From Nitrospirota bacterium (GTDB lineage: Bacteria > Nitrospirota > Nitrospiria > Nitrospirales > Nitrospiraceae), in contig JAPLLI010000038.1 of the NCBI GenBank assembly GCA_026387615.1, positions 1-43,793 on the forward strand: a DNA stretch of 43,793 nucleotides, read 5' to 3'. This document shows, piece after piece, positions 1-43,793 of the stretch (position 1 is the stretch's first letter; every line of letters starts with the position of its first letter). The notes beneath the pieces are model-generated. The model was not told where the DNA came from. It ran no database searches and saw nothing but the letters and a program-made list of their open reading frames with translations. A program made the position numbers and the translations under genes.

Positions 1-5
1 TACTT

Positions 6-398
6 ATGGTTCTGATCCTTGCTTTGCTATTCACTGCGGAGGCAGGGGCCGAGTGGACGAAGAGTGGGGAGGACGTGAATGGCACCCACACGACCTATCT
101 GGACTTTACGACGCTCCGGCGCTCAGGCCCAGTTGTAAAGCTGTGGATGCTCTATGATTTTACGACACCGCACACGGTGGTAGGGAGGCCGTATCGATCA
201 GTGAAGCTCCATCAGGAATACGACTGTCAGCTGGAGAGATACCGAATGCTGGCATATTATGATTTTGCAGGACCCATGGGGGAGGGAGGCGCCGTCTATT
301 CCTATGTCTACCCAAGCGCAAGTCCTCACAAGTGGGTAGAGATCATGCCTGGCAGTTTGGACGCGATCAACTGGAAGATGGCTTGTGGGAAGAAGTGA
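6..398 (+). CDS. Surface-adhesin E-like small exported protein (5' end may be cut by the window edge)
   Basis: ORF with hydrophobic N-terminus; WTKSGEDVNGTHTTYLDFTTLRRSG...KLWMLYDF...SVKLHQEYDC resembles the surface-adhesin E domain. Confidence 0.6.
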   Translation: MVLILALLFTAEAGAEWTKSGEDVNGTHTTYLDFTTLRRSGPVVKLWMLYDFTTPHTVVGRPYRSVKLHQEYDCQLERYRMLAYYDFAGPMGEGGAVYSYVYPSASPHKWVEIMPGSLDAINWKMACGKK

Positions 399-644
399 CG
401 AGAGGTTGATCGTAAGAGGGAAGTGAGGCTGTGGCGCAGGAGACAGTCGCGCGGATTGCGAGCTGCAAGTCCTTGCCCTGTGGCAAGGATTGGAATGCAA
501 CTTTCCCCTTGGCCATCGCCATAAAGAGGAGGTCCTCAATCACGCACAATGAAGCTATCCAGCCATTGTATCGGCATGGAAGAAGGGCAGCGTACCTGCC
601 TTCTGCTCGTCGTACGGGAGGGAGCGGATCTGTCGTAGCGAGGG

Positions 645-797
645 TTAGTGTCTCGCGGTAATAGGCCGAGGTTCCTGACCAGCGGATTTTCTGCGACCAC
701 AGTTCAAACACGCAAACACGTTGATCGCAAGCCCTGCGTTCAGATCTACTGCCCGTTCCGGTAACATTGCCCCACGGCATTTATCACATGTCATCAT
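645..797 (-). CDS. 50-aa zinc-ribbon-like protein (not in the ORF track because it is under 60 aa)
   Basis: Manual minus-strand translation MMTCDKCRGAMLPERAVDLNAGLAINVFACLNCGRRKSAGQEPRPITARH*; two CxxC pairs. Confidence 0.6.
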   Translation of the reverse strand: MMTCDKCRGAMLPERAVDLNAGLAINVFACLNCGRRKSAGQEPRPITARH

Positions 798-955
798 GGA
801 ATCAACTTAACATCTTAAAATATGAAATCCTATCCATCTGAAGTACTAGGCCTTTCGTGTTAATAGACCTTCCCAGGGTGCCAGGATGGGCCGTTTGGGC
901 AGAAAGCCTGGGTAGGGCCAGTGGGCTATCCGTCTAAATCGGTTATCGAGTTTTC

Positions 956-984
956 TTGACAGAGATGCTGCTGTCCCATAGGAT
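956..984 (+). promoter_or_regulatory. Sigma70-like promoter for the YHS-domain gene
   Basis: TTGACA (956-961), 17-nt spacer, TAGGAT (979-984), 27 nt upstream of the ATG at 1011. Confidence 0.6.
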
Positions 985-1010
985 TGTGGCTTCACGCAGA
1001 GACCACCACT

Positions 1011-1262
1011 ATGTATAGATTTATCCTCATTCTCGGGCTACTGACGGTTCTGTATTTTCTCCTCAGGCGGGCTCTTCGAGAGTTCAAGGGGCAGGGTCAG
1101 CCAGAGCGGCTTTCTCCCGGCAAGGATCAGATGGTGCAGGATCCTGTTTGCCGGGTATTTGTTCCAAGGGGCGTGGCTGTGACGGAGGATATCGGGGGCC
1201 AGACCTATTATTTTTGCAGCAGATCTTGCGCGCACAAGTTTCAGGAACAGCTGGCTGGTTAG
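1011..1262 (+). CDS. Membrane-anchored YHS-domain protein
   Basis: N-terminal TM segment then DPVCRVFVPRGVAVTEDIGGQTYYFCSRSCAHKFQEQL, a YHS-type pattern; start moved from 984 to the ATG at 1011. Confidence 0.8.
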   Translation: MYRFILILGLLTVLYFLLRRALREFKGQGQPERLSPGKDQMVQDPVCRVFVPRGVAVTEDIGGQTYYFCSRSCAHKFQEQLAG

Positions 1263-1570
1263 CAGCCCGAATAACTATAGTCCGAGAGCTTTTCTTCCTT
1301 GTCAAACTTGAGCGTGATCTGGCACTGATTGGGCGAGAAGTTAAAGAGGGGTAAGCCGGATTTCCCGCCGGCTATGCGGTAATAGGTCCAGGTTTCGCCG
1401 CCGAAAAATCTCGGCGCTTTGCCGCTCGGAGTGCCCCAGTTCTTTTCAAACCAGGCTTTGTCTTTGCCTTGAAGCTCGGCCGGGTTGAGCGATTGTTCAA
1501 GATAAGGGTTACTACCGCCGCAGGCAGTGAGGAACAGGCACAAGGACAGCAGCCAGGCAGATCGTTTCAT
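1259..1570 (-). CDS. Small lipoprotein
   Basis: MKRSAWLLSLCLFLTACGGSNP lipobox; internal ATG of the 1259..1993 ORF. Confidence 0.75.
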   Translation of the reverse strand: MKRSAWLLSLCLFLTACGGSNPYLEQSLNPAELQGKDKAWFEKNWGTPSGKAPRFFGGETWTYYRIAGGKSGLPLFNFSPNQCQITLKFDKEEKLSDYSYSGC

Positions 1571-1762
1571 AGCGGGTCTCCTCGTTGTATGCTTCGGTCG
1601 GCGAATCAACCGGATGGGTGACGAGTAAATCTTAACTGCCGCGCAGAGACCTGTCAAACCTGGCGATCCGGCAGAAAGTTGCAGCACAGCTCGGGTTCTT
1701 CGTAGAGGATCCGGCGAGAATCCATCACACGATTTTTCATCTCGAGAGGAAAGGACTAGACC

Positions 1763-2410
1763 ATGAAATTTTTTCTTGATACCGCCAACGTGAAGGAAAT
1801 CCAGGAAGCGGCCAGTCTCGGACTGCTTGACGGCGTGACGACGAATCCGTCCCTTGTGGCCAAGGAAGGGCGCAGCTTCAAGGAAATGCTGGTTGAGATT
1901 TGCAACATCGTCGATGGGCCGATCAGCGCAGAAGTCGTCAGCCTTGACGCGGATGCCATGGTGAAGGAAGGGAAGGAACTCGCGAAGATCCATAAGAATA
2001 TCGTCGTGAAGGTGCCTTTGATTGCGGAGGGATTGAAAGCCACCAAGCGATTGGCTGGCGAGGGGATCAAGGTGAACGTCACATTGTGCTTTTCCCCGAC
2101 TCAGGCGCTCCTGGCGGCGAAAGCCGGTGCCTGGTGCGTGTCTCCCTTCATCGGCCGATTGGACGACATCAGCTCAAACGGGATGGAGCTCATCCGTCAG
2201 ATTCTGACCATCTACCGCAATTACGATTATAAGACTCAGGTGTTGGTCGCTAGCGTGCGCCATCCTCAGCATGTGGTCGAGGCGGCCTTGGCCGGGGGCC
2301 ATATTTGCACGATGCCCTTTTCGATCTTTCAGCAGATGGTTAAGCATCCGCTGACTGATAGCGGACTGAAGAAGTTCCTGGCGGATTGGGAAGCCCAGAC
2401 GAAGAAGTAA
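1763..2410 (+). CDS. Transaldolase / fructose-6-phosphate aldolase family
   Basis: [36 protein letters not shown]...[12 protein letters not shown]...[32 protein letters not shown], diagnostic of the TalC/Fsa family. Confidence 0.95.
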
Positions 2411-2423
2411 CATCGAGCAGGAT

Positions 2424-2495
2424 GCTGAGCCGGAAGCGATGAATGCTGAGCGATGACGGCAGAAACAATGGCGCTCCAGCGTTCCGCGTTCAGTC
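2424..2495. repeat. Family E palindromic repeat, copy E1
   Basis: GCGATGAATGCTGAGCGATGACGG ... GTTCCGCGTTCAGTC, resembling E2 at 16721 and E3 at 43752. Confidence 0.5.
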
Positions 2496-3182
2496 GGCTG
2501 GTTTGGTGAGCCGCTGGCGGGCCGTCGCGAAAATGTGCTGAAACATCGGGCGGGTTAAGAGCCCTGTGAAAGTGTTTTGCTGGCTCGGATGGTATGAGCC
2601 GATCAACGTGACGCCCCAGGGAAGCACCTTGACGATTCCATGGGAGAATTTCGGGAGCGGTGAGGGGAGTTGTAGCCCCTCATCGCGGCAAGCCTTCAGG
2701 TAGTGATCAAACGCAACCTTGCCCAACGCCACCACCACTTGGACGTTCCGTAGCAGCCGGAGTTCTTCACGCAAGTAAGGGCGGCAGGCGATAAACTCTT
2801 CCTGGGCCGGCTTATTGTCGGGCGGCGCACAACGGACCGTGGCGCCAATATAACAATCCGATAATTTCAGCCCGTCATCCCGGTGGTGTGACGTGGCTTG
2901 ATTGGCGAACCCGAATCGATGCAGGGCGTCGTAGAGCCAGTCCCCGCTGCGATCGCCCGTAAAGACCCGTCCGGTTCGATTGCCGCCGTGGGCGGCTGGC
3001 GCAAGCCCCAGCACGTAGAGGCGGGCGTGAGGGTCCCCGAATCCCGGGACCGGTTTCCCCCAATAGGTCCAGTCTTCAAATTGCTTCCGTTTCTCTGCGG
3101 CAATGGCTTGCCGATAGGTGACGAGACGAGGACAGGCGGTGCAGCCGGTGATGCGATCGTTGAGCAGGGTGAGTGCGTGCAT
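2490..3182 (-). CDS. Uracil-DNA glycosylase, family 5 (UDGb)-like
   Basis: CTACPRLVTYRQ...WGKPVPGFGDPHARLYVLGLAPAAHGGNRTGRVFTGDRSGDWL; C-terminal GSYHPSQQNTFTG. Confidence 0.9.
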   Translation of the reverse strand: MHALTLLNDRITGCTACPRLVTYRQAIAAEKRKQFEDWTYWGKPVPGFGDPHARLYVLGLAPAAHGGNRTGRVFTGDRSGDWLYDALHRFGFANQATSHHRDDGLKLSDCYIGATVRCAPPDNKPAQEEFIACRPYLREELRLLRNVQVVVALGKVAFDHYLKACRDEGLQLPSPLPKFSHGIVKVLPWGVTLIGSYHPSQQNTFTGLLTRPMFQHIFATARQRLTKPAD

Positions 3183-3308
3183 AGTTGGTGCAGTCTAGCA
3201 TGAATTTGAAAGTCGATCAGACTTGCCGCTCCCTCCCTATGCTGTTAGCATGATCGTTCGACGTTGGATCGTTCATCCCATAATAGGAATATAGGAGATA
3301 GGACTGGC

Positions 3309-4376
3309 ATGACGACGTGGGTTTGGCGCGCATTAGTATCCGGTGGGTTGTGGATGGCCGTCATGCTTCCGGTTCCGGCCGGGGCTCAGCAACAGGCTGA
3401 ACCGCCCGTGGTGAAGGAGAGCGCGTCTCGCGCCGGAGCGAATGGGGAGCTTGACCGTGGTCTGGCCATGCTCGATTCTCTCGAGAATCCCAACGAGTCG
3501 GAGGGGCGCCTTGTCATTCTGCCGGAAATTAAACGTGAGGGCGATCGCTACTTCCTCAGTTCGTTCAAGCTGCCGGACAAGCTGACCTTTGCCGGACAGC
3601 CGGTCCCGCTCGATAACTGGCAGGTGCGGGAACGTATTGAATATGAGTTTTATCAGTTCTTGGAAGATCAGGGGGAGAGTATCATCCTGGCCAAGCGCAC
3701 CGGGCGTTGTTTCCCTCCGGCCGAAAAACAGCTGGCCGATGCCGGCTTGCCGGACGACCTCAAGTACATGTTGCTGGTGGAGAGTAAGTGCGTGGCCGCC
3801 GCCTATTCGAAGGCGAAAGCGTCGGGGCCATGGCAATTCATTCCGGCCACCGGGAAACGCTATAGCCTCAAGAGCGATGAGGTCCGCGACGATCGCCGCA
3901 ATCTTGAAATGTCGACGGAAGCGGCGGTCAAGTACTTGCGCTACCTCAAGGAGTTCAAGCAGAACGATTGGTTTATGGCCATGGCCTCGTACAATGCCGG
4001 CGAAGAGCGGGTCCGCCGGCTACTGAAGGAGCAGAACATTACCGACTATTGGAAGATGCATGGGCCGCGGGAAACGATGCGCTATGTTCCGCGAATCATC
4101 GCCGCCAAGGAAATCTATTCGCAACCGGAGAAGTATTTGGGGTTGAGTAAGAAAGATTTATACATGCCGATGGAAACCGAAACGGTCACGATCAACGTGA
4201 AAGATTCTCAGCGAGCGCTGACGTCGATTGCCGAGGAGTTCGGGACCTACTTTCTGGAACTCAAAATGTTGAATCCTGAATTCAAGAAGGATTCGCTTCC
4301 GCGCGGGACCTATCAGATGAAGGTGCCAAGACAGAGCTGCCCGACTCGGTGTTTCAAACAGGACAAAACTCCCTAG
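3309..4376 (+). CDS. Exported lytic transglycosylase (SLT domain)
   Basis: Signal peptide; LPDDLKYMLLVESKCVAAAYSKAKASGPWQFIPATGKRYSL...WFMAMASYNAGEERV. Confidence 0.9.
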   Translation: MTTWVWRALVSGGLWMAVMLPVPAGAQQQAEPPVVKESASRAGANGELDRGLAMLDSLENPNESEGRLVILPEIKREGDRYFLSSFKLPDKLTFAGQPVPLDNWQVRERIEYEFYQFLEDQGESIILAKRTGRCFPPAEKQLADAGLPDDLKYMLLVESKCVAAAYSKAKASGPWQFIPATGKRYSLKSDEVRDDRRNLEMSTEAAVKYLRYLKEFKQNDWFMAMASYNAGEERVRRLLKEQNITDYWKMHGPRETMRYVPRIIAAKEIYSQPEKYLGLSKKDLYMPMETETVTINVKDSQRALTSIAEEFGTYFLELKMLNPEFKKDSLPRGTYQMKVPRQSCPTRCFKQDKTP

Positions 4377-4378
4377 CG

Positions 4379-4585
4379 GGGAGGCTGGTCCGGCGAGTTC
4401 CCTGTACTCGCGCAACGCGCGTGGGTTCGTCTGTCTGGTCGGTTGGTCTATCTGGTCTGTCTGGTCTGTCTGGTTTTTTTGGATAAATTTCCAGTTCGAT
4501 CAACCAGACAAACCAGATAGACGAGATAGACCAGATGAACCAAATCTCGTTGGACGCGCGCAGTGGGGAGCTCACAGGACCATCG
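4379..4585. repeat. Family A palindromic repeat, copy A1, carrying a family B element in its loop
   Basis: Left half TACTCGCGCAACGCGCG, right half CGTTGGACGCGCGCAGTGGGGAGC; outer arms GGTCCGGCGAGTTCCC / GGGGAGCTCACAGGACC. Confidence 0.7.
4424..4541. repeat. Family B palindromic repeat, copy B1 (TCTGGTCT words)
   Basis: GGTTCGTCTGTCTGGTCGGTTGGTCTATCTGGTCTGTCTGGT ... ACCAGACAAACCAGATAGACGAGATAGACCAGATGAACC. Confidence 0.75.
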
Positions 4586-4620
4586 TAAGATGATCTATCC
4601 AGCGAGCCCATCAAAGTCCG

Positions 4621-5952
4621 ATGCAGATTCCTCCCTCTTCTATTAAGCCACTGCTGAAAAAATTACTCAGGCGAGGACTGGATGCGGTCGACGCCAGGGC
4701 GGCGGTTGACCGCGCCATGTCCAGAGATGGCGCGGAGCTTATGATCGGCCGGCGCCGGTATGATCTGACCCGCTATGAGCATGTGGTCGTGGTTGGAGCA
4801 GGGAAAGCCGCTGCCCCCATGGCCGGATCGGTAGAACGGTGTTTGGGCTATTGGTTAGATAGCGGATTTGTCGTGGTGAAGCGGGGCCATGGTCTGCCGA
4901 CAAAACGGATTGTCGTGGCCGAGGCAGGCCACCCGGTTCCCGACCGGTCCGGTCAGCAGGCGGCAGCCAAGCTCTGCGCCATGGCGTCAGCACTCGGGCG
5001 GCGAGACCTCTTGATCGTGCTCTTGTCAGGCGGCGCCTCCAGTTTGCTGCCGGCTCCGGTGGCAGGGATTACGTTAGCCGACAAGCAACGGACCACAGAG
5101 AAATTGTTGCGCTGCGGGGCGTCCATCGGGGAAATCAACACCGTCCGGAAGCACCTTTCGCGCATCAAGGGCGGACGCCTTGCCGAGTTGACCAAGGCGA
5201 CTGTGGTGACCCTGATTCTCTCCGATGTGTTGGGCGACGACCTCAGCGCCATTGCTTCCGGGCCGACAGTTCCAGACCCCACAACCTATCGGGACGCCGT
5301 CGCGATGTTGAAGCGCTATCGCATCTGGCAGGCGGTTCCTCAACGAGTGCGTCAGCATCTCGATCGTGGTTGCCGGGGCCTTGCGAGTGACACGCCGAAG
5401 CCAGGCTCCTCTCTGTTTCGCCGAGTCCATCATCACCTTGTCGGGAACAACGCCATGGCGGTGAAGGCGGTGAGCCGCGCAGCCAGGGAGGCAGGGCTGC
5501 GAACCCTCGTGCAGGAGCCTGCCTTGGTTGGAGAGGCGTGTGACGCGGGAAAGCGGTTCGGTGCCATGGCGAAGACCATTCTGCGCAACGGCGCACCCTT
5601 GCAGAGGCCCTGTTGCATTGTGGCTGGTGGCGAAACCACGGTGACCGTTACCGGAAAGGGAGCAGGCGGGCGAGCGCAAGAATTCGCCGCTGCGGCAGCG
5701 TTGGAGATTGCAGGCCTGGCCAGGGTATGGGTGGTCGCCATCGGCACCGATGGCACCGATGGTCCGACTGACGCAGCCGGAGCCATCGTGGATGGCGAGA
5801 CCCTGGCCCGCGCACAGCGGCTCAACGTGGATCTCAAGGGGGCCCTGAAGCGCCACAATATCTACCCGGCCTTGAAGAAGCTTGGTCAGCTCATCGTCAC
5901 CGGCCCTACCGGCACGAACGTGAACGACCTTTACCTCCTCCTCATCCTCTAG
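4621..5952 (+). CDS. Glycerate 2-kinase (GckA/TtuD, DUF4147 family)
   Basis: VVVGAGKAAAPMAGSVE, GHPVPDRSGQQAA, LLSGGASSLLPAPVAGITL, GGETTVTVTGKGAGGRAQEFA, GTDGTDGPTDAAGA. Confidence 0.93.
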   Translation: MQIPPSSIKPLLKKLLRRGLDAVDARAAVDRAMSRDGAELMIGRRRYDLTRYEHVVVVGAGKAAAPMAGSVERCLGYWLDSGFVVVKRGHGLPTKRIVVAEAGHPVPDRSGQQAAAKLCAMASALGRRDLLIVLLSGGASSLLPAPVAGITLADKQRTTEKLLRCGASIGEINTVRKHLSRIKGGRLAELTKATVVTLILSDVLGDDLSAIASGPTVPDPTTYRDAVAMLKRYRIWQAVPQRVRQHLDRGCRGLASDTPKPGSSLFRRVHHHLVGNNAMAVKAVSRAAREAGLRTLVQEPALVGEACDAGKRFGAMAKTILRNGAPLQRPCCIVAGGETTVTVTGKGAGGRAQEFAAAAALEIAGLARVWVVAIGTDGTDGPTDAAGAIVDGETLARAQRLNVDLKGALKRHNIYPALKKLGQLIVTGPTGTNVNDLYLLLIL

Positions 5953-5966
5953 GTACTATCCATTCA

Positions 5967-8606
5967 ATGGATCGCCCTCTCTTCCTTCCCTTGGCCTCCT
6001 GCCTAGAGCCATCTCTCGTTGGAGGGAAAGCCGTAGGCTTGGCTCGTCTGCTCGCCGGTGGATTCCCTGTGCCGCCAGGATTCTGCGTGACGACGGAGGC
6101 CTATGATCGCGGGCTCCGCCTGTCGGGCCTATCTCCAACAGAACAGTGGCAGGCAGCCCTGCATTCCACCGGGGCCGAACGTCAAGGGATTCTGTCACAT
6201 TGTCAGGCCACCATTCGAAACTGCGATATTGCTGCACTGACGGCTCAGATTGTCGAACAGGTCCGATGGCTGGACTTGCCGTTGCAGGGGCTCTGGGCCG
6301 TGCGGTCGTCCGCGACGAACGAGGATGGAGCCACTGCGAGCTTTGCCGGAATCTACCGCACGAATCTCGGAATTCCGCTGGAAGAGATCGGCCTGGCGGT
6401 GCAGGATCTCTGGCTGTCGATCTGGGATGAGCGGGTCCTGAATTATCATGTCGCCTCTGGCCTAAGCGGCACCGTGCCTGCCATGGCCGTCGTGATCCAG
6501 CCCTTGTTAGCCGCGCAGGCGGCCGGGGTGGCCCATTCCATCCATCCGGTTACAGGACGAGCGACTCAGGTGGTGATCAATGCGGTTGTTGGGCTTGCGG
6601 AAGCCCTTGTCGCTGGACGAGCGACGCCGGACCAATATGTGGTTGAGGTGGACGAGAAGGGTGAGCCCATCCGGATTCGCGACAGGATGGTCACGGGCCA
6701 GATTGCCGCCCTGCTGGTCACCGGTCAAGGTCTTCGCGAGGTGCCGCTGCCGGATGAGGCAGTCGGTCGCGCCACCTTGTCGGACGATCAACTGTTCGAC
6801 CTGGCCAGGACGGCCAAGCGGATCGAAAAAACGTTCGGCCATCCGGTGGATCTTGAATGGCTCTACGATGATCGTGGGCTGTGGCTGCTTCAAGCGCGTC
6901 CCCTTTCTGGTCTGTTCCGATCCCGACAACTGACCGATGACGATTGCGAATGGTCGCGGGCCAATTTCAAGGAAACCCTGCCGGAGCTGCCGAGCCCGCT
7001 CGGGCTCTCGTTTCTCGAGCTGTTCATGGAGCGCTACATTCTTGCGCCGTACCGGCGCCTGGGCTGTCAAATTCCCGAAGGGATCTCGTCGGTTCGCACG
7101 TTTCAGGGCCGTCCCTATATCAACATGACCCTGTTTCATCTGCTCATCGCGCAGCTGCGGGGCGATCCATTTTTGCTGGCGGAGCAGATGGGAGGGGAGG
7201 CCCTTGCCCGGGTGCCGGAGGCCCGCCCGCTCGGATGGTTCGCGTTCGCCCGGGCTGGAATTGTGATGCTGGCCGAGATGCGAAGGGCGGTGCGATATGG
7301 GCCTGCCTGGTTCGCGGAGATGAAAACGATGGCGGCCGAGCATCGAGCCGATCGGCTGAGGTCTGTCTCCAGCGAAGACCTTGCGCGGCGTCTGGATGCC
7401 ATCGGGCAATGGCTTGATGGACATGAACTGACGTTCGGGATTGCCGGAGGCGTATCGCAATGTCTGCAAATGCTGGGCGGCTTTTTGCCTCGCTGGCTGG
7501 GCGAAGACTGGAGGGCCTTGCTGAACGGAGCTCTCCAGGGCCAAGCGGCGGTGATCAGCGCCCAGCAGATTGTCCGGCTGGCGGAATTGGCGGACCGAGC
7601 TCGACGGGATCCTTGTGTGCTGTCCCTGTTTACGGCAGAGGGCTGGGACCAGGCCGAGGTCCATCGCAAGCTTGAGGGGACTGATTTTCTCCGTGCCTTC
7701 AATGTGTATCTTGCGGACTATGGCCATCGCGGGGTTGGTGAGTCGGATCCCCTGTCGCCAAGATTTTCCGATCAACCGGAATTGTTGCTAGCGGTCTTGC
7801 GAGCACAGATCCTGGCTCCTGCCAGCGCCACTCCGGTCGATATTCTTCAGCGCCAGACAATAGTGAGGGAGCGGGCGTTGGCGGAGATTCGCGCCAGGTT
7901 CGGCTGGCGCCTCCATCGGTGGGCCATTTTTTCCTGGTGGTATCGCAGGCTCTGCCGGTTCTTCGCTCTGCGAGAGGCGAACCGGCACCATTTGATGTAT
8001 TACTCGGCAGCGGTCCGGAGTCTTCTGCTTCGTCTCGGGGAGCGCTTGGTCGAGCAAGGGCTCCTCTCGTCGCGAGAGGATCTGTTTTTTTTCACGAACA
8101 TGGAACGAACCGACTTGTTAGTGGGGGGATCCAGGGATTGGCGAGGCGTGATTCAGTCTCGCAAGGCTGAGCGAGCGCGTTTCGCCGCGATCAGCGTTCC
8201 TGACACGATTCGGGATTGGACAGACAGGGTTCGCGGGACGGACCAGTTTCCCTCTACGGCTCCTGAGGGAATGTTGCGGGGTATTCCGATCAGCGGGGGA
8301 AAGGTTATGGGACCGGTTCGTTTTGTTCGATCGATGGAAGATTGGAGCCGGGTCAGGACTGGCGACATTCTTGTAGTTCCGGTTATCGACCCAGGTTTGG
8401 CGCCCCTATTCGGTGTGGCGGCAGGGCTGGTTGCCGAGATGGGCGGCACCCTGTCGCATGGGGCGATCATCGCCCGCGAGTATGGATTGCCTGCCGTCGC
8501 GAATGTGCCGGGCCTGACCGCCAGGCTCAAGGAAGGCGATCGAATCAGTCTGGATGCGGAGCTGGGAGACATCCTCATCCATGAGCGGGCTGGAGGCGAG
8601 GGGTGA
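5967..8606 (+). CDS. PEP-synthase/RPH-like phosphotransferase (ATP-grasp, middle domain, C-terminal phospho-His domain)
   Basis: N-terminal GGKAVGLARLLAGGFPVPPGFCVTTEAY, LWAVRSSATNEDG, DLEWLYDDRGLWLLQARP; middle ADYGHRGVGESDPLSPRFSDQP; C-terminal GGTLSHGAIIAREYGLPAVANVPG. No PEP-binding TIM barrel after the His domain. Confidence 0.88.
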   Translation: MDRPLFLPLASCLEPSLVGGKAVGLARLLAGGFPVPPGFCVTTEAYDRGLRLSGLSPTEQWQAALHSTGAERQGILSHCQATIRNCDIAALTAQIVEQVRWLDLPLQGLWAVRSSATNEDGATASFAGIYRTNLGIPLEEIGLAVQDLWLSIWDERVLNYHVASGLSGTVPAMAVVIQPLLAAQAAGVAHSIHPVTGRATQVVINAVVGLAEALVAGRATPDQYVVEVDEKGEPIRIRDRMVTGQIAALLVTGQGLREVPLPDEAVGRATLSDDQLFDLARTAKRIEKTFGHPVDLEWLYDDRGLWLLQARPLSGLFRSRQLTDDDCEWSRANFKETLPELPSPLGLSFLELFMERYILAPYRRLGCQIPEGISSVRTFQGRPYINMTLFHLLIAQLRGDPFLLAEQMGGEALARVPEARPLGWFAFARAGIVMLAEMRRAVRYGPAWFAEMKTMAAEHRADRLRSVSSEDLARRLDAIGQWLDGHELTFGIAGGVSQCLQMLGGFLPRWLGEDWRALLNGALQGQAAVISAQQIVRLAELADRARRDPCVLSLFTAEGWDQAEVHRKLEGTDFLRAFNVYLADYGHRGVGESDPLSPRFSDQPELLLAVLRAQILAPASATPVDILQRQTIVRERALAEIRARFGWRLHRWAIFSWWYRRLCRFFALREANRHHLMYYSAAVRSLLLRLGERLVEQGLLSSREDLFFFTNMERTDLLVGGSRDWRGVIQSRKAERARFAAISVPDTIRDWTDRVRGTDQFPSTAPEGMLRGIPISGGKVMGPVRFVRSMEDWSRVRTGDILVVPVIDPGLAPLFGVAAGLVAEMGGTLSHGAIIAREYGLPAVANVPGLTARLKEGDRISLDAELGDILIHERAGGEG

Positions 8607-8768
8607 GATCTCCTGTGCCAAGCAGTTCTATCGAATGGCGTGACGTCCAAGGTTGTGCGGCTTGACCTTTCAGGGTTGATTCCGTACTCTTCAAAATCAT
8701 TCTTTCCTCATCGCAACAGCCAACAACATGCTTGATAGAGGTCGGCGACATGACGTGGACGGTCACCT

Positions 8769-10160
8769 ATGATTGATGGGGCGGCCTTTGCTGTAGGGTT
8801 TCTCGCGGGAGGTCTGCTCGGCGCGTTGATTGTCGGGGTTTGGATTGCCGCCCGCGTCCGCGCGAACTCGCAAGCGGAAGTCTTGACTGCCGGTGAACGG
8901 GCGCAGCGGGCAGAATCGCTGGCAGAGGAGTTGCGCCGCCAGGCTCAGCAAGATCGCCTCGATCTTGACCGGATCAGACAGGATCTTTCGGAGGCCTCCC
9001 AGGCTCGTGCGGTCGCGGAGACCAGGGCTACTGAGGCATCGCTCCATCTCAATGAACAAAAGACGCTGCTGGGCCAGGCCAGACAGGAATTGGCTGAGAC
9101 CTTCCAGGCCCTTTCAGGCGAAGCGCTCAAACAGAATAACGAAGCCTTCCTGAATCTTGCGCGCAGCTCATTCGAAACGCTCCAAGCCGAGGCCAAGGGC
9201 GATCTCGCCCAGCGGCAACAGGCGATCGACAGTTTAGTCAAACCGCTGCAAGACTCGCTGTCTCGATACGACGACCAGCTCCGGCAGCTGGAGCAATCGC
9301 GGCAGGCAGCCTATGGAGGCCTTGATCAGCATCTCAAACTCCTGGCCGAATCCCAGCAGAAACTGCAATCGGAGACGGGCAACCTCGTGAAGGCGTTGCG
9401 CGCGCCGGCCGTGCGCGGTCAATGGGGCGAGATTACGCTCAAGCGTGTGGCCGAGTTGTCCGGCATGGTGGCCCATTGCGATTTCTTCGAGCAGGAATCC
9501 ATCACGGTCGACGGCAGCCGGCTCCGCCCCGACATGGTGGTCCAGTTGCCGGGCGGGCGGCAGATCATCGTGGATGCCAAGACCGTGCTGGCCGGTTATC
9601 TGGATGCGCATGAAGCCTCGACGGAAGAACTGCGACTCGAAGGGATGCGCCGTCACGCGGCCCAAGTCCGGTCCCGCATGGACGAGTTGAGTCTGAAAGC
9701 CTACTGGAATCAATTTGCGCAGGCGCCGGAGTTTGTCGTGCTGTTTCTGCCGGGTGAACAGTTTCTGGGCGCCGCGTTGGAGCATGACCCCAGACTGATC
9801 GAAGACGGATTTCAGCGGAGCGTGGTCCTCGCGACCCCGACGACGCTGATGGCGCTCCTTCGGGCGGTGGCCTACGGATGGCGACAGGAGAAAATGACCG
9901 AGCATGCCGAGGAGGCCGGGCGGTTAGGGAAGGATCTTTACGAGCGGATGGCCGTGTTGACGGAACATCTGAACGACGTCGGACAGGCGCTGGGGAAGAG
10001 TGTCCTCTCGTACAACAAGGCGGTCGGGTCGCTTGAAACCAGGATCTTGCCGGCAGCCCGCCGGTTCAAGGAGCTGGGCGTCTCGTCGGAGAAAGAGATT
10101 CCCCGGTTAGACCCGGTTGAGTTTGTTTCACGCAAGGCCTTGCCCTTCGAGGCGGAATAA
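8769..10160 (+). CDS. rmuC: DNA recombination protein RmuC
   Basis: TM N-terminus plus coiled coil, then APAVRGQWGEITLKRVAELSGM...RLRPDMVVQLPGGRQIIVDAKTVLAGYLDA. Confidence 0.93.
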   Translation: MIDGAAFAVGFLAGGLLGALIVGVWIAARVRANSQAEVLTAGERAQRAESLAEELRRQAQQDRLDLDRIRQDLSEASQARAVAETRATEASLHLNEQKTLLGQARQELAETFQALSGEALKQNNEAFLNLARSSFETLQAEAKGDLAQRQQAIDSLVKPLQDSLSRYDDQLRQLEQSRQAAYGGLDQHLKLLAESQQKLQSETGNLVKALRAPAVRGQWGEITLKRVAELSGMVAHCDFFEQESITVDGSRLRPDMVVQLPGGRQIIVDAKTVLAGYLDAHEASTEELRLEGMRRHAAQVRSRMDELSLKAYWNQFAQAPEFVVLFLPGEQFLGAALEHDPRLIEDGFQRSVVLATPTTLMALLRAVAYGWRQEKMTEHAEEAGRLGKDLYERMAVLTEHLNDVGQALGKSVLSYNKAVGSLETRILPAARRFKELGVSSEKEIPRLDPVEFVSRKALPFEAE

Positions 10161-10163
10161 GGA

Positions 10164-10571
10164 GTGCGTATGATCGACGAGCAGGCGATGGTGGATGATT
10201 TCCATCGGGCATTCGATATTGTCGTCAGTCCCGCTCCGACGGTCGTCGACGGGCGGACGCGCGAGCTCCGGGTCAAACTGATTCAGGAAGAATTCGACGA
10301 GTTGAAAGAGGCGATGGAATCAGGCGATCTGCCGTCCATTGCCAAGGAGATGGCCGACCTTCTCTACGTCGTCTATGGCACGGCTGTGTCCTATGGCATC
10401 GATATGGATCCGGTCTTTCGGGAGGTTCATCGTTCCAATATGAGTAAAGTCGGCGGGCACAAGCGTGAAGATGGGAAATGGGTGAAGCCCGCCACCTATT
10501 CGCCGGCGCGCATCGAACCGATCCTCGCGGCGCAGGGGCCGGCAGAGGGTGAGGTCCGCTCCGGTTCATAG
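10164..10571 (+). CDS. MazG-like / phosphoribosyl-ATP pyrophosphohydrolase-like protein
   Basis: FDIVVSPAPTVVDGRTRELRVKLIQEEFDELKEAMESGDLPSIAKEMADLLYVVYGTA...EVHRSNMSKVGG. Confidence 0.85.
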   Translation: MRMIDEQAMVDDFHRAFDIVVSPAPTVVDGRTRELRVKLIQEEFDELKEAMESGDLPSIAKEMADLLYVVYGTAVSYGIDMDPVFREVHRSNMSKVGGHKREDGKWVKPATYSPARIEPILAAQGPAEGEVRSGS

Positions 10572-10671
10572 CAGAACAGCATCGTCTCTACAGGGATTGC
10601 GCTTCGTCCTCGTAACCTGCCAGCCGACTTCTATTTCAGCCACAGTTCTGAGCAAAACGCTTCCGCAGGGT

Positions 10672-11544
10672 TTACTTCGCGGCACGTCTTACTTGATGTG
10701 ACGCGGGGACGACCACATTGTCGAGGAGCCGAACTGTGCCGATTTTGATTGCGCCGAGCAATAGGACGCGGCCTGTGATGTGCGTGAGGGGTGCCAGGCT
10801 TGCCGGATCGCAGAGGGCAAAGTACTCGATGAGCGCTGCCGGCTCCTGTTCGACCGTCTGCCGCATGATCCGCTCGACCATCGACGCATGTCTTCTTCCC
10901 GCCTGGATGGCCCGGCGACCGGCCTGGAGAGCCTGGTAGAGGATGGTGGCGGCCTGGCGGTTCTCAGGCGAGAGGTACCGGTTGCGAGAACTCATCGCGA
11001 GCCCGTCCTGCTCCCTGATGGTGGGCCGGACGTCGATGGTGACTCCCAGATTCAAATCCGTGACGAGTCTCTTCACTGCCATGGCCTGTTGATAGTCTTT
11101 CTGGCCGAACAGGGCCAGATGGGGCCGCACAATCCCGAAGAGTTTCGTCACTACTGTAGCGACGCCAGCGAAGTGATGGGGCCTGGCTACTCCTTCCCAT
11201 CGCTGCGCAATTTCTGGAACCGTCACCATGGTTTGAAAGCCCTCCGGATACATCGTGTCGGCCGTCGGCTCAAAACAGACATCCACCCCCTCTTCGCGGC
11301 AGAGGGTCCGATCGGCGGCAATCGGGCGAGGATATTTGGCGAGGTCCTCAGTCGGGCCGAACTGGGTCGGATTCACGAAGATGCTCACGACGAGCGCATC
11401 GCATTGTAAGCGCGCGGCTCGGATAAGGGCACGATGGCCATCATGCAGCGCGCCCATTGTGGGTACGAATCCGATCGTAAGGCCTTCCCTGCGGAGCCGT
11501 TCACTCCAGGCAGCCATGGATTGTGGGGAGCGAATAATCTTCAT
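10672..11544 (-). CDS. panC: Pantoate--beta-alanine ligase
   Basis: FVPTMGALHDGHRALI, SIFVNPTQFGPTEDLAKYPR, FAGVATVVTKLF, FGQKDYQQ, SSRNRYLSPENR. Confidence 0.97.
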   Translation of the reverse strand: MKIIRSPQSMAAWSERLRREGLTIGFVPTMGALHDGHRALIRAARLQCDALVVSIFVNPTQFGPTEDLAKYPRPIAADRTLCREEGVDVCFEPTADTMYPEGFQTMVTVPEIAQRWEGVARPHHFAGVATVVTKLFGIVRPHLALFGQKDYQQAMAVKRLVTDLNLGVTIDVRPTIREQDGLAMSSRNRYLSPENRQAATILYQALQAGRRAIQAGRRHASMVERIMRQTVEQEPAALIEYFALCDPASLAPLTHITGRVLLLGAIKIGTVRLLDNVVVPASHQVRRAAK

Positions 11545-12095
11545 GTGTCCTGGGACTGGCTGCAGACAGGGCGTGAGCCGTAGCGGGTCGAGGGCTGGGG
11601 AAACAGGAGCCGGACTTCCGGCTGTTTCCCCGCCTCGGCAAGCAACTGGCTAACCGTGCGTTGAAGTGAGGGATGGAGGAAGAGCGGATCGAGTTCGTTC
11701 AAGGGCATGAGGACGAACCGGCGTTGGTGCATGCGAGGATGAGGCACAGCGAGATCCGGCTCGTCGATGATCCGTTGGCCGTAGAGCAAGATGTCCAGAT
11801 CGATAGTCCTGGGGCCTGACCGATTCTCCTCAGCCCGGCCGAGCGCCCGCTCGATCTCTCGCAGGATGGTCAGGAGGCTGTTTGGCGTGATATCGGTTTC
11901 GATCTGCACGACGCCGTTCAGAAACCATCCGTCTCCCGGCTGGGCATGGTCGTTCACCGGCTCTGTCTCATAGAGCAGCGACACGCCCAGGAGCTGGGAG
12001 TGGGGCAAGAGGCTCAGCAATGTCACGGCCCGATCGCAGAAATCCAGCCGATCGCCGACATTCGAGCCAAATCCGATGAAGACTGTCTCGCGCAT
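11541..12095 (-). CDS. folK: 2-amino-4-hydroxy-6-hydroxymethyldihydropteridine pyrophosphokinase
   Basis: VFIGFGSNVGDR..., YETEPV, FLNGVVQIET, GPRTIDLDILLYGQRIIDEPDLAVPHPRMHQRRFVLMPL; overlaps panC by 4 nt. Confidence 0.96.
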   Translation of the reverse strand: MRETVFIGFGSNVGDRLDFCDRAVTLLSLLPHSQLLGVSLLYETEPVNDHAQPGDGWFLNGVVQIETDITPNSLLTILREIERALGRAEENRSGPRTIDLDILLYGQRIIDEPDLAVPHPRMHQRRFVLMPLNELDPLFLHPSLQRTVSQLLAEAGKQPEVRLLFPQPSTRYGSRPVCSQSQDT

Positions 12096-12096
12096 A

Positions 12097-12188
12097 TTCA
12101 GTGATGGGTGATCTGTGAGTAGTGATGGGTGAAGGGCGAAATGAGGCCGGCTTGGCGCTCGTCACCCTTCACCTATCACGCATCACTA
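12097..12188. repeat. Family F palindromic repeat, copy F1 (GTGATGGGTGA words)
   Basis: AGTGATGGGTGATCTGTGAGTAGTGATGGGTGAAGGGCGA ... TCGTCACCCTTCACCTATCACGCATCACT. Confidence 0.65.
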
Positions 12189-13361
12189 GAACCCTGCCTT
12201 TCTAATCCGCTCCACCGCTTCCGCTAATCGTTCTTTCGTCGTGCAGACGGTCATCCGGATATAGCCTTCGCCCGGCGCCCCGAAGCCGTTGCCCGGCGTC
12301 GTGACGATTCCCGCCTTCTCCAGCAAATGAGCGGTGAAGGAGGCGGAGGTATAGCCCTTCGGCACCGTGACCCAGATGTAGAAGGCGGCAGGAGGCGAAT
12401 CGACTTCCAGCCCGAGCTGCTTGAGGCCTGGGACGAGGGTGTCGCGCCGTTCCTGATAGATCTTGCGCAGGCCGTCTGTGACTGAGTCATCCAGTCCCAG
12501 CGCCGTGATCCCCGCGGCTTGCACCGCTTCGAACACGCCTGAGTCCAGCTGGCTTTTGACCTTGCCCAGCCCGGCCAAGACGTCCTTGTTGCCGACGACG
12601 AATCCGAGCCGCCAGCCCGTCATGTTGTAGGTCTTGGAGAGCGAATGGAACTCCACGCCGACATCCTTCGCGCCGTCGATTTCCATGAAGCTGACAGGAG
12701 GTTTGCCGTCGTAATAAATCTCCGAGTAGGCCGCATCGTGACAGACGATGATCTGGTTCTCCCGGGCGAATTCGACGACGCGCTTGAAGTAGTCTTTGCT
12801 CATGATGACCGAGGTCGGGTTGTTCGGGGAGTTCAGCCACATCAACTTGGCTTTCTTGGCCACGTCTTTCGGAATCGCATCGAGGTCCGGCAGGAATCCG
12901 TTGGCCTTGGTGAGGGGCATGATGTGCGAGATGCCGCCGCAGAAGCCGGTGCCGACCGGATAGACCGGATAGCCGGGGCTCGGGACCAGGACGATGTCGC
13001 CTGGATCAACGAAGGCCAGGTGGATATGGCCGATCCCTTCCTTCGAGCCGATCAGCGTCAGCACTTCGTCGGCAGGGTTCAGCGTGACGTTGAACCGGCG
13101 CTTATACCAATCGGCCACGGCGGTCCGGAACGACAACATGCCTTCATAGGAGGGATATTGATGGTGCTTCGGATTCTTGGCGGCTTGCGCCAGGCTCTCG
13201 ATAATCGGGGCAGGCGTCGGCAGATCGGGATCGCCGATGCCTAAATTAATGATATCGACTCCCTTGGCCATCGCTGCCTGCTTCATCTTGTCGATGGCGG
13301 CGAAGAGATAGGGGGGGAGGGTCTTGATTCGGGTGGCCACTTCAATGGGGAAACCAGACAT
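12186..13361 (-). CDS. dapL: LL-diaminopimelate aminotransferase (class I/II PLP aminotransferase)
   Basis: NLGIGDPDLPTPAPIIESL, HQYPSYEGMLSFRTAVADWYKRRF, LVPSPGYPVYPVGTGFCGG, LNSPNNPTSV, HSLSKTYNMTGWRLGF. Confidence 0.88.
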   Translation of the reverse strand: MSGFPIEVATRIKTLPPYLFAAIDKMKQAAMAKGVDIINLGIGDPDLPTPAPIIESLAQAAKNPKHHQYPSYEGMLSFRTAVADWYKRRFNVTLNPADEVLTLIGSKEGIGHIHLAFVDPGDIVLVPSPGYPVYPVGTGFCGGISHIMPLTKANGFLPDLDAIPKDVAKKAKLMWLNSPNNPTSVIMSKDYFKRVVEFARENQIIVCHDAAYSEIYYDGKPPVSFMEIDGAKDVGVEFHSLSKTYNMTGWRLGFVVGNKDVLAGLGKVKSQLDSGVFEAVQAAGITALGLDDSVTDGLRKIYQERRDTLVPGLKQLGLEVDSPPAAFYIWVTVPKGYTSASFTAHLLEKAGIVTTPGNGFGAPGEGYIRMTVCTTKERLAEAVERIRKAGF

Positions 13362-13391
13362 GCGAACAGGCTCCTTTCGTCAATCGATCGG

Positions 13392-13488
13392 TAAGTCTAA
13401 AGTCATCAAGTCGTCACGTCATCACGTCTTCAAGTCGGGGTGGGATTTCCGCAGACTTTCGACTTGATGACGTTCGAACTTTTCGACA
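13392..13488. repeat. Family D palindromic repeat, copy D1 (GTCATCAAGTC words)
   Basis: AAGTCTAAAGTCATCAAGTCGTCACGTCATCACGTCTTCAAGTC ... GACTTTCGACTTGATGACGTTCGAACTTTTCGAC. Confidence 0.65.
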
Positions 13489-13530
13489 AGAGGAGTTAAG
13501 ACTACAGCAGGAATGAGGCTGCAATCAACG

Positions 13531-14214
13531 TTAAGAAGTGAGGAGGTGACTGATGAGCCGGTCCGCCGCCTTGTGCAGGGCAGGAAGGTGCGGTAGCGCC
13601 GTCGCTGTGATTTCCTGCGCCGTTACGCGCGCTTTCGTGAGGTCCGGCGCACATTCGCGGCATAAGGATTCGATCCCGCGCTCTTCCACTTCCAGATGGA
13701 ACAGGAGCCCATAGGCGCGAGAACCATAGCGAAAGGCCTGGAGGGGGGCGACGTCAGATCCGGCCAGGGGAATAGAATTTTGGGGGAGGTCAAAGATTTC
13801 CCCGTGCCACTCGAAGACAGGAAAGGTCTCGGGGCATGACCCGAACACTGGATCTTGCTGACCTTCCTCGGTCAGGTGGATTGGCGTCATCCCGATTTCC
13901 AGTTTCTTGCCGGGCCGGACCGTCGCTCCTAAGGCCTTCGCCATAAACTGACTGCCTAGGCAGATGCCGAGCACCGTCTGGCCAGCCAGCAGTGCTGATC
14001 GAATAAACGAGGTCTCTTCTGCAATCCAGGGGTCGGGATCGTTCACCGACATGGGTCCGCCCATGACGATCAGCAGGTCGCCGGCATCCTGAGGCAGCCC
14101 GACCGCGGGAACCAGATACTGTTCGATCGAAACCCCTCGTTTGGCGAGCGCGGTGGTAAGGGCGCCAGGGCCTTCAAAGGGGACATGTTGGAGGCAGACC
14201 GCGCGCATTGACAC
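13531..14214 (-). CDS. Class I glutamine amidotransferase, GMP-synthase-like
   Basis: LLIVMGGPMSVNDPDPWIAEE, TVLGICLGSQFMAKALGATVRPG, VFEWHGEIFDLPQ, GLLFHLEVE. Confidence 0.9.
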   Translation of the reverse strand: MSMRAVCLQHVPFEGPGALTTALAKRGVSIEQYLVPAVGLPQDAGDLLIVMGGPMSVNDPDPWIAEETSFIRSALLAGQTVLGICLGSQFMAKALGATVRPGKKLEIGMTPIHLTEEGQQDPVFGSCPETFPVFEWHGEIFDLPQNSIPLAGSDVAPLQAFRYGSRAYGLLFHLEVEERGIESLCRECAPDLTKARVTAQEITATALPHLPALHKAADRLISHLLTS

Positions 14215-14388
14215 CTTAGGGTCGACGAATTAGGATTTGGCTGCGACAGGTCCGAGTGATACCCGATTCGGGTGCCGACTTCAAGCTGAGGCTATGGCGC
14301 TGAACCTCATATCGAAGGCGCGATGGACGCCCGCTCGTTCTGGTCATATACTAGGCACAAGGCTGTTCTTCTTGTAGAGTAAAACGAT

Positions 14389-14598
14389 ATGGCATTTCCG
14401 TCAGACGATCCCGCGCAAATTCAGATCCAGCTGGAGCTGGAGGGGTTGAAGCGAACGTTGCAGTGGACAGAGATTCAGCAGGAGCAGCTGTTGAATCGGC
14501 TGGACCTGCTGCGGATCGAGAATACCCGTTTGCAGGATCGTGTGGAGGAGTTGGTCCGTGAGGTCGAAGGGCTGAAGCAGCAGCAGCCGCTCTTTTGA
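14389..14598 (+). CDS. Short coiled-coil protein
   Basis: 69-aa ORF with heptad-like Leu/Ile/Val pattern. Confidence 0.55.
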   Translation: MAFPSDDPAQIQIQLELEGLKRTLQWTEIQQEQLLNRLDLLRIENTRLQDRVEELVREVEGLKQQQPLF

Positions 14599-14605
14599 CC
14601 GGTCG

Positions 14606-15328
14606 TTACGCCAGGGCTTGGCCGTTGTGTTCTGAGAGGTGCGTGCCGTTGCTGTGCGTGTAGGCCGCGGCGCCGTTCCCGTTCTTTACGGCGCTGACAG
14701 GCGTTTTCCCGTTTTTCCCGTTCACACATTCCACTAACACCCAGAACCGCAACGGATTCACATTCTGCTTTCGGGCTACGTGCAGTGACGTGCCTTCGAG
14801 CACGGTTTGGAGCGACAGGTCGGTCCGCCATCCCAAGTGTTTCGTGATAGGGGAGATGACTCGCTCCATGGCGGCGATGAATTTATTGTCGGTGCTGAAG
14901 TGGTTCAGCATGATGATGCGCCCGCCCGGCCGGCAAACGCGGATCATCTCATTGACCACCTTGCGGTAGTCGGGGACGGCGGTGACGACGTAGGCTGCGA
15001 CGACGGTATCGAAGCTATCGTCCGTGAAATCCATGGCGCCGGCATCCATCCGATGGAGTTGCACATGATCCATCTGGTGCTCTGCCGCTCGCTGCTTGGC
15101 TTTATCCAACATGCCTGCTGAGAAGTCGATTCCGACGATCTGACAGTGGCGAGGGTACATCGGCAGGGCCAGCCCGGTGCCGACTCCGACTTCAAGGATT
15201 TTTTCGTCAGGCTGGACATCCAGATTCCGGATCACGGACTCACGTCCCTCGTGGAACACTTTGCCGAAAATCCGATCATAGATTCCGGCGTAGGACGTAT
15301 AGACTCGTTCAACTTTCGCTAAATCCAT
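14606..15328 (-). CDS. Class I SAM-dependent methyltransferase, UbiE/PmtA-like
   Basis: ILEVGVGTGLALPMYPRHCQIVGIDFSAGMLDKAKQRA...MDAGAMDFTDDSFDTVVAAYVVTAVPDYRKVVNEMIRVCRPGGRIIMLNHF; start set at MDLAKVERVY. Confidence 0.9.
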   Translation of the reverse strand: MDLAKVERVYTSYAGIYDRIFGKVFHEGRESVIRNLDVQPDEKILEVGVGTGLALPMYPRHCQIVGIDFSAGMLDKAKQRAAEHQMDHVQLHRMDAGAMDFTDDSFDTVVAAYVVTAVPDYRKVVNEMIRVCRPGGRIIMLNHFSTDNKFIAAMERVISPITKHLGWRTDLSLQTVLEGTSLHVARKQNVNPLRFWVLVECVNGKNGKTPVSAVKNGNGAAAYTHSNGTHLSEHNGQALA

Positions 15329-15562
15329 GGCACCTCCGGCTCCCCATCTCGTGCGACCTGCGCGCCCCGACAAGGCGGGGATGGCGCGGAGGGTCGCAGC
15401 TCCAGTAGGGAGAAATTTGATGGCAGAGCATTTGAATGGAGCGAGGAAGCCCCGCCTGAACAAGAAACCGCGCTACTGTAGCCAACTCGCTGTGGTGAGT
15501 CAACAGATACCCTCGGTTCGGTGACTTGATTCGGCCTGGGCCCCTATGGGATAGGTACGAGC

Positions 15563-16183
15563 ATGATCCTCGCAGGTTTCTTCGCCGGTGCTTTGTGTCT
15601 TGGCCTCATTCTTGGAGACTGGCTCTATTTCCTGCGTCTCACGCCGGATGCGAGCCGGTACGGATGTGGGGTGGCCCGTATGCAGGATCGGTTCACCCAG
15701 ATAACGATGACGCAGCTGGCGGCTCGGTTCGATGCAGGCGGCCTCTTGACCTTGCCGCATGGAACCGCGCGGTTCTTTCCTTCTCTCAACCAGATCGTGA
15801 TTCGTCAGAAATACCGGCTCTTCGCAATCGGCTTTCGAACCTTATGGCCCTTGAAAGGGTTGATTGCTCTCTCGCCGGAAGACGGGGCCATTTCGATGCT
15901 GTGCCGGAAGCTTACGCCCTGGTCCTCGGTTTTGTTCACCGGTCTTTGGTTTGTCCTGGTGCTGGTGGGCATGGTGGGCGCCGTGATTGCCTTGTTTCTT
16001 GAAGGCGAGCTGGCCTCGGCCGGCGGCATGGTATTGGCGCTCGGGATTGTCGGGTTGGGACTGGTATTTGTTCTGTCAGGAGCGATTACGATAGTGTTCG
16101 CGTATCGGCTGGAGAACGCCAGGTTGACGACGGTGTATCAAGAACTGCGGGAAGTGCTTGAGGGGACTAGATCCCAGTCTTGA
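15563..16183 (+). CDS. Hypothetical membrane protein
   Basis: N-terminal and two C-terminal hydrophobic segments; no recognisable family. Confidence 0.7.
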   Translation: MILAGFFAGALCLGLILGDWLYFLRLTPDASRYGCGVARMQDRFTQITMTQLAARFDAGGLLTLPHGTARFFPSLNQIVIRQKYRLFAIGFRTLWPLKGLIALSPEDGAISMLCRKLTPWSSVLFTGLWFVLVLVGMVGAVIALFLEGELASAGGMVLALGIVGLGLVFVLSGAITIVFAYRLENARLTTVYQELREVLEGTRSQS

Positions 16184-16190
16184 GACAAGC

Positions 16191-16283
16191 CTGGTCTATC
16201 TGGTCTTTCTTGTCTGTCTGGTTTCTCTGGCCAGTCTCATTTAATTAAACTAGCCAGACAGACCGAACAGACCAGATAGACCA
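16191..16283. repeat. Family B palindromic repeat, copy B2, between convergent genes
   Basis: CTGGTCTATCTGGTCTTTCTTGTCTGTCTGGTTTCTCTGG ... CCAGACAGACCGAACAGACCAGATAGACCAA. Confidence 0.75.
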
Positions 16284-16294
16284 AATGAACAAGA

Positions 16295-16672
16295 TTAGGA
16301 ACGATAGAGGCTCAGGAACTGATCATATTCGGCGGGGAGATTCAGGTCGGACCGGTTGCGGGCAAGTCCGGCAATAATGCCGCGGTGTTTTTTGCTGAGG
16401 CCGGAAGATTCGAAGGCTTGGCGGAACTGTTGCCACTTGGCGGCGGCGTCGGTTGCCAGGTTCGCACGTTCTGCTGGCGGCAAGGAATGGAGCGAAGTTG
16501 TGAGGCCACGAATGGCTTTCTCGACGCTTTCATAGGGCGGCGCCAGCTTGAGCTGGGCGTAGAAGGTTTCGAGGTGATGACGGAACTCCTCTCGGAGCGT
16601 CAGGGTATAATCGGTTGGGGTTGCAGGTTCAGACATCATGGCTTGGACGGATGATACGGGAAGAGCGGTCAT
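16295..16672 (-). CDS. Hypothetical protein (125 aa)
   Basis: Intact ORF between repeats; no recognised motif. Confidence 0.6.
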   Translation of the reverse strand: MTALPVSSVQAMMSEPATPTDYTLTLREEFRHHLETFYAQLKLAPPYESVEKAIRGLTTSLHSLPPAERANLATDAAAKWQQFRQAFESSGLSKKHRGIIAGLARNRSDLNLPAEYDQFLSLYRS

Positions 16673-16720
16673 GGTGACAACAGGCTAGCAGGTTGCTGGG
16701 AAAGTCCGCCAGCCAGGAAA

Positions 16721-16794
16721 CGCTGAACGGTGAGCGATGAACGATGGCACGATTGTCGCTTCGGTGTTCCGCGTTTATCGTTCAGAGTTCACAG
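16721..16794. repeat. Family E palindromic repeat, copy E2
   Basis: CGCTGAACGGTGAGCGATGAACGATGGCA ... GTTCCGCGTTTATCGTTCAGAGTTCACAG. Confidence 0.65.
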
Positions 16795-16828
16795 TTGTGT
16801 ATTGCATTCTATATACAGGGAGGATCGT

Positions 16829-17311
16829 ATGAAACGCATTCAACGGTATGTGCTCGGGCTCGTGGCAGTGTTTGCCTTGGCTGGTTGTTCGTCCCACCAT
16901 CATCATGAGATGGGCGGTGAAGGAAAAGGGGAGAACTATTGGCAGAAGGGGCAGCAAGACATGGCCTCTTTGATTGATCGTACAGTCAAGGATCCGGCGA
17001 AGGCCCAGCAAGTGAAGGCGATCGTGAGCGATGTTGTCGCGGAATTGAGATCGAGCCGCGAACAAGCTCGTGCATCCCACCGCCGGCTATATGAGTTAAA
17101 CGCGAATTATGCGGCGACTCCCGAAGAGTTCACCCAGGCGTTAGATGACGCGAGCAATCAGCGGATGCAGTCGGCCGCGAAGATTCTTGCGCTCCGCTTC
17201 AAGATGAAGGACCTGATGACGGGGGAAGAGTGGAAGGCCCTGTCTGACCAGATGCTGTCTTACAGCAGCCGGTATCGGCATAGCGAGTCGTCGCCCAAGA
17301 GCAGCTACTAG
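16829..17311 (+). CDS. Lipoprotein with helical Spy/CpxP-like pattern
   Basis: MKRIQRYVLGLVAVFALAGCSSHHHH lipobox; helical C-terminal region. Confidence 0.7.
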   Translation: MKRIQRYVLGLVAVFALAGCSSHHHHEMGGEGKGENYWQKGQQDMASLIDRTVKDPAKAQQVKAIVSDVVAELRSSREQARASHRRLYELNANYAATPEEFTQALDDASNQRMQSAAKILALRFKMKDLMTGEEWKALSDQMLSYSSRYRHSESSPKSSY

Positions 17312-17333
17312 CGGGCTGCTGAAAATGGGATGG

Positions 17334-17422
17334 GGTGGCTGAGACGATCCCCGTGCTCGCGCAACGCGCGGCCTCAGAAGGCCCTCGTTGGACGCGCGCA
17401 ATTGGGATCATCTCAGCCGCCC
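17334..17422. repeat. Family A palindromic repeat, copy A2
   Basis: GGTGGCTGAGACGATCCC CGTGCTCGCGCAACGCGCG GCCTCAGAAGGC CCTCGTTGGACGCGCGCAATT GGGATCATCTCAGCCGCC. Confidence 0.8.
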
Positions 17423-17477
17423 TCTGGTAGGTGATGGCTTGCCGGGGCTTTGATGGATAGCCCTTGGAACGTTGAGG

Positions 17478-18527
17478 CTAACTTCGAGTTGGCGTGGCTG
17501 TAAGGGGGATCGGAGTCCAGGTCGTGCCGGCGTCGGTCGAGCGGTAGAGACCGCTGCCGTTCGTGCCGACATAGAGGATGTGCGGGTCGCGTTGGCTCAT
17601 CGCGAGGGTGCGAATGTTCAATGAGCCTAGTCCTGTATTGATTGCGGCCCAGGTTTGTCCGCTGTCGGGGCTTTTCCAGACGCCACTCGGCCCTCCGATG
17701 TAGAGAGTCTGAGGCTCGATCGGGTCGATCAAAATACTGCTGACGAACAGATCGGGGAGCGATTGCCCGATCCGCTCCCATTGCTCTCCACGCGTGCCGG
17801 TGCGGAAGAGGCCCTTCGTGGTTCCGGCATAGACGATGTCCGGGTTGATCACATCGAAGACGATCGCATTGACCCCCAGCGCCATCCCCCCCATCAGCTC
17901 CTGCTCAGGAATCAGCCCATTGTTGATTTTTTTCCATCCCGCTGCGGCGTTGTCGGACCGGTAGATCCCTCCCGTGGTGCCTGCATAGAGGACTCGGGGA
18001 TCGCGGGGATGAATGGCGATGGAGACCACGATGTGGACCTCCTTCATCCCGGCCATCCGCTCTTCCCATTCGCGCCCTCCGTCTTTGGTATAAAAGGCGC
18101 CGACGGTCGTGGCCGCGTAGATCTGATCGTGGTCGGTCGGATGAAAGACGAATTCATTGATAAAGGAAACGTGTTCCTTGAGCCCGACGTTGTGCGGGAG
18201 CCAATGTTGCCCGCCATCCGGACTCTTGTAGACGGCATCGGCCATGGTGCCGGCATAGATCGTGGCCGGGAACTGGGGATCGATCGCGAGCGTCGTCACT
18301 CGTCTGGCGCTGAAACTGGGGAACCGCTCCCACAGTTGGCCTCCGTCGCGCGACTTGTAGACCGCATCGTTCGTCGCCACATAGAGGATGTTGGCGTTGG
18401 TCGGATGGAGGGCGATGGAGACGATCGCCTCGCTGTCCTTCTGGCAGCCGAGGTTGAAGAGGAGAAGAGCCAGCGCGGCAAATGTGGCGGCAGTGCGAAT
18501 CAGCATGACAGTCGTGGACCTAATCAT
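17478..18527 (-). CDS. BNR/YCF48-type repeat lipoprotein
   Basis: Lipobox LFNLGCQK; repeated VYKSxDGGQxWxx and IYAGTxxGxYRS motifs. Confidence 0.85.
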   Translation of the reverse strand: MIRSTTVMLIRTAATFAALALLLFNLGCQKDSEAIVSIALHPTNANILYVATNDAVYKSRDGGQLWERFPSFSARRVTTLAIDPQFPATIYAGTMADAVYKSPDGGQHWLPHNVGLKEHVSFINEFVFHPTDHDQIYAATTVGAFYTKDGGREWEERMAGMKEVHIVVSIAIHPRDPRVLYAGTTGGIYRSDNAAAGWKKINNGLIPEQELMGGMALGVNAIVFDVINPDIVYAGTTKGLFRTGTRGEQWERIGQSLPDLFVSSILIDPIEPQTLYIGGPSGVWKSPDSGQTWAAINTGLGSLNIRTLAMSQRDPHILYVGTNGSGLYRSTDAGTTWTPIPLTATPTRS

Positions 18528-18557
18528 AGGCGTCGCCGTTGAGTCAAGGAGCGGGGG

Positions 18558-18654
18558 AGCGAGGCGGCAGGCAAGTCTCTGTGCTCGCGGAACGCGCGCC
18601 CTCAGAAGGGCCTCGTTCGACGCGCGTAGTTGAGACTCCGCCAGCCGCCTCGCT
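18558..18654. repeat. Family A palindromic repeat, copy A3
   Basis: AGCGAGGCGGCAGGCAAGTCTC TGTGCTCGCGGAACGCGCG CCCTCAGAAGGG CCTCGTTCGACGCGCGTAGTT GAGACTCCGCCAGCCGCCTCGCT. Confidence 0.8.
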
Positions 18655-18718
18655 GCAAGGTGAATAGGGGGTTAGATTCTTTGTTTATATTCCGTTGAGT
18701 CAAGGGGCAGAGATTAAG

Positions 18719-18841
18719 AAAGGAGCGGCCCGGCCAATCTCCCGTGCTCGCGCACCCCGCACGCAAGATTGATCGAAGTGTCAGATTAAGGGCGGTGCTC
18801 GGTGCATGCGCGCAATGGGAGATCGACCAGGCCACTCCTTT
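18719..18841 (+). repeat. Family A repeat, subtype A', copy A4 (left boundary of the TIR island)
   Basis: Arms AAAGGAGCGGCCCGGCCAATCTCCC / GGGAGATCGACCAGGCCACTCCTTT; core GTGCTCGCGC..GCACGCAAGA...GGTGCTCGGTGCATGCGCGCAATGGG. Confidence 0.8.
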
Positions 18842-18998
18842 CAGTCTGTCTGGGCAAGAGAGGTTTGACATCGGCTCGCAAAGGATGAATATTGGGGCGA
18901 AGTTCGACGAAGGGGCTACGAGTTTACGGGGGGATATTCCGTAAGTTTCGTTAGCTGGTCCAGCAGTCCTTGATGCGATAAATAGGGGTTCATCATCT

Positions 18999-20246
18999 GT
19001 GTATAGTCTGCTGGTGTCTCAGCAAGTTGAGGATCGGGCCGATGGGACTTTCGAGGTTTCTAAGGATCGTTTCCTTGAGTTCACGAGTGAAGCGACTGCA
19101 GCCCAGTTACGGCCTCTTTCAGTGGAGTCGATTGACTGTATCAAGTCGTGGCCATGCGTCTATATGCAGGAGGGGCGGGGCGAAGAGCGGGCCTATGTGG
19201 GACGGATCACTGCAGTTCACGACGCAGGTGGAGACATCAAGCTTACGATCGTGTCCTTGCCAATGGAACCACCGATTCTCAATGACGATCTATGGAGAAT
19301 CCGTACGGAGCTCGACGTCGAACAATTCGAGTTCAGCCGTAATCACTGGGCTATAAAAGATAAGGACCTCTTTCACATACTTCGCGATGCGGGCCACGAG
19401 TTTAATCCCTCTGTAGTAGCTCTATTCGAGGGCAAGTCACTGCCAGCGCCGTCCCGGCCAGATCTGATCCGCGCACGGAACGTCATATCGGAATGGAGCC
19501 ACACCAAGATCGACGATTTTCTGCTTGAGGCCGGAGTGGATGGCTTGGTCGCTGCGCGCGCCATCGGCGGTCGACGAGATCGAGCCAATGCAATTGTTGA
19601 GTTCGCGCTCGCACACCCATCCGCCACCACCGCAGAGAACTCCCTACTCTCTGTCTTCATTGTGCGGGCAGCCGGGCCGACAACTCAGTATGATTCGGAC
19701 GCGAAGAGCCAACTTAGCGTCGCGCCTGAAGGTGAAGCTCAGACGCCTCAGAGACGAGCGGAAGCAGGAACTCCCAGCCGTTCGCCGAATCGAGTTTTCG
19801 TCGTGCACGGCCAGAACGACACTGCCAGGTCGGCCGTTCTGTTGTTTCTTTCGAAGGTTGGTTTGATTGGGATAGTTCTACATGAGCAACCAAATATGGG
19901 GCGCCACCTATTGACCAAATTCATTGAGGAGGCGGAGCTTGTAACTTTTGCAATCGTTCTGATGACCGACGATGACATGGGTAGCTTGAAGGGCCACAAG
20001 TTAGCGCCACGTGCCCGCCAGAATGTCATTCTTGAGCTAGGATATTTTATCTCTCACCTCGGCCAGGAGCGGGTTTGTGCCCTGATTACTCCGGGTCTCG
20101 AGACCCCGTCAGATTTCGACGGGATCGTGTATATCCGAATGGATGCCGATGCTCGATGGGAAACGGAGCTACGGCGTGAACTGTTGGCGGCGGGCATGCC
20201 TTTGATAGAGAAGTGGAAGAGGCATATAGACTCAACCCCGGGCTAG
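18999..20246 (+). CDS. TIR-like (CAP12/Pycsar effector type) domain protein with two N-terminal domains
   Basis: C-terminal RVFVVHGQNDTARSAVLLFLSKVGL...NMGRHLLTKFIEEAELVTFAIVLMTDDDMG...LAPRARQNVILELGYFISHLGQERVCALITPGLETPSDFDGIVYIRMD matches the pattern of predicted nucleotide-binding TIR-like proteins; GTG start. Confidence 0.85.
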   Translation: MYSLLVSQQVEDRADGTFEVSKDRFLEFTSEATAAQLRPLSVESIDCIKSWPCVYMQEGRGEERAYVGRITAVHDAGGDIKLTIVSLPMEPPILNDDLWRIRTELDVEQFEFSRNHWAIKDKDLFHILRDAGHEFNPSVVALFEGKSLPAPSRPDLIRARNVISEWSHTKIDDFLLEAGVDGLVAARAIGGRRDRANAIVEFALAHPSATTAENSLLSVFIVRAAGPTTQYDSDAKSQLSVAPEGEAQTPQRRAEAGTPSRSPNRVFVVHGQNDTARSAVLLFLSKVGLIGIVLHEQPNMGRHLLTKFIEEAELVTFAIVLMTDDDMGSLKGHKLAPRARQNVILELGYFISHLGQERVCALITPGLETPSDFDGIVYIRMDADARWETELRRELLAAGMPLIEKWKRHIDSTPG

Positions 20247-20292
20247 CTCAGTCAGGCCCCCTTATATTTTCCAGCAGTTCATTTAGTGGTTT

Positions 20293-21285
20293 ATGCCCCA
20301 CGAAGAAATGTCATCGATCCCGTCCCTTTATAGCTTGGGGCCACTCCCGTGGAGCGACGAGGTCCTGGTCGCCGCAGCCTGGAAGAGCTTCGAGGATGCA
20401 CGGCGTTTGGTTAATGAACATCCAGGCCGAGACCTTGCCGAGCGTTCTTTATCGCTTAAGTCGGTACTCCATATATTTGAGGGTGCAGCTGAATCGTTCG
20501 ACGAACTCCTCGTACGCTTTCATGCAGAAGCGCATGGCAGCCACCTTTTCCGCAGGAATCGGCGTAGCGACCTCGATGCTTTTGAGGTAAAGCTCCAGGA
20601 GCGGCTCTACCTCTTTGCCTCCAGTGCCATGACACTTGTAGATCAGGCTCGTGCACTTCGCAAGAAAGTCGAGCTATCAGGGTATGAGGAGCGCGTTAGC
20701 TCATCGTTCGCGAAGAATCCTCGCCACCGATTTATCCAAGACCTTCGCAACGATTTAATCCATGTGACCCTTCATCAGCCAAGCTGGCAGCTCACCTCGG
20801 GTCGAAATGAAGAGCCAACTTCTAAGTTCATGCTGTGGCCGGATCAGCTGACTCGATCCAATGAGTACACCGCACTTGCTAGAGCCTATGTTCGCGACCA
20901 TCCCAAAGGCATTGACCTCGGCGTCCTCATTGACGAGTACGTCCGCGACGTAACAGAATTTCACGAGTGGTTGAACGACGCGCTTAATAACTCAGCGGGA
21001 TCGCTAGTCGCAGACTATAGGCGCTGTTCAAATCGGATCAACGCGGTCAGTTCCTGCTCTTGGTGGAACATCATCTTTCGGCAGGTGGTCCTGGCTGGTA
21101 AACGAGATCCCTATCAGTATCTCGATCAGTACCTAACACCACAGGAGTTGGTCGATGTGAATTCGCTTCCCGGCAGGAGCAAGGCTCAGATCGATCGAAT
21201 AATTGAGCTTGTTGACGAGTTCGGCGCATGTGATCTCGAACTTCGAGCCCTCATCTATAAGGCGTTTGGTGCCAGTGACGACTAA
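20293..21285 (+). CDS. Uncharacterised helical protein with candidate HEPN-type RX4H motif
   Basis: FIQDLRNDLIHVTLHQPSW; R152-N-D-L-I-H157 fits the HEPN R(N/D/H)X3H signature; 46 bp after the TIR gene on the same strand. Confidence 0.55.
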   Translation: MPHEEMSSIPSLYSLGPLPWSDEVLVAAAWKSFEDARRLVNEHPGRDLAERSLSLKSVLHIFEGAAESFDELLVRFHAEAHGSHLFRRNRRSDLDAFEVKLQERLYLFASSAMTLVDQARALRKKVELSGYEERVSSSFAKNPRHRFIQDLRNDLIHVTLHQPSWQLTSGRNEEPTSKFMLWPDQLTRSNEYTALARAYVRDHPKGIDLGVLIDEYVRDVTEFHEWLNDALNNSAGSLVADYRRCSNRINAVSSCSWWNIIFRQVVLAGKRDPYQYLDQYLTPQELVDVNSLPGRSKAQIDRIIELVDEFGACDLELRALIYKAFGASDD

Positions 21286-21400
21286 CCTCCCTATTGAGAG
21301 GACGTGCTTTGGTCGGCAAATGCATGCCTCTCATGTCAAGCGTCAGCTAGCAGAGCGACATAATCGAAGGGTGGCAGCGTTTGTTCCTTCCTTCTTTTAG

Positions 21401-21521
21401 GGAATGGGGTCTGATTGATCTCCCACTGCGCGCATGCGATGAGCACCGACCATAGTGTCAAAGTGCAATAGGTCTTGCGTGCGCGTCGCGCGAGCACAGG
21501 AGATTAATCAGACCCCGTTCC
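21401..21521 (-). repeat. Family A repeat, subtype A', copy A5 (inverted relative to A4)
   Basis: Arms GGAATGGGGTCTGATTGATCTCC / GGAGATTAATCAGACCCCGTTCC; reverse complement of core shares GCACGCAAGA and GGTGCTC..GCATGCGCGCAGTGGGAGATC with A4. Confidence 0.8.
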
Positions 21522-21527
21522 TCTGAA

Positions 21528-21611
21528 CTGTCGGTCAGTGGGAATTGGCGGATCACATTTCGGTTTGTCGGCAAGGACGCAGAGGTTGTCGATTACGAGG
21601 ATTATCACTGA
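21528..21611 (+). pseudogene. higB: C-terminal remnant of a HigB (RelE-superfamily) toxin
   Basis: In-frame LSVSGNWRITFRFVGKDAEVVDYEDYH*, typical of HigB C-termini (SGNWRxxFRF...DVxYxDYH); no start codon, the sequence upstream is repeat A5. Confidence 0.75.
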
Positions 21612-21623
21612 CGAGGTCGTTCC

Positions 21624-21908
21624 ATGCGCATGCACAATCCCCCGCACCCAGGGACCATCATCAAGCATTTGTGTTTAGATCCGCTCGGCTTGAGTGTCAC
21701 TCAGGCTGCTCAAGGATTGGGAATCAGCCGGAAACCCCTCTCTGCCATTTTGAACGGCCGAGCAGGGCTGAGTCCCGAGATGGCGGTTCGCCTGTCGATG
21801 GCGTTCGGCACGTCGTCCGAGAGCTGGCTGAGTCAGCAAAGCCAGTATGACTTGTGGCACGCGGAGCAGCGCCGCAAAGAGCTTCGTGTCACCAAGCTTG
21901 CGGTGTAG
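21624..21908 (+). CDS. higA: HigA-family antitoxin (HTH_XRE)
   Basis: [78 protein letters not shown]. Confidence 0.93.
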
Positions 21909-22002
21909 CAACGATCATTTCCGCTCTCGCGGTAGTCGGGCGCCTCATGTAGGCAATTGCTCACCCCTGATGTGTCAGCCCATTTCTTCATCATCCGGTT
22001 AA

Positions 22003-22126
22003 CAGGATGCTGAAAAAGACCGCCAGCTGCGTTCTCGCTTCACAAAGAGGCTCAACGTACCACAAGGGTACGCCTCGCCTATTTGCTCGCTGCGGCCTTG
22101 CTAGACGGCCTTTTTGAGCCTCCTGA
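22003..22126. repeat. Family C palindromic repeat, copy C1
   Basis: CAGGATGCTGAAAAAGACCGCC ... CTCAACGTACCACAAGGGTACGCCTCG ... CTGCGGCCTTGCTAGACGGCCTTTTTGAGCCTCCTG. Confidence 0.75.
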
Positions 22127-22200
22127 GACTATTGAAGTCTCTATGCCATATGAAGCATTTCAGCCATATTCTTCTCTTTCACCGAGTTTTTCGCAGCTGG

Positions 22201-23334
22201 CTACAGCTTCTTCGCGAATCGTTCCGCGTAGCCCGTTAACTCCATGTACCCCTGGCCCTTGATCGGCTTCCCCTGCGCGGTGCCGGTGGCCTCGATGGCC
22301 CCCTCCCAATAGGTCACTTGCGTGCTGCGCGTCGTGGAGAGTTCCTGCTCTGCCATTCTGGGAACAAGTTCTAGCGCGAGTTGTTGCGAGGGAATGGTCA
22401 GGCGCCAACGTTGCGGGTATCGGGCCTGGCTCGTGGGACTGGTCCAATAACTGGTTGGCTCCAGCGTGAAGTCTCCAATCGAAAGGTGGTGCCCCTGTCC
22501 CTCCCGGTCGATGAGGGTCCCGCTGGAGACAGGATCGGCCGATCCATCGGCTCGGCGGAGGCGATAGAGCATCAATTCCCTCTGGTCGTCGAGTTGTAGG
22601 CTGAACCAGTCCCAGCCGACCAGGTTCTTGTCGAGATCGGCCGAGCCGAACTCATGGTCCATCCAGCTCGTACCGGTCACGTCGAACGATTCGTTCCCGA
22701 TCGTGAGTTGGCCGGTCGTGGCCAGTCTGGTGAAGGAATAGTAATGGGAGGCCTGGCCAGCAGCAGAGCCTTTGCGGCTGATGCCGCCGCGGCCATGCAG
22801 GATGAGCGGTTTCTCAGGCGCGAGGGTGAGTTGAAGGGCCAGGTCCCCATCCGCAGCCCGGAGGGTCTGGGTGCCTGGCGTGGCAGCCGGCGATTCGGCG
22901 CTCCATTGATCGACCCAGACGTGGAGGCGATCATGATCCGCACCGGCCTTACCTAAACCGGCCCTGCTGATTTTCTCTGCATAGTGAAAACGGCCATGGT
23001 TGAGATCGCTCATGGCGAAATGGGCCAGGTAGAGTTGTGTGACGGCCCACTGGGACGGGAGGGTTTTCACATGCGCGCGCGGCAGGCCACGGCGGAAAAA
23101 GGTGAGTTGATAGCCGAAGGGCCGACCGTCCTTCGCCGTGAGTTGGCCCGTGTAGTACCACCACTCCGTGCGAAATGCCTCGTGCGCTCCGTGGTCGCGC
23201 GGAAAGGAATAGCGATAGCCCTCTGTGGCGACGCGGAATTCCGGTGCGAGATCTTCCGCGAGGCCCGGCACGACCAGCAGCAGGCTGCCAGCCAGCAGCA
23301 GGAGGGATCGAAGATGACGCCGCAATTCGTACAT
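22201..23334 (-). CDS. Exported lipocalin-like / AttH-CrtC (hydroxyneurosporene synthase-like) protein
   Basis: Signal peptide; FPRDHGAHEAFRTEWWYYTGQLTAKDGRPFGYQLTFFRRG, DVTGTSWMDHEFGSADLDKNLVGWDWFSLQLDDQRELMLYRLRR. Confidence 0.9.
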   Translation of the reverse strand: MYELRRHLRSLLLLAGSLLLVVPGLAEDLAPEFRVATEGYRYSFPRDHGAHEAFRTEWWYYTGQLTAKDGRPFGYQLTFFRRGLPRAHVKTLPSQWAVTQLYLAHFAMSDLNHGRFHYAEKISRAGLGKAGADHDRLHVWVDQWSAESPAATPGTQTLRAADGDLALQLTLAPEKPLILHGRGGISRKGSAAGQASHYYSFTRLATTGQLTIGNESFDVTGTSWMDHEFGSADLDKNLVGWDWFSLQLDDQRELMLYRLRRADGSADPVSSGTLIDREGQGHHLSIGDFTLEPTSYWTSPTSQARYPQRWRLTIPSQQLALELVPRMAEQELSTTRSTQVTYWEGAIEATGTAQGKPIKGQGYMELTGYAERFAKKL

Positions 23335-23502
23335 GCGTGATGACCCGTCCGTGCCGCAATGGAATCGTCGTTCGCGCTTATAACATGCTTCGGGCGGTGG
23401 TACAAATCTCCTGTATTGATAAGGGTTTTCGTGAAGTTTACAGAAGGAAAATAGCCCGCGCTCGCCGTTGACAATTTTGCCGACCATCAGCTATCGTGAG
23501 TG

Positions 23503-24183
23503 ATGCAGACTGATCATGAGCGAGAGCCTCAGGGGCGCGACCAGGTAACGCCCTTCCCCATTCCCTCGCGGATCCCGTTGTTTCCGCTTCCGAATGTCGT
23601 GCTCTTCCCCAAGACCTATCTTCCTCTGCATATTTTCGAGCCGCGCTACCAAGCCATGGTCTCAGATGCGGCGAGCCACGGGCAGTGCATCGGCATGGTC
23701 CTGCTGAAAGATGGATGGGAAGCCGACTATTATGGCCGTCCGCCCCTGTTTCCAATGGGTTGTGTCGGCCGACTGGTGAGCGTGCAGCCCCTGGCCGATG
23801 GTCGCTCTAACATCCTCTTGCAAGGGCTGGAGCGGTTTGAGATTGAGAGCGAGTGGCATGACAAGGCCTATCGTGAAGCCACGATCACTGTCACGGCGGG
23901 GAAGAGAGGGGCGGCATTGGATCCCCTGGTCCGTCAGCGCCTCGTGACTCTCATGGAGTCCTACCTCCGGCTTCGCGATGATGCGTCGACCTGGCAAGAA
24001 TTGTTTCGGGAAGAAGTCAGCGATGAAATTTTCGTCAATACCCTGTCCACCTATTTGGAGTGTACGCCCTTGGAAAAGCAGTTTCTCTTGGAGGCAGAGA
24101 GCCTCCATCAACAAGCCCGCCGTCTCAGCGACCTCATCGAGTTTATGATGCATGACCAATCTGGTTCGAAGGGCTGGGACTGA
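23503..24183 (+). CDS. Lon N-terminal (LON substrate-binding) domain protein
   Basis: IPLFPLPNVVLFPKTYLPLHIFEPRYQAMVSDA...VGRLVSVQPLADGRSNILLQGLERFEI. Confidence 0.92.
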   Translation: MQTDHEREPQGRDQVTPFPIPSRIPLFPLPNVVLFPKTYLPLHIFEPRYQAMVSDAASHGQCIGMVLLKDGWEADYYGRPPLFPMGCVGRLVSVQPLADGRSNILLQGLERFEIESEWHDKAYREATITVTAGKRGAALDPLVRQRLVTLMESYLRLRDDASTWQELFREEVSDEIFVNTLSTYLECTPLEKQFLLEAESLHQQARRLSDLIEFMMHDQSGSKGWD

Positions 24184-25157
24184 TGGATCGCACAGTTGCT
24201 ATTGAGGTCTCCCGTCTCACCAAAACCTATGATGGCCTTCCGGCTGTCTCTGATCTGTCGTTTCAGGTCTATGAAGGCGAGATTTTCGGTCTCCTCGGAC
24301 CGAACGGAGCGGGGAAAAGCACCACGCTTAGGACGCTCATCACGCTGTTGACGCCGACGTCCGGCACGGCCAGCATTTTAGGCCATGATACAGTGCGTGA
24401 CGCGGATGTCGTCCGGCAATTAATCGGCTACGTGCCGCAAGAACGGGCTATCGATCGCTTTCTCACCGGCCGGGAACATCTCGAACTTCTCGGCGCCCTC
24501 TATCACTTGTCGAAGGCGGAAGCCGCGAAGCGCATCGCCGAGCTGTTGAAGCTCGTGGAATTGGAAGAGGCGGCCGATCGTCCGGCGAAAACCTATTCCG
24601 GTGGCATGAAGCGGAAGCTCGACATTGCCTGTGGTCTCCTGCCGAACCCCAAGATTCTGTTCCTCGACGAGCCGACCCTGGGCCTGGATGTGCAGAGCCG
24701 CCTCCGCATTTGGGACTATGTGCGGATGTTGAAGGGGCGCGGTATGACGATCGTGATGACGACGAACTATCTGGACGAGGCGGACCAGCTCTGCGATCGC
24801 CTGGCCATCATTGATGGCGGCAAGATCAAGACGCTCGGCTCGCCGACCGAACTGAAAATAGGGCTGGGCGGCGATATCGTATCGTTGACCTTGAAGGATC
24901 AGAGCAAGATCCCTGTGTTGGTCTCTGCATTGACGGGGCAACCGGCGATGCGAGCGGTCAAGGCGACGCCGGCCGGCCTGGATATCCGGGTCGATTCGCC
25001 GGAGAAGGCCCTGCCCTTGATTCTCGAGTCCGCCAATCGATTGGATTGCTGCCTGGAGTTTATCGAATACCACCGGCCGCGGCTGGACGACGTGTTTATC
25101 GCCCATACGGGGCGGTCCATGACCGAATCGGTTCAAGACATTCAGACAGGATCATAA
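24183..25157 (+). CDS. ABC transporter ATP-binding protein (DrrA-like)
   Basis: Walker A GLLGPNGAGKSTTLR, signature TYSGGMKRKLDIACGLL, Walker B ILFLDEPTLGLD. Confidence 0.95.
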   Translation: MDRTVAIEVSRLTKTYDGLPAVSDLSFQVYEGEIFGLLGPNGAGKSTTLRTLITLLTPTSGTASILGHDTVRDADVVRQLIGYVPQERAIDRFLTGREHLELLGALYHLSKAEAAKRIAELLKLVELEEAADRPAKTYSGGMKRKLDIACGLLPNPKILFLDEPTLGLDVQSRLRIWDYVRMLKGRGMTIVMTTNYLDEADQLCDRLAIIDGGKIKTLGSPTELKIGLGGDIVSLTLKDQSKIPVLVSALTGQPAMRAVKATPAGLDIRVDSPEKALPLILESANRLDCCLEFIEYHRPRLDDVFIAHTGRSMTESVQDIQTGS

Positions 25158-25166
25158 GGAGATACG

Positions 25167-25946
25167 GTGGCCCAGTACTGGCAAGAAATTCATGCGTTAA
25201 CGATGCGGTGGGTCCGGCGGCTCAGCCGCGAAAAGTTCAGCATGCTGTTTACCCTCGTGCAGCCGATGCTGTTCTGGCTGATCTTCTTCGGCAACCTGTT
25301 CCAGAAGGCCGCGGATGTGCAAGTGACCCAGGCCCCGAACTACATCAGCTTCCTGACGGCCGGCGTGGTCGTCATGACGGTGCTCAATAACGGCCTGGCC
25401 GGCGGCGTCGATCTGTTATTCGATAAAGAGAACGGGTTCCTGGAACGGTTGATGACCACGCCGATCCACCGGAGCTCGGTGATTCTGAGCCGGTTCATCT
25501 TCGTGATGACGATTACCTCGCTTCAAGTGCTCGTGATCCTCGGGGTGGCCTTTCTGTTCGGCGTACAGCCGGCGACGGGGCTCCTGGGCGTCGCGGCGAT
25601 CTTGCTGATCGGAATGCTTTTCGGCGTCGGGCTGACGGCGATTTCCATGGCCATGGCCTTTTCCGTGAAAAGTCACGGCGACTTCTTTTCGGTCCTGGGC
25701 TTCCTCTCGCTGCCGATGATTTTCTTGAGCTCGGCCCTGGTGCCTTTGGCGGGGATGCCGGCCTGGATGGGGTTTTTAGCGCGGTTCAATCCGATGACCT
25801 GGGCGATTGACGCGGTGCGGCCGCTGATCCTCTCCGGCTGGACTGAAGCTCTGCCCCATGTCGGGATGGTTGTGGTGGTCATGGTGATTTTTGACGCCAT
25901 CTGCCTCTACGGGAGCGCCAAAGCGTTCCGCCGGGCGATGGGCTAA
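25167..25946 (+). CDS. ABC-2 type transporter permease
   Basis: FDKENGFLERLMTTPIHRSSVILSRFIF, multiple TM segments; directly follows the ATPase. Confidence 0.92.
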   Translation: MAQYWQEIHALTMRWVRRLSREKFSMLFTLVQPMLFWLIFFGNLFQKAADVQVTQAPNYISFLTAGVVVMTVLNNGLAGGVDLLFDKENGFLERLMTTPIHRSSVILSRFIFVMTITSLQVLVILGVAFLFGVQPATGLLGVAAILLIGMLFGVGLTAISMAMAFSVKSHGDFFSVLGFLSLPMIFLSSALVPLAGMPAWMGFLARFNPMTWAIDAVRPLILSGWTEALPHVGMVVVVMVIFDAICLYGSAKAFRRAMG

Positions 25947-26830
25947 TGGGCTTGTCAGGGAGTCCCGCCATGCTGGTCAACGAGAGCCAAATCAAGGCCT
26001 TGATCCGACTGCTGTCCGATGAGGACGAGAGGATCGTCCGGACCATCAGCGGCAAGCTCATCGATATCGGCCCCTCAGCTGTGCCCCTCCTGCAGGAAGC
26101 GGAAATCGAACAGCCGGAAATGGCGGACCGCCTGCTCGCCGTGCTGGAGGAAATCCGCGGTGGCAATCTCGAAGATGAACTCACGCAGTTGGCCGCGCTG
26201 CCGGACGGGGCGATGGACCTCGAGCGGGGCGCCTTTCTGATCGCCCGCTATGCCTATCCCACCCTCACGGTTTCTTCCTATGCCAGGCAGCTGGATGAGA
26301 TGGCGCAGGAAGTTCAGGATCGGATCGGTCCGCGGGCGTCCGGCGAGGAAACGATCAAAACCCTGAACCGCTACCTCTTTACGGAGCAGGGCTTCAAGGG
26401 CAACACGAAGAACTATTATGAGTTGGAAAATAGCTACCTCAACTGCGTGATCGATCGGCGAACGGGGATTCCCATCAGCCTGTCGACCGTCTACCTCCTG
26501 ATCGGGAAACGGCTGGGCCTTCCTGTGCACGGCATCGGGATGCCGGGTCATTTTCTGGTGAAGTATGAATCGGACCGCTACAAGGTGTTCGTCGATTGTT
26601 TCAACGGCGGCGCCTTGCTGACCGAGAAGAATTGCCAGCGGTTTCTCACGGAAGCCGGCTATGGATTCGATGAGAAGTATCTGCAGCAAAGCCCCGTGCG
26701 CGCCATTCTCTCCCGCATGGTCAAAAACCTTTTGGCCATCTATGCCAAGCTCGATGAACCCCTCAAGAAGGCCCGCCTCGCGAAGTTCATTGAGATTCTG
26801 GGCTGCGACAATAAAGAAGGCGGGTTGTAG
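25946..26830 (+). CDS. SirB1 family transglutaminase-like protein
   Basis: LNRYLFTEQGFKGNTKNYYELENSYLNCVIDRRTGIPISLSTVYLLIGKRLGLPVHGIGMPGHFLVKY. Confidence 0.93.
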   Translation: MGLSGSPAMLVNESQIKALIRLLSDEDERIVRTISGKLIDIGPSAVPLLQEAEIEQPEMADRLLAVLEEIRGGNLEDELTQLAALPDGAMDLERGAFLIARYAYPTLTVSSYARQLDEMAQEVQDRIGPRASGEETIKTLNRYLFTEQGFKGNTKNYYELENSYLNCVIDRRTGIPISLSTVYLLIGKRLGLPVHGIGMPGHFLVKYESDRYKVFVDCFNGGALLTEKNCQRFLTEAGYGFDEKYLQQSPVRAILSRMVKNLLAIYAKLDEPLKKARLAKFIEILGCDNKEGGL

Positions 26831-26831
26831 G

Positions 26832-26935
26832 AGTCTCAGTCGTCACGGCGGAAGTCTGCAAGTCTACAAGTCATCAGTCCTCAAGTCGAAAGTCATCAGA
26901 CTTGATGACTTGATGGACTTTCGACTTTTGATCCT
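26832..26935. repeat. Family D palindromic repeat, copy D2
   Basis: AAGTCTACAAGTCATCAGTCCTCAAGTCGAAAGTCATCA / GACTTGATGACTTGATGGACTTTCGACTTTTGA between convergent genes. Confidence 0.65.
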
Positions 26936-27687
26936 TACAGCTTAATCGTCATCAAGTCTTTCCCTGTCACGATCTTGCCCCCGAACGCTTCCCCGGCTTG
27001 CTCCCTCACATCGTATCGATCAGCAATCGGATAGAAATGCGAGAGGACCAGGCGCCCGACACCCGCTTCCTTCGCCACCAATCCACATTCCCCCGCATGG
27101 AGATGTCCGACCCCCGGCTTATTGGCTGGAAACGAGCAATCGAGCAGGGCCAGGTTGGCGTCGCCGCAGAGGCGGACGAGGCTGCCGCAATATTGCGCGT
27201 CGCCCGAATAGGCCAGGGCCTTGTTGCCATATTCGATTCGATAGCCGACCGAGTGCAGGCTGGGACTATGGACGACCGTCTTCGGGAAAATCTTTGTGCG
27301 CCCGATCCAAAAGGACCGGTCCGCTACCTCTTTGAAGCGCACCGAAAAGCGCGCCTTGTTGAATCCCGGCAGGGTCTGGATCAAGGTGCGGAAGAGTTCT
27401 TTGGTGCCGCGCGGCCCGATCAGGGTCAGGTCAGGCCTGGTCCCGAGGTGATTTGAATAGAAGACCGCATCGAAGAAAAACGGGATGAAGTCGGCGAAGT
27501 GGTCCGCATGGTAATGGGAAAAGAGGATATGGGTAATGCTGTGGCGATCCACGCCGGCCTTCAGCAGATTCATCAGCGTGCGGGGACCGAAGTCGAGCAG
27601 GAGTGGCTGGTCGGTGTGCACCAGATAGCCGGAGGCGGCGCGGGTCGGGTGGATATTCGTGCCGGATCCGAGAATCGTCAGACGCAT
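26935..27687 (-). CDS. MBL-fold metallo-hydrolase, RNase Z-like
   Basis: MRLTILGSGTNIHPTRAASGYLV...LLLDFGPRTLMNLLKAG...ITHILFSHYHADHFADFIPFFFD; start set at the ATG at 27687. Confidence 0.9.
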   Translation of the reverse strand: MRLTILGSGTNIHPTRAASGYLVHTDQPLLLDFGPRTLMNLLKAGVDRHSITHILFSHYHADHFADFIPFFFDAVFYSNHLGTRPDLTLIGPRGTKELFRTLIQTLPGFNKARFSVRFKEVADRSFWIGRTKIFPKTVVHSPSLHSVGYRIEYGNKALAYSGDAQYCGSLVRLCGDANLALLDCSFPANKPGVGHLHAGECGLVAKEAGVGRLVLSHFYPIADRYDVREQAGEAFGGKIVTGKDLMTIKL

Positions 27688-27754
27688 AGAGCTCCATCGC
27701 ATGAGACCCGTCGCACGAATCGATTGCGACGTCGGCCCTGCGGGAGAATAGGCT

Positions 27755-27789
27755 GCGCGAGCACAGAAGATCAATCGGGCTCCATCCCA
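27755..27789 (-). repeat. Family A half element (A8)
   Basis: GCGCGAGCACAGAAGATCAATCGGGCTCCATCCC closely matches the right arm of A6 (GCGCGAGCACAGAAGATCATCAGGCGCCATCCC). Confidence 0.6.
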
Positions 27790-27816
27790 CTTCGTGCTTG
27801 GACTATACTGTGGCCT

Positions 27817-28044
27817 ATGTTGTTTCGTCCTAAATTGTCTTTTGCCGAGTCGCTTACCAGTGAACAGCGCCAGATTTTCTACGAGGGCCATCGGTCTCTT
27901 GCGATTCTGATGATCCTAGTCGTGCTCCTCTTCCCTTTCGCCGGGCTCTATGTCACCGGGTTGCTCGGGGCTGGGCTTGGTGTGCTGATGTCCCTGGTGG
28001 CGTATTATCTGATGCCCTATGTCTGGCTTACTCTGGGTCGATGA
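27817..28044 (+). CDS. Small membrane protein
   Basis: MLFRPKLSFAESLTSEQRQIFYEGHRSLAILMILVVLLFPFAGLYVTGLLGAGLGVLMSLVAYYLMPYVWLTLGR. Confidence 0.65.
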   Translation: MLFRPKLSFAESLTSEQRQIFYEGHRSLAILMILVVLLFPFAGLYVTGLLGAGLGVLMSLVAYYLMPYVWLTLGR

Positions 28045-28303
28045 CGGCGTTTCAGGAAAGATAAGTGATCGGGGTGGATCTCCCCTGAGGGACTCGGCGT
28101 GAGAGGGGTGGCTGGTTGGTCTGGGTTATTGGGGCTGCCTGGTCGGCGAGATTGGAGGGACGACTAGAAGAATGAGACAACCGAAATAGACGGGATGAAC
28201 CGGTCTGACTAGATGGATAGCGCCTATAATTCGGGTTTCGTGGGCTCCTGGTCCATTTTCTGCTCAGGGGGTGTTTTGGCGGGATGATTTTCTAAGCTGT
28301 TGA

Positions 28304-28378
28304 TTAACTTAGAATATTCACTCTTCTTTCGCGGGAATGTTCATGGTATGATTTGCGTGCTGATTTCTTGGTCGCCAT
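28304..28378 (-). CDS. Tiny basic peptide MATKKSARKSYHEHSRERRVNILS
   Basis: 24-aa frame with AGGGGAG upstream of the ATG; shares MATKK start with the 28771..28830 peptide. Confidence 0.35.
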   Translation of the reverse strand: MATKKSARKSYHEHSRERRVNILS

Positions 28379-28405
28379 GGGCTCTCCCCTGGTGCAAGAT
28401 AGTCG

Positions 28406-28440
28406 GGGAGGTGATGTGGCCATCACCTCCCCATTTTTTT
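28406..28440 (+). terminator. Rho-independent terminator-like hairpin
   Basis: GGGGAGGTGATG TGGC CATCACCTCCCC (12-bp perfect stem) followed by ATTTTTTT. Confidence 0.7.
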
Positions 28441-28770
28441 GCCTTGCGGCCTTCTTGTGTTGCTGAGCGTAGCCTGCCAGGCATCTTTTCCGCTTCCTCT
28501 GACCCTTCATCCTGACAGCGTCAAGTATTCGCGTCGACGGCAGAGCCGGTTGCATCCAGACAGACTCGTCCCTCCATACCGAGGGCGGTTTGGTTTTGGA
28601 CGAGCGTGTGTATTCCGTGACGAATGGTCTCTCGGATGGCTGAGCGCAGGGGAAGTTCTTCGGGAGAATCTTTCGAACGATCAGATGTGTGTGAGGTGCG
28701 GATCAGGTCTGAGGAACATCGAGGAGGAGAGAAGTGAGGAGGCGACGTGGCCGCCGCCCCCTCAATCGCA

Positions 28771-28830
28771 CTACTTCTTCTTCTTCGCCGCCTTCTTCGC
28801 GGGCTTCTTTGCTGCTTTCTTCGTTGCCAT
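28771..28830 (-). CDS. Tiny Lys/Ala-rich peptide MATKKAAKKPAKKAAKKKK
   Basis: 19-aa frame with GGGGTGGAG upstream of the ATG; followed by a GC-rich hairpin. Confidence 0.45.
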   Translation of the reverse strand: MATKKAAKKPAKKAAKKKK

Positions 28831-29127
28831 CTGAACTCCACCCCCCTTCGGTGTGAAAATGTTGACCAGTGTGTTATTGGTATATCAGAGTTTGAGCGGC
28901 GAGTAAAATTTTCTCTTCAAGTTTTTTCAGGCAGGATGGGGAGGGAAGGAGGAAGCGGGTGAAACGTCAGACGTAAAATGTGAGACGTAAGGACCGGGAT
29001 CGTCGATCTGGTTGGTGAGACCGGAGAAGTGCCGGACGAACGAGATAGACCAGACAAGCCAGAGAGCCGAATCCCTGCCGTCCCTCCGTTGACGGGGTTA
29101 CGCCTCTCTCCCTATGATGCAGGTCTT

Positions 29128-29757
29128 ATGCGACGAAACGAATCAGGACGGACCAGCCCGACTGCCCTCGTGGTCCTTATCGGATTGATCATCACCTGCG
29201 TCTGGGTCTGGAAGCGTTTAACGCTGGAGACGCAGGAATATGTGATCGATCAGGCGATCCCCATGGCGTTTGCCGGGTTGGTGATCGTGGCAGGCCTATG
29301 GATGGTGGTTCGATCGGTGAAGCGACGTCTGGCGAAGCGCCGCGACCGGGCGACGCTCCTCGCCTTGTTCGAGCAGGCGAAGGGGCGGGAGAAGAAGCTG
29401 GAGATTGCTTTTGCCCTGATTGAAGTGAACGAGTATCGCATGAAAGGGTTGGAGCCCGTGGTCCCTGCGTTACGTGATCTGTTCGCGACGACCTTGCAGC
29501 GGGCCTTGGACGATAAGCAGCACCGGATTCGCGGGATGGCAGCCAGCTACCTGGGCGTCTTGAACGATAAGACCGTCATCCCCATGTTGCTAAAGGCGCT
29601 GGAGGACGACCATGCCTATGTGCGCTCCAGTGCTGCCTTGGGGTTGGGGCGGCTGCGCGCCAGTGAGGCGAAGGAGAAGCTGACGACGGTCATGAAAGAG
29701 GATTGGGATCAAACCGTCAGGAGCCGATCGAGGGAGGCGCTGGACCGGATCAAGTAG
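29128..29757 (+). CDS. Membrane-anchored HEAT-repeat protein
   Basis: Two TM segments, then IRGMAASYLGVLNDKTVIPMLLKALEDDHAYVRSSAALGLGRLRASEAKEKL; start set at MRRNESG. Confidence 0.8.
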   Translation: MRRNESGRTSPTALVVLIGLIITCVWVWKRLTLETQEYVIDQAIPMAFAGLVIVAGLWMVVRSVKRRLAKRRDRATLLALFEQAKGREKKLEIAFALIEVNEYRMKGLEPVVPALRDLFATTLQRALDDKQHRIRGMAASYLGVLNDKTVIPMLLKALEDDHAYVRSSAALGLGRLRASEAKEKLTTVMKEDWDQTVRSRSREALDRIK

Positions 29758-29834
29758 TTAGGGTTGGTCTGGCGGCTCAGTTTGTGAATCCTTCCTGCAT
29801 CAGTGCAATGGCGCCGCGGCCTTTCGGCGTTGTC

Positions 29835-30512
29835 TCATCCCATCACTCGATCCAGCTCGACTCGGTCGGAGGGGGTTACGCGATAGCCCCGTCCATAGAG
29901 GTCGTTCATACCTTGGATCACGGCATCCATGTTGCGGCTGCGGTACCAGTTGTCGAATCGTTCCGTGAGTGATGCAGCCTGCTTCTGAATCTGCTCCCTG
30001 TCATCGTACGAGAGGGAGAGGGCGCGGAATAGATCTTGAAGCTCGGCAGGACTGTAGCTCTTGTCGTCGTTCCGGTCTGCGACCAAGGCGAATTCGTAGA
30101 AGGTCAGGCTGACGGAGAGCATGGACTGGGTCTTGGAGAAGTCGTCTCGCGCCTCGTCCATTCCTCCCGGGTAGAGGCGTGGGCAATCCACTTCCGGTTG
30201 GGATGCAGGGGTGGCGCGCCAGCTGATCCCCTGTGCGGCAGGGGGCGGCGTTTTCGCTTTGTGATAAAACCAGGAGACGCAGCTGCTTGCCTGGGCAAAG
30301 GCCTGTTTGTCTTTATGGATCTGCCGGTTGATATGCTGGGTGAATTGCTGAAAGATGGTGTTCTCTTTGCCGGATGCGGCAGTGGAGAAGAGCTGACTGA
30401 TCAGAAGGGCCACGACGAGCCCTGCTGTGAAGAGGCAGGCCTCAGGCCGTTGAACCATCAGCGAGTGATGGTTCGGACAGATCGCGGGGCCGGAGGTTGG
30501 GCGAAAAGACAT
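29835..30512 (-). CDS. Hypothetical exported/anchored protein
   Basis: Hydrophobic N-terminal segment; no recognised domain. Confidence 0.6.
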   Translation of the reverse strand: MSFRPTSGPAICPNHHSLMVQRPEACLFTAGLVVALLISQLFSTAASGKENTIFQQFTQHINRQIHKDKQAFAQASSCVSWFYHKAKTPPPAAQGISWRATPASQPEVDCPRLYPGGMDEARDDFSKTQSMLSVSLTFYEFALVADRNDDKSYSPAELQDLFRALSLSYDDREQIQKQAASLTERFDNWYRSRNMDAVIQGMNDLYGRGYRVTPSDRVELDRVMG

Positions 30513-30607
30513 GGGCTAGTATACCATGGGGGCTTTCTCACCCTTCAGTGAGATTGCTCCGGCGGTGAACACGATGACGGACGAATGAAGAAGGGGCCTG
30601 TTGCACC

Positions 30608-31633
30608 ATGACCATGCCGTTTTTGACAGCAGCACTGCCGGGCATCGGAGGACAGATGCGGACGCTTCCGGAGGACTTCCAGGTTGAAGAGCGTCCGCTC
30701 TATCTGCCTTGCGGGGAGGGGGAGCATCTCTACATCAAGATCACCAAGCGTCTGCTCTCAACGCCGGATCTGGTTCTGCGGCTCTCCTCGACCCTGGGTG
30801 TGAAAGCGCAAGGGATCGGCGTGGCGGGTCTCAAGGACGCCAGGGCCGTGACGACGCAGATGATCTCGCTGCTGGGGGTTACGCCTGACCGGCTGGATCG
30901 ACTGAAAGTCGACGAGCAGCTCTTGTCGGTGGAGGTGCTGGGCCTACATCGTAACCGGTTGCGGACGGGACATCATGCGGGCAATCATTTCCGGTTGGTG
31001 ATCCGGGATGTCGCCTCGCATGCCAGCGAGACGGTGCCCCAGGTGTTGGACATCCTGGCACGGCGGGGCGTGCCGAACTATTTCGGCCCGCAACGACAGG
31101 GGCGGAGCGGCATGAACTACCAGACCGGAGCCGAATTATTGGCGGACCCTGTTCGCCGGAACAAGCTGGGCCGGTCCAAGCGGATGTGGTACCTGAATGC
31201 CTATCAATCGCACTTCTTTAACGACATGTTGGCCCGACGGCTGGATCGGATTGATCGTATCCTGGTGGGGGACTGGGCCATGAAAATGGAGAATGGCGCT
31301 TGTTTTCTGGTTGAGGATGCCGCGGCGGAACAGCCCAGGGCTGACCGGTTTGAGATCAGTCCTACCGGTATCTTGTTCGGGTCGCGCGTGTCGTGGGCCA
31401 GCGGAGAACAGGGCGAGATCGAACGAGCGGTCGTCTCCGAGAGCGGGGCCACGCCGGAGAGCCTTACGGAAGCGGCAAAGGCCTGCGGGTTTCGCGGTGA
31501 ACGGCGTTCGCTTCGAACCCCCCTGGCCGATTTGGATTGGAGCCTGGAGGGCTCCGTGCTCACCGTCTCATTTTCACTGGCTCCCGGCGCCTATGCGACG
31601 AATATTTTGCGGGAGTTGATGAAGGCCGAGTAG
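30608..31633 (+). CDS. truD: tRNA pseudouridine(13) synthase
   Basis: PEDFQVEERPLY, GVAGLKDARAVTTQ, LGLHRNRLRTGHHAGNHFRLVIR, VPNYFGPQRQGRSGMN, LNAYQSHFFN, ANTILRELMK-like C-terminus. Confidence 0.96.
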   Translation: MTMPFLTAALPGIGGQMRTLPEDFQVEERPLYLPCGEGEHLYIKITKRLLSTPDLVLRLSSTLGVKAQGIGVAGLKDARAVTTQMISLLGVTPDRLDRLKVDEQLLSVEVLGLHRNRLRTGHHAGNHFRLVIRDVASHASETVPQVLDILARRGVPNYFGPQRQGRSGMNYQTGAELLADPVRRNKLGRSKRMWYLNAYQSHFFNDMLARRLDRIDRILVGDWAMKMENGACFLVEDAAAEQPRADRFEISPTGILFGSRVSWASGEQGEIERAVVSESGATPESLTEAAKACGFRGERRSLRTPLADLDWSLEGSVLTVSFSLAPGAYATNILRELMKAE

Positions 31634-31762
31634 CAGGCTGCCCCCAAATGCCCGCTAGCTTCGTTCTCGGCTCGACAAGGTCCTCGACGTACCGCAAGGG
31701 TGCGCCTCCGGCCTTGTCATCGCCTGCGGCCTTGCTATCGGAGCATTTTGAGCAGCCTGCTA
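31631..31762. repeat. Family C palindromic repeat, copy C2
   Basis: TAGCAGGCTGCCCCCAAATG ... CTCGACGTACCGCAAGGGTGCGCCTC ... CCTGCGGCCTTGCTATCGGAGCATTTTGAGCAGCCTGCTA. Confidence 0.75.
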
Positions 31763-31810
31763 GGCGGTGGATATGAGTGAGGGTATCCTGTCATGCGGCG
31801 CTGGGGTAGA

Positions 31811-31890
31811 GAGTCAAACGTCGTCAAGTCTAAACGTCTGAAAGTTTTAGGCGTGACTTGATGACGTGACGACTTGTAGACGTTCGACTC
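31811..31890. repeat. Family D palindromic repeat, copy D3
   Basis: GAGTCAAACGTCGTCAAGTCTAAACGTC ... GACTTGATGACGTGACGACTTGTAGACGTTCGACTC. Confidence 0.7.
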
Positions 31891-31894
31891 GTTT

Positions 31895-32260
31895 TCAGGG
31901 TTTTCGACGGAAGAGGAACGAGCCGTAGAAGCCGGCAATGGCGATGGTGACGAGTTCGATCGTCAGCAGCAATCGGCTGATGATGGCCTCCGGCGTGGGT
32001 GGCGTGAGGACGAAATGCATGCCGAGAAATTCTGGCGCTTGAGACGGAGGGGTTTCCCAGGGGGGAAAGAGGATGGCGAGGGAGAGCGCTGCCACCATAC
32101 CGTAGAGGACTTGGATATTGAGTTGATCCGGTTGTGACTCGCTCTGTGGTGGCGGCGGTGTGGGGAGCTCGACCGGGTCTGCATGCAGCCGTTGGCCGCA
32201 TTGGGTGCAGTAGCGATTGATCTCCGGAAGCTCTCGTCGACAGGATGGGCAAATCTTCAT
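31895..32260 (-). CDS. Zinc-ribbon membrane protein
   Basis: MKICPSCRRELPEINRYCTQCGQRL plus two TM segments; start set at 32260. Confidence 0.75.
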   Translation of the reverse strand: MKICPSCRRELPEINRYCTQCGQRLHADPVELPTPPPPQSESQPDQLNIQVLYGMVAALSLAILFPPWETPPSQAPEFLGMHFVLTPPTPEAIISRLLLTIELVTIAIAGFYGSFLFRRKP

Positions 32261-32399
32261 ACGTGCCGCTAGGCTACACGGAACCACGTTCGTTTACTAG
32301 ATGGCGGCCTGTTCATTGACAGAAGAAAGAACGGCTTCCTATAATCCGCGCGCCAGATGATGATTCAGAAGCCCTGAAGATAACCCGTCCCTTTTTAAC

Positions 32400-33422
32400 A
32401 TGATGCAGACCGTCAATCGTATCGGAGTGATCGGTGCCGGCGCCTGGGGCACGGCCCTCGCCAAACACATGGCGGAAAAGGGGCTGCGCGTCAGGCTGTG
32501 GGCTTATGAGCGGGACGTGGTCGATGCGATCAACCAGACGCATGAGAACCGGGTCTTTCTGCCAGGCGTGACGCTACCCGCCTCCCTTACTGCGACCGAT
32601 TCCCTTGCGCAAGCCGTGAGCGATTGCGATGGCCTGCTCTTTGTCGTGCCGTCGCATGTGGCTCGGCTCGTCCTCCAGCAGCTCGCGTCTCTCTTGCCCC
32701 CCTCCATGCCCGTGATCAGCGCGACGAAGGGTGTCGAGGAGGAGACGTTCAAATTGATGACGCAAGTGATGCAGGAGGTCCTGCCCGCATCGCTGCATGA
32801 CAAGCTGATGGTCTTGTCCGGGCCGAGCTTTGCGGCTGAAGTGAGCCAGAGGCAGCCTACGGCCCTCTGTCTCGCGGGGCAGGAGGCTTCTCTGGTGAGC
32901 GCCTTTCAAGTGGCCTTGATGACGCCGGCGTTACGAGTGTATGCGGATAGCGATATGATCGGCGTCCAATTGGGTGGGGCCTTGAAGAACGTGATGGCCC
33001 TGGCTGCCGGGGTCGTTGATGGGCTGGGCCTCGGGCATAATGCGCGGGCCGCCTTGATTACGCGAGGCTTGGCTGAAATGGTCCGGCTTGGACATGCCAT
33101 GGGCGCTGATGCGAGAACCTTTTACGGACTGTCCGGCGTGGGAGACCTCGTCCTCACCTGCACCGGGTCCTTGAGTCGGAATCATACGGTCGGCGTGAGG
33201 CTGGGACAGGGCGAGAAGCTGGAGGCGATCCTCGGCAGCATGAAGGCCGTAGCTGAAGGGGTAAGGACTGCCAAGGCGGCGTTCGGGCTGGCCCAGCGCC
33301 ACGGAGTCGAGATGCCGATCGTGCGCGAGATCAATGATGGGTTGTTTGACGGCAAGTCCTGCCGCCAGGCTGTGACCGATCTAATGGAGCGCGATGCCAA
33401 GCCGGAGAAGGGGCAGGCATGA
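32400..33422 (+). CDS. gpsA: Glycerol-3-phosphate dehydrogenase [NAD(P)+]
   Basis: IGVIGAGAWGTALAKHMAEKG, VISATKGVEEETFKLMTQV, LSGPSFAAEVSQRQPTA, GGALKNVMALAAGVVDGLGLGHNARAALITRGLAEMVRLG, GDLVLTCTGSLSRNHTVG. Confidence 0.97.
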   Translation: MMQTVNRIGVIGAGAWGTALAKHMAEKGLRVRLWAYERDVVDAINQTHENRVFLPGVTLPASLTATDSLAQAVSDCDGLLFVVPSHVARLVLQQLASLLPPSMPVISATKGVEEETFKLMTQVMQEVLPASLHDKLMVLSGPSFAAEVSQRQPTALCLAGQEASLVSAFQVALMTPALRVYADSDMIGVQLGGALKNVMALAAGVVDGLGLGHNARAALITRGLAEMVRLGHAMGADARTFYGLSGVGDLVLTCTGSLSRNHTVGVRLGQGEKLEAILGSMKAVAEGVRTAKAAFGLAQRHGVEMPIVREINDGLFDGKSCRQAVTDLMERDAKPEKGQA

Positions 33423-34198
33423 ATCAGAAGACGCTTGAACGACTGCTGACCAAGGTGCAAGCCGGCACCCTGCCCGTGGCGGCGGCGCTCGACCAGCTCC
33501 GCACCCTCCCCTATGAAGATCTCGGGTTTGCCTCGCTCGATCATCACCGGTCGTTACGTCAGGGATTCCCCGAGGTCATTTTCTGCGAGGGGAAGACGAC
33601 GGTTCAGATTCGCGCCATTGCCAAGGCCCTCCTGAAACATCATCGCCCCCTGTTGGCCACGCGGGCGACTCGCCAGGTGGCGATGCTGATCAAACGGCTG
33701 GATAAGCGTGCGGTCTATCATGACGAGGCGCGCATTGTGTCAATCCGCGATCCCCGGCAGCGGCTCCAGGGCCATATTCTGGTGATTACCGCCGGCACGT
33801 CGGACATTCCTGTCGCGGAAGAAGCGAGAGTGACGGCGGAGGTGATGGGGAGCAAGGTTGAGACGCTCTATGATGTGGGCGTGGCCGGCATTCATCGGTT
33901 GCTGGAGCGTCAAAGCCGTCTGATGCAAGCCCGGGTGGTCGTGGTGGTGGCGGGGATGGACGGAGTCTTACCCAGCGTGGTCGGCGGGTTGGTGCCCTGC
34001 CCGGTCGTCGCCGTGCCGACGAGTCGGGGTTACGGCGCGAGTTTCGGCGGGCTTGCCGCTTTGTTGACGATGTTGAACTCCTGCGCCGCTGGGGTCGGGG
34101 TGATGAATATCGATAATGGATTCGGGGCCGGCTGTTTGGCGCACCGGATCAACTTATTGGGAGAGCCGCGCGAAGGGCGAGACGAGCGGGAAAAGTAG
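33419..34198 (+). CDS. larB: Nickel pincer cofactor biosynthesis protein LarB
   Basis: LDHHRSLRQGFPEVIFCEGKT, ITAGTSDIPVAEEARVTAEVMG, YDVGVAGIHRLL, VVVAGMDGVLPSVVGGLVPCPVVAVPTSRGYGASFGGLAALLTMLNSCAAGVGVMNIDNGFGAG. Confidence 0.95.
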   Translation: MNQKTLERLLTKVQAGTLPVAAALDQLRTLPYEDLGFASLDHHRSLRQGFPEVIFCEGKTTVQIRAIAKALLKHHRPLLATRATRQVAMLIKRLDKRAVYHDEARIVSIRDPRQRLQGHILVITAGTSDIPVAEEARVTAEVMGSKVETLYDVGVAGIHRLLERQSRLMQARVVVVVAGMDGVLPSVVGGLVPCPVVAVPTSRGYGASFGGLAALLTMLNSCAAGVGVMNIDNGFGAGCLAHRINLLGEPREGRDEREK

Positions 34199-34264
34199 AT
34201 GCTGAACGAGTGACGGTTCTTACTTCTCCCGCCATTCTCGCCTGCCTCGCGCGTCCCGCACAGT

Positions 34265-34816
34265 CTATTTCACTTCGATCGTCCCGCGTTTCGGCCAGCC
34301 CACCATCTGCGTTCTGGGACCCTTCTCGCCGTTTGCCAGCAACTTGGGGCGCACTTCAAAGCGATAGAGCCCTGCTCCCGAGGTGACGTTCTTCTGGTCC
34401 AGTCCATCCCACGTTAAGACGACAGTGACTTGTGGTGGGGCGGTGCCATCGGTCGAGGCTGCATGGGGCTCCAGGGCTGTGCGCTTGGTGAGAAAACGGA
34501 GCGAATTTTTCGAGGGTGACGTGATGAAGGAGGAGACCTCCAGCAGGGTGGCTCCGTTCAACTCTTTGGGCAGTTGGATCAGGACGGAAAACTGTAAGGC
34601 GCCGGACGAGACCGTATAGGGATTGGGAGAGACTTTCAGGTCGAGAATCCTGAGCTCCGGTTCGTGGCGCGGACCCTGGTGAGGCTTTGGTTTTGCCGAG
34701 GCGATAGACGGGGTCCAGAGGAGCAGCGCGGCGCAGAGCAGCAGGCAGGAGAGCCGGCCAGTCCATGATCCTGGTAACTCCGAGCAGGGCATGATAAATG
34801 AGCGGCAGATTGTCAT
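34265..34816 (-). CDS. Hypothetical exported protein
   Basis: Signal peptide (LSCLLLCAALLLWTPSIASAK); beta-rich body. Confidence 0.65.
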   Translation of the reverse strand: MTICRSFIMPCSELPGSWTGRLSCLLLCAALLLWTPSIASAKPKPHQGPRHEPELRILDLKVSPNPYTVSSGALQFSVLIQLPKELNGATLLEVSSFITSPSKNSLRFLTKRTALEPHAASTDGTAPPQVTVVLTWDGLDQKNVTSGAGLYRFEVRPKLLANGEKGPRTQMVGWPKRGTIEVK

Positions 34817-34923
34817 AGCGTCACGTGTGGTGTCAGCTTGTTGGTATGAAGCGCTTCATCGGGGGCGCCAGAGCAGTGGGGATAACATAGCGCTGGTAGG
34901 CTGTCAATGCTCGCACTCCGTCG

Positions 34924-36003
34924 ATGGTAACGCTCCGGAAGCGGCGAGTGCAGCGAGGGGCGATTCATGCCACCAAAGTGGACGTCGTGATTGCGACCGG
35001 GTTGCGCAAGCCCCTTTCGCTTCGCCGGATCCACGCGATCCTCGCCGCGAGTCGACTCTCGGACAAGATCAAGCAGCAAAGCCGAGCCGTATTCGATCTT
35101 TTGGCCGAGGCGGAGGGGCATGCTCATCGTGTGGCTAAGGACCATGTGCATTTCCATGAAGTGGTGGTTCTGGATTCGTTTGTCGACATCGTGGGCGGGC
35201 TCATCGGTTGTGATTTGTTGGGTGTGACGCGGGTGACGGCTTCCCCTGTCAATGTCGGAACGGGGATGCTGCAATCGGCGCATGGAATCCTGCCAGCCCC
35301 TGGTCCGGCGGTCGCCATTCTGGCGAAAGGGATTCCGATTTACAGCGCCGGCCCTGCCAGGGAGCTGACCACGCCGACGGGCCTGGCGCTGTTGCGTATT
35401 CTGACCTCGGAGTTCGGTCCCATGCCGGTGATGACGACGACGGCTATTGGCTATGGAGCGGGTGATGCCGATCCCGAGGGCTGGCCGAATGCCTTGCGGG
35501 TGTTTCTGGCGCGCTCCTCATCCGCCGGTACGCGCGAACGTGATAGGGTGCTGCAGGTTGAAACCAACCTTGACGATGTGAGCCCGCAAATCTATGAACA
35601 TGTGATGGAGCAGTTGTTGTCCCGTGGGGCGCTGGATGTGACGCTCGCACCAGTCATCATGAAGCGGGGCAGACCCGGCGTCGTGCTGACGTGCCTGGTG
35701 GCTCCGGCTCTGTTGGACCAGGTGCTTGATGTGCTGTTTCAGGAAACGACGGCGTTGGGAGTCCGGGTTGGTGAGGTGATGCGGCAGATCCTCCCCCGGC
35801 GATTTATGTCGGTGAAGGTGCCGGGAGGAGTCGTGAGGATGAAGATTGCCGATGTGAATGAGACGATGACGAAGGCGGCTCCGGAATATCTTGATTGCAA
35901 GCGGATTGCCGAACGAACGGGCCGCCCTCTGAAGACCGTGCTCGACGATGCGGCCCTGGCCTATGCCAAACGGCGGGCGGCCAGGACGACAGGCCGGCGA
36001 TGA
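34924..36003 (+). CDS. larC: Nickel pincer cofactor biosynthesis protein LarC, N-terminus apparently missing
   Basis: RRVQRGAIHATKVDV, VHFHEVVVLDSFVDIVGGLIGCDLLGV, NVGTGMLQSAHGILPAPGPAVAILAKGIPIYSAGPARELTTPTGLALL, VLQVETNLDDVSPQIYEHVMEQL. Confidence 0.9.
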   Translation: MVTLRKRRVQRGAIHATKVDVVIATGLRKPLSLRRIHAILAASRLSDKIKQQSRAVFDLLAEAEGHAHRVAKDHVHFHEVVVLDSFVDIVGGLIGCDLLGVTRVTASPVNVGTGMLQSAHGILPAPGPAVAILAKGIPIYSAGPARELTTPTGLALLRILTSEFGPMPVMTTTAIGYGAGDADPEGWPNALRVFLARSSSAGTRERDRVLQVETNLDDVSPQIYEHVMEQLLSRGALDVTLAPVIMKRGRPGVVLTCLVAPALLDQVLDVLFQETTALGVRVGEVMRQILPRRFMSVKVPGGVVRMKIADVNETMTKAAPEYLDCKRIAERTGRPLKTVLDDAALAYAKRRAARTTGRR

Positions 36004-37010
36004 CAGTCTTTCTCTACAGCCTGCTCTTCCTCGTCTCTGTCGCGGTGACGTTGGGCGCCTGCACGCTCTTCACGAACGCCATCGAGTGGCTGGGCAAGCG
36101 ATTCAATCTGTCCGAAGGCGCGGTCGGCGGCGTGTTGGCTGCTATCGGCACCACGTTGCCTGAAACATCGATTCCGATCATCGCCATTTTCTTCGGGGCC
36201 AGCCGTGCCGAAGCGGAGGTGGGGTTGGGGGCAATCCTCGGCGCGCCTTTTATGCTGAGCACTCTAGTGATTCCGATTCTGGCCATCTTGCTGGTGGTCT
36301 ATGCCAGATTGGGGAAGCGCACGGCCGCGTTCCGTTTGAACTACAAGGATGTGACGAGCGATCTCTCCTTCTTCGTGGTGGCCTATAGCGTGGCGTTGGC
36401 CTGTGTCTTTGTTCCCTCTCGGCTGGTACATATCTTGGCCGCTGTCGGGTTAGTCAGCCTCTATCTCTATTACGTCAAACTAAAGTTCAGCGAGGTAGCC
36501 GATGAGGAGGGCGGTGAGGGTGGCTCGCTGGAGCCTCTGTTCTTTGCCAGAAATTCGGCAGTCCCCTCGTTTGGATTCATCGGCCTTCAGGCAGTCCTGG
36601 GCTTGGCAGGCCTCGCGCTCGGCGCGCATCTCTTTGTGCTCGCCGCAGAAACCATTGCCAGAGCCTTGTCGATTTCGCCCTTGATCCTGGCTCTCCTTGT
36701 CGCGCCGTTGGCGACCGAGTTGCCCGAAATGTCGAACAGTTTTCTCTGGCTCTATCGAAAGAAAGATCGTTTGGCGGTGGGGAATGTTACGGGCGCGATG
36801 GTGTTCCAGGGGACGATCCCTGTTTCAATCGGTCTGTTAGGCACGGATTGGGCTCTGGCCCCGACCGCACTGATCACCATGGTGCTGGCCGTGGTCGCAA
36901 TCACCTTCTTATTGGCGCAGGCTGCCTGGAGCGGTCTCTGGCGACCCTGGTTGCTGGGTGGGAGCGCCGTCCTGTATATCGGGTATGTGTTGTATCTGTA
37001 CTGGGTCTAA
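36000..37010 (+). CDS. Sodium/calcium exchanger family (CaCA) membrane protein
   Basis: NLSEGAVGGVLAAIGTTLPETSIPIIAIFFG and second repeat SISPLILALLVAPLATELPEMSNSFLWLYRKKDRLAVGNVTGAMVFQG; ATGA overlap with larC. Confidence 0.93.
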   Translation: MTVFLYSLLFLVSVAVTLGACTLFTNAIEWLGKRFNLSEGAVGGVLAAIGTTLPETSIPIIAIFFGASRAEAEVGLGAILGAPFMLSTLVIPILAILLVVYARLGKRTAAFRLNYKDVTSDLSFFVVAYSVALACVFVPSRLVHILAAVGLVSLYLYYVKLKFSEVADEEGGEGGSLEPLFFARNSAVPSFGFIGLQAVLGLAGLALGAHLFVLAAETIARALSISPLILALLVAPLATELPEMSNSFLWLYRKKDRLAVGNVTGAMVFQGTIPVSIGLLGTDWALAPTALITMVLAVVAITFLLAQAAWSGLWRPWLLGGSAVLYIGYVLYLYWV

Positions 37011-37011
37011 C

Positions 37012-37047
37012 GAGTGAAGAGTGATGGGTGAAGAGTGATGAGTGTGA
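37012..37047. repeat. Family F half element (F2)
   Basis: GAGTGAAGAGTGATGGGTGAAGAGTGATGAGTGTG. Confidence 0.45.
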
Positions 37048-37055
37048 AGACAAGC

Positions 37056-38105
37056 ATGACGAGAACGAAAAATAAACCGCTCCTTGGTATCACGATGGGA
37101 GATCCGGCTGGGATCGGCCCTGAGGTGATTGCGAAGGCTTTGGCCGGGACGAAAGTGCGACGGCTGTGCCGTCCGCTGGTCATCGGCTCCTTTCCTGTGA
37201 TGCAGCAGGTGGTCAAGAGTCTGAAGCTCAAGCTGGATGTGGTTCGAGTGGAGGGTCACGGGACGGTGCCTTCACGGTCGAATCAGCTGGCCGTGCTGGA
37301 TCCGCTCGATCGGCCCCTTGGACGGTTTGCTCGTGGAATCGCGGCGCCTGAGACTGGGGCCGCCTCCGTGTTGTTCATCAAGAAAGCCGTCGAGCTGGCG
37401 CAGTTGGGCTGCATCGACGGCATGGTCACGGCCCCGATCAATAAAGAAGCGATGAACATGGCCGGTTGTTATTTCCCTGGCCATACGGAATTGCTGGCAG
37501 ACCTGACCAAGACGCAGGACTCCGGCATGATGATTGTCGGCGGTCCGCTCCGAATCATGTTTGTGACGACCCATGTTGCGATTAAAAAATTGCCTTCACT
37601 CCTCACGCAGGCCAAGATTGAGAAAGCCATCAGGCTGGCTCATGTGGCCTTGAGGGATCTGTTCGGGATTAAGAAACCGAGAGTCGGCGTTGCCGCGCTG
37701 AATCCCCATGCGGGAGAACATGGCCTGTTCGGGGACGAAGAGAAACGGATCATTCTTCCTGCGGCCCGTGCGGCGCAGGCCCAGGGCATTCGTGCTAGCG
37801 ATCCCTTGCCGGCCGATACCCTGTTCGGCAAGGCGGCGAAGGGTGAGTACGACGGGGTGGTGGCCCTCTACCATGACCAGGGCTTGATTCCGTTAAAGCT
37901 CGTCGCCTTCGGCACCTGTGTGAACCTGACGGTGGGGTTGCCGATCATCCGGACCTCGGTCGATCACGGGACGGCGTTCGATATCGTGGGGAAGGGCATC
38001 GCAGATCCTGGCAGTTTGATCGAGGCGATCGCGCTGGCTGCCACGCTGGCCAAGGGTCGATCGGCAGCAAGGTCCAGTTCATTACGGAAGAAGGGGGCCA
38101 GATGA
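37056..38105 (+). CDS. pdxA: 4-hydroxythreonine-4-phosphate dehydrogenase
   Basis: LLGITMGDPAGIGPEVIAKAL, TAPINKEAMNMAGCYFPGHTELLADLT, AALNPHAGEHGLFGDEE, ALYHDQGLIPLKLVAFGTCVNLTVGLPIIRTSVDHGTAFDIVGKG. Confidence 0.96.
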   Translation: MTRTKNKPLLGITMGDPAGIGPEVIAKALAGTKVRRLCRPLVIGSFPVMQQVVKSLKLKLDVVRVEGHGTVPSRSNQLAVLDPLDRPLGRFARGIAAPETGAASVLFIKKAVELAQLGCIDGMVTAPINKEAMNMAGCYFPGHTELLADLTKTQDSGMMIVGGPLRIMFVTTHVAIKKLPSLLTQAKIEKAIRLAHVALRDLFGIKKPRVGVAALNPHAGEHGLFGDEEKRIILPAARAAQAQGIRASDPLPADTLFGKAAKGEYDGVVALYHDQGLIPLKLVAFGTCVNLTVGLPIIRTSVDHGTAFDIVGKGIADPGSLIEAIALAATLAKGRSAARSSSLRKKGAR

Positions 38106-38428
38106 CAGACGATGTGAAGCGGGGGCTTGCTCTCGTGCAGCAGCAATTGAAAGAGTTGGACGTGATTTTCACGGATACGATGGAGACGCTCAATACTGTG
38201 GCCGGAGCTGAACGGCTGGCAAAATGGAAAGCCAAGACGGTGGCGCTGCTCACGGAGTCCCTTGGTCAGAAGGAAGGGCAGAAGTTTGCCTCTCTGCAGC
38301 CAGGACCCTCGTTCACGAACGACCTGGTGGAAGAGTTTACCGACCTCATCGACTATTTCAAAACGCCACTGGTCGATCTGTCGAAACAACTGGCGCAAGC
38401 TACCCCTCGTCCTGCCGGCGGGAATTAA
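38102..38428 (+). CDS. Hypothetical protein (108 aa) between pdxA and rsmA
   Basis: ATGA overlap with pdxA; helical. Confidence 0.75.
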   Translation: MTDDVKRGLALVQQQLKELDVIFTDTMETLNTVAGAERLAKWKAKTVALLTESLGQKEGQKFASLQPGPSFTNDLVEEFTDLIDYFKTPLVDLSKQLAQATPRPAGGN

Positions 38429-38431
38429 CTG

Positions 38432-39226
38432 GTGTCGATTCCCGATCTCCCTCCACCGCTCAAGCGGCTCGGCCAAAACTTTCTGATCGATCCCAACATC
38501 GTGCGTAAAATCGTCGCCCTGGCTGAATTGACCCCCAGCGACCATGTGCTGGAAATCGGTCCAGGTCGCGGCATCCTGACGGAGGCGCTGAGCCAGGCGG
38601 TCGGTCATGTGACGGCGGTCGAACTGGATCCACGGCTCCATGCCTATCTTGAGACCAGGCAGGCGGAGTTTCCTAATGTGGAATTGGTCTGTGCGGACGC
38701 GCTGGCCTATCCAGTCGAACATCTACCGATGGGGACGGTCGTCGTCGCCAATCTGCCCTACTATATTTCGACCCCTCTGCTCTTTCGATTGCTCGATCAG
38801 CGGGGCCGGTTCCCCAGGCTGGTGCTCATGCTGCAATCTGAAGTGGCCGATCGATTGGTAGCCAAGCCAGGCGGATCGGACTATGGCGTCCTCTCCGTGA
38901 TGGCCCAGTATGCAGCCGACATCACGAAATCGTTTCGTGTCTCGGCCGAATGTTTTCGCCCCAGGCCTGATGTCGCCTCGGCGGTGGTGCTGCTGCGCAC
39001 GAAAGCCCATCGGGGGCTCAGCCAGGAAGAAGAAGTCGCCTTTCGCGCGCTCGTGAAGGCGGCCTTTGCACATCGGCGGAAAACGCTGGTCAATTCCTTG
39101 CGGGATGAAGGGTATGAGCTTCCCCGTATCACCGAGGCGTTGCAACGATTGGAGATGGCTCCAACTCGCCGGGCCGAGACCCTGTCGGTCGAGGACTTCC
39201 TCCGGCTCGCGGCTTCGATCGGGTGA
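38432..39226 (+). CDS. rsmA: 16S rRNA dimethyladenosine transferase
   Basis: KRLGQNFLIDPNIVRKIV, VLEIGPGRGILTEALSQ, VVANLPYYISTPLLFRLL, LMLQSEVADRLVAKPGGSDYGVLSVMAQ; GTG start. Confidence 0.97.
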   Translation: MSIPDLPPPLKRLGQNFLIDPNIVRKIVALAELTPSDHVLEIGPGRGILTEALSQAVGHVTAVELDPRLHAYLETRQAEFPNVELVCADALAYPVEHLPMGTVVVANLPYYISTPLLFRLLDQRGRFPRLVLMLQSEVADRLVAKPGGSDYGVLSVMAQYAADITKSFRVSAECFRPRPDVASAVVLLRTKAHRGLSQEEEVAFRALVKAAFAHRRKTLVNSLRDEGYELPRITEALQRLEMAPTRRAETLSVEDFLRLAASIG

Positions 39227-39375
39227 CGAGGCGCGAGACTAGCCTGTGGCTTGCTTAGCCCGCTCCCCCGCGTTCCCTCCACCGTCTTTAGGAGGTGGTC
39301 TGGATTGTCCCCCATTGCGCGTTGAGTGACCAGCATCATATAGAAATGATCCCTCTAAGCTCGCTCGTTATCTCC

Positions 39376-39475
39376 AGGGATGGGGGCTGATTGATCTTCC
39401 ACTGCGCGCGTCCAACGAGGGGAGTCCGCGACCGCGCGTTGCGCGAGCACAGAAGATCATCAGGCGCCATCCCCT
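39376..39475 (-). repeat. Family A palindromic repeat, copy A6
   Basis: Reverse complement core GTGCTCGCGCAACGCGCG...CCCTCGTTGGACGCGCGCAGTGGAAGATC; arms AGGGATGGGGGCTGATTGATCTTC / GAAGATCATCAGGCGCCATCCCCT. Confidence 0.8.
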
Positions 39476-39519
39476 CCTCTCGTTTGAAATGACTTGTCCC
39501 CTGTGCTAGCATCGCGATC

Positions 39520-41946
39520 ATGGCAGTTACCACCTCGGCCAAGCGGGGCGAAGCCCGCCGCGCCGCCTCCCCCCCGTCACACATTAAGCGAGAAGTGATC
39601 GGAATTGTCCTGATCGCGTTGAGCCTGCTCACGCTCCTCAGTCTCGTATCTTTTGCGCCCGCTGATTTGAAATCTGCGGCATTGCCCACGGCAGCCGGTT
39701 CGGCTGCATCACGTAATTTGATCGGGTCCGTTGGTTCATTTTTCGCGTCGACGCTCTTTACGCTGATCGGTGGCGCGGCCTATCTCTTTCCTCTTCTGCT
39801 CGGTCTGATGGGCGTTCGTTGTTTTACGCAGAGCGATCTGTCTATTCGTGTGCGGAACGCCGGTGCATCGCTGGCGGCACTCCTCTTTCTCAGCGGGTTC
39901 CTCCATCTTGAAACCACGGCGGTGCCAACCCTCTCAAGCGGGTTCATTTATCGAGGGATGGCGGGCGGTCTCTTCGGGCAGGTGTTGGCCGGGGGCCTGC
40001 GGGCGTATTTTGCGAGCACCGGTGCTCATATTTTGATTATCGCGGGGCTGCTGGTCTCGCTGCTCTTTACGACACCCATCTCGCTTTCGGAGATTGCGCA
40101 GAAGCTTCCTGGCTTGGGCCGGTGGCTATTTACCACGGTACGTGGCTGGGTTCCGGCACGACCGGTGGAAGCACCAGTTCCTGAGTCCCCCAAGAAAACC
40201 AAACAGAAATCCTCAAAATCCATTCGGGCAGTCATCGAGGAGGCGCTTCCTGGGGTGGCCGCTGAACCGAAATTGGATTGGCCGGTCATTCAGCCGTCAC
40301 GACCACCGGCTCCTGAACCGGTGGAAGTGGTCGAGGCGGAGCTCGACCAACCGGCCTTTGTCTCTCAAGCGAAGGCAGGGGACTATACCCTGCCGGATCC
40401 GGTGCTGCTCTTGAGCGATCCCTCCGCTCCCTTGGGGCGTGTTACGGAGGAAGAAATCAAGGCGCAATCCGATGTGTTGACCCGCGCCCTGCTGAGCTTT
40501 GGCATCGCGGGGAAGGTGACGGAAGTTCGCCCAGGACCGGTCGTCACGATGTATGAGTTCGAGCCGGCGGCTGGCACCAAAGTCGCGCGCATTGTGAATC
40601 TGGCCGACGACCTGGCCTTGGCCCTGAAGGCGGTCAGCCTCCGGATCGTCGCGCCGGTTCCTGGAAAATCGGTGGTCGGGATCGAGGTGCCGAACCTCTA
40701 TCGCGAAATGGTGTCGATGAAAGAAGTGGTGATGAGTGAGGCCTTTTCACGCGCCAAATCGAAGCTCAGCTTGGCCCTGGGGAAGGATATTTTCGGCGCA
40801 CCTTTGATTGCCGACTTGAAAACGATGCCGCATTTGCTGGTCGCTGGCGCCACTGGAGCAGGGAAAAGCGTCGGCCTCAATACGATGCTCCTAAGCCTGT
40901 TGTTCTCAGCCAGGCCCGATGAGGTCAAGCTGCTCCTGATCGATCCCAAGAGGCTGGAGTTTCAAACCTACGACGGCATCCCGCACCTGCTACGTCCGGT
41001 CATCACCGATCCGAAGTCGGCGGCGCGCGGACTCAGTTGGGTCGTGGCGGAAATGGAGCGGCGCTATCAGTTGCTGTCCGAGGCAGGGGTGCGGAACATC
41101 GATGCCTACAATCGAAAGGTCGCAGGGGCGCAGGGGGTGCTGGAGACGGAGGCAGCGGCCAAGGTGGACCAGCCGGAATTGCCCATTCAGTTTCTGTCCG
41201 AGGAGGAACGGCTTTCTGCCGGAGAAACGGCCCTTCCGGAGGGGAGCCCCGGATCGTTCATGCCGCCGAAGACTCCGCCGGAGCCCCTGCCCTATATCGT
41301 GGTGATGATCGATGAGCTGGCGGATTTGATGATGGTGGCGCCGAAGGAAGTGGAGGACAAGATTGCGCGGTTGGCGCAGATGGCCCGCGCCTCCGGCATC
41401 CATCTCGTGCTGGCGACGCAGCGTCCGTCGGTCGATGTGTTGACAGGTTTGATCAAGGCAAACTTTCCTGCTCGCATTGCCTTTCAAGTCTCGTCGAAGA
41501 CCGATTCACGTACCATTCTGGATGCCAACGGCGCGGAAGCGCTGTTGGGTCGGGGGGACATGCTCTATATGGCTTCGGGGACTGGACGATTGATGCGGGG
41601 ACACGGATCATTCGTGTCGGATGACGACGTTCGCCGCGTAGTCGAGTTCGTGAAGGATCAAGCCAAGCCTGCGTATAATCAAGAGTTGCAGATCGCGCTG
41701 AAACAGGAAGATGCGAAAGAGGAGGAGGCGCTGGATGAAGTGTACGAACAGGCCAAAGAGTTGGTGCTGTCGACCGGCCAGGCTTCCGCGTCGCTGATTC
41801 AGCGGCGGTTGCGGGTGGGTTATCCTCGCGCGGCCAGGATGATCGAGCAAATGGAGACAGATGGTATCGTGGGTGCGGCAGGTCGCGATGGGCGGAGAGA
41901 GGTTGTGGGAAGGCGGGGGCCGGTGGGAGAGGCGGAAGAGGCGTAA
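39520..41946 (+). CDS. ftsK: DNA translocase FtsK/SpoIIIE
   Basis: N-terminal TM region; PHLLVAGATGAGKSVGLNTMLLSLL, LLLIDPKRLEFQTYDGIPHLL, IVVMIDELADLMMVAPKEVEDKIARLAQMARASGIHLVLATQRPSVDVLTG; C-terminal winged-helix SLIQRRLRVGYPRAARMIEQME. Confidence 0.97.
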   Translation: MAVTTSAKRGEARRAASPPSHIKREVIGIVLIALSLLTLLSLVSFAPADLKSAALPTAAGSAASRNLIGSVGSFFASTLFTLIGGAAYLFPLLLGLMGVRCFTQSDLSIRVRNAGASLAALLFLSGFLHLETTAVPTLSSGFIYRGMAGGLFGQVLAGGLRAYFASTGAHILIIAGLLVSLLFTTPISLSEIAQKLPGLGRWLFTTVRGWVPARPVEAPVPESPKKTKQKSSKSIRAVIEEALPGVAAEPKLDWPVIQPSRPPAPEPVEVVEAELDQPAFVSQAKAGDYTLPDPVLLLSDPSAPLGRVTEEEIKAQSDVLTRALLSFGIAGKVTEVRPGPVVTMYEFEPAAGTKVARIVNLADDLALALKAVSLRIVAPVPGKSVVGIEVPNLYREMVSMKEVVMSEAFSRAKSKLSLALGKDIFGAPLIADLKTMPHLLVAGATGAGKSVGLNTMLLSLLFSARPDEVKLLLIDPKRLEFQTYDGIPHLLRPVITDPKSAARGLSWVVAEMERRYQLLSEAGVRNIDAYNRKVAGAQGVLETEAAAKVDQPELPIQFLSEEERLSAGETALPEGSPGSFMPPKTPPEPLPYIVVMIDELADLMMVAPKEVEDKIARLAQMARASGIHLVLATQRPSVDVLTGLIKANFPARIAFQVSSKTDSRTILDANGAEALLGRGDMLYMASGTGRLMRGHGSFVSDDDVRRVVEFVKDQAKPAYNQELQIALKQEDAKEEEALDEVYEQAKELVLSTGQASASLIQRRLRVGYPRAARMIEQMETDGIVGAAGRDGRREVVGRRGPVGEAEEA

Positions 41947-41947
41947 A

Positions 41948-42047
41948 GGGGAATGACACCTGCGCGAATCCCTTGCTCCCGGAGCGCGCACGATCAGAAT
42001 GTGCTCGCTCGACGGCCGCAGTGGGATTCGCGCAGGTGCCATTCCCC
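41948..42047 (+). repeat. Family A palindromic repeat, copy A7 (diverged core)
   Basis: Arms GGGGAATGACACCTGCGCGAATCCC / GGGATTCGCGCAGGTGCCATTCCCC pair at 24 of 25 positions. Confidence 0.8.
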
Positions 42048-42171
42048 GAGAGCGGTAAGAGAGCTGAGCGGGAGCATTAAGAGGAACGATGGTTGCTCAA
42101 AACGTGCAACGGCTCCTCCACAGCCCGTTTCATGTGAAGATGAAGAGATTGATGATGAAAGAATATATCCG

Positions 42172-42921
42172 ATGAAGGTACACGTGTTAGACAGACTCAT
42201 GAGCGGGGCCCTGTGGTCCGTCTGCCATGTTGTCCTCACAGGATTCCTGCTGCTGACTCCGGCCCTTGCTGCTGGGGATGAGGAACATGCGATCGCGGTG
42301 AAGGAAGTGCGTGAGGTAGTCAAGCAGCTCCAGGCGCGGTATGAAAAGACGAAAGATCTTCAGGCGGACTTTGCGCAGAAAACGATGATTGAGGGATTCG
42401 ATCGACCCATCACATCCTCGGGGAAAGTTTCCATCAAAAAGCCTGGACGGTTGCGCTGGAATTATCTCGCCCCGTCGATCGAGGACATCTATGTCAATGG
42501 GGACGATGTCAAAGTGTATGTGCCGGAGCATAAGCAAGTCCTGGTGGGGAAGTTGACGCAGATGTCTGCCTCGAAGGCTCCGTTGGAGCTGTTGCTTGGC
42601 GCGGCGAAGCTGGGGGAGTCGTTTGAGATTGAGCCAACGCCGGGGAATGGTCGAGGCGTGGGAGGCATCAGATTGCTCAATCTTCTGCCGAAGTTGCAAG
42701 AGGGCGAGGCGGGCCGATCTCTGCAACGGATCGTGCTGGAGGTGTTTCCTAAGACCTACTTCATTCGGACGGTCACGTTGTATGAAATGAGCGGCAATGT
42801 TGCAAGTTTTGAATTTTCGTCGCTCCAATCCAACGTGGGGCTCGGCGATGCGCTCTTTGTCTTGAAGCTACCGGACGACGTGGAAGTGGTGAAGGCTCCG
42901 GTGTTCAGTGCGCCACAGTGA
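42172..42921 (+). CDS. lolA: Outer-membrane lipoprotein carrier protein LolA
   Basis: Signal peptide; LQARYEKTKDLQADFAQKT...SSGKVSIKKPGRLRWNYLAP...DIYVNGDDVKVYVPEHKQV; start set at 42172. Confidence 0.9.
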   Translation: MKVHVLDRLMSGALWSVCHVVLTGFLLLTPALAAGDEEHAIAVKEVREVVKQLQARYEKTKDLQADFAQKTMIEGFDRPITSSGKVSIKKPGRLRWNYLAPSIEDIYVNGDDVKVYVPEHKQVLVGKLTQMSASKAPLELLLGAAKLGESFEIEPTPGNGRGVGGIRLLNLLPKLQEGEAGRSLQRIVLEVFPKTYFIRTVTLYEMSGNVASFEFSSLQSNVGLGDALFVLKLPDDVEVVKAPVFSAPQ

Positions 42922-42978
42922 ATCAGGCGGGAATATGTTTGACGGTGCGAGCGGGGCAATGGAAGGGCAGGTGCATTC

Positions 42979-43746
42979 ATGAGTCAGCCAATGGCCAGTG
43001 CTTTAATTGAAGCGATCGATAAAGCAGTCAAGCGGCTGGATGTCGAGCAGCTCTCTCGTGAATATTGGGACCAGAACGAGTTTTTGTTCATTCCGCAGTT
43101 TCTTCCCCGGTCGGTGGTGGAGGAGTGCCTCGTCCCGCAGGCGCAAGGGGTGAAGGGCGAGCTGAATCGCAACTATATTCCCGGCCATAAAAAAGGCGGG
43201 AGCGTGAGCTACTACACGGTGATGGAAAAGGCCCCGCGTTTTCTCGATCTCTATCGCTCCAAGGCCTTTATCGAACTCTTGAGCCGTCTGGTCAAAGCCA
43301 AGCTCAGCCTCTGCCCTGAGAACGATCCCCATTCCTGCGCGCTCTAGTACTATACGGAGCCGGGAGACCACATCGGGTTTCACTATGATACCTCCTACTA
43401 TAAGGGGGCTCGCTATACCATCTTGATGGGACTCGTGGATCAGTCGACGCAATGTAAGCTGGTCTGCGAATTGTTTAAGGATGACCCGGTCAAATCACCC
43501 CAACGTCTGGAGCTGATCACTCACCCTGGCGATCTCGTCATCTTCAACGGGGACAAGCTTTGGCATGCGGTGACTCCGCTTGGTGAAGGGGAAGAACGGA
43601 TCGCCCTCACGATGGAATATGTGACGAACCCGGAGATGGGGACCTTCAAGCGGCTGTATTCCAACCTCAAAGATTCCTTCGCTTATTTCGGCCTCCGTAC
43701 GGTCTTCAAACGGGCACTGACGGCTTCGAAGCGATCGCGCCCGTAG
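42979..43746 (+). pseudogene. 2OG-Fe(II)/phytanoyl-CoA dioxygenase-like gene interrupted by one in-frame TAG (43345-43347)
   Basis: ORFs 42979..43347 and 43423..43746 are in the same frame; read-through gives ...HSCAL*YYTEPGDHIGFHYDTSYYKGARYTILMGLVDQST... with an HxD-type metal motif. Confidence 0.8.
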
Positions 43747-43751
43747 CAGGG

Positions 43752-43793
43752 CTGCCAGCCAGGAAACCCTGAACGGTGAGCGATGAACGAGAA
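43752..43793. repeat. Family E repeat, copy E3, truncated by the window end
   Basis: GCCAGCCAGGAAACCCTGAACGGTGAGCGATGAACGAGAA nearly identical to 16708-16747 of E2. Confidence 0.6.

Follow-up and report, generated by a model that had tools for sequence, protein, structure and literature searches.

A mobile two-gene islet found in a nitrifier-type bacterium of the Nitrospirota encodes a CAP12/STING-type TIR protein, which begins with a separate mobile module, and a 330-residue protein that likely belongs to the HEPN superfamily. The islet lies in the window, i.e., the whole stretch of 43,793 nucleotides analyzed here, which comes from a draft assembly of 281 contigs. It is best explained, in our opinion, as an abortive-infection islet with two parallel, loosely coupled effectors, neither of which is an obligate partner of the other, a reading that we hold tentatively, at a little under an even chance. 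The explanation builds on the identity of the TIR domain, the conservation of the motifs, the insertion of the islet and the transfer of its two genes together.

Both open reading frames are on the forward strand: the TIR gene occupies positions 18999-20246 (415 aa, GTG start) and the gene of the putative HEPN RNase positions 20293-21285 (330 aa). The 46 bp between them, the shared strand and all of the quoted peptides are as given in an earlier, sequence-only reading of this DNA. A sigma-70-like promoter match (TTGACA-17-AATATT, 18865-18893, forward strand) precedes the TIR gene, and no terminator-like site is seen between the two genes; both results are weak evidence from sequence scans, the promoter scan having returned 4 consensus matches versus 2.0 expected. 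The genes are probably co-transcribed and inherited together. On one side the pair is bordered by a BNR-repeat gene, and on the other, beyond the HEPN gene, by a HigA-type antitoxin gene (21624-21908) and a CrtC-like gene. No HigB toxin gene was recognized next to HigA, which is also present at this site in congener G077 and absent in congener G085. Among the genes neighboring the pair, no nucleotide cyclase or CD-NTase was recognized, in agreement with the earlier statement that a cyclase is not adjacent, and no MNT nucleotidyltransferase gene was seen adjoining the pair.

The insertion site is delimited by the BNR-repeat gene (17478-18527) and the CrtC-like gene (22201-23487). In six congeners (G315, G296, G310, G153, G314 and G161) the site is empty, the two flanking genes being at most a few hundred bases apart, and other cargo is found there in G077 (HigA and a 180-aa ORF), G197, G135, G298, G309, G214 and G301. 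Among the 14 sites read, only those of the window genome and G085 contain the TIR-HEPN pair. The cargo of G301 (L133:8033-8872) includes an FRG-domain gene (4.7e-25), and for this reason the site may repeatedly take defence-like cargo. REP-like palindromic elements lie on both flanks of the islet, at 18736-18833 (reverse strand, 77% to the right copy) and at 21395-21530 (forward strand, also found at the site in G085 and G077). An integron attC reading of these palindromes was dropped, since the element is repetitive, with 19 matches across the genome. In G077 (L122), the same pair of elements flanks the different, 180-aa ORF, as if cargo had been exchanged between the palindromes.

Comparison of the window with G085 gives identities of 89-97% over positions 18841-19240, 64-84% over 19241-20040 and 90-99% over 20241-21440, with 80-85% in the flanking genes. 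The dS values are 0.10 for the HEPN gene, 0.19 for the first 82 TIR codons, 0.5-1.5 for the rest of the TIR gene and 0.53-0.82 for the flanking genes. Because dS in the HEPN gene and at the start of the TIR gene is far below that of the flanks, the cassette appears to have passed between the two lineages as a unit. The pairing proposed from the sequence is supported to this extent, that the two genes moved together as one islet in two Nitrospirota congeners. The TIR gene itself appears to be a mosaic, the interior of which was probably replaced by recombination in one of the two lineages. In G085, one base pair is missing close to the 3' end of the HEPN frame, which costs the protein its conserved last ~32 residues; this is either a sequencing error or decay.

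The C-terminal part of the first protein (residues 265-400; 19791-20198, forward strand) is a TIR domain of the CAP12/STING type, as the earlier assignment to a CAP12/Pycsar type had indicated. Pfam PF10137 matches residues 265-382 with E = 1.1e-31 (109.7 bits vs a gathering score of 24.7), and the PADLOC model PDC-S35 matches residues 249-402 with E = 4.9e-55. The nearest solved structures by sequence are those of Cap12/TIR-STING (7un8, 9lmq), and a Foldseek search with the AF2 model of the protein returned the same class (9lmr, E = 4.8e-5). Glu346, in NVILELGYF, is aligned with the Glu of Cap12 NVVFEFGLF. The conserved NVxxE Glu has a catalytic role in the Cap12 TIR family, and the domain would presumably hydrolyze NAD+ through Glu346. 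Strong constraint on the TIR domain is evident from a dN/dS of 0.06 between the window and G085; residues 136-262, at 0.44, are under much weaker constraint. This fast-evolving part includes a middle region of five predicted helices (residues 153-225; 19455-19673, forward strand), which AF2 models with moderate to low confidence and which has no Pfam match. An EAD/death-like identity, to which the helical pattern alone pointed, is not claimed for these helices. Searches with single-sequence patterns yielded no viral relatives of the whole TIR protein.

Residues 1-133 of the TIR protein (18999-19397, forward strand) constitute a separate mobile module that was overlooked in the sequence-only reading; it is defined by a 41-module alignment, homologues on mobile elements, a census of fusions and the AF2 model. 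The first clue was a weak match in G009, a genome from the same family as the window genome, where only residues 2-132 aligned and the C-terminus of the protein was an FRG domain. As a query, residues 1-133 returned 70 plasmid records, 51 of them from Escherichia and 51 of the 70 conjugative, together with 7 phage records, the P2-like Peduovirus P22H1 among them; the module alignment returned 39 IMG/VR loci. Residues R24, P52, E58, R114, H116, W117 and K120 are invariant in the 41 copies, which share, with few exceptions, the signature R-[TNS]-H-W-[AS]-x-K. The region has no Pfam model and no convincing sequence match in the PDB. AF2 predicts a mixed alpha/beta domain, with pLDDT mostly 92-97. 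Foldseek of the TIR protein model returned a YTH domain (E 0.013) along with a weak match to a Lon N-terminal domain; the YTH match led to an hhalign comparison with EVE, the probability of which was below 1%, and an EVE/YTH/PUA-like origin of the module is therefore not claimed.

The domains to which the module is joined are diverse. In 32 full-length module proteins, the partners are TIR_2 (9), nucleoside-deoxyribosyltransferase-like (9), FRG (6), CAP12-TIR (4) and SEFIR (2) domains, it being noted that these classes overlap and that the deoxyribosyltransferase-like class is weak in Pfam; a PADLOC TIR-effector model matches 11 members. FRG belongs to the ART superfamily and has been proposed to be an NADase (PMC9503650). 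Judging from these assignments, the module seems to be joined mostly to enzymes with a known or suspected action on NAD+. Other arrangements were also seen. In phages of Streptococcus (L050:2805-6879) and Lachnospiraceae (L051:1692-5749), the module lies within a protein of its own, upstream of which a conserved partner (RLCGGTFF...) is encoded, and the module gene is followed in L050 by an ACNase gene annotated as RloC and in L051 by a 43% homologue of that ACNase. Module versions of Firmicutes phages (L073, L074, L076, L077 and L051) have an N/Q/G-rich N-terminal stretch of the QTGDxNTQIAHA type, which looks like an amyloid-type signaling motif. A Sinorhizobium module protein of 589 aa (L049:4001-5770) has no clear TIR or FRG part and carries RDGIIH at its C-terminus; by this motif, it may be a module-HEPN fusion.

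The architecture of the TIR protein differs from that of the known systems it resembles. PDC-S35, a computed candidate family of single-gene TIR defence, has the same CAP12-type TIR, residues 249-402 here corresponding to positions 104-257 of its 264-position model; model positions 1-103, however, are unmatched, and the 133-aa module and the helical region stand in their place. Cap12/TIR-STING of CBASS provides the nearest TIR structures by sequence and fold and shares the NVxxE Glu, but its TIR is N-terminal whereas that of the window protein is C-terminal, and no CD-NTase neighbor was recognized here. The NCBIfam Cap12 models score ~37 bits against a cut-off of 450, with only the TIR part aligned, and no STING domain was found in the protein. 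The TIR part of Pycsar PycTIR matches weakly (3.8e-10), but the window protein has a different N-terminal region and no adjacent cyclase was recognized. Membership in CBASS or Pycsar was rejected, there being neither a STING domain nor a cyclase recognized among the neighboring genes. The PDC-S15/FRG-domain proteins of P2-like prophages and plasmids share the N-terminal module; unlike the window protein, they have FRG, of the ART superfamily, in place of TIR, and they are encoded by single genes.

The 330-aa protein has no family match in Pfam, PADLOC, NCBIfam or PDB sequences. It contains RNDLIH (R152, N153 and H157; 20746-20763, forward strand), which was taken in the sequence-only reading for a HEPN signature. 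On its own this motif is weak evidence, because R[ND]x3H occurs in 10% of composition-preserving shuffles; it is also present in 2 of 30 other window genes. It gains meaning from its conservation throughout the family. R152 and H157 are invariant in all ten aligned members (32-93% identity to the window protein), with N at residue 153 in nine and D in one, and also in nine of nine diverse homologues. Two remote homologues at 22% identity, from Vibrio and Micromonospora plasmids, retain R-[N/S]-x3-H, and with these two added, the only invariant residues are R120, F147, L151, R152, H157, L186 and W226; R120, R152 and H157 are thus the only invariant charged or histidine columns.

The AF2 model (pLDDT 81) is mostly helical, with helices at residues 44-81, 88-123, (131-140), 143-156 and 209-255, and the R152-H157 motif is at the end of the third main helix (143-156). 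HEPN proteins have a conserved Rx4-6H motif in a helical bundle, likewise at the end of helix-3 or where the loop to helix 4 begins, and the polar residue that follows R is usually N, D or H (PMC3710099). In these respects the model resembles the superfamily (Anantharaman et al. 2013, PMC3710099); a further helix separates its helices 2 and 3. Foldseek against the PDB returned nothing significant for this model, and the single Pfam HEPN match was weak (PF18736, E 0.06) and confined to one homologue; the HEPN fold was not confirmed by these searches. The invariance of the motif and its position in the model do support a HEPN-type active site, as the earlier reading proposed. No named HEPN family of Pfam, NCBIfam or PADLOC was matched, and two conserved helical regions, one N-terminal (LGPLPW) and one C-terminal, are particular to this family. 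Taken together, we consider it likely that the protein is a HEPN, and the conserved motif and the model suggest that it may act as an RNase of the metal-independent HEPN kind.

Homologues of the 330-aa protein were found in Nitrospirota (G085, 93%; G145, 36%; G116; G067) and, beyond this phylum, in Nitrosospira (49%), Humidesulfovibrio, Omnitrophota and an archaeal MAG; none was found in IMG/VR or in phage records. The G145 homologue (L003/L169) is a fusion of 578 aa, whose residues 1-255, with no Pfam match, contain a second HEPN-like motif, NFRDALAH, so that it is possibly a double-HEPN protein. HEPN-like stretches (R-[ND] ... H) were also seen in the genes upstream of the homologues in L008 (6723-7820) and L010 (1376-2248), with the motifs RDILCH and EFRNYIHP, respectively; the L010 one weakly resembles DUF4145 (E 0.11). 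In L009 (1638-2165), a Zeta-toxin-like gene starts 16 bp past the HEPN homologue.

The candidate two-gene system of the sequence-only reading is not supported as a conserved one. A TIR gene was found near a HEPN homologue in only one of about ten other loci, where it is of a different class and two genes away, and a profile search found no TIR ORF near the homologues of L007-L013 and of two plasmids in the DNA examined. Conversely, no HEPN homologue accompanies the N-terminal module at any of about 50 other loci. HEPN homologues do, then, occur beside TIR-like genes, yet the pairing is rare; since they usually have no TIR neighbor, the pair is local rather than a conserved system. Only in a single cassette, present in two congeners, is this HEPN family paired with a CAP12-type TIR.

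These counts bear most directly on the main rival explanation, in which the islet would hold two separate genes for defence or toxicity, one encoding a sensor-TIR and the other a HEPN RNase, each acting alone; they would share an insertion site and have no functional link. On plasmids, a module-TIR protein is mostly the product of a single gene, module-TIR genes of plasmids and viruses occur without a HEPN homologue, and the two families were found together at no examined locus besides the islet. The acceptance of unrelated cargo (HigA, the 180-aa ORF, FRG) by the same site and the recombination inside the TIR gene, but not the HEPN gene, agree with such independence. Against it stand the common strand, the 46-bp spacing with no terminator-like site, and the co-transfer of the genes as a unit. 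Moreover, two further arrangements in Nitrospirota, PDC-S35 TIR-MNT(-HepT) and HEPN-GGDEF-TIR_2, also bring TIR and HEPN genes together, a recurrence that supports the explanation of the islet as a two-effector unit. Weighing both sides, we give independence an appreciable probability, clearly below even.

The first of these arrangements was observed at five loci (L162-L166) of another Nitrospirota family (f2), where an MNT gene comes immediately after a PDC-S35 TIR gene and, at L162, L164 and L165, a HepT-like HEPN gene then follows; because the loci are close relatives, they may represent a single event. Farther on, L163 and L166 have AAA_15/AAA_21 (AbiEii-like) genes. As in the islet, a CAP12-type TIR gene is accompanied by a gene for a HEPN RNase, here within a toxin-antitoxin-type module that directly follows the TIR gene; unlike in the islet, the HEPN is a HepT, unrelated in sequence to the 330-aa protein and paired with an MNT antitoxin, and the TIR protein is without the N-terminal module. 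The window pair also differs from HEPN/MNT toxin-antitoxin systems in that it has no adjacent MNT and that the 330-aa protein has no HepT match.

The second arrangement is that of G145 (L169:3875-7943), in which the 578-aa fusion, a GGDEF gene and a TIR_2 gene follow one another on the same strand beside a phage integrase. The GGDEF protein has a match to the Cas10 palm domain as well (5e-7), and the run is possibly a nucleotide-signaling defence operon. It lends some color to a signal-coupled pair, in which an ADP-ribose-type nucleotide made by the TIR would activate the HEPN RNase, according to the logic of Thoeris with an RNase as the effector. Some TIRs produce cyclic ADPR signals, and the HEPN RNases of CRISPR ancillary proteins are nucleotide-gated. 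However, the TIR of the islet is of the CAP12/STING class, known for NADase activity rather than for signal production, Pfam, PADLOC and NCBIfam gave no ligand domain of the CARF, SLOG or SAVED-like kind in the 330-aa protein, and HEPN homologues usually have no TIR nearby. In Thoeris, the TIR (ThsB) has a ThsA partner (SIR2/SLOG or TM), whereas the partner here has no match in these three collections. We therefore regard signal coupling as improbable. Very improbable is a toxin held in check through binding by its regulator, a role that would most likely fall to the 330-aa protein, provided that its motif is noncatalytic. Close spacing and co-transfer would suit such a pair, as would the rapid evolution of the middle region in the TIR protein (dN/dS 0.44), which could be an interaction surface. 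Throughout the family, however, R152 and H157 never vary, as would be expected of catalytic residues, and neither protein needs the other as an antitoxin because both families occur alone.

In the preferred explanation of two loosely coupled effectors, the TIR protein would be a self-contained sensor-effector. Its N-terminal module may detect or relay infection, the helical middle region may assemble or gate the protein, and the C-terminal TIR domain would then oligomerize and cleave NAD+. The second protein, as a HEPN-type endoribonuclease cutting cellular or phage RNA, would be the second effector of the islet, which would probably serve to stop the spread of phage.

The TIR and HEPN classes are already known; as far as our tools reach, three things are new variants within them: the family of the HEPN protein, its pairing with the TIR protein, and the architecture that joins module and TIR with an added helical region. 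The N-terminal module with its several effectors is, in our opinion, the most interesting part, and it may have been described before, the literature covered being that of open papers. Phage defence systems are generally seen as free combinations of sensors with effectors. The module may be a common infection-sensing or gating unit that phages and plasmids attach to NAD+-cleaving effectors of different structure (CAP12-TIR, TIR_2/SEFIR, FRG/ART, deoxyribosyltransferase-like), coupled in this islet to a HEPN RNase of an unnamed family for a combined shutdown of NAD+ and RNA; we offer this suggestion as speculative and somewhat unlikely. One small module placed before several predicted NAD+-cleaving classes, on conjugative plasmids and in prophages, would provide a handle on the activation of single-gene TIR, SEFIR and FRG effectors. 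In the window, the module-TIR protein travels with a HEPN-type RNase, which makes NAD+ depletion and RNA cleavage testable together in one islet.
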